From positions 1 through 33,883 of the forward strand of contig CAIRGO010000101.1 of assembly GCA_903878115.1 (NCBI GenBank): a stretch of 33,883 bases of DNA. The letters run 5' to 3'. The notes under the pieces are model-generated. The model was given only the letters and a program-made list of their open reading frames with translations. It ran no database searches and was not told the DNA's origin. This stretch comes from Akkermansiaceae bacterium (GTDB taxonomy: Bacteria > Verrucomicrobiota > Verrucomicrobiia > Verrucomicrobiales > Akkermansiaceae). The translations under genes and the position numbers were made by a program. Below, piece after piece: positions 1 to 33,883 of the stretch (its first letter is position 1; each line of letters starts with the position of its first letter).

Positions 1-992
1 TCGAGAACGCTGCCATCAGCGAACCAAAGTTCTGCATCATCATCGCCTGCGATCCACAAGCGATAACTGCCAGTGGTGGGGGCAATAAGAAAACCACGAT
101 AACGCGCGCCGTAATTTTTTCCTTCGATCTTGTTAGGCGATGTTTCATCTATGTTAGGCACATGCGCAGTGGTAGTAGGATGAGAAAAAAAGCGAGAGCG
201 TGCAGCGGTGAGGTGAGCAGTGCTTTGGCCTTGAATTTCACTCCACGTATCCCGTGTAATTCCATTGGGGCGGAATTCTAACGTGAGTGGCGAAGAGCCT
301 AGCAAATATTCATCGATATTCGTAATGCCATCTGCATCAGGATCGCCATATTCACTGCGACCGGTAAATGTGGTCACATTTACCAGACCCGTGAGCGTCT
401 CCCAATCATCGGGTAGATTATTGTTATTCAGATCATTAGGGTCAGCAGCGAGAGGAGCGATGACAGTTGCTGGAATGAGAGTGATAGAGGCAGATCCGGG
501 AGTTTTCCAGCCAAGACTGAGCTGACCGCTGGCGGAATTGCTCATGGCCTGAGCCTCGATGTAATAGGAAGTGCCAGCGGTCAGCGTGATCGAGGCTGAT
601 TGCTGGCTAGTAAATTTCGTCCATTGCTGAGAAGTCGTAGGTTCGTAATGCCATGCGATGTGTTGTTTTTGAAAACGAGAAGAACTGGAGGAAAGCCAAA
701 GTGTGGAATTATTACTGCCCGAAATAGAAAGCGAGTAAGAACCCGTCACCGTAGGTGTGATCGTGCCGCGCAGACGAACGCCAGTCCCTGAGGCCAGCGG
801 CGAAATGGAGGCTGTGGCGAGAGTAGAAGTCGAGTTCGGTGAGCGTTTAGCAATGCCCTCACGTTGGAGAGTGAGCACCGCTGGGTTAGCGGGGAGGGCA
901 AGCCACTGTTCCGCCGTGAAAGCGTGGACGCAAGGTGATAACAGAATTGCCGCGAGGACTGTATGACTGAGTGTGCGAAGAAATGAATTCAT
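1..992 (-). CDS. Exported PA14-like domain protein, C-terminal part outside the window
   Basis: The minus strand is open from an ATG at 992 to the left edge (330 codons, no stop), so this is the N-terminal part of a longer gene. Residues 1-24 form a signal peptide (MNSFLRTLSH, then a hydrophobic stretch ending CVHA). Residues about 30-165 look like a PA14-type beta-sandwich (TGSYSLSISGSNNSTLWL, later SYYIEAQAM). A Ca-binding-loop linker follows (DPNDLNNNNLPDDWE, then DPDADGITNIDEYLLG near residue 225). A second PA14-like module begins near residue 280 (TGSYRLWIAGDDDAELWF) and is cut by the edge. PA14 modules usually bind carbohydrate or act as adhesion modules; the actual function is unknown. 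Codon phase was checked through the whole stretch and shows no frameshift. Confidence 0.85.
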   Translation of the reverse strand, partial: MNSFLRTLSHTVLAAILLSPCVHAFTAEQWLALPANPAVLTLQREGIAKRSPNSTSTLATASISPLASGTGVRLRGTITPTVTGSYSLSISGSNNSTLWLSSSSSRFQKQHIAWHYEPTTSQQWTKFTSQQSASITLTAGTSYYIEAQAMSNSASGQLSLGWKTPGSASITLIPATVIAPLAADPNDLNNNNLPDDWETLTGLVNVTTFTGRSEYGDPDADGITNIDEYLLGSSPLTLEFRPNGITRDTWSEIQGQSTAHLTAARSRFFSHPTTTAHVPNIDETSPNKIEGKNYGARYRGFLIAPTTGSYRLWIAGDDDAELWFADGSVL

Positions 993-1407
993 GGGGATTA
1001 GGATGTTGTTAAAAAAATGTTTGTCTTAGGTAGATGGGTTTTCTGAAAGCCTGCGAGCCACAGAGCGGAGAAGATGCTTGGATTGCCCGTGTCTTATAGA
1101 AATTACTGCGACCAAGTAAATAGGTGGGCGTGCAGTTAGCCAAAGTTTTGAAAAAGACTGAAATTTTTGATTCAGTTCGTGACAGAGTGCTGTGATATTT
1201 GGTCTGAAATGCGCATCTGTGGGCTCTAAAAATGGCTGAAATCGACGTGATGTTAAGCTTGCTGCTTTATGAGGTTCTTGCATGTCAGCACCTGGACAAT
1301 TTAACTTACCTGTGTCAATGCAAAATGGTTAAAAAACTGAGTTAGTTTTTAGAGATAGAATCAATGAGCTTATTGGCGCTGTTATCGATGAACTAAAATA
1401 CGAAAAA
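993..1407. other. Intergenic region, no convincing gene
   Basis: This 415-bp gap lies between the start of the PA14-like gene and the end of the VWA gene, both on the minus strand. An 85-codon minus-strand open frame (1026-1283) has no recognisable domain, signal peptide or ribosome binding site, and I do not call it a gene. The promoter of the PA14-like gene should lie in the left half. An AT-rich hairpin sits at 1332-1350. Confidence 0.6.
1332..1350 (-). terminator. Possible weak terminator hairpin after the VWA gene
   Basis: The arms AAAAACT (1332-1338) and AGTTTTT (1344-1350) are perfectly complementary around a 5-nt loop. The hairpin lies about 60 bp downstream of the VWA stop codon. 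The stem is AT-rich and therefore weak, but each strand ends in a T-run, as an intrinsic terminator would. Confidence 0.3.
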
Positions 1408-4110
1408 TCATTTACGATCCTTGGCTTTTTGGTAACGGGAGCGACGTTGATCATCATCGTCGTCAGTTTTTTCATGGAAAATTGGTTTGTCCTCTTTGGG
1501 AATATCGAGTGGTTCAGGATTATAGGATGATTTTTTTACTTTAGGAATTTTGATTTTTGCTGGTTTTGGAACCCTTGGTGCCAGCGTAAGTGAAGGCATT
1601 TTCCAACCAGTTCTGGTGAGGAGAGCTTCAATGATCAGTAGTGCGAAAACTGTTAGAGACAACGGAATGCGAAGCGAAGAATCATGAATGAAAGGGGGAC
1701 GCAACCATGCAGTTTTTAAGTCTAACAACTCACGACCACCAGTTTGTTGAGAAATGGCGCGCAGCTCGCTGATGCGCTCAGGCTCGAAGGCCCATTCGAT
1801 CGATGAGCCAAGTGTGATCGGTCCAAAGGGAATCGCATGTGGACCCACCTGCACTGCACCACGGATCACCGAGCCTTCGTCCAAATCTCGGGTGACGCTG
1901 AACTGCCCTGGAGCAATACGTTTCCAAGCGACATCATAGGCGGGCATCGAGGTGTTGGTCTCTAACAAACGCACTTTTGGAGGCGAGGTTGCAAACGTAT
2001 CGGACCACAACTCAGGATCGTAACGCAGATCAAGGGTGAGGCGTGAACCTTCCGCTTTATGCTTTAAACCAATACCAGGAGGTAAATCTAAGCCCATTAG
2101 CCAGCGCGTGGTGGTTTGTAGGAAGTCTGCGTATTCTGGCCATGCCCGTGTGGCATCGGAGGCTTTTCCTCCTAACGGAAATGAAATAGCTGCCGTGCGA
2201 CCCAAACCTCTGCGGCAGGTTGCGACAAGAGGCGCTAGGTATTCATCGGCGGAGATTAAAGAAACAGTGGCATCTTCCCGCGCATAGGATAAATTGTAAC
2301 CATCGACTTGAGGCATCCATTTGATGGCTTGCGGTGATACTTCCGACCAGCGGCCTGTGGCTTTCGCACCTGTTTTTTCTTCAATGAATGCTGAGCGTGC
2401 AATGGTCACGGTTTCTTGCGCGAAGATTTTTGGGATGTCTAACGGTTTATCACTAAAGAACATTCGGCCCTTGCCAAGTTTAGCGATTTCTTCGCAAAGT
2501 TTCGCATCAGAATCTGCAGGCGTGCCCAGACCGATGACGGAGATTGTTGCTCCTGCATCGGTCATTTCTTTGATTAATTTTTTATAATCTCCTGGTTCCT
2601 CGGTGTCAGCAGTATCGGTGAATAAGATCAAATGCCGGGTGCCGACATTGGTTTTTTTCAATGCTTCCCAGCCAGCTTTCAGACCTTCGTAAACATAGAT
2701 GCCACCACCAGATGATTGAACTTTTCTCACACGCGCGGCCAGTTCTTTTTGTTTGTTATCGATGCGGGTCATCGGCACAAATGTCTCAGGGGCAGAATCG
2801 ACTGCGATCACCGCGACTTGATCCATGGTGCCTAACAGATCAATGGCATTCACCGCGCCTTGGTTGGCGAGATCGATCTTTGTTTGCCCCGGTGCTACAC
2901 TTACCGACATCGAACCAGAGCGATCCATCACAATCGCGAGAGCTACGGCGAGTTTGCGGTGCTCAGATTTGAGCTCCATCGAGATTGGCAACAATGCATC
3001 GATGGGTGATTGAAAATATCCTCCCGAGCCGAACGATTTGTCACCGCCTGCCATCAACAGGCCACCGCCTTGGTCGTGCACGAAGAAATTCAGCGCTTCG
3101 AGAAAATTTGTGGGGACTTCGTGAGCTGGAACATTATTGAGTATCACTGCACGAGTTCCAGAAAGTTTTCCCGGAGTGAGTTGTGATAGATCGGTAATGG
3201 TTTCGACGGTGAAATTGAGTGATGTCAGAATTTTTACCGCCGGATCGTTTTCATAACGTGTGGCCAAAAGGACTTTTGGACCGCCGGTGATTTCGATCCA
3301 GCGAGACATTTGATTGTTGCCCGGATGGCTATCATTTTCCGGCGAAATTTGCGCTTTGTATTCAAATGATCCAGCGCGGGGAATTCGATCAGTGAATTCA
3401 ATTTTTCCGACACCGTTGACAAGTTTGATCTTGGTGGTCGTTAGTTGCTGTTCGTTGCGAAAAAGTGTGATGGGAACTTCGATGTCCGATGAGCCGCGCG
3501 CGGTGATGCCAATGAGAAATGGTTCTCCCGCTTGCACACGATCAGGGAATTCAAGTCGTGCGAGGCGAAAATCGTTTTCCGTTTCATCGCGGATCAAACG
3601 AAAATCGACGGGGATACCGCGCGCTTGTAGTTGACTGGCTGCCTCATACAGTGGCTCTGTGGAAAAGCCATCTGTGAAAATCAATACGCGCGATGGCTTG
3701 GTTTCCTTTGAAAGTGCTGCGATCGTTTGCAAGGCGAGGTTTGTCCGCGTGAGTTTTCGCGAACCAGTGAACACAGCGCCGTCTGATCCTAAGGGCGCGA
3801 TTTCTGAACCGTAGTTATAGAATAGCAATTCATCATTGCGGGTAGGTTTTGATTTTTCTAACAAACGTCTCCACTCAGGTAGTCCTTGGTCAATGAGATC
3901 CTCGGTCGAGTCAGAGCGGTCTAGCAAAACATGAAGGTCCAGCGCGTCGTCTTGTTTGCGAACCGATGGATTGGTTAAAAGCAGCGCAATCAGAGCAATC
4001 AGCAAAAAGCGAAGTGGCGAAAGAAGTCGCAAATTTCTCCAAAACCAACCTGCGATGAGCAGAGCGGGAATCAACAAAAACCACTCGGGAGATTCAAAAA
4101 TAATTGGCAT
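1408..4110 (-). CDS. Membrane-anchored double von Willebrand factor A protein
   Basis: The 900-residue protein begins with two hydrophobic segments (about 10-25 and 33-47), like BatA-type N-terminal double-transmembrane proteins. A first VWA-like domain follows (about 58-190) with a MIDAS-like DRSDS at 64-68. A glutamine-amidotransferase-like fold covers about 280-375 (GGGLLMAGGDKSFGSGGYF). The second VWA domain (about 390-570) has a classical MIDAS, DRSGSMS at 396-402. A C-terminal transmembrane helix lies near 820-840, followed by a Lys/Asp-rich cytoplasmic tail (DDDDDQRRS). The topology puts the VWA domains between two membrane anchors, probably extracytoplasmic. VWA domains bind protein ligands through a metal ion; the partner here is unknown. 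The gene is monocistronic and divergent from the helicase gene across 104 bp. Confidence 0.85.
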   Translation of the reverse strand: MPIIFESPEWFLLIPALLIAGWFWRNLRLLSPLRFLLIALIALLLTNPSVRKQDDALDLHVLLDRSDSTEDLIDQGLPEWRRLLEKSKPTRNDELLFYNYGSEIAPLGSDGAVFTGSRKLTRTNLALQTIAALSKETKPSRVLIFTDGFSTEPLYEAASQLQARGIPVDFRLIRDETENDFRLARLEFPDRVQAGEPFLIGITARGSSDIEVPITLFRNEQQLTTTKIKLVNGVGKIEFTDRIPRAGSFEYKAQISPENDSHPGNNQMSRWIEITGGPKVLLATRYENDPAVKILTSLNFTVETITDLSQLTPGKLSGTRAVILNNVPAHEVPTNFLEALNFFVHDQGGGLLMAGGDKSFGSGGYFQSPIDALLPISMELKSEHRKLAVALAIVMDRSGSMSVSVAPGQTKIDLANQGAVNAIDLLGTMDQVAVIAVDSAPETFVPMTRIDNKQKELAARVRKVQSSGGGIYVYEGLKAGWEALKKTNVGTRHLILFTDTADTEEPGDYKKLIKEMTDAGATISVIGLGTPADSDAKLCEEIAKLGKGRMFFSDKPLDIPKIFAQETVTIARSAFIEEKTGAKATGRWSEVSPQAIKWMPQVDGYNLSYAREDATVSLISADEYLAPLVATCRRGLGRTAAISFPLGGKASDATRAWPEYADFLQTTTRWLMGLDLPPGIGLKHKAEGSRLTLDLRYDPELWSDTFATSPPKVRLLETNTSMPAYDVAWKRIAPGQFSVTRDLDEGSVIRGAVQVGPHAIPFGPITLGSSIEWAFEPERISELRAISQQTGGRELLDLKTAWLRPPFIHDSSLRIPLSLTVFALLIIEALLTRTGWKMPSLTLAPRVPKPAKIKIPKVKKSSYNPEPLDIPKEDKPIFHEKTDDDDDQRRSRYQKAKDRK

Positions 4111-4214
4111 ATTATCCGAGACAAACTCTATCGCCGATTGTCAGAGGTGCAATCTTTTAATCGATGATAATACGGATTGCCTGCGCTGGCATATTGATTC
4201 AGTGTCGCTTATCG

Positions 4215-6740
4215 ATGTCTGATTTCCCGCTACTTTCACGTTTGCCATCTCGACAGAATTGCACCAGCGATTCTTTGCTTGATGGTTTTTGTGATTATGT
4301 GGCGGCGAAAAATCTAACGCTTTATCCCGCGCAAGAGGAGGCAATTTTATCGCTGTTTACTGATAAAAATGTGATTCTCAATACGCCCACCGGCTCAGGG
4401 AAATCGTTAGTGGCTGCGGCGATGCATTTCCGTTCTTTAGCACTGGGGCATCGCTCGGTTTATACTTGTCCGATCAAAGCGTTAGTGAATGAAAAATTTC
4501 TCGCACTCTGTCGAGAATTCGGTCCAGAAAATGTGGGTATGGCGACGGGAGATGCTACGGTCAATCGTCATGCGCCGATCCTTTGCTGCACAGCGGAAAT
4601 TTTAGCCAACTATGCGTTGCGCGATGGGGAAAATTCACCGTTCACCGAGGTGATCATGGATGAGTTTCATTATTATTCAGATCGTGAGGGCGGTGTGGCT
4701 TGGCAAATACCACTGCTGACGATGTCGAAATCTCGCTTTTTACTGATGTCGGCCACGCTCGGAGATACGGGATTTTTCCAACAAGAACTCACCAAGCTAA
4801 CAGGTGCTGAGACGGTTCTTGTGGCAGGACGTGATCGTCCGGTTCCGTTAGAATTCCGCTATGGGCAGACCGGGATCGAAGAAACCATTGCGCAATTGTT
4901 AGAAAAAAATCAGGCACCGATCTATCTCGTTCATTTTACGCAGAATGATGCTGCCAAAGCTGCGCAGGACTTGATGAGTATTAATTTTTGCACTAGTGCA
5001 GAAAAAGAAAAAATCACCGAAGCACTCAGTGGCGTGAAATTTAGTAGTCCCTACGGCAAGGAGGTGAAGCGTTATCTCAAGCATGGGATTGGCATTCATC
5101 ACGCTGGATTGCTGCCGAAATATCGAGTGCTCGTGGAGCAGTTGGCACAACAAGGATTGCTGAGGTTAATCTGTGGCACGGATACTCTAGGTGTCGGCGT
5201 CAATGTGCCGATTCGCACCGTGCTGCTTACCCGCTTGAGCAAATACGACGGGGAAAAAACCAAAGTTCTCGCCGCGCGCGATTTTCATCAAATCACTGGT
5301 CGTGCCGGACGCAAGGGGTTTGATGACATTGGCTATGTCGTCGCACAAGCTCCCGAGCATGTGATTGAAAATGCAAAGATCGACGCAAAGATCGGCGGTG
5401 ATGCGCGAAAAGCAAAAAAGTTGGTCAAGAAACGACCACCCGATGGCTTCGTGGGTTGGAGCGAGGAGACTTTTATCAAACTTCAATCCGCAGCACCAGA
5501 GGCACTTGTCTCACGCTTCGATGTCTCTCATGGCATGTTGTTACAGATGTTCAATCGCCGTGGTGATTCCTGTGCGGAGTTACGTCGCTTAATCGATGAT
5601 TGCCATGATACTGCGGCGCAAAAAATCAAACATCGGAAACGTGCATGGCAGTTATTTCGCGCCTTAGTAGAACGCAATATTATTTCGATCATTGCTCCCC
5701 GCGATCGCCAGGCCGATGGCACGAAACTGCGACTCAACATCGAACTGCAAGATGACTTTTCGCTCAACTACACTCTGTCTCTTTATCTCATCGATACCAT
5801 CGCACTGATCGATCCACAATCGACGAATCATGCGCTTGACGTGCTCACTCTCTGCGAATCGATTTTAGAAAATCCCGACATCATCCTGCGTCGCCAACTG
5901 GATCGTGTGAAAAACGATGCCATGACCGCGATGAAAGCCGAGGGAGTTGAGTATGCCGAGCGCATCGAACGACTGGAATCGTTAGAATATCCCAAGCCAT
6001 GTCGGGACTTTGTTTACATGACCTTCAATCAATTTGCCGCCGCGCATCCTTGGGTCGGTCAGGAAAATATCCGCCCGAAAAGTATCGTGCGCGAGATGTA
6101 TGAAAACTTTCGTTCGTTTGCCGAATACATCTGTGATTACGATCTTCAACGTGCTGAGGGCGTATTGCTGCGCCATCTTTCTAGCGTGTATAAAGTCCTC
6201 TCGCAAACGGTGCCAGCGACGGTAAAAACAGAAGCACTCATCGAGATCGAAGATTGGCTAGCAGGAGTTTTGCGTGGCACTGATTCCAGTTTGTTAGATG
6301 AATGGCAGAGATTAAAAAATCCTCAATGGCAACCGCGTGAAGAAGCCATCGTCGAGGCGCCAGATATCACGCGAAACAAACGAGAATTCACCGCGTTACT
6401 GCGCACCGAAATTTTTCGATTCATGCGGCAACTTAGCTTTGGTCAATACGCCAATGCGTTGGCGGGACTTGTGGCCGTGGATCACACAGCAGAATCGTTA
6501 GCCGATACGATGGACGCCTATTATGAAGAGCATAGTAGTATGATACTTGATAATGAAGCGCGCAATGGCCGACACACTTATACCGAAGCGCTCGCCAATC
6601 AGCAGATGTGGAAGGTCAGTCAAGTCATCGTCGATCCCGAGGAACAAAACGATTGGCAAATCCAGTTCACTGTCGATTTGAATCAAGCGCGCGATGATGG
6701 CAAGCCAACGCTGCAACTAGTTAGCATCGGTCCGATCTAA
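4215..6740 (+). CDS. Ski2-like superfamily 2 DEAD/DEAH-box helicase
   Basis: This 841-residue protein has all the core SF2 motifs: Walker A TPTGSGKS (about 57-64), Walker B MDEFHYY (DEFH box, about 148-154), motif III SAT (about 179-181) and motif VI GRAGRKG. The DEFH box, GRAGRKG and overall size place it with Ski2/Mtr4-like RNA helicases, close to the bacterial HelY type with a DUF3516-like C-terminal half. Such enzymes unwind RNA 3' to 5', usually for RNA decay or maturation; the role here is not shown by context. I start at the ATG at 4215 ([10 protein letters not shown]) because an upstream ATG at 4164 adds only 17 hydrophobic residues unlike a helicase and would use up most of the divergent promoter region. 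Confidence 0.9.
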
Positions 6741-6748
6741 CGAAAAAG

Positions 6749-7096
6749 TTAGTAAAGCGGCACTGCTGGGTCAATATCGTTCGACCATTGATGAATGCCG
6801 CCCGACATTGAGAATACTTGCGAAAGACCATGTGAGCGTAGCCAACGTGTCGCGTTCAGCGAGCGAATGCCGTGATGGCAGTAGATCACCATATTTTTGG
6901 CACCCGTTGCTAACAGATATTGTCCATTTTCTGCAAAACGAGAAAGCGGAAAATGCTTGGCGTTCGTGATGCGATTGAACTGCCACTCGTCATCTTCACG
7001 ACAGTCGATCAGGAGAAAATCCTCCGCATCATCGATGAAGGTTTTCAGCTGACGCGGTGAAATTTCCTCAGTCGTTTGTGGATCAGGGAAACTCAT
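6749..7096 (-). CDS. Single-domain rhodanese-like protein
   Basis: At 115 residues this is one complete rhodanese domain with no signal peptide. The active-site loop is C73-HHGIRS, with the catalytic Cys at the start of a six-residue loop, as in sulfurtransferases of the GlpE/PspE size class. The upstream LLIDCREDDEW matches the rhodanese CH2A-type motif. It probably moves sulfane sulfur in the cytoplasm; the substrate is unknown. Its ATG overlaps the stop of the L,D-transpeptidase gene (ATGA), so the two are translationally coupled although one product is cytoplasmic and the other exported. Confidence 0.88.
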   Translation of the reverse strand: MSFPDPQTTEEISPRQLKTFIDDAEDFLLIDCREDDEWQFNRITNAKHFPLSRFAENGQYLLATGAKNMVIYCHHGIRSLNATRWLRSHGLSQVFSMSGGIHQWSNDIDPAVPLY

Positions 7097-7710
7097 TCCA
7101 CGATTACGGGTGTGCCGAGGTTGGCATTTTCAAAAAACTTTTGCGCGATGAAATCAGGCATGCGAATGCAACCATGAGAGGCAGCGTAACCAGGTAGATA
7201 GCCCGTATGCATGCCGATGCCGTCCGCAAAACGCAGGAAATTTTTCATCGGAGCAGGATAATAAATACAACTAGTTGGGGTTTTATCGACGCGAATATCG
7301 ACATTGTCATTTACCATGGCTCCCGTTTGTTTGTCCTTGAAGCAACCATAGACACTCGAGTGGTGGTCTATATCTTTTTCGGTCACTTTGTAAGTTCCCG
7401 GAGGCGTATTGTGCCCTTCTTTACCCGTAGAAATTCTCGATACTCCTACGAGTTTACCACCTTTGTAAAATGATGCTTTTTGTTGAGCGCGGTTGATCCG
7501 AATCATCGGTGCACCGGTGATATTATCGCCATCCCAATAGGAAAGGTCATCAGGAATTGCCGGAGCTGGTCCTGATCCATGCGAGGAATACTTCAGTGGT
7601 CCCAGACCAGCAAGGTAGTTGCCACGAGGATTGGCTTGGTTGTTTTGTTGAAAGCAAGAGCTTAACAAGAGGGCAAAAAGTGCGGAACAAGGAAAGAGTA
7701 GGCGATTCAT
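7093..7710 (-). CDS. L,D-transpeptidase (YkuD domain) lipoprotein
   Basis: The 205-residue product starts with a lipoprotein signal (FALLLSSC, lipobox Cys at about 19). The YkuD catalytic motif SHGCIRM sits near the C-terminus, with nucleophile C181 and H179. The preceding HTGYLPGYAASHG and the earlier GKEGHNTPPGTYKV are typical of the family. L,D-transpeptidases make 3-3 cross-links in peptidoglycan or attach proteins to it by acting on a meso-diaminopimelate stem peptide. That fits the mpl gene for meso-Dap tripeptide recycling elsewhere in the window. It is the first gene of a two-gene unit with the rhodanese gene. Confidence 0.9.
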   Translation of the reverse strand: MNRLLFPCSALFALLLSSCFQQNNQANPRGNYLAGLGPLKYSSHGSGPAPAIPDDLSYWDGDNITGAPMIRINRAQQKASFYKGGKLVGVSRISTGKEGHNTPPGTYKVTEKDIDHHSSVYGCFKDKQTGAMVNDNVDIRVDKTPTSCIYYPAPMKNFLRFADGIGMHTGYLPGYAASHGCIRMPDFIAQKFFENANLGTPVIVE

Positions 7711-7827
7711 GATAAAACTGCTCCCCCACGATAAAACGAAACCAGTTCAGCGTCAAGTGACCATTTCTTTGGTTATATTTATCAAATTCAGTATGGGAAA
7801 TTTTATATCAGCTGTTATCATTACACC

Positions 7828-8592
7828 ATGATTCACGAGATGTCATACCTGCCGAAGCACTTTGAAATGGATCAAGATCTGTTGGAGCAGATGAGCGGTC
7901 GCACGGGTTGCCAGCGTTGTGTTTACGGACAATCGGGTGAGATGTTGATTGTGGTGCATGATGTTCCTGCGCCTGGGATCCCTGAGCGCAGAGCATTGTT
8001 TTTCTGGCATCAGAAAGATGGCAACTGGATTGGGGCAGAGTCGGGCGGACTGCGTGGTCTTTATGAATTGTTAGAAACGTATGCTCGCGCGATTGATGTT
8101 CATGAGGCAGTGGTGGATGATGCGGATACGGCGAAGGAAATTTTCACTATTTTACGTCACGCTGGACCACTTTCGCGATCGGCGCGTAACTTGCATCTGG
8201 CATTGCAAGAGGCCGCAGTGAAATTTCCGAAAGATAAAGAATTGAGGATGTTGCGCGATCGAGCGCATGAGAATGAACGTGCGGCGGAATTACTCTACGC
8301 CGATGCCCGTGTGGCACTGGAATTTTATCGGGCGGAACGCGCGGAAGAGCAGGCGGAGTCATCGGATCGATTGGCGAAAATTGGTTTCCGCTTAAATTTG
8401 TTAGCAGGTTTCTTTCTTCCACTCGTGGCTCTCGGCGGCTTGATGGGAATGAATGTGAACTTGCCACCATTTGTGCAAAATTCCTTCTGGGGGATCTTTT
8501 TCGGTGGCCTCTCGATCGGATTGATTTTGGTCACGCTTGTCGGTTATAGAACTGGCTATAAGGCATCGCGGGAGGATCAGAACAAAGAGTGA
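7828..8592 (+). CDS. Short CorA-like divalent cation transporter family protein
   Basis: The 254-residue protein ends with two closely spaced transmembrane helices (about 190-206 and 220-240). The CorA signature G-M-N lies at 207-209, exactly at the end of the first helix, as in CorA/ZntB channels. A long Glu/Arg-rich helical segment (about 130-185) precedes it and matches the stalk helix. The N-terminal domain is shorter than in CorA proteins of about 315 residues. CorA family pentamers carry Mg2+, Co2+ or Zn2+; the ion here cannot be told. The stop codon is immediately followed by the mutM stop codon on the other strand. Confidence 0.8.
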   Translation: MIHEMSYLPKHFEMDQDLLEQMSGRTGCQRCVYGQSGEMLIVVHDVPAPGIPERRALFFWHQKDGNWIGAESGGLRGLYELLETYARAIDVHEAVVDDADTAKEIFTILRHAGPLSRSARNLHLALQEAAVKFPKDKELRMLRDRAHENERAAELLYADARVALEFYRAERAEEQAESSDRLAKIGFRLNLLAGFFLPLVALGGLMGMNVNLPPFVQNSFWGIFFGGLSIGLILVTLVGYRTGYKASREDQNKE

Positions 8593-9414
8593 TTATTTCT
8601 TCTGGCAACTCGGGCAATAGTAACTAGAGCGTTGTGCTTGTGTGATTTTTACGATCGTTGATTTGCATTTTCTGCAAGGCTGTCCCTCGCGTTCATAGAC
8701 GAAAAGTTCCTGACGAAAGTATCCTGGTTGGCCGTTTTCGCGCAGAAAGTCACGCAGTGTGGTGCCGCCTTGTTCGATGGATTTCAGCAATACATCTTTC
8801 ACACTTGCGACGAGTTTTTTGATTCGCGGTAAGCTGAGTTTTTGCGCGGGCGTGGCGGGATGGATGCCCGCATGAAACAGTGATTCGGACGCATAAATAT
8901 TGCCCACACCGACGACAAATGCATTGTCCATGAGCGCGACTTTCACGGGGCGGGAGATGCTTTTCCAGGCATTTTTCAAATAGGCCGCATCAAATTCTGG
9001 CTCTAACGGTTCTGGGCCGAGATGATCGAATAATCCATGCGAAAAGGGATCAGCACTAACAAAATGGGTAACGATGCCAAAGCGGCGAGGATCATGATAG
9101 CGCAATTGTTTTCCATTTGAAATGGTGAATGCTACATGATCGTGCGTGCGAAAATCGGTGGCAGGATCGACAATGCGTAGTGCACCAGACATGCCGAGAT
9201 GAATGATGATGTGGTGATTTTTTTCGAACGAAATGATCAAGTATTTCGCGCGGCGGAGCACCTGTGTCACATGAAGTCCTTCGATGGATGATAGGGAAGG
9301 GGGAATGGTGAGGCGAAGATCGCGACGTCGCACCATGACTTCTCGGATCGATTGTCCTAATAAATGTGGCGTTATGCCGCGGCGGGTGGTTTCTACTTCA
9401 GGCAATTCAGGCAT
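8593..9414 (-). CDS. mutM: Formamidopyrimidine-DNA glycosylase
   Basis: The protein starts MPELPEVETTRRG, giving the catalytic P2 (after Met removal) and conserved E3. The catalytic/binding Lys lies in RRAKYL near residue 56, NIYASESLF is the conserved phosphate-binding loop, and the C-terminus holds the zinc finger CRKC...CPSC. The length (273) is normal for Fpg. It removes 8-oxoguanine and ring-opened purines and nicks the abasic site. The gene follows the ABC exporter gene after a few bases and is probably cotranscribed with it. Confidence 0.95.
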   Translation of the reverse strand: MPELPEVETTRRGITPHLLGQSIREVMVRRRDLRLTIPPSLSSIEGLHVTQVLRRAKYLIISFEKNHHIIIHLGMSGALRIVDPATDFRTHDHVAFTISNGKQLRYHDPRRFGIVTHFVSADPFSHGLFDHLGPEPLEPEFDAAYLKNAWKSISRPVKVALMDNAFVVGVGNIYASESLFHAGIHPATPAQKLSLPRIKKLVASVKDVLLKSIEQGGTTLRDFLRENGQPGYFRQELFVYEREGQPCRKCKSTIVKITQAQRSSYYCPSCQKK

Positions 9415-9423
9415 GGCAGTGGG

Positions 9424-11145
9424 TTACTTGAGAGAGTTCTGTGCTAACTGCGCATAGATACCGTCGAGGGCGAGCAGTTGTTCATGGGTGCCGCTTTCCT
9501 CGATCTTGCCATGCTTCAGCACGAAAATACAATCAGCCTTGCGCACTGTCGAGAGTCGATGCGCGATGACAAAACAGGTGCGGTCTTGGCGAAGATTCTC
9601 TAACGCACTTTGCACCAATCGTTCCGTTTCGTTATCGAGCGCCGAGGTGGCTTCATCTAACAAAAGTAACGGTGGATTCTTTAATAAAGCACGTGCGATC
9701 GATAGTCGTTGTTTTTCTCCCCCCGAAAAACGAATGCCGCGTTCACCAGCAACGGTATCGAGGCCTTCAGAGGACTCGCGGATAAATGAGGCAGCATTGG
9801 CAGCTTCCAGAGCGGCCCATATTTCTTCATCGCTGGCATCTTTTTTGGCTAGACGTAGATTTTCACGAATCGTGGTGTTGAATAAAAAACTTTCTTGAGT
9901 CACGTAGCCAGTGTGATCGCGCAGCCATTCTTTTGATAGCTCAGTGATCGGTTTTTCATCCAGATAGATGGTGCCGTGATCCGCTTCATAAAATCTTGTT
10001 AGTAAATTTAAGATGGTCGATTTCCCTGCTCCTGTAGGCCCGACAAGTGCGATGGTTTGCCCCGGCGCCGCATGCAGTGATACCTCGTGAATGGTGGGGG
10101 CATTTTCCGCATACGAAAAACTCACATTTTCGAATCGCACTTCGCCACGAAATGGATCAGGTCGTAGTCCTTCAGTTAGATTGATTTCATCGGGCGTATC
10201 AATGATCGCAAAAACGCGTTTGGCCGCCACGATCCCACGGGTAAATGTTTGTGATAGTGTATTGATGCGCGAGATCGGATCGAACAAAAATCCCCAAGCA
10301 ACGAGAAATGCCATGGGCACACCTTCTGATAATTTTCCGTTCAGCACCCACCATGATCCGAAGGCGACCATCAGAATTATCCCCGATTCCGCGATGAACG
10401 AGACGGATGGCCAAATGACCGCTTGTCCGCGCATAACGTTCATGTGTTTTTCGCCCACGATTTGTGAGGCATTGTCAAAATGATCCAGTGATTCTGGCTC
10501 CACCGTATAAGCCTTGATTTGACGAATCCCCGCGAGGTTATCATGCAATAACGAATGCAAAGCGGCCGATGCCTCCGATGACTCACGCCATTTTGGTTCT
10601 GCTCGTCGTGCCCACCAGGTGGTAATTAAACCAATAAATGGCAGCGGAATTAATGTCACCAACGTGAGTTGCCACGAGTGATAGACCATATAGCCGATCA
10701 CGACGATAAATTGCAACACCGAGGCAATCGCTTGATCGACACCCTCGACAATCACCCGGTCCATGGTCGGCACATCATCGGCCACGCGCGACATGATTTC
10801 GCCGGATTGATTGGTGTCGAACCACTTCACTGGCAGACGTTGCAGTTTATCATAAAGTTCGCGACGCACTTCATGGGTGAGTTTTAGCTCGAGAATATTG
10901 TTGTAGTAGGTTCGCAGGGAAAACAACAACTGACGGAGAAAAATCGCACCAATGCCGATGGCGGCCGTTTGCAAAATCAAGTCTGGCCGGTGTTGCTTGA
11001 TGATCACATCAATGAACTGCATCGTCACGCCGGGAAGAACTAACACTAACAATGTGCAAACGATGGCCATCGACAAAGAAATAGCACTGCGCATGGGAAA
11101 ACGAAACGTGTGATGCAAAATGCGCGCGAGGGTGGACATGGGCAT
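9424..11145 (-). CDS. MsbA-type ABC exporter (fused membrane and ATPase domains)
   Basis: The N-terminal half has about six transmembrane segments typical of ABC exporters. The C-terminal half is an ATPase with Walker A GPTGAGKST, signature SGGEKQRLSIARA, Walker B LLLLDEATSALD and the switch His in VIAHRLSTV. This half-transporter should work as a homodimer, flipping lipid A-like lipids or exporting another amphipathic substrate; sequence alone does not decide which. I start at the ATG at 11145 (MPMSTLARIL). An ATG at 11205 would add 20 residues and leave only 20 bp to the divergent gene at 11226. mutM follows 9 bp after the stop. Confidence 0.88.
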   Translation of the reverse strand: MPMSTLARILHHTFRFPMRSAISLSMAIVCTLLVLVLPGVTMQFIDVIIKQHRPDLILQTAAIGIGAIFLRQLLFSLRTYYNNILELKLTHEVRRELYDKLQRLPVKWFDTNQSGEIMSRVADDVPTMDRVIVEGVDQAIASVLQFIVVIGYMVYHSWQLTLVTLIPLPFIGLITTWWARRAEPKWRESSEASAALHSLLHDNLAGIRQIKAYTVEPESLDHFDNASQIVGEKHMNVMRGQAVIWPSVSFIAESGIILMVAFGSWWVLNGKLSEGVPMAFLVAWGFLFDPISRINTLSQTFTRGIVAAKRVFAIIDTPDEINLTEGLRPDPFRGEVRFENVSFSYAENAPTIHEVSLHAAPGQTIALVGPTGAGKSTILNLLTRFYEADHGTIYLDEKPITELSKEWLRDHTGYVTQESFLFNTTIRENLRLAKKDASDEEIWAALEAANAASFIRESSEGLDTVAGERGIRFSGGEKQRLSIARALLKNPPLLLLDEATSALDNETERLVQSALENLRQDRTCFVIAHRLSTVRKADCIFVLKHGKIEESGTHEQLLALDGIYAQLAQNSLK

Positions 11146-11225
11146 ATCATGAGGAATAGATAGACTGAGGGGAAGAGGTATTTTTTTCTGATTGCGCATT
11201 ATCAAATCTGTGGAATCTATGGTGC

Positions 11226-12110
11226 ATGCAGAAAGCGGTAGGAGTCATTGGAGTAACAGGATTTGTGGGGAAATATCTCGCCGCTACGTTGGCTAAAAAA
11301 GGCTACCAGGTGGTGGGCTTTAGCCGCCAAGGTAAAGCAAATGTGCGAGGTGTTAGCGAGTGGCGTAAGACAGAGGAGATGTCATTGCATGGTCTGCATG
11401 CGATCATCAATCTCGCGGGCGAGCGCGTGGATCAGCGCTGGACGACTGAAAATAAGCAAAAATTTGAATCGAGTCGTATCGGGATGACAAAAAAAATTGC
11501 CCAGCAGCTCGAGGCCATGCCCAGCGAAACGCGTCCGCAGGTGTGGATCAATGCTTCTGCTGTGGGATTTTATGGAGATGGAAAAGAGTTGCTGTTAGAT
11601 GAAACATCGCCATCGGGAGAAGGTTACTTGGCGCAACTCTGCATCGACTGGGAAAAGGCCGTTACGCCTGTTAGTGGTGTGCGTTCGGTGATTGTGCGCA
11701 TCGGCATGGTGTTAGGCCGTGGTGGCATGGCATGGGATCGCATGAAAAAGATTTTTGCTCTGGGGCTCGGGGGGAAATTAGGCAGCGGTCAGCAATGGAT
11801 GCCGTGGATTCATGTGCAGGATTTGGCTGATGGGATCGTTTTTTCGTTAGAAAATGAACACGTTGTCGGTGTGGTGAATGGCGTGTCGCCAGCGCCAGAA
11901 CGCAATATTGCATTGACCAAAAAGCTCGCGACAGCCCTGCACCGTCCCGCGATTTTCGGTGCACCTGGCTGGGCATTGCGACTGGCATTCGGCGATTTTG
12001 GCGATTTTTTGTTAGGTGGACAACGCGTTTATCCACGAGCCTGGGAGAAAGCTGGCTTCGTGTTTACCTATCCGACACTAGAGTTGGCGCTGGTGGAGTT
12101 GCGTCAGTGA
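11226..12110 (+). CDS. TIGR01777-family NAD(P)-binding epimerase-like protein
   Basis: The 294-residue protein has a Rossmann nucleotide-binding start (GVTGFVGKYLAATL, GxxGxxG). It also has hallmarks of the TIGR01777 (YfcH/SulA-like) family: NLAGERVDQRW, RPQVWINASAVGFYGDG with the active-site Tyr, and a C-terminal DUF1731-like segment (LGGQRVYPRAWEKAGF). The family belongs to the extended short-chain dehydrogenases and its physiological substrate is not established. It starts a plus-strand run with the HAD gene and mpl, and its 5' end faces the ABC exporter gene. Confidence 0.88.
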   Translation: MQKAVGVIGVTGFVGKYLAATLAKKGYQVVGFSRQGKANVRGVSEWRKTEEMSLHGLHAIINLAGERVDQRWTTENKQKFESSRIGMTKKIAQQLEAMPSETRPQVWINASAVGFYGDGKELLLDETSPSGEGYLAQLCIDWEKAVTPVSGVRSVIVRIGMVLGRGGMAWDRMKKIFALGLGGKLGSGQQWMPWIHVQDLADGIVFSLENEHVVGVVNGVSPAPERNIALTKKLATALHRPAIFGAPGWALRLAFGDFGDFLLGGQRVYPRAWEKAGFVFTYPTLELALVELRQ

Positions 12111-12129
12111 ACGGCTTAGCATCGGTTTT

Positions 12130-12154
12130 ATTCGCAGGGTATTAATTTGCGAAT
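12130..12154. repeat. Perfect inverted repeat between epimerase and HAD genes
   Basis: The arms ATTCGCA (12130-12136) and TGCGAAT (12148-12154) are perfectly complementary with an 11-nt spacer, in a 104-bp gap. No T-run follows, so it is not a clear terminator. It could be a protein-binding site or an RNA hairpin. Confidence 0.3.
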
Positions 12155-12214
12155 GAACTGAGATTGAGCTTGTCGTAGCAAGGAAAACACGTTTTTATCA
12201 ATTCTTTCCCTAAT

Positions 12215-13096
12215 ATGGCTGTTCCCCAAAATATTATTGCACTGGTCTATGATTATGATCAGACATTGAGTCCTAAATACATGCAGGACGATGTGTTGTT
12301 TCCTCAGTTCGGGATTGATCCGGCGCAATTTTGGAAAAAATGCAATGCACTCGTGACCGAACAAAAGTGGGATGGCGAGCTCGCCTACATGAAATGCTTA
12401 CTCGATTATCTCGGCATGGACAATGTGACCAATGCGCGACTTACCCAATTGGGCAGCGGACTTTCCTTTTTCCCTGGACTGCCAGAAATTTTTGAACAAC
12501 TTCCTCCTGTTTGTCTTACGGCGGAGCATGAAGCAGCGGGGATTAAGATCGAGCACTACATTGTCTCCTCGGGTCTGAAAGCATTGCTCGATGGATCACG
12601 TTTGCAACCGCATGTAAAAGCGATATTTGGCTGTGAGTTTGGCGAAGATGCCGAGGGGCGTATTAGTTTTCCGAAGCGCACGATTTCCCACACTACCAAG
12701 ACGCAATTTTTGTTTCGCATCAACAAAGGCATGCTGCGCTACGATCAAGATGTGAACGATCACATGCCTGCGGAATTGCGGCCGATCCCATTTGAAAACA
12801 TGGTCTATGTCGGCGATGGTCCTACTGATGTGCCTTGCTTCACTGTTCTGAATCGCAACGGCGGTCAGGCGATTGCAGTTTACAATCCTGAAGATGAGTC
12901 AGGCAAAAGTTTTCGCAAATGTTTTCAACTATGCACACATGCAGGTCGTGTGAAACACATCGCCCCAGCGGATTATCGTAAAGGCAGCCACCTGTGGTTA
13001 TTGCTGAGTGAAATGGTGCGAGAAGTGGCGGATCGTATCTTACGTCAACGGGCAGAAGAGAGCGAAAACGGCCGCGTGGCAGCACCTACATTCTAA
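12215..13096 (+). CDS. HAD-superfamily phosphatase-like protein
   Basis: The 293-residue protein has HAD motif I D13-YDQT (D13 nucleophile, D15 acid/base), motif II as SSG in HYIVSSG, and motif IV as [11 protein letters not shown] helical cap lies between motifs I and II (about 25-110). The arrangement suggests a phosphoserine-phosphatase-like cytoplasmic hydrolase, but the substrate cannot be read from the sequence. mpl starts 25 bp downstream, so the two may be cotranscribed. Confidence 0.85.
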
Positions 13097-13121
13097 CAAT
13101 TTATAACGAACATTACCTTCC

Positions 13122-14522
13122 ATGGCGGAGAAAAAACATTTTCATTTTGTAGGCATCTGCGGTACCGCGATGGGGGCAGTAGCTGCAGGTATGAAGGCAA
13201 GGGGATTTGTCGTCACGGGCAGTGATGCGAATGTCTATCCTCCGATGTCCACCTTTCTTGAATCGCAAGGTATTACCCTATTTGAGGGCTATCGTGCCTC
13301 AAATATTCCTGCAGAGGCCGAGGTCATCGTCATTGGCAATGCCATCAGCCGTGGCAATGAAGAAGCCGAAGCTGCCTTGGATCGTCGCTTGCTTTACGTC
13401 TCGCTCCCTGAAGTGCTGAAAGAATATTTTCTGCGCGGCAAGAGCAATTTTGTCGTCAGTGGAACGCATGGGAAAACCACCACTGCTTCTATGTTGGCGT
13501 GGTTGTTAAAATCAGCCGGGCGCGATCCAGGATACATGATCGGAGGACTTCCCAAAAATCTCGGCTGCGGTGCTGTCTTCACTGATTCTCCGATCACGGT
13601 GTTGGAAGGTGATGAATACGATACGGCTTTTTTTGATAAACGATCGAAGTTTTTGCATTACTTACCGACCTGCGTGGTGATCAATAATATCGAATTTGAT
13701 CACGCTGATATTTACAACAATGTGGATGAAATCAAATTAAGTTTTCGTCGATTGCTGAATGTCGTGCCCCGCAATGGCATTGCCTTTGTGAATGGCGACG
13801 ATGCCAACAGTGTGGACGTTGCCGAAAAAGCGCCATGCCCGATTAAAAAAGTGGGGATGAATCCAACTTGCGATGTCCGCATCTCCGACGTGGATTATTT
13901 CAGCGCAGGATCATCGTTTGTCATTGATGGCGAAAAATACGAAACCACAATGGTCGGTGAATTCAATGTGCGCAATGCTGCGATGGCCGTCAGTGCCGCG
14001 ATGTTCGCCGGTCTAACGGCAGAACAAGCACGCGTGGGGCTAATCACTTTTGAAGGAGTGGCGCGACGACAAGAGCTCAAAGGGGAAGTCAACGGCATCA
14101 AAGTGATCGATGATTTCGCCCATCATCCGACTGCGATCAAGTTAGCCGTGGCAGCGTTGCGTCAACGTTATGCAGGAGCACGCCTGTGGGTGCTTTTTGA
14201 ACCGCGATCCAATACGACCAAACGCAGTGTCTTTCAAGTGGAGTTGGCGCAAGCACTGGCTCTCGCAGATGTTGCTGTCGTAGCATCGATCACTGATTTG
14301 CATAAAGTTCCAGAAGCGGAACGATTGAATCCTGATCGATTGGCTCATGACATTGATTCATTTGGTGGCAAGGCATGGTATCTCCCTGGAGTTTCAGAAA
14401 TTGTAGATCTTGTGGGCAATGAAGCGCGCCCCGGCGACATCATTGCGGTGCTCAGCAACGGTGGCTTTGGTGGCATTCACCAGAAGTTACTAGCGCGCTT
14501 GGAGCAGTCGGCGATTGTGTAA
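13122..14522 (+). CDS. mpl: UDP-N-acetylmuramate:L-Ala-gamma-D-Glu-meso-Dap ligase
   Basis: This 466-residue Mur ligase has the N-terminal UDP-binding motif HFVGICGTAMGAVAAGM, the ATP loop SGTHGKTTTASML and the metal/substrate segments EGDEYDTAFFDKRSKF and DDFAHHPTAI. The G-T-A-M start and the EGDEYDTAFFDKRSKF stretch are typical of Mpl rather than MurC. Mpl ligates a recycled murein tripeptide to UDP-MurNAc, so peptidoglycan in this organism should carry meso-diaminopimelate and be recycled. No canonical terminator follows; the next 365 bp hold a palindromic repeat island. Confidence 0.93.
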   Translation: MAEKKHFHFVGICGTAMGAVAAGMKARGFVVTGSDANVYPPMSTFLESQGITLFEGYRASNIPAEAEVIVIGNAISRGNEEAEAALDRRLLYVSLPEVLKEYFLRGKSNFVVSGTHGKTTTASMLAWLLKSAGRDPGYMIGGLPKNLGCGAVFTDSPITVLEGDEYDTAFFDKRSKFLHYLPTCVVINNIEFDHADIYNNVDEIKLSFRRLLNVVPRNGIAFVNGDDANSVDVAEKAPCPIKKVGMNPTCDVRISDVDYFSAGSSFVIDGEKYETTMVGEFNVRNAAMAVSAAMFAGLTAEQARVGLITFEGVARRQELKGEVNGIKVIDDFAHHPTAIKLAVAALRQRYAGARLWVLFEPRSNTTKRSVFQVELAQALALADVAVVASITDLHKVPEAERLNPDRLAHDIDSFGGKAWYLPGVSEIVDLVGNEARPGDIIAVLSNGGFGGIHQKLLARLEQSAIV

Positions 14523-14559
14523 TATACTTCGCGAGATCAAGAATTGTGATTTTTTACTT

Positions 14560-14775
14560 TGCGCGCCAACGGTGCAAGCACTTGACAGCCCAGCGCATCG
14601 CGCTGGGATTATAAACCAGTCAGTTCAACAAGCCCTGAATGGGCGTAACTCGTCTGTGTGTAAGCATTCCCTGACACCTTTCGCCCAGTAACGAACTTTC
14701 AGCGCTCAAGAAATAGGATGGTCGTTAAACCCAGGGCGTTGCCCGTGAGCTTTCGAATGACTGCACCGTTGGTAC
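14560..14775. repeat. REP-like palindromic repeat island
   Basis: This noncoding stretch in the 365-bp gap (14523-14887) is bounded by an 11-bp inverted pair, CCAACGGTGCA (14566-14576) and TGCACCGTTGG (14762-14772). Inside are short palindromes: CCCAGCGC-ATC-GCGCTGGG (14589-14607), GCCC-TGAAT-GGGC (14632-14644) and GGGC-GTT-GCCC (14734-14744). Clusters of such G/C-rich hairpins resemble REP/BIME elements, often mobilised by RAYT transposases. No transposase is nearby. The imperfect outer bases suggest an old, degenerate copy. Confidence 0.6.
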
Positions 14776-14870
14776 GTTTGATTAAAAAACCCCAACACAT
14801 AGAATTCCAGTTACTGCGAAAACGCAGACAAATTTACGTCATCATTTTCACAAATTGTTATGCTCGTCAG

Positions 14871-14903
14871 TATAATAAAATGGCACTTCATGGAGTGAGC
14901 CAT
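14871..14903 (-). terminator. Probable intrinsic terminator of the flavin/Ig operon
   Basis: On the minus strand ATGGC...ACT pairs with AGT-GCCAT (14880-14903, two-base bulge, 6-nt loop) and is followed by TTTTATTATA. The hairpin overlaps the stop codon of the last Ig-repeat gene (14888-14890), so termination would occur just past the end of the operon. Confidence 0.4.
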
Positions 14904-16603
14904 GCTCTCATTCGATAAAAGCCTTTGGGTAGATTGGTGGGAACTGTGGCGTTTACTTGTTGCCCCGTTGCGATGATGTTTTCATAACCTGCGAGCAAAT
15001 TCCACGTTCCAGAAAGGTCTGACTGTGTTTCGAGCGCATAGTGCCGCGTCTTGCCAAAGTAACCTGATCCTGTCGCGGCTCTGGCCGTGAAGGAAATTTG
15101 AAATTGTTCAAGCGCAGGTGTCACTGTCGTGAGTAGCGACGATTGCGCAACAAGGGGAGATGTGCCGTAAATATATTCGTTGATGTTGGTGATATTATCG
15201 CCATCGGGATCGGCTGCATCACCTGAAATGGCATAGTTCGCAAGCTGAGTAGAGTTGAAAAATGCATTTTTCCACGTGGTCAACAAAGGCTGGACTGTAA
15301 CAACGGCGGTCGCTGAATTGGCACCTGTGACGTTAGCGCTGTTAGTTACTTTTACCCAATAGTTCGTACTGATACTGAGTGCCGGGGTGGTGAAGATGTT
15401 AGAGTTGCTTCCCACAGAAATGCCTGTGTTCGGGCTATCGCCCTGATACCACTGGTAGCTAAATGGCGCGGTGCCAGATGCTGTCACGCTGAGTTGCGTG
15501 GTCTCTCCCGCATTGATGGTCACACTAGTTGGTGAACTGGTAATGGCAGCAGGTTGATTCACTGATACGGTAGCGAGGGTTGAAATAGCCCCCGTTGGAT
15601 TGCTGGCATTGGTGACTTTAACCCAATAGCTTCTATCAGTAGTGAGAGGCACTGTGGTATATGTCGATGCGTTAGTTCCTATAGGTAATGTGGTATTATT
15701 GAGCGGCCCCTGAAACCACTGGTAGGTAAAGGGCGCTGTGCCTGCTGCTGTCACGCTGAGTGTGGCCGTGCTGCCACTGTTGATCGTCGTTGAGACAGGA
15801 TTGGTGCTGATGCTTGCTGGGGTTCCAGAACTGATGCTTACTGTTGCGGTGTTTGAATTAGCGTAAACTGAATTTAATGTTGCCATGGTGCGGGTGACTT
15901 TTACCCAGTAACTGGCAGCAGTGTTAAGGGTGGGCGTGGTAAAAGATGCGGAGTTGGTTCCGACAGGCGTTGTTATCGATGGTGACGTTCCCTGATACCA
16001 TTGGTAGCTAAATGCACCAGTGCCATTTCCCCGGGCCGCGCTCACGCTCAGGGTGGTGGTGCTACCAGAATTGATTGAGATAGAGGCGGGATGTGTGGTG
16101 ATCACCGCTACCGGGTCATAATTGATGGTAAAAGTATCTTCTCTGAAGTTGTCACCATCACCTGCTCTGACAGTAATTGGAGAGATACCTGTAGCTGTAG
16201 GAGTGCCCGCAATGGTTGCATTTTTCATGTTCGAAGTTGATCCCTTGATCGTCACTCCTGTCGGTAATGAACCAGCGGAAATCAACCAGAAAGAAGGCGT
16301 ATATATTCCACTAATGGTGATACCCATACTCATCGGACTACTCATAGCGGCATTGTAGGATGCGGAGCTAGCATTGGGAAAAAGCTGAGTGATAGTAGTG
16401 GCTCCTGCCACTGTATCATAAGCCCCCAATCCGGCGACCGTGGCGATGCCTAGAGTTACGGTGTCGAGCACACCCGCTGTGCCTAACACTTTTGCTTCGG
16501 GTAACAACATCTGGATCAGCGGTGATCGTTGGAATAGAAGAATGAGAGAGCTGCATTTTGAGAACAATTGTTTCAGTTTTTTGATGATGTGTTTCGTTTT
16601 CAT
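14888..16603 (-). CDS. Ig-repeat exported protein with putative FMN-attachment motif (short paralog)
   Basis: This 571-residue protein is the last gene of the operon. Its first 70 residues are almost identical to those of the upstream paralog: a basic start, LILLFQRSPLIQMLLPEA, a Gly/Ala-rich hydrophobic stretch, and D63-TVAGAT-T69. That motif fits the ApbE flavinylation consensus except for Ala at the usual Ser/Thr position. A putative-Ig (He_PIG-like) domain follows (about 75-165), then three Ig-like repeats of about 85-95 residues, each with QW[YF]QG and SYWVKVT. A Ca-loop linker (DPDGDNITNINEYIYG) and a C-terminal beta module (GKTRHYALE) ending RAWLTP come last. I infer a surface or periplasmic scaffold carrying covalent FMN. 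The gene starts 23 bp after the paralog ends. Confidence 0.8.
   Translation of the reverse strand: MKTKHIIKKLKQLFSKCSSLILLFQRSPLIQMLLPEAKVLGTAGVLDTVTLGIATVAGLGAYDTVAGATTITQLFPNASSASYNAAMSSPMSMGITISGIYTPSFWLISAGSLPTGVTIKGSTSNMKNATIAGTPTATGISPITVRAGDGDNFREDTFTINYDPVAVITTHPASISINSGSTTTLSVSAARGNGTGAFSYQWYQGTSPSITTPVGTNSASFTTPTLNTAASYWVKVTRTMATLNSVYANSNTATVSISSGTPASISTNPVSTTINSGSTATLSVTAAGTAPFTYQWFQGPLNNTTLPIGTNASTYTTVPLTTDRSYWVKVTNASNPTGAISTLATVSVNQPAAITSSPTSVTINAGETTQLSVTASGTAPFSYQWYQGDSPNTGISVGSNSNIFTTPALSISTNYWVKVTNSANVTGANSATAVVTVQPLLTTWKNAFFNSTQLANYAISGDAADPDGDNITNINEYIYGTSPLVAQSSLLTTVTPALEQFQISFTARAATGSGYFGKTRHYALETQSDLSGTWNLLAGYENIIATGQQVNATVPTNLPKGFYRMRAWLTP
15290..16112 (-). repeat. Three tandem Ig-like repeats within the short paralog
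   Basis: Three in-frame units of about 255-290 bp, each encoding an Ig-like domain with conserved SVTASGTAPF[TS]YQW and YWVKVT. The first unit is the most divergent and carries a short insertion. Confidence 0.75.
16397..16417 (-). other. Putative FMN-attachment site DTVAGAT (short paralog)
   Basis: These codons encode residues 63-69. ApbE enzymes attach FMN to the final Thr/Ser of D-x-x-[S/T]-G-A-[T/S], so T69 (16397-16399) would be the acceptor. Ala66 replaces the usual Ser/Thr. The position is identical in the paralog. Confidence 0.5.
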
Positions 16604-16626
16604 ACGCTATGGGGGTAGATAAGATG

Positions 16627-19194
16627 TTATGGTGTTAGCCAAGATTTGATGCGAAAGAATGCGCGATCTTCGGTGCGAGAAATATTGGTGGAGAAAGTCT
16701 GACCGTTGCCTGCGATGTCTGTGACGCCCGGCAATACTTGCCACTGATCGTTAACAAGAGTGCGTGAACTTTCTATTGCGTAGTGGCGAGTCATTCCCTC
16801 GTAGCCGATTCCTGCTGCTTGGCGAGTAGGAAACGAGAGAGTGATTTGATTCTCCTCAATAGCGACGTTGAGCATTGGTGCCGCTTCATTTTGTAAAGGA
16901 TCAGTGCCAAAAATGTATTCATTTTCGTTGCTCATGCCATCGCCATCAGAATCAGCAGCATTGCCAGATATTTCTGCATTTGCCATGGCTGTATCATCGA
17001 AATAATATTGTTTCCATGCTTCATACGGTGCGACTCCTGCGACAACACCGTTTTGCATGCGTAGGGCCGCTTGTGGCGGTGGCGGATTGATGGTAACCGT
17101 GGCGTTGGTGGAGTTCGCACCGATGGTATTTGTTGCATTTGTCACTTTGACCCAATAACTGGTTTCTGCGATCAGAGATGGAGTGGTGAAACTTGCCGAG
17201 TTCGTTCCTACTGGCGTTGTTGAATTACCCGCAAGACCTTGATACCATTGATAGGTAAAAGGTGCCAGACCACCAGCGATGACACTGAGGGTGGTGGTAG
17301 AGTTTTCATCAATGGCGATCGATGCTGGCGGTGTAAGAATCGCAGCGCCATTGGTCACCGTGACAACGGAAGTGATTGAGTTGACACCCTTAGTATTCAC
17401 CGCATTGGTTATTTTTACCCAGTAACTGGTATTAGCTGTAAGTGCGCCACTAGTATAATCGGGAGAATTCGTGCCGACAGGAATCGTGGTGGTGCCAGCT
17501 TTCCCTTGATACCATTGATAGGTAAAAGGAGCTGTGCCTTTAGCCACGACGTGCAACGAGACCGTTCCGCCGAGGCTAACACTGCTGGTCGTTACTGGTT
17601 GGGTGGCGATCGCCGCAGGAACATTGACGGTCACAAAAGCGGTTTGCGAGAAGGCTCCCGCGAGATTGGCGGCGTTGGTTACTTTTACCCAGTAGCTGGT
17701 ATTTGCTGTGAGTTTTGGGGTGCTAAATGAGGCTTTCGCACTAACGGGTTTAGAAGTGTCGCCACTTAACCCTTGATACCATTGATAGGCTAACTTCGCC
17801 GTTCCTCCACCAGCCACTAACAATTTGGCACTTTTTCCACTGAGAATGGTCACAGACTGCGGTTGAGTCACGATGCTTGCTGGTTGAATCACACTCACCG
17901 CAGCGGCTTTGGAAATGGCTCCTACGTTGTTCACTCGATTGGTTACCTTCACCCAAAAGCTGGTGTTGGCAGTGAGTGGATCTGAGGTAAACGAGGGTGA
18001 GTTTGTCCCCACTGGCTTGGTGATGATGCCGCTGGCACCTTCATACCACTGGTAAGTGATCGGCTGCGTGCCCGATGCTACTACGGACATAGTAGCGCTT
18101 GTTCCAGTTCCTACAGAGGAGGCCGCGGGTCCCGTAGTGATCGCGGCGGGAAGTAGAATTGCCACCGTGGCGGTACTGGATAAAACACCCTGAGGCCTGC
18201 CAGTATTCGTGACTTTCACCCAATAACTGGTGAGTGTTGCTAGTTTGGGTGTGATGAATGTAGCTGAATTGGTGCCAACAGGAGTGGTGGTAACGCCAGA
18301 TATTCCTTGGTACCATTGGTAGGTGAACGGTGCTGTGCCCGAAGCAGTGACAGAAAGTGTCGCCGTTCCGCCGCTACTGGTGGCGGTGGATTGTGGTTGC
18401 ACATCGATCACAGCAGGTTGGACGATGGAAATGTTAGCTGTGTTCGAATTTACCCCTGCAGGTGTCAGCGAATTGGTCACCTTGACCCAGTAACTGGTAT
18501 CCGCTATGAGCGCCGGAGTGGTGAAGGTGGGGGAATTGGTACCGACAGCTGTGCTGGTGTTGCCTGAAGTTCCTTGATACCACCTGTAGGTAAACGGAGC
18601 GCTGCCGCTAGCAGTCACGCTGAGAGTAGTGGTGCTTCCGCTAGCAATGCTGGAAGATGCGGGATGGCTCACGATGCCTGCTACGGGCGGCGGCGCTATG
18701 GTGATGGTGAACGAGCCAGAAGCAAAACGCCCGCTGAACCCCGAGTTTTCCCATGCTTTGATGGTGATCGGAAAATTGCCAGTCTGCGTAGGTATGCCCG
18801 AAAGCGTGGTTGATTTACTGGCTCTGTTTACTAGGGTTAATCCAGTGGGGAGAGTTCCCGTAGAAATTTGCCATGATCCAGGCGTATGACCGCCTGCGCC
18901 GACAATTTGAAATACTCCGTTCAATTGCACTCCAGAGCTCGCTGGAATGGTGGCCGATCCGGATGACGGCGAGACTTGACTCACCAAGGTGGCTCCCGCA
19001 ACCGTATCGTAGGCACCGAGTCCTGCGACGGTGGCAATTGTCAATGATACGGTATTCATGACCCCTGATGTGCCTAACACATTTGCCTCGGGTAAGAGCA
19101 TTTGGATCAAAGGTGAACGCTGGAAAAGTAAAATTAATGAGCTGCACTTTGAGCAGAAACGTTTTACAGATTTGAGTATTTTTTGTGATTTCAT
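16627..19194 (-). CDS. Ig-repeat exported protein with putative FMN-attachment motif (long paralog)
   Basis: At 855 residues, this is the larger of two tandem paralogs. The N-terminal 70 residues (LILLFQRSPLIQMLLPEA, then GLGAYD63-TVAGAT69) match the paralog nearly residue for residue without gaps, whereas the domains after them diverge. A putative-Ig domain spans about 85-168 (LSGIPTQTGNFPITIKAW). Six Ig-like repeats of about 88 residues follow (about 171-705), each with YQWYQG-like and SYWVKVTN motifs. A Ca-loop linker (DSDGDGMSNENEYIFGTDPL) and a C-terminal beta module (GYEGMTRHYAIE) ending KSWLTP close the protein. It starts 32 bp after the DUF4266 gene. I infer that ApbE from the same operon flavinylates T69; the electron partner is unknown. 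Confidence 0.82.
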   Translation of the reverse strand: MKSQKILKSVKRFCSKCSSLILLFQRSPLIQMLLPEANVLGTSGVMNTVSLTIATVAGLGAYDTVAGATLVSQVSPSSGSATIPASSGVQLNGVFQIVGAGGHTPGSWQISTGTLPTGLTLVNRASKSTTLSGIPTQTGNFPITIKAWENSGFSGRFASGSFTITIAPPPVAGIVSHPASSSIASGSTTTLSVTASGSAPFTYRWYQGTSGNTSTAVGTNSPTFTTPALIADTSYWVKVTNSLTPAGVNSNTANISIVQPAVIDVQPQSTATSSGGTATLSVTASGTAPFTYQWYQGISGVTTTPVGTNSATFITPKLATLTSYWVKVTNTGRPQGVLSSTATVAILLPAAITTGPAASSVGTGTSATMSVVASGTQPITYQWYEGASGIITKPVGTNSPSFTSDPLTANTSFWVKVTNRVNNVGAISKAAAVSVIQPASIVTQPQSVTILSGKSAKLLVAGGGTAKLAYQWYQGLSGDTSKPVSAKASFSTPKLTANTSYWVKVTNAANLAGAFSQTAFVTVNVPAAIATQPVTTSSVSLGGTVSLHVVAKGTAPFTYQWYQGKAGTTTIPVGTNSPDYTSGALTANTSYWVKITNAVNTKGVNSITSVVTVTNGAAILTPPASIAIDENSTTTLSVIAGGLAPFTYQWYQGLAGNSTTPVGTNSASFTTPSLIAETSYWVKVTNATNTIGANSTNATVTINPPPPQAALRMQNGVVAGVAPYEAWKQYYFDDTAMANAEISGNAADSDGDGMSNENEYIFGTDPLQNEAAPMLNVAIEENQITLSFPTRQAAGIGYEGMTRHYAIESSRTLVNDQWQVLPGVTDIAGNGQTFSTNISRTEDRAFFRIKSWLTP
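17084..18684 (-). repeat. Six tandem Ig-like repeats within the long paralog
   Basis: Six in-frame units of roughly 265 bp encode Ig-like domains. Shared DNA blocks such as the YQWYQG and SYWVKVTN codons recur in every unit, so this stretch could change repeat number by recombination. The repeats are similar but not identical. Confidence 0.8.
18988..19008 (-). other. Putative FMN-attachment site DTVAGAT (long paralog)
   Basis: These codons encode residues 63-69, with T69 (18988-18990) as the inferred FMN acceptor. The motif differs from the ApbE consensus only by Ala at the Ser/Thr position before Gly, and it keeps the essential Asp, Gly, Ala and Thr. Confidence 0.5.
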
Positions 19195-19226
19195 AGTAAT
19201 GAGATTAGGGAGATATTTTTTAAAAA

Positions 19227-19454
19227 TTAGTTGCAGCCGCAGCCACCGCCGCCTACGCCACCACCGCCAAAGCTGGCTTCGCGCGAAAAATAAGCATGCT
19301 CGGTCATGGCTTTTAGCAGGGGATCACGATCATTGCTCATGAGCGGATTTGCTAGATTGCCGCGTTCATAGGGCTTCACCCGCACCAGTTGTTGCGTGCA
19401 ACTAGAGAAGGATAAAACGATTGCCGTTAGTCTGAAAAGAGTGAGTGATTTCAT
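19227..19454 (-). CDS. DUF4266 small lipoprotein
   Basis: This is a 75-residue lipoprotein with a signal ending LSFSSC (lipid-modified C19). The mature part has VKPYERGNLANPLM and HAYFSREASFGGGG, and the C-terminus is GGGGVGGGGCGCN. I recognise the V-x-P-Y-E-R-G...L core and the Gly-rich CGC-N tail as DUF4266, a family found next to DUF3570 and ApbE genes. The function is unknown; a C-x-C pair in a flexible Gly tail could bind a metal or be a substrate of the neighbouring thioredoxin. It starts 4 bp after the TlpA-like gene ends. Confidence 0.85.
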   Translation of the reverse strand: MKSLTLFRLTAIVLSFSSCTQQLVRVKPYERGNLANPLMSNDRDPLLKAMTEHAYFSREASFGGGGVGGGGCGCN

Positions 19455-19458
19455 AGTT

Positions 19459-19947
19459 TTATTTTCCTAACAGTTCTTCAATTTCTTTGCTGTATTCGGC
19501 TTCTGTTTTGGCACCTTTAAACCCTTGATGAATGTAGCGAATTTTTCCTGTGCGATCTACGAGATAGCTCGATGGCATGGTGGGTGGATTGAAAAACCCA
19601 GCCGCCTTGTGTTGCGCATCGTGAACAAGAGTAAAGTTGACTTTATTTTTTGCGGCAAATGCTTGGTATTTCGCAGCATCTTCATCGACACCGATCCCGA
19701 TGATCACCAGTCCTTTGGCGCCGTATTTTTGCTGCAAGTTTGACATGGAAGGAAATGATGCTTTGCAAGGACCACACCACGAGGCCCAAAAATCTACGAG
19801 CACCACTTTTCCGGAAGTGTTAGGCAGCGCTGCACCCGGTAATAGTCCGGAAAGTTTTGGCATTGACGCGCCGACAGCAGGTTGACCTGCGGTGGCTAGG
19901 GATAAACTAAGGCAACCGGCGATGAATAATTTGATAATGTTTTTCAT
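19459..19947 (-). CDS. TlpA/ResA-like periplasmic thioredoxin
   Basis: The 162-residue protein has a Sec signal peptide (about 1-20, LFIAGCLSLSLATAG) followed by one thioredoxin fold. The active site is W57-C58-G-P-C61 and the cis-Pro loop is TMPSSYL (P125). KVVLVDFWASWCGPCKASFP is typical of TlpA/ResA-type extracytoplasmic disulfide reductases. Within this operon it may keep the cysteines of the DUF4266 protein or another partner reduced. It starts 26 bp after the ApbE gene. Confidence 0.92.
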   Translation of the reverse strand: MKNIIKLFIAGCLSLSLATAGQPAVGASMPKLSGLLPGAALPNTSGKVVLVDFWASWCGPCKASFPSMSNLQQKYGAKGLVIIGIGVDEDAAKYQAFAAKNKVNFTLVHDAQHKAAGFFNPPTMPSSYLVDRTGKIRYIHQGFKGAKTEAEYSKEIEELLGK

Positions 19948-19973
19948 AACGAATGTAATTGTTTTTTGTTAAT

Positions 19974-20945
19974 TTAGGCAGCTTGAACTTGTTTGCGGAT
20001 AAAGTTTTTGGTTTTTTCGACACTCTGTTCGTCTTGAACACAGGCATCAAGTTGTGGCGCACAGTTGGCATAATGCAGACCTTCTTTTTTGCCCAGCACG
20101 AAAATGCAGGTAGCGTAAATGCCAGCCATGAGGCAGGTGGGTGCGGTCACTGTCACTGCATGCAATCCATTTCGCACTGGCCATCCTGTGCGTGGGTCGA
20201 TGATATGGCCGTAGGTCACGCCATGGTGCTCGAAGCGTCGCGCATAATCGCCCGATGCGCAGACCGCAAATCCGGATACCGCCAAGCCGCCGATGCATTT
20301 GTCATGCTGAATGCCATCCTGAATGCCGACATGCCAGAAGGGATGAATGCCATTTCCGCCGATGCCGAAAATGTCACGCCCGAGGTCGATGAGTGCATCC
20401 ACAATGCTATGGCGCACAGCGATTTTCACCAATTGGTCAACAGCGTATTCCTTACCAAAACCGCCAAAATCTAAGCCCATTCCTGCATGGGGTAAAAAGA
20501 TCGCGTTAGCGCGACGTTGCACTTTTCCCCAACCGGTGAGCCGCAGTGCTTCATTGATCGCAGTTGTAGCAGGAAGCTCAGTATGAACTTTTTTCCAATC
20601 CCAGACCTGCAATAAAGGCAACATACTAGGATCGAGAATGCCTTTTGTTAGATGAAACATATCATCGGCAAGATCTAACATAGTCGCCATTTCTTGATCG
20701 ATGGTGACCCATTCGTGACCTGCTGCTTGATTGATTTTTGAAACGAGCGAGTCAGCGCGGAAGCGCGAAAATTTCGCTTCAAAATCCCCAAGCCAGCCCA
20801 ACGCATCTGCGAGGAATAATAGTGATTTTTTTTCATCCTCGCAGCGAAATTGAATCACACAAGCAGTTCCTAAGGCACGGAAACTCACAGTGCGCACACC
20901 GCGTGCGTCGGGAGTTACCGGAACATAGTTAGGTGATGAAGCCAT
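19974..20945 (-). CDS. apbE: ApbE-family FAD:protein FMN transferase, apparently without signal peptide
   Basis: From the ATG at 20945 (MASSPNYVPV) the protein has 323 residues and family motifs: FRALGTACVIQF near the start, GLDFGGFGKEYAVDQL (about 158-173), DLGRDIFGIGG, ASGDYARRFEHHGVTYGHIIDPRTG-type residues (about 230-253) and a C-terminal MAGIYATCIFVLG. ApbE moves FMN from FAD onto Thr/Ser of target proteins, needing Mg2+. Two features are odd. No signal peptide or lipobox is visible. In the C-terminal A-D-x-x-[AS]-T motif the Asp is Gly (residue 275). An in-frame start at 21014 would overlap the DUF3570 gene by 56 bp and does not add a good signal. The likely substrates are the two downstream Ig-repeat proteins. 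Confidence 0.88.
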   Translation of the reverse strand: MASSPNYVPVTPDARGVRTVSFRALGTACVIQFRCEDEKKSLLFLADALGWLGDFEAKFSRFRADSLVSKINQAAGHEWVTIDQEMATMLDLADDMFHLTKGILDPSMLPLLQVWDWKKVHTELPATTAINEALRLTGWGKVQRRANAIFLPHAGMGLDFGGFGKEYAVDQLVKIAVRHSIVDALIDLGRDIFGIGGNGIHPFWHVGIQDGIQHDKCIGGLAVSGFAVCASGDYARRFEHHGVTYGHIIDPRTGWPVRNGLHAVTVTAPTCLMAGIYATCIFVLGKKEGLHYANCAPQLDACVQDEQSVEKTKNFIRKQVQAA

Positions 20946-20958
20946 GGGGTTAAGAAAG

Positions 20959-22131
20959 TTAAAATTCAGCAGTGAAACCAAATGTCCATATATTGGCGGC
21001 CATGTATGCCTCACTGGGTGCTTGATCCGATCCGATGCCGTTCATTTGGTAGCGTTCATAGGCGGCGGTGGCGGCTACGTTTTCACTGAGTTGATAACGC
21101 ACGCGTAGACCGAGGCTTAAGGCATCTAACGAAGAAAGGCGATAGTCCGCAGAATAGTTAGGCCCAGAGCCAGTGGGGTAGTCAGGCGGATTGGTGATCG
21201 GCACTCCATCCAAAGTATTGTGGAAAAAATTCGCAGCATTTTGGCGATAGTAGCGCGCGAAAGGTGTAATTTCCCATTTTTCACCGAAAGCTTGACGCCA
21301 CTCTACCTGCAGTGTTTGTGAGAATACACCGTAGTCATCGTGCGCTAGGCGCAGAGTGGCGTCCAGTGCTCCGTGAGCGTCTTCAAAAAAATGTGTGCCC
21401 TGCAGTTGTAGCACCTCGCGCATGCGGCTATCGGGCCGATTTTCGGCATAGGTATTAACTACCGGAACCTCGATGAATCCGCCTAAGCCATCGTCAAATT
21501 GAACGATGTCCGTGCGCTGAATCGACTTGTAGGGATCATTTAGATACCCTTGATTGAAGCCAATTGTCAAATTAGCGGTGACGATGGTATTTTTATCGAT
21601 GATCTGAGTGACTCCAGTGAAAAAATCATAGCTCTTTTTATCTTGTGGATCGATGCCATAGACACTCACATCATCGTCCAGATAATTGATTCCGTAGGCC
21701 AAGGTCGTATTCTTTTGATTCAATTCCCACTTATCACTGAGAGCTAGCCCATAAGAAAGATAGTCGCTTTCCTTGCTGCGCGAAATTTCTAACTCCACTC
21801 GGTGATCTCCGAACTGTTGTGAAAGTGCCCCCATAATTCCGGTGCGCACATCTTCTAATTGTTGAAGAAAGGGTTGCAGTCCGCCAGGTTGTGCACCAGA
21901 GGGCGAAGCACCACTGATGGCGTCACGCAGGTATTGAAAACGAAATGAAGTGGATTCTGTTATGTCGATATCCCCGCGCAGATACCAAGACTCTACTGTG
22001 ATGCGGTCACTTTCCTCTTGATAAAGTTGGTAGCTTGTATCGTAGCGTTGGTTTTGTAGGTCGAACGAAAGCTCTGCTTTGCCAGAAGAAGGCCAGAGTG
22101 CGGGAGCAAGTGCGAGGTATTTTGGATTCAT
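20959..22131 (-). CDS. DUF3570 outer-membrane beta-barrel-like protein
   Basis: The 390-residue protein opens the operon. The hallmark is DAISGASPSGAQP near residue 70, preceded by LYQEESDRITVESWYLRGDI, both typical of DUF3570. The rest consists of alternating amphipathic strands (FRFQYLRD, TLAYGINYLDDDVSVYG, ATAAYERYQMNG) and ends in Phe (WTFGFTAEF), as in outer-membrane barrels. The N-terminus (MNPKYLALAPALWPSSGKA) is at best a short, weak signal peptide; an in-frame stop just upstream rules out a longer start. The family function is unknown. A candidate TATAAT -10 box lies just upstream and apbE follows after 13 bp. Confidence 0.85.
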   Translation of the reverse strand: MNPKYLALAPALWPSSGKAELSFDLQNQRYDTSYQLYQEESDRITVESWYLRGDIDITESTSFRFQYLRDAISGASPSGAQPGGLQPFLQQLEDVRTGIMGALSQQFGDHRVELEISRSKESDYLSYGLALSDKWELNQKNTTLAYGINYLDDDVSVYGIDPQDKKSYDFFTGVTQIIDKNTIVTANLTIGFNQGYLNDPYKSIQRTDIVQFDDGLGGFIEVPVVNTYAENRPDSRMREVLQLQGTHFFEDAHGALDATLRLAHDDYGVFSQTLQVEWRQAFGEKWEITPFARYYRQNAANFFHNTLDGVPITNPPDYPTGSGPNYSADYRLSSLDALSLGLRVRYQLSENVAATAAYERYQMNGIGSDQAPSEAYMAANIWTFGFTAEF

Positions 22132-22151
22132 GGTTTTAAGTTTCTGTTCGC

Positions 22152-22157
22152 ATTATA
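22152..22157 (-). promoter_or_regulatory. Candidate -10 box for the DUF3570-ApbE-Ig operon
   Basis: A perfect TATAAT lies on the minus strand 20 bp before the DUF3570 start codon. No good -35 box is seen at 16-18 bp spacing. A perfect palindrome TTTCATGAAA (22213-22222) farther upstream in this divergent region is a possible operator. Confidence 0.35.
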
Positions 22158-22269
22158 ATTAATCGAGTGAATTTTAAAAATGAATTTACTGTCATTCTTC
22201 TTCTGATAATCTTTTCATGAAATTCTCATTGAAAAAGAAACAGTCTAGGTTACTTCTTGGTAGCATATC

Positions 22270-23592
22270 ATGCAGAATTCGCAGATGGAAAAGCCACGAC
22301 ACAAATATAGAATTGAATTGCTGGCGCTGCTGATCTGTTTAGCGCTGATGGCAGCATGGTCGTTGATGCAGCAGGCATCGGAGAATAAGAAGATCGAGCG
22401 AGCGAAGGTGGAGAATAACAAACCGCGCTTTTATCTTTCTCCGCTGGGAGTGCCGCCGCGCTGGCAACAGTTGGACGATTACCAGCATACCATTACCAAA
22501 GAACAGTTTTTGCATGATTTGACTTCCTATTTCACGGTCAGTGATGCATGGCAACGCTACATCAAAGTCGGCGACAATTATGCGGATATTTCGATGATGG
22601 CGAATGATACGACTGCGATCTTTCGCTTAAACTTTGCGGACGATAGCGAACAGAAAAAATCTGTGAGAAGTTGGCGCCGTCCCAGTGAGTTGGAAAAATT
22701 GAACGAGCAACAACCGCTTGCTGGTCTGCACATTGCGATCGATGCGGGGCACATCGGCGGCGAATGGGCGCAAATGGAAGAGCGTTGGTATAAAATCGGC
22801 GATGGCAAACCGGTGACAGAAGGTGATATGACACTTTATGTAGCGCGTATTTTAAAGCCTGCTTTAGAGGGGCAGGGGGCACAGGTAACTCTTGTGCGGG
22901 CAACAACTGATCCTATCACCAAGCAACGACCTAACACATTGTTAGAACAAGCCAAGCTGATGGTGCCCGCTCCGCAGACGGCATTTCAATTGAACAAAGC
23001 CGCAGAAGGTTTATTTTATCGCACGTCGGAAATTCGCGCTCGTGCCGATTTCGTTAATCAAATCATCAAGCCCGATGTGGTTCTTTGCTTGCATTTTAAT
23101 GCCGTTGCATGGGGTGATCCTGCGCAACCATCATTGGTGGATGAAAATCATTTTCATATTTTACTCAATGGGGCCTACACCGATGATGAATTAGCCTACG
23201 ATGATCAACGCTTCTCGATGATCGAAAAGATCCTCCAAGGGACCATCCATGAAGAAGCCGCTCTTGGTGCGACCATGGCGGATGTATTCGCCGAGGAAAC
23301 GCAACTGCCACCCTATCCTTATGAGGAAAATTCTACCCGCGCCCGCAATGTGAATCAGCACCCTTACCTGTGGGCAAGAAATCTGTTAGCCAATCGGCTT
23401 TATCATTGCCCGGTGATCTTCTTTGAACCTTATGTGATGAATTCACACGAAGTCTATGATCGTGTGCAAGCAGGAGACTACCAAGGCTTGCCAGTGGTAG
23501 CAGGAAAGCCGCGCAAGTCACTCTATCGTGAATATGCTGACGCAGTGGTCGATGGCATGATCAAATACTACCGTGAAGAACGGGCAAAGTAA
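22270..23592 (+). CDS. Membrane-anchored N-acetylmuramoyl-L-alanine amidase-like protein (Amidase_3)
   Basis: The 440-residue protein has a short basic N-terminus and one transmembrane helix (about 16-33), then a spacer, then an amidase domain from about 150. Zinc ligands are visible as IDAG-H161 (followed by IGGEW), E185 (VTEGDMTLYVARIL) and the His of VLCLHFNAV (about 277); a C-terminal Glu in FFEPYVMN is a candidate catalytic residue. The fold cleaves the MurNAc-L-Ala bond of peptidoglycan. The insert between the second His and the C-terminus is longer than in typical AmiC enzymes, so the exact substrate is uncertain. It is divergent from the DUF3570 operon across 138 bp. Confidence 0.82.
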   Translation: MQNSQMEKPRHKYRIELLALLICLALMAAWSLMQQASENKKIERAKVENNKPRFYLSPLGVPPRWQQLDDYQHTITKEQFLHDLTSYFTVSDAWQRYIKVGDNYADISMMANDTTAIFRLNFADDSEQKKSVRSWRRPSELEKLNEQQPLAGLHIAIDAGHIGGEWAQMEERWYKIGDGKPVTEGDMTLYVARILKPALEGQGAQVTLVRATTDPITKQRPNTLLEQAKLMVPAPQTAFQLNKAAEGLFYRTSEIRARADFVNQIIKPDVVLCLHFNAVAWGDPAQPSLVDENHFHILLNGAYTDDELAYDDQRFSMIEKILQGTIHEEAALGATMADVFAEETQLPPYPYEENSTRARNVNQHPYLWARNLLANRLYHCPVIFFEPYVMNSHEVYDRVQAGDYQGLPVVAGKPRKSLYREYADAVVDGMIKYYREERAK

Positions 23593-23596
23593 GCCA

Positions 23597-23617
23597 GGAG
23601 ACGCACGACACGCCTCC
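23597..23617. terminator. Possible hairpin between convergent amidase and phoH genes
   Basis: GGAGACG (23597-23603) and CGCCTCC (23611-23617) can pair around a 7-nt loop. The match has one mismatch on the plus strand and becomes a G-U pair on the minus strand. No T-run follows, so an intrinsic terminator is uncertain. Confidence 0.25.
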
Positions 23618-23635
23618 CAGTTAATAAGTTGTAAA

Positions 23636-25165
23636 TTACATCAAGCGAGCACCGAGATCGGCGAGTTCTGAACGTTCGCCACGTGTCAGGGCAACATGAG
23701 CTGTGAATGATTGTCCTTTCAGTCGATTTCGCGTGTAAACCAAACCATTGCTGCGGCTATCTACGTAAGGATTATCGATCTGTGCAGGATCACCAACGAG
23801 GACTAATTTTGACCCGCGACTCATCCGTGTGACCACGGTTTTTGCTTCTTGAGGAGTGAGCTGCTGGGCCTCATCGAGAATGAAAAAACGGTTAGGGATC
23901 GAGCGGCCACGGATGTAGCATAGCGCTTCGATCTCGATGATCCCTTGTTCCATGAGTAGCTCCCACGGTTTTTTCACTTTGGGATCAGGTGATTCTTTTT
24001 TCATTTGCTTGCGCCGTGGTCCAGGTGGCATCACAGGACGCATGAGCAGATCAAGTGCGTCATGAATCGGTTGCAACCATGGTCGCATTTTTTCTTCTAA
24101 GGTACCAGGAAGAAAGCCTAACTGGTCACCCATGGCCACCACCGGGCGGCTAATGGTTACTCCCGTATAACGGCGATTGAACATTTCATGAAGCCCCACA
24201 GCCACTGCGACTAAGGTTTTGCCAGTGCCCGCATGACCATAGCAAGTTACTAAGGAAATGTCAGGATTGAGCAGCGCATCGATCAGACATTTTTGCCCCA
24301 TGTTCAGCGGCTTCAAATTATGACCATCGGGGATTTTTAACACATCGGGGCAAAGCAAGCGCACAAGATTGCCGCGTGCGTCAACACGTGCTGGCATGTT
24401 ATACTGCTCGCCTGCATCAAGCATGACATATTCGTTGACGGATAATCCAAGCAATCTGGCTTCCTCAATATCGAGCACACCGCTACTACCAAAGCGTTGA
24501 AGTTCGGAATGATCTACTTCGATGTGTTTGGCTTCATAGTTCGCTACCTCTTCTGGGTTGACCTTGTCATTGAGATAATCTTGGCATTCCAATCCCACCG
24601 CACGGGCCTTGAGATGCATATTGAGATCCTTGGTGACTAAGACAACGGGAGAACTGTTGCATTGTGCGATCAATAAGACACAGGCAAGGATACGATGATC
24701 CATGCGCTCCTGATCAGGAAAAATTCGATGAAATTGATTCAGCCGTTCGGAGTTTTTTGGACAACTAGCAGGATCATAAATGACCATGCGTACTGTGCCG
24801 CCACCATCAGTAGGCACTCCACGAGTAACATTGTCGGACTTGGTGAACATTTCTGTTAGCATGCGATGCACCTTACGCGCATTAGCGCCACGTTCGGTTT
24901 GTTCACTTTTGAATTTATCCAGCTCGGCCAATACATCAGCGGGAACGCAAATGTGATTTTCTTTAAATCGCCCCAAGCACGCTGGATCGTGCAGCAATAC
25001 ATTGGTATCCAAAACATAATTTTTTCCCATTTCTGATGGGGCAATTAGTCCGTATTCTTCGGGGCGGGAGATGGCAGAACTCTGCTGACTTTGTTTTCGT
25101 TTGGCGCTCACAGGCATACTTTCTTGGAATAAACTCGGTTCGTTAATTTCGTGGCGATGGATCAT
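23636..25165 (-). CDS. PIN-domain PhoH-family ATPase (YlaK/PhoH2 type)
   Basis: At 509 residues this has the two-domain PhoH2 layout. An N-terminal PIN ribonuclease domain (about 48-185) starts YVLDTNVLLHDP (D53), with further acidic residues in AELDKF and VTKDLNMHLKA. A PhoH ATPase domain (about 275-500) has P-loop GHAGTGKT at 310-317, Walker B FFILDEAQQ and the sensor segment KLVLVGDPAQID. Related proteins are described as ATP-dependent RNA helicase/RNases. The first 45 residues are polar and probably disordered. No antitoxin-like small gene overlaps the 5' end, unlike mycobacterial phoAT-phoH2. Confidence 0.92.
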   Translation of the reverse strand: MIHRHEINEPSLFQESMPVSAKRKQSQQSSAISRPEEYGLIAPSEMGKNYVLDTNVLLHDPACLGRFKENHICVPADVLAELDKFKSEQTERGANARKVHRMLTEMFTKSDNVTRGVPTDGGGTVRMVIYDPASCPKNSERLNQFHRIFPDQERMDHRILACVLLIAQCNSSPVVLVTKDLNMHLKARAVGLECQDYLNDKVNPEEVANYEAKHIEVDHSELQRFGSSGVLDIEEARLLGLSVNEYVMLDAGEQYNMPARVDARGNLVRLLCPDVLKIPDGHNLKPLNMGQKCLIDALLNPDISLVTCYGHAGTGKTLVAVAVGLHEMFNRRYTGVTISRPVVAMGDQLGFLPGTLEEKMRPWLQPIHDALDLLMRPVMPPGPRRKQMKKESPDPKVKKPWELLMEQGIIEIEALCYIRGRSIPNRFFILDEAQQLTPQEAKTVVTRMSRGSKLVLVGDPAQIDNPYVDSRSNGLVYTRNRLKGQSFTAHVALTRGERSELADLGARLM

Positions 25166-25383
25166 TGGTGTATTTTATGAAATGGCAAGCGATCTAATCA
25201 AAAAAATGCTGCGATCGATTGCCTGGTTGTGTTTGCAGCGAAAGTGTTTGATGTGGTAAAAATTCAACTTATGTAAAGAATTGCAATTAACGCTTTCATG
25301 GCAATCAGAAAAATCGAAATTAGAATAAAAACGTGTGATTTTTTTGTCAGAAAAATCTTTTTGCAGAAATTTGCGGCTTTTTC

Positions 25384-25411
25384 TTGACATGGTGGCTAAA
25401 TTTACTAGATT
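25384..25411 (+). promoter_or_regulatory. Sigma-70-like promoter of rpsT
   Basis: A perfect -35 box TTGACA (25384-25389) is followed after 16 bp by TAGATT (25406-25411, 4 of 6 matches to TATAAT). This puts the transcript start about 40 bp before the rpsT ATG. It is the best promoter match I noticed in the window and fits a highly expressed ribosomal gene. Confidence 0.65.
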
Positions 25412-25460
25412 CCTCTCCCCGCGTTAAGCGATTATCCATCAACTACATTTTTCTTTCATT

Positions 25461-25727
25461 ATGGCTCACACCAAATCAGCACAAAAGCGTATCCGTCAGA
25501 CCGAAGTTCGCACGGAGCGCAACCGCGCCGCGAAAAGCCGCATCAAAACACTTCGCAAAAAAGCACTCACCGCCATTGCTGCTGGTGACAAAGCTATCGC
25601 CGCTACTGCCGTGAGCGCTCTTTCTGCCGCCGTTGATAAAGCTGCAAAAACCAATTTGATTCACAGCAACAAAGCCGCGAACATCAAGAGTAAGACCGCT
25701 AAGGCCTTCGCTGCTGCTGGCGCATAA
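25461..25727 (+). CDS. rpsT: 30S ribosomal protein S20
   Basis: This 88-residue, Lys/Arg/Ala-rich, all-helical protein starts [20 protein letters not shown] and has the [15 protein letters not shown] core of S20. It binds 16S rRNA in the small subunit. It has its own strong promoter upstream and an intrinsic terminator just after the stop codon, as expected for an independent S20 unit. Confidence 0.97.
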
Positions 25728-25750
25728 TTGACTCAGCGATCCAAGCAACC

Positions 25751-25784
25751 AGCGGACAGGGCACTCCCCATGTCCGCTTTTTTT
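25751..25784 (+). terminator. Intrinsic terminator after rpsT
   Basis: AGCGGACA (25751-25758) and TGTCCGCT (25771-25778) form a perfect 8-bp stem that can extend through GGG/CCC, followed by seven T residues. It ends about 20 bp before the zinc-ribbon start codon, so that gene needs read-through or its own promoter. Confidence 0.85.
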
Positions 25785-25805
25785 CGCCATCATTTTCCCC
25801 TCGCC

Positions 25806-26030
25806 ATGAGCGCTCCTGAATCCAGAAAAGAGAAAGCCATCAAAATCGCTGCCAATCCTTCCGCTTATAAAGTGTGCGAAGGTTGTGATTCTATCGTCTC
25901 GATGCAATCGGTGCTCTGCCCGAATTGTCATTCGTTTCGATTTGATATCTCTGCTACTAGGGTGATCAAGCAGGCAAAAATGTTAGGCAACCGTGAGCAG
26001 AATTCGGTTACTTCTAGCGATCTGTTTTAA
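25806..26030 (+). CDS. Small zinc-ribbon protein
   Basis: From the ATG at 25806 (MSAPESRKEK) this is a 74-residue basic protein with four cysteines, C-E-G-C and C-P-N-C, separated by a short spacer (SIVSMQSVL). This is a compact zinc ribbon as found in many RNA- or DNA-associated proteins. I do not recognise a named family. A longer in-frame start at 25728 would abut the rpsT stop and read through the terminator hairpin, so I reject it. A bidirectional terminator follows. Confidence 0.75.
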   Translation: MSAPESRKEKAIKIAANPSAYKVCEGCDSIVSMQSVLCPNCHSFRFDISATRVIKQAKMLGNREQNSVTSSDLF

Positions 26031-26066
26031 TCGTTAGCCCTGCTATTGAAGCAAAGAGTTTGCTAC

Positions 26067-26110
26067 ATAAAAAAAGCCCGTAAGGAGATCATCCTACGGG
26101 CTTATTTGTT
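26067..26110. terminator. Bidirectional terminator between zinc-ribbon gene and ndk
   Basis: AGCCCGTAAGGA (26075-26086) pairs with TCCTACGGGCT (26092-26102) with one bulged base. On the minus strand the stem is followed by TTTTTTTAT, a strong end signal for ndk. On the plus strand the tail TTATTTGTTAG is weaker but usable. Confidence 0.8.
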
Positions 26111-26122
26111 AGAAGAGTTTGT

Positions 26123-26548
26123 TTATAGAGCGAATACTTCGCCTTCTTTGAAGAAGCGCTTCAGTTCTTCCGCAGCGGCTTCAGGAGAATCAGAAGCGTG
26201 ACAAACGTTGACCATTTTGTCTTGTCCGTAGTCACCACGAATGGTGCCAGGGGCAGCGGCTTGGGAATCGGTAGGTCCTAACAAATCACGAACGCGTGTG
26301 ATGACGTTGTCGCCAGTCAGAGCGAGAGCAACCACAGGTGTTTTGCTCATGAAGGTCACAATGTCGGGAAAAAATGGTTTGTCGCAGATGTGTGAATAAT
26401 GATCGGCAAGAATGGCATGATCGAGTTGCATCATTTTGATCCCGCGGATGCGGAAGCCTTCAGCCTGAAAGCGGCTAAGTACTGGGCCGACGAGATTTTT
26501 CTCGATAGCATCGGGTTTGAAGAGGATAAGGGAAGTTTCAGTTGTCAT
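26123..26548 (-). CDS. ndk: Nucleoside diphosphate kinase
   Basis: This 141-residue protein starts with the NDK pattern SLILFKPDAIEKNLVG. The phosphohistidine motif is NVCHASDS with H117, and RGDYGQDKMVN precedes it. It equilibrates NTP pools, transferring phosphate from ATP to GDP and other NDPs; GMP-synthesis genes guaB and guaA lie just downstream in the window. A terminator follows the stop codon. Confidence 0.96.
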   Translation of the reverse strand: MTTETSLILFKPDAIEKNLVGPVLSRFQAEGFRIRGIKMMQLDHAILADHYSHICDKPFFPDIVTFMSKTPVVALALTGDNVITRVRDLLGPTDSQAAAPGTIRGDYGQDKMVNVCHASDSPEAAAEELKRFFKEGEVFAL

Positions 26549-26593
26549 CGGGCAGGTGGGTAGTCGTTGCTTGGCGTTTATGCAAGTCTTTTT

Positions 26594-27406
26594 TTACAGG
26601 GAGCGTGCGTATGTGTCACAGCGATTCGACCATCCTTCTTTCCAACGAGCTTCGCCGCGGGCGGGCGGGGAGTTTTCAATGCGCCTAATCAGCGCACGTT
26701 TGGCGGAGGCTGCAAATTCTGCAGCTGCGGCTTGCCCCGCGGGCTCATCTTTCATGCCACCGAGCACTTGTAATAGTCCCCAGCCCTTGCCATTATAGCG
26801 TTCGCTGCTGTTGAGACCATCACCTTTGAAGTTGACGTAATCAATGAGCGCGTATTGGCCATTCGCCGTTGCCGCGACTTTTTGATAGTTCGCGTTGATG
26901 CGTGCACGATCAGAAGCGGGTGCGCCGTTAAGGATTTTTGGTAATGCAGCCCGCGAGCGAGTAATGATGAAATCTGTTTGTAATGTCATAGTGTTGGCCA
27001 ACCATTTGCGCAATTCGCTCATGCGCGTATCATTAAAATCACTTTTGAATTCAGCAGGGGAATTCCACGGGCAATCATTGAGCAGTCCGACGGCGGGCGG
27101 TGTGACGCCCTGTTGCTTGGCGTAGGCCATAAATTGCGGCCATGATTCGGTGAATGGACCATTGAAATTCGCGGGATACCAGATGAAATGTCCAATGCCG
27201 AGCGAGGGGAATTCTTCGCCTGCGTTCCATGCGGTGAGTCCGTTCACAGTGCCGCCTGATTCATTTTGCCAGATTTTTTTGCCAATGGCTGATTTCTGTG
27301 CGGCGCTGAGTTGTGGTAACATACCGCTGGCTTCTGCGGATGAGGAACCGGAAAATGGTGAACAGCAAACAAGCGCGAGACTAAGAAAAAATGGTAATAA
27401 TTTCAT
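26594..27406 (-). CDS. Exported protein with lysozyme-like motif
   Basis: From the ATG at 27406 (MKLLPFFLSLALVCCSPF) the protein has 270 residues and a clear Sec signal peptide; the two Cys at its end suggest but do not prove lipidation. The mature part contains KKIWQNESGG followed by PSLGIGHFIWYP. A Glu followed by G-I-G-H is the pattern around the catalytic residues of T4-type lysozymes, so a peptidoglycan hydrolase role is possible. Later motifs include YALIDYVNFKGDG and GKGWGLLQVLG. I recall similar uncharacterised proteins in other bacteria but cannot name a family. An in-frame start at 27433 is less likely because the signal peptide fits the second Met. Confidence 0.75.
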   Translation of the reverse strand: MKLLPFFLSLALVCCSPFSGSSSAEASGMLPQLSAAQKSAIGKKIWQNESGGTVNGLTAWNAGEEFPSLGIGHFIWYPANFNGPFTESWPQFMAYAKQQGVTPPAVGLLNDCPWNSPAEFKSDFNDTRMSELRKWLANTMTLQTDFIITRSRAALPKILNGAPASDRARINANYQKVAATANGQYALIDYVNFKGDGLNSSERYNGKGWGLLQVLGGMKDEPAGQAAAAEFAASAKRALIRRIENSPPARGEARWKEGWSNRCDTYARSL

Positions 27407-27527
27407 AAAATGAATGAAGTGGAAGACAGCCATAGTAAATCACAATCCGTTGTCGGAGGCAAGGATAGTTATGAATCTTTGAAAAATTTAGACTTGTCAG
27501 CTGGGAGCTTTTTCGCTTGTCTTGCTC

Positions 27528-28982
27528 ATGGCGGACTATCCTTTAGCTTTTTCATTTGATGATGTGTTACTGGTTCCTGCGCGGAGTGCAATATTGCCTG
27601 CCGATGCACGAATCGATACGATGCTCACGCGGGACATTGCCCTTCACATTCCAGTGGTTTCTGCCGCGATGGATACGGTTTCCGAAGCTGATTTGGCGAT
27701 TGCCTTAGCGCGCGAAGGTGGCATGGGCGTGATTCATCGCGCTTGCACCATTGAGGAAGAAGCGGCGATGGTTTCTAAAGTAAAACGTTCGGAAAATGCC
27801 GTGATTTTAAAACCGTATGTTTTCTCTAAAGATCAATCGGTCGACGAAGTGCGTCGTGTGATGGAACAACAAGGCTTTTCTGGCTTTCCCGTGGTGGATG
27901 CTAACGGTTGTCTGGAAGGCATGGTCACGGGACGTGATGTGCGCTACATCGAGCGAACCGATGTGCTCGTCGGCGATGTCATGACTCCTTTATCGCGCTT
28001 AATCACCGCTCCTCCTGAGACGGATATCGAAGAAGCACGGCGAATTCTGTATAAAAATCGCATTGAAAAATTACCTTTGGTCGATGGCAACAATCGTCTG
28101 GTCGGTTTGATCACAGGTTCTGACATCGAGAAACGCATTACCTTTACGAATGCCGCAAAGGATCCCAATGGCCAACTTCGCTGCGGTGCTGCGGTCGGTG
28201 TCGGCCCAGAATTTATCGAACGTGCTCAAGCCGTCATCGCTGCTGGTGCCGATGCGATTTTCATCGATGCAGCCACTGGTCATACCACACGGGTGATGGA
28301 GGTTATTGCGAAATTGCGTGAACTTTCTGATCGCCCCGTGGTTGCGGGAAATGTGGTCACGGAAGCTGGTGCACGTGATCTCATTTCTGCTGGTGCCAGT
28401 GCCTTAAAAGTAGGTGTCGGGCCTGGTTCTATTTGCACCACCCGGGTCATCGCTGGTGTGGGTATGCCGCAATTTACTGCGATCCGCAATGTCGCTGATT
28501 ACTGCCATGAACACGGCGTGAAAGTCATTGCCGATGGTGGCATCCGCTACTCGGGCGATGTCGTGAAAGCACTCGCCGCTGGCGCTGATTTGGTGATGCT
28601 TGGTTCGCTGCTGGCCGGCACTCGTGAGAGCCCTGGACAAACAGTTCATTCGCAAGGACGACGTTTCAAAACCTACCGCGGCATGGGTTCGCTGGGGGCA
28701 ATGCGCAAGGGAGCAGGGGATCGTTATGGGCAAAATAGCTCAGGAAAACTTGTCGCGGAAGGCGTAGAGGCGCGGGTGCCATACAAAGGACCACTTTCTG
28801 ATGTGGTGTTTCAATTGATGGGCGGACTTAAGTCTGGCATGGGATACGTAGGTGCCGGCACCTTAGAAGAGCTACGAACCAATGCTCAATTTGTCCGCAT
28901 CACCACTGGCGGACTCAGAGAAAGCCATGTGCATGATGTTGTGCTCACCGAAGAGCCGACGAATTATCAGCCAATGAGTTGA
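27528..28982 (+). CDS. guaB: Inosine-5'-monophosphate dehydrogenase
   Basis: The 484-residue protein starts [19 protein letters not shown], the IMPDH signature. It carries two CBS domains inserted at about 90-205 ([33 protein letters not shown]) and the active-site loop GPGSICTTR with C303. It oxidises IMP to XMP with NAD+, the first step to GMP. I use the ATG at 27528; a TTG two codons earlier is also in frame. guaA lies downstream but is separated by dinD. Confidence 0.97.
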
Positions 28983-28993
28983 TTGATTGATAT

Positions 28994-29007
28994 TGTTCAT
29001 TTGAACA
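28994..29007. promoter_or_regulatory. LexA operator (SOS box) of dinD
   Basis: TGTTC-ATTT-GAACA is a perfect palindrome, part of a longer 8-bp-arm repeat (28992-29009). It matches the TGTTC-N4-GAACA motif that I recall as the Verrucomicrobia LexA site, and it lies 29 bp upstream of the start of the DNA-damage gene dinD. Confidence 0.8.
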
Positions 29008-29036
29008 ATTTTTGTTATTCTTTTCGTCAGAATAAT

Positions 29037-29873
29037 ATGAAACAGGAACAAATTGCTGAATTATTAGAACGCTTTGAAGCTGCATGTCACGTCAATGACG
29101 ATGTGGAATACTGGAGCGCTAGGGAACTGCAAACGATTTTAGGATACAACCAGTGGCGTAATTTTTCACAAGTAGTCGAGAAAGCAAAAATCGCCTGCGA
29201 AGCAAGCTCTATCAATACTTTAGACCATTTTGCTGACGTCAGCAAAATGGTCGCTTTAGGCAGTGGTTCAGAGCGTAATGTAGCCGACATTGCTCTAACA
29301 AGATACGCATGTTACCTCATCGCACAAAACGGTGATCCCACCAAAAACGAAATCTCATTTGCGCAAACGTACTTCGCAGTTCAAACCAGAAAACAGGAGG
29401 TCATCGAGCAACGTCTGCGTGATGTAGCTAGGCTAACAGCGAGAGAAAAACATAGTAAAAGCGAAAAAAAGCTGTCAGCGATCATCTATGAACGCGGCGT
29501 GGACAACAGTGGTTTTGCGCTCATTCGCAGCAAAGGTGACTATGCACTCTTCGGTGGTTTTTCTACCAGTGAAATGAAGACGAAATTGGCCATTCCTGAA
29601 AATCGTCCGCTCGCTGATTTTCTCCCCACTCTAACAATCAAAGCGAAAGATTTTGCCACAGAACTCACCAGTCACAATGTAGTGGGAAAAAATCTACATG
29701 GCGAAAAATCCATTTCAACAGAACATGTAGATAACAACAAAGCAGTGAGAAAAATCCTGCAACAACGTGGTGTGCAGCCGGAGTTGTTGCCAGCTTCTGA
29801 AGATGTAAAAAAACTGCAACGCAAACTCGCAAACGATGTGAAAAAGATCGAGGGAGTATCAAAGAAAAAGTAG
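29037..29873 (+). CDS. dinD: DNA-damage-inducible protein D
   Basis: From the ATG at 29037 (MKQEQIAELL) the protein has 278 residues. It matches DinD: YWSARELQTILGYNQWRNF, a KilA-N/Bro-N-like start, then SKMVALGSGSERNVAD, LTRYACYLIAQNGDP and a basic C-terminal helix. E. coli DinD is LexA-regulated and reported to act on RecA filaments. The frame opens already at 28983, directly after guaB, but the LexA operator lies inside that extension, which argues for the later start. dinD sits between guaB and guaA in the same direction, so it may be driven by both the operon promoter and its SOS promoter. Confidence 0.9.
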   Translation: MKQEQIAELLERFEAACHVNDDVEYWSARELQTILGYNQWRNFSQVVEKAKIACEASSINTLDHFADVSKMVALGSGSERNVADIALTRYACYLIAQNGDPTKNEISFAQTYFAVQTRKQEVIEQRLRDVARLTAREKHSKSEKKLSAIIYERGVDNSGFALIRSKGDYALFGGFSTSEMKTKLAIPENRPLADFLPTLTIKAKDFATELTSHNVVGKNLHGEKSISTEHVDNNKAVRKILQQRGVQPELLPASEDVKKLQRKLANDVKKIEGVSKKK

Positions 29874-29922
29874 TAATCTAACAAATTTTAAAATTAATCA
29901 CCTAGAACAGTAAGAAAATTTC

Positions 29923-31446
29923 ATGAAAGAATTCCACCACGTAGCAGTCCTCGATTTTGGTTCTCAATACACGCAATTGATTGTGCGGAAAGTCCGCGAG
30001 TTAGGTTATTTTGCCAAACTTTATGCACCAGAAGACATCTCTGAGATTGGTGAACCGGGTGCTGTGATTCTATCGGGCGGTCCACGCAGCACCAGTGAGC
30101 TTGATGCACCGGATATTGACTTTGAAAAACTGCGTTCGTTTGGATGTCCTGTGCTAGGAGTTTGTTATGGCATGCAATTGCTCAACATCAAATTCGGCGG
30201 CACAGTGCATGCAAGCAATCGTCGTGAATACGGACCAGCAGCATTGACTCCGCGAGTGCGCGAAGGTCTTTACGAAGGTCTCTCCTCTTCTTCTCAAGTG
30301 TGGATGAGTCACTCAGATACCGTGGATGTATTGCCAGCAGGCACAAAAGTTCTTGCCGTCAATCAACATGGTACTCCCGTCTCCTTACAGTGGTGTGATG
30401 GGTTTTATGGCATTCAATTTCACCCAGAGGTGACGCATAGTCACGAGGGTCTGCGCATTTTGCATAATTTCTTACTTACTGCGAAAGAGTTGCAGCCATT
30501 TCATATCGATGATTTCAAACGTGAAATGATCGAAGGGATTCGTCAAACTGTCGGTGATCGTCAGGTGGTCTGCGGTGTATCGGGTGGGGTCGATAGCACC
30601 GTGCTGGCCGTTTTATTGAAAGAGGCTGGCGTCAATGTGCGGGCGATTTTTGTCGATCACGGATTGATGCGACTGAATGAAGGTGATGAAGTGCGTAGCA
30701 ACTTTCATCGTATGGGTGTGGAGATCGAGACTGTCGATTGCGCTGAACTATTTCTTGGCAAACTCGCCGGAGTCGATGATCCCGAGGCGAAGAGAAAAAT
30801 CATTGGCAATTTGTTCATTGATGTATTCTGGGATACCGTCGGCAATGCAGACATGTTAGCCCAAGGCACTCTTTATCCAGACGTGATTGAAAGTGCCTCC
30901 AACGCGAAATCAAAAGCATCGAAAATCAAAACCCATCACAACCGTGTGGATCGCATTCTTGAGTTGCAGGCGCAAGGAAAAGTGTTAGAGCCATTGGCAG
31001 AACTTTTCAAAGATGAGGTGCGTGAACTTGGCACTGCGCTGGGCATTCCTCACGATATTTTGCAACGACACCCGTTTCCTGGACCAGGATTGGCGGTGCG
31101 TTGCCCTGGTGAAGTGACAGAAGAACGTTTGCGCATCATCCGTGAGTGCGATGCGATTTTCATCAATCAACTAAAAGAAGACGGTTGGTATGATCGCGTC
31201 TGGCAGGCATATGCTGGCTTGATTCCAGTGAAGACCGTTGGCGTAAAAGGAGATGAACGCTCCTATGAATGGGCCACGAATCTGCGCGCAGTCATCAGTG
31301 AAGACGCGATGACAGCCGATTGGGTGGACTTGCCCTACTCATTATTGCGTAAGGCAAGCCATCGAATCCTTAACGAGGTGAAAGGCATCAATCGTGTGCT
31401 CTATGATATCTCCACCAAACCACCTGCGAGTATTGAGTGGGAGTGA
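29923..31446 (+). CDS. guaA: GMP synthase (glutamine-hydrolysing)
   Basis: The 507-residue protein has an N-terminal class I glutamine amidotransferase domain with nucleophile C81 in GVCYGMQ and FHPEVTHS. An ATP-pyrophosphatase domain follows with P-loop GVSGGVDST, and a C-terminal dimerisation domain (HRILNEVKGINRVLYDISTKPPASIEWE-type ending). It turns XMP into GMP and completes the pathway begun by guaB. It starts 49 bp after dinD. Confidence 0.97.
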   Translation: MKEFHHVAVLDFGSQYTQLIVRKVRELGYFAKLYAPEDISEIGEPGAVILSGGPRSTSELDAPDIDFEKLRSFGCPVLGVCYGMQLLNIKFGGTVHASNRREYGPAALTPRVREGLYEGLSSSSQVWMSHSDTVDVLPAGTKVLAVNQHGTPVSLQWCDGFYGIQFHPEVTHSHEGLRILHNFLLTAKELQPFHIDDFKREMIEGIRQTVGDRQVVCGVSGGVDSTVLAVLLKEAGVNVRAIFVDHGLMRLNEGDEVRSNFHRMGVEIETVDCAELFLGKLAGVDDPEAKRKIIGNLFIDVFWDTVGNADMLAQGTLYPDVIESASNAKSKASKIKTHHNRVDRILELQAQGKVLEPLAELFKDEVRELGTALGIPHDILQRHPFPGPGLAVRCPGEVTEERLRIIRECDAIFINQLKEDGWYDRVWQAYAGLIPVKTVGVKGDERSYEWATNLRAVISEDAMTADWVDLPYSLLRKASHRILNEVKGINRVLYDISTKPPASIEWE

Positions 31447-31454
31447 TGTTGTTT

Positions 31455-31937
31455 TTAATGTTTGTGTTCTTCACCAGGCGCATGCGTGTGACCGTCTCCA
31501 TGCGCGTGATCACAAGCGCAAGCATACTCAAGATTTGAGCAGGCAGAGCAAGTAGCTAGATTAAGATTGAATTTTGCATTGACGGCTTTTTCACCTTCTT
31601 TCGCGCGAATTTGCAAAACAACAGGTAGCTCTTTGCCTTCTGGGATGACTTGATCCGAGATCAATTTATCGCCTTCTTTCGCAAAAGCGATTTTGGTGGG
31701 AGCGCTGCGATCGCCCATGGTGACCGTGACGATTTGTTCGCCTGGCGCGACTACTTTTCCAGCCTCATCGAGAAATCGGATCTCGATTTTATTATCCTTA
31801 TTGATAAAAAATTCCGCATGCGGCGTGACTTCTTTGATGATGCGGCCACCATTGGGTGCTTTGACCTTTTCCGCTGCATTCGCAAAGGCGATACTCGTAA
31901 TGATGCTGGTTACTGTGATGATAATTTTTTTGATCAT
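31455..31937 (-). CDS. Periplasmic Cys/His-rich putative metal-binding protein
   Basis: The 160-residue protein has a Sec signal peptide (about 1-21, ending SIAFANA) and a beta-rich middle (HAEFFINKDNKIEIRFLDEAG) related to the small accessory proteins of metal-efflux loci. The last 31 residues hold C-S-A-C and C-A-C followed by six His in Asp/Gly-rich context (HAHGDGHTHAPG). It follows the CusA/CzcA-like gene on the same strand after 73 bp, so it may buffer or deliver Cu, Ag, Zn or another soft metal to the pump. The family name is not certain. Confidence 0.75.
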   Translation of the reverse strand: MIKKIIITVTSIITSIAFANAAEKVKAPNGGRIIKEVTPHAEFFINKDNKIEIRFLDEAGKVVAPGEQIVTVTMGDRSAPTKIAFAKEGDKLISDQVIPEGKELPVVLQIRAKEGEKAVNAKFNLNLATCSACSNLEYACACDHAHGDGHTHAPGEEHKH

Positions 31938-32010
31938 AATATATTATTGTTGTTGTGTTGTTGGTTCTGGTAACCGCACATCAATGAGACGTGTGATCAC
32001 CAAGAAAAAT

Positions 32011-33883
32011 TCAATGAGATGCTGCTGATTCTGCTTCGATCGATTTCGTCGCGGCCTTTCGACCAAACGTGTAAAATACAGTGGGAGTAACGCCGAGACC
32101 TAGTAGCGTGCTGGTGATGAGTCCGCCGACGATGACTACTGCGACAGGATGCAGAATTTCTTTTCCCGGTTGATCAGCAGCAAGAACTAATGGAATTAGG
32201 CCAATGCCTGCCGCCAGTGCAGTCATAAGCACGGGCACGAGACGCTCTTTGGTGCCTCGTATGATCATCTGTTTGGTGAAATTTTCCCCTTCGTGCTGCA
32301 TCAGATGTAGGTAATGTGAAATGAGCATAATGCTATTTCTCGCTGCCACACCAGCCACTGCGATAAAGCCCACCAACGTGGCAATGCTAATGTTATTGAG
32401 CATGAGATAGGTCAGCACCAGACCGCCGACCATGGCTAATGGAATATCACAGAGCACTTGAAAGGCAAAAAATGCGGATCGGAAGTATCCGTAGAGTAGA
32501 AAAGCAATGACCAGTAAAATCACTGCCGTGAAGAGCGTGATGCGTCGTGTGGCGTCCTCTTGTGCCTGGAATTCACCCTCGAAGTTGATGAAATATCCTT
32601 GTGGTAATTTTACTTTCGTTCGCACTTCTTCACGCAGTCTTTCGACGAGTGTGGAAACATCACGCACTGTTGGTTTGATCGCCACAGCAAAACGGCGCTG
32701 GCTGTCTTCGCGAAAAATCACGTTAGGTCCTTTCGCTTCTCTTACATCGGCTACAAGCGAGAGTGGCACACGTCGGCCGTTAATCATCTCCATCGGGATC
32801 TGCGAGATTTTTTCAGGCGTGTCACGCCACTCTAATGGTAGGCGAGTAACCAAGTTGACGCTGCGTTGGCCATCGCGCAATTCGGCGATTTGCTTGCCGC
32901 CAATGAGTGCGGACAGTTGTTCATTGAGATGCCCCGGTGCGATTCCGTAAGCACGTGAGCGGTCGCGATCAGCCTCGATGCGCAGTTGCGGAATGGATGA
33001 TTGCACGTCCAACTTAGCATCTTCAAATCCTGGAATCGTTTTGCAAATGCTCTGCACTTCGATGCCGATTTTTCGCAATTCTTCAAGATCAGGACCGAAA
33101 ATTTTCACTGCAACCGGTGCAGAGACCCCGCTCAGCATGTGGCCGATGCGATCAGCAAGTGGCCCACCAACAACCGCGAACACACCTGGCACTGTTTTGA
33201 GTCGGCGCGAAATATCGGCGAGAATTTCATTTCGATCTCGTACTTTGCCAGTGCTTTTGCCTTCTTCTTCGCGGAAATCCACATCGAACTCTGCGGTGGA
33301 AACAGGCACCACGTGATCACCGCGTTCGGCGCGCCCGAGCCGGCGACCTACCTTGCGCACTTCAGGAACAGCTAAGATTTGTTGCTCGATGACATCGGAA
33401 ATTTTATTCATTTCCTCCAGTGACGTTCCGGGTGCCGAGGTCACAGCGACGAGTGCAGTTTCCTCTTTAAATGATGGCAGGAAATCTTTGCCCATTTTCG
33501 GATAGAGAGAGAATGCTGCGACTACGATCGCGACTGCCAGTGCGAGCAGAATGTATGGTTGAGTAAGACCAAAGCGCAGCCAAATATGTTCTAACAAATA
33601 CTTCATCGCTCTTGTTACCAGTCCATCCTGATGTTGCTGATTCGCTTTTGGATTGAGTAAAAATGAACAGAGAACGGGAATCGCCGTCAGCGAGACAACG
33701 AACGAGGCGATCATGGAAATGATGGTCGCGATCGCAATCGGAGCGAAAAGTTTTCCTTCCACTCCTGTAAGTCCTAGCAACGGTAAGAATACCAAAATAA
33801 TGAGAATCGTCGCGTAGAGAATCGAATTGCGCACCTCACCCGATGCCTTGGCGATGACACTTAGTCGCGTGTGTGGTTTTTCA
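32011..33883 (-). CDS. CusA/CzcA-type heavy-metal RND efflux pump, C-terminal part
   Basis: The minus strand is open from the stop at 32011 to the right edge (624 codons), so the N-terminal portion is missing. Visible parts are KASGEVRNSILYATILIILVFLPL and GVEGKLFAPIA at the cut end (inner-membrane helices), a large periplasmic loop with GHMLSGVSAPVAVKIFGPDL and GQRSVNLVTRLP, and C-terminal helices with VAARNSIMLISHYLHLM. These match the heavy-metal subgroup of RND transporters, which pump metal ions out of the periplasm by proton antiport with an adaptor and outer-membrane channel. Those partners would be upstream, outside the window. A GTG at 33834 is not the true start. Confidence 0.93.
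   Translation of the reverse strand, partial: EKPHTRLSVIAKASGEVRNSILYATILIILVFLPLLGLTGVEGKLFAPIAIATIISMIASFVVSLTAIPVLCSFLLNPKANQQHQDGLVTRAMKYLLEHIWLRFGLTQPYILLALAVAIVVAAFSLYPKMGKDFLPSFKEETALVAVTSAPGTSLEEMNKISDVIEQQILAVPEVRKVGRRLGRAERGDHVVPVSTAEFDVDFREEEGKSTGKVRDRNEILADISRRLKTVPGVFAVVGGPLADRIGHMLSGVSAPVAVKIFGPDLEELRKIGIEVQSICKTIPGFEDAKLDVQSSIPQLRIEADRDRSRAYGIAPGHLNEQLSALIGGKQIAELRDGQRSVNLVTRLPLEWRDTPEKISQIPMEMINGRRVPLSLVADVREAKGPNVIFREDSQRRFAVAIKPTVRDVSTLVERLREEVRTKVKLPQGYFINFEGEFQAQEDATRRITLFTAVILLVIAFLLYGYFRSAFFAFQVLCDIPLAMVGGLVLTYLMLNNISIATLVGFIAVAGVAARNSIMLISHYLHLMQHEGENFTKQMIIRGTKERLVPVLMTALAAGIGLIPLVLAADQPGKEILHPVAVVIVGGLITSTLLGLGVTPTVFYTFGRKAATKSIEAESAASH

Follow-up and report, generated by a model that had tools for sequence, protein, structure and literature searches.

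ApbE flavin transferases modify the last Ser or Thr of the motif D-x-x-[S/T]-G-A-[S/T], for which a 7-residue tag is sufficient (PMC12052999). Among the gene clusters that encode these enzymes, the closest to the locus described here are the ApbE/DUF3570 clusters, which, according to the available part of Meheust et al. 2021 (PMC8238504), comprise DsbD, ApbE, DUF3570, a thioredoxin-like protein and DUF4266, in some cases together with a VIT1 iron transporter. The same part of that paper gives DUF3570 as flavinylated by its ApbE, and the authors' count there is that about 4% of ApbE-bearing genomes are without any known ApbE substrate. This was the literature found on DUF3570 or DUF4266, while a search on Verrucomicrobia and flavinylation returned only work on another phylum.

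The flavinylation cluster in the window

The window, i.e., the whole 33,883-nucleotide stretch of DNA analysed (contig CAIRGO010000101.1 of an Akkermansiaceae bacterium), contains the known DUF3570/DUF4266 protein-flavinylation cluster. Six minus-strand genes separated by gaps of 4–32 nt run in the order DUF3570-ApbE-thioredoxin-DUF4266-P0001-P0002, and Pfam matches are above cut-off for the first four (Table 1). An alternative upstream GTG start for ApbE, at 21014, would overlap DUF3570. P0001 and P0002, the last genes of the run, encode Ig-repeat proteins that share an N-terminal module. The preliminary description had raised the question of a neighboring apbE, and the two module genes indeed lie inside an ApbE/DUF3570/thioredoxin/DUF4266 cluster.

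Table 1. Features of the cluster and of the shared N-terminal module, in window coordinates.
Feature	Position	Strand	Basis or content
P0001, 855 aa	16627-19194	minus	module, He_PIG-like domain, six Ig_7 repeats, TSP3-like repeat, C-terminal domain
P0002, 571 aa	14888-16603	minus	module, Ig-type domain, three Ig_7 repeats, C-terminal domain
N-terminal module of P0001, residues 1-69	18988-19194	minus	alignment to P0002; AF2 helices
N-terminal module of P0002, residues 1-69	16397-16603	minus	alignment to P0001
Predicted ApbE site D63-T-V-A-G-A-T69, P0001	18988-19008	minus	conservation in 64 modules
Thr69 codon of P0001	18988-18990	minus	
Predicted ApbE site DTVAGAT, P0002	16397-16417	minus	conservation in 64 modules
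He_PIG-like Ig domain of P0001, residues 70-170, directly after Thr69	18685-18987	minus	sequence and structure matches
DUF3570 protein	20959-22131	minus	PF12094, 5.7e-69; from a family shown by experiment to be ApbE substrates
Flavinylation motif DAISGAS in DUF3570, residues 70-76	21904-21924	minus	
ApbE flavin transferase, no signal peptide seen	19974-20945	minus	PF02424, 2.3e-65
Exported thioredoxin/TlpA-like protein (WCGPC)	19459-19947	minus	Redoxin, 2.5e-21
DUF4266, small lipoprotein-like gene, C-terminal CGC	19227-19454	minus	PF14086, 4.9e-21

Compared with the clusters of Meheust et al. 2021 (PMC8238504), all four established genes lie directly upstream of P0001, and DUF3570 retains its DAISGAS motif. 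Unlike those clusters, the window operon showed no DsbD gene. Conversely, neither the N-terminal module nor an Ig-repeat partner is named in the available part of that paper. Promoter and terminator scans gave results at chance level.

A separate element lies between P0002 and a Mur ligase gene. This non-coding stretch (14540-14860) contains imperfect terminal inverted repeats of 27 nt (14566-14592 / 14746-14772). Several other contigs of the same genome carry partial matches to it, about a dozen in all, with 72–90% identity. It is recognizable as a dispersed, MITE-like repeat.

Sequence and constraint of the shared module

P0001 and P0002 are homologous over their full length, although far more loosely outside the module, which takes up residues 1-69 of the interval 18985-19194 (codons 1-70 of P0001, minus strand). 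The two N-termini had been described as aligning without gaps over residues 1-70 and as nearly identical from KCSSLILLF to GAYDTVAGAT, and this was borne out: residues 1-69 align without gaps, with 54 of 69 positions identical overall, 47 of 53 over residues 17-69 and 7 of 16 over residues 1-16. The domain right after is divergent, as had also been claimed (38/91 identical over residues 70-172), with the refinement that it is a divergent He_PIG-type Ig domain rather than an unrelated one. Identity in the C-terminal ~135 residues is 54/133. The excess of identity in the module over the next domain has a Fisher p of about 5e-6.

At the codon level, half of the identical module residues (27/54) are encoded differently in the two genes, with dN of about 0.17 and dS of about 1.8–2.3. 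Because synonymous sites are near saturation, the identity is a product of purifying selection, i.e., of long-term selective constraint. The same near-saturated dS rules out gene conversion or recent duplication as its source. Constraint is concentrated in two blocks, residues 17-37 and 53-69, which are separated by a loose stretch at 38-52.

Residues 1-69 gave no Pfam or NCBIfam match at E up to 1, which rules out a known domain of either collection as their identity. In addition, profiles of FMN_bind, DUF2271 and DUF3570 did not match the module in any of 64 members, and sequence and fold searches of the PDB matched only the Ig-type domain after the module. AF2, run on the 64-member alignment, predicts helices at residues 2-26, 28-37 and 43-67, with an Ig-type domain beginning at residue 70. 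The layout was reproduced when a distant member led the alignment, and pLDDT values of about 55–85 in the helical part make its packing unreliable. Thr69 falls at the joint of the last helix and the first Ig strand of the model, and the domain beyond is of He_PIG type by sequence with Ig folds by structure.

Conservation among relatives was assessed with 69 modules that are <80% identical to one another. The conserved positions, in window numbering, are L20, L23, Q25, R26 and P28, together with a C-terminal block that reads L59-G60-A61-[YFV]62-[DHN]63-[STA]64-[VL]65-[AS]66-G67-A68-[TS]69. Residue 69 is T or S in 69/69 of these modules. On a maximum-likelihood tree of 64 modules, G67 and A68 undergo 0 changes and residue 69 undergoes 3, from Thr to Ser only, while the adjoining residue 70 changes 32 times. 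The fourth motif position is A in 46 of the 64, S in 15, V in 2 and T in 1, and the first is D in 46/64, including the window. A relaxed form of the motif arises in about 0.1% of shuffles of the first 79 residues.

Forty loci had been fetched with a pattern containing GA[YF]D[STA]V[AS]GA, and a recount used the 37 members found by homology only. In this set, G and A are each present in 37/37 and residue 69 is T in 36 and S in 1, which rules out recruitment as the cause of GAT invariance. Conservation of D does not hold there, since the first position is D in 19/37, H in 10, N in 7 and Q in 1. Thus, the DxxxGAT motif of the preliminary description keeps its core and loses its universal D: the true invariant is GA[TS], within a pattern better written as [DNH]xx[AS]GA[TS].

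A few natural departures from the motif were seen. In L111 (5743-6129; L012 is the same gene), the module gene directly following DUF4266 is short and truncated and its motif has decayed to DSVPGVT, and a second module copy in that genome (L110) retains DSVAGAS. At L079/L109, two module genes lie in tandem and one copy has AYSAATN in place of the GAT motif (Gly to Ala). Similar strings also occur further along these proteins: in L034, L060 and L043, Ig_7 repeats downstream of the module contain strings resembling DPVSGATSASF or PVAGAT, which fit the ApbE motif fully or nearly so. These are probably coincidences of repeat drift, although some may represent extra flavin sites. For this reason, the motif alone is not proof of an ApbE site.

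Distribution and linkage to DUF4266

A profile composed of the module and the first part of the domain after it was run against 388 Verrucomicrobiota genomes. Twenty-six matched, one of them (G270) in the Ig part only, which leaves 25 genomes with the module. DUF4266 was detected in 42 of the same 388 genomes, and the module is present in 25 of these 42 and in none of the 346 DUF4266-negative genomes (Fisher p 1.7e-28, a value made optimistic by genome relatedness). As far as tested, the module is limited to one class of Verrucomicrobiota: it is found in 25/26 DUF4266 genomes within the class and in 0/16 outside it. Named records with the module include Prosthecobacter, Verrucomicrobiaceae, Akkermansiaceae and Opitutaceae assemblies. 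Other phyla were covered by one genome-collection scan with a narrow pattern and, given that narrowness, the module may be more widely distributed among them.

Outside the class, DUF4266 clusters lack the module, so the core system can do without it, a point that counts against the flavinylation reading. A replacement protein was sought in these 16 clusters, and none was consistently present downstream of DUF4266. The sole in-class DUF4266 cluster without the module (L127, 4828-9519, from G054) continues with a long protein that begins with what looks like an ordinary signal peptide and has a heme-type CxxCH motif close to that end. This protein may be a cytochrome in place of a flavin protein.

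Physical linkage was scored for 64 non-identical module genes, each with 3.5 kb or more of sequence upstream. DUF4266 is in the fetched locus for 59 of the 64, and in 50 it lies within 1 kb upstream on the same strand. Three loci (L040, L045 and L046) have the altered order DUF4266-module-DUF3570-ApbE, and thus the association of the module with DUF4266 survives rearrangement. Four others (L088, L089, L106 and L110) have no cluster gene at the locus, and their genomes hold the cluster elsewhere.

A predicted flavinylation site at the end of a probable leader

The best explanation for these observations is that the module is probably an N-terminal helical leader with an ApbE flavinylation site at Thr69. 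Features expected of an ApbE substrate that were found for the module are a Ser/Thr at the attachment position, a preceding G-A, and apbE in the same cluster or genome. The window sequence DTVAGAT departs from the published consensus at the fourth position only, where A stands for S/T. The DUF3570 proteins of related clusters follow D[AST]I[SATV]G[AS][ST]P (DSIAGATP and DTIAGATP are examples), and 11 of 57 likewise have A at the fourth place, so the strict published consensus is too narrow for this clade. The module and DUF3570 therefore obey almost the same local rule. Because the strict consensus has [S/T] at the fourth position, the module is termed a predicted substrate and not a member. 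As for the first position, the literature disagrees on how strongly D is required: it is described as essential for the Vibrio cholerae ApbE (PMC10722498), while a D to A change in a Klebsiella target had a minor effect (PMC12052999).

Several points count against flavinylation: the A at the fourth place in the window, the lack of D in 18/37 homology-found relatives, the cytosolic look of ApbE when P0001 and P0002 look exported, and the fact that AGA|T satisfies the signal peptidase I rule too. The earlier suggestion of a leader merged with a cofactor site is partly supported, by the linkage to the apbE cluster, the confinement of the module to genomes with that cluster, and the invariant GA[TS], and needs correction as regards the non-universal D and the fourth-place A.

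Mechanistically, the cluster ApbE would link FMN via its phosphate to the hydroxyl of Thr69, which would place the flavin at the C-terminus of the second hydrophobic helix, immediately before the first Ig strand. Once targeted to the cell envelope by the leader, the protein would be either anchored there or cleaved at Thr69, and the flavin would lie at the base of its long rod of Ig repeats. From there, it could exchange electrons with the flavinylated DUF3570, the thioredoxin or the CxC protein DUF4266. Flavinylation would precede export, the cluster ApbE being signal-less.

With respect to the site of modification, cytosolic ApbEs exist, according to a review. The cluster ApbEs for which the N-terminus was available begin with a short polar tail in which no signal peptide is apparent, whereas the second ApbE of the window genome (MIKRVAIIGIFVVVFVLLLWRA...) has an N-terminal hydrophobic segment. 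This difference suggests that the cluster ApbE may act in the cytosol on preproteins. The second ApbE and an adjacent membrane protein with two FMN_bind domains, encoded on contig C263 at about 74700-77000 (L134, L136), form a separate classical flavinylation pair.

The end of the module also resembles a cleavage site. Residues 50-68 have the look of a signal-peptide h-region plus c-region, and by inspection an n-h-c layout fits at A68|T69. Signal peptidase I calls for a small residue at -3 and Ala at -1, a rule that the [ASVT]-G-A before Thr69 fits (AGA|T), and it is not known to require Gly at -2 or Thr/Ser at +1. Within the N-terminal 172 residues, conservation is highest over residues 53-69, with 59% mean identity compared with 33% for residues 70-172. 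The thioredoxin signal peptides of the same clusters, used as a control, show the reverse, with 22% identity against 53% in the mature part. A plain signal peptide is disfavored by the constraint on Gly at -2 and on Thr/Ser at +1, which cleavage is not known to demand, and by a leader end that is better conserved than the domain that follows. The module had been described as other than a standard signal peptide. This holds for its 50-residue extension and unusual conservation, but residues ~50-68 are signal-like and end in a small-x-Ala site.

The flavin and cleavage readings could be combined in a special form of the best explanation, one that is possible but on the whole unlikely. Here, a cytosolic ApbE would flavinylate Thr69 on the preprotein, and cutting at A68|T69 would yield a mature protein that starts with flavinyl-threonine; alternatively, the flavin would block cleavage and the leader would serve as a membrane anchor. 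It is consistent with the short polar tails of the signal-less cluster ApbEs, with a motif that fits both patterns, with an Ig-type domain that starts at residue 70, and with the finding that flavin tags work best at protein termini (PMC12052999). On the other hand, Sec export of a flavinylated chain is only presumed, and a missing signal peptide does not prove a cytosolic enzyme. As a tentative proposal, the module would be an export-leader flavin carrier, in which a signal-less ApbE modifies Thr69 of the preprotein in the cytosol, at the would-be cut, and the Ig rod reaches the envelope bearing FMN at, or close beside, its new N-terminus.

Rather doubtful, too, is the view that reduces the module to a long, conserved signal peptide (n1-h1-n2-h2-c layout), with GA|T as a signal peptidase I site and no flavin. 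Most relatives have K/R at 50, then ~12 hydrophobic residues, a polar residue, [ASVT]-G-A, and a folded domain from 70. Hydropathy over 11 residues peaks at 49-59, and no strong 19-residue transmembrane stretch is present (best 1.35 and 1.61), which is signal-like rather than the mark of a strong anchor. A parallel is available in the extended signal peptides of autotransporters, which are long conserved leaders with internal domain organisation, two hydrophobic stretches and a large passenger (PMC2805444). Unlike in autotransporters, conservation in the module peaks at the GA[TS] end and at QRxP, and the module is tied to the ApbE cluster. Nor was a C-terminal beta-barrel translocator found, as the proteins scanned have only Ig-type and TSP3-like domains. 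Such a leader would account neither for an invariant Gly at -2 and Thr/Ser at +1 nor for the strict link to the ApbE cluster, and ordinary signal peptides from these clusters show little conservation. A further view, in which the module stays uncleaved as a membrane hairpin or helix-packing element, either tethering the rod or binding some membrane partner from the cluster, and bears no flavin, is improbable: it draws on the AF2 helices to residue 67 and on QRxP and GLGA conserved outside the GAT core (GLGA and GA being helix-packing residues), yet the model has low confidence scores over the module, and a T/S-only residue 69 beside a freely varying residue 70 is left unexplained.

If the predicted flavinylation of Thr69 is correct, the module has both likenesses to and differences from known ApbE substrates. 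Like FMN-bind (PF04205), NqrB/RnfD, DUF2271, Flavodoxin_4 and FMN_red, as presented in the available parts of PMC8238504 and PMC11334425, it combines a short [S/T]GA[S/T]-like site with apbE linkage, and the FMN site of NqrB/RnfD is likewise in a membrane protein. Unlike those substrates, residues 1-69 match none of the families, have no flavin-binding fold of their own, and occur in a leader-then-Ig context. The module is therefore probably an undescribed class of predicted ApbE substrate within a known cluster.

The module offers a testable second predicted substrate in the DUF3570/DUF4266 cluster and ties that cluster to large Ig-repeat envelope proteins in Verrucomicrobiota. It also raises the question of flavin attachment before export. 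If the export-leader flavin carrier is real, it would constitute a class of substrates that lack their own flavin-binding domain, in which flavinylation may be coupled to export.
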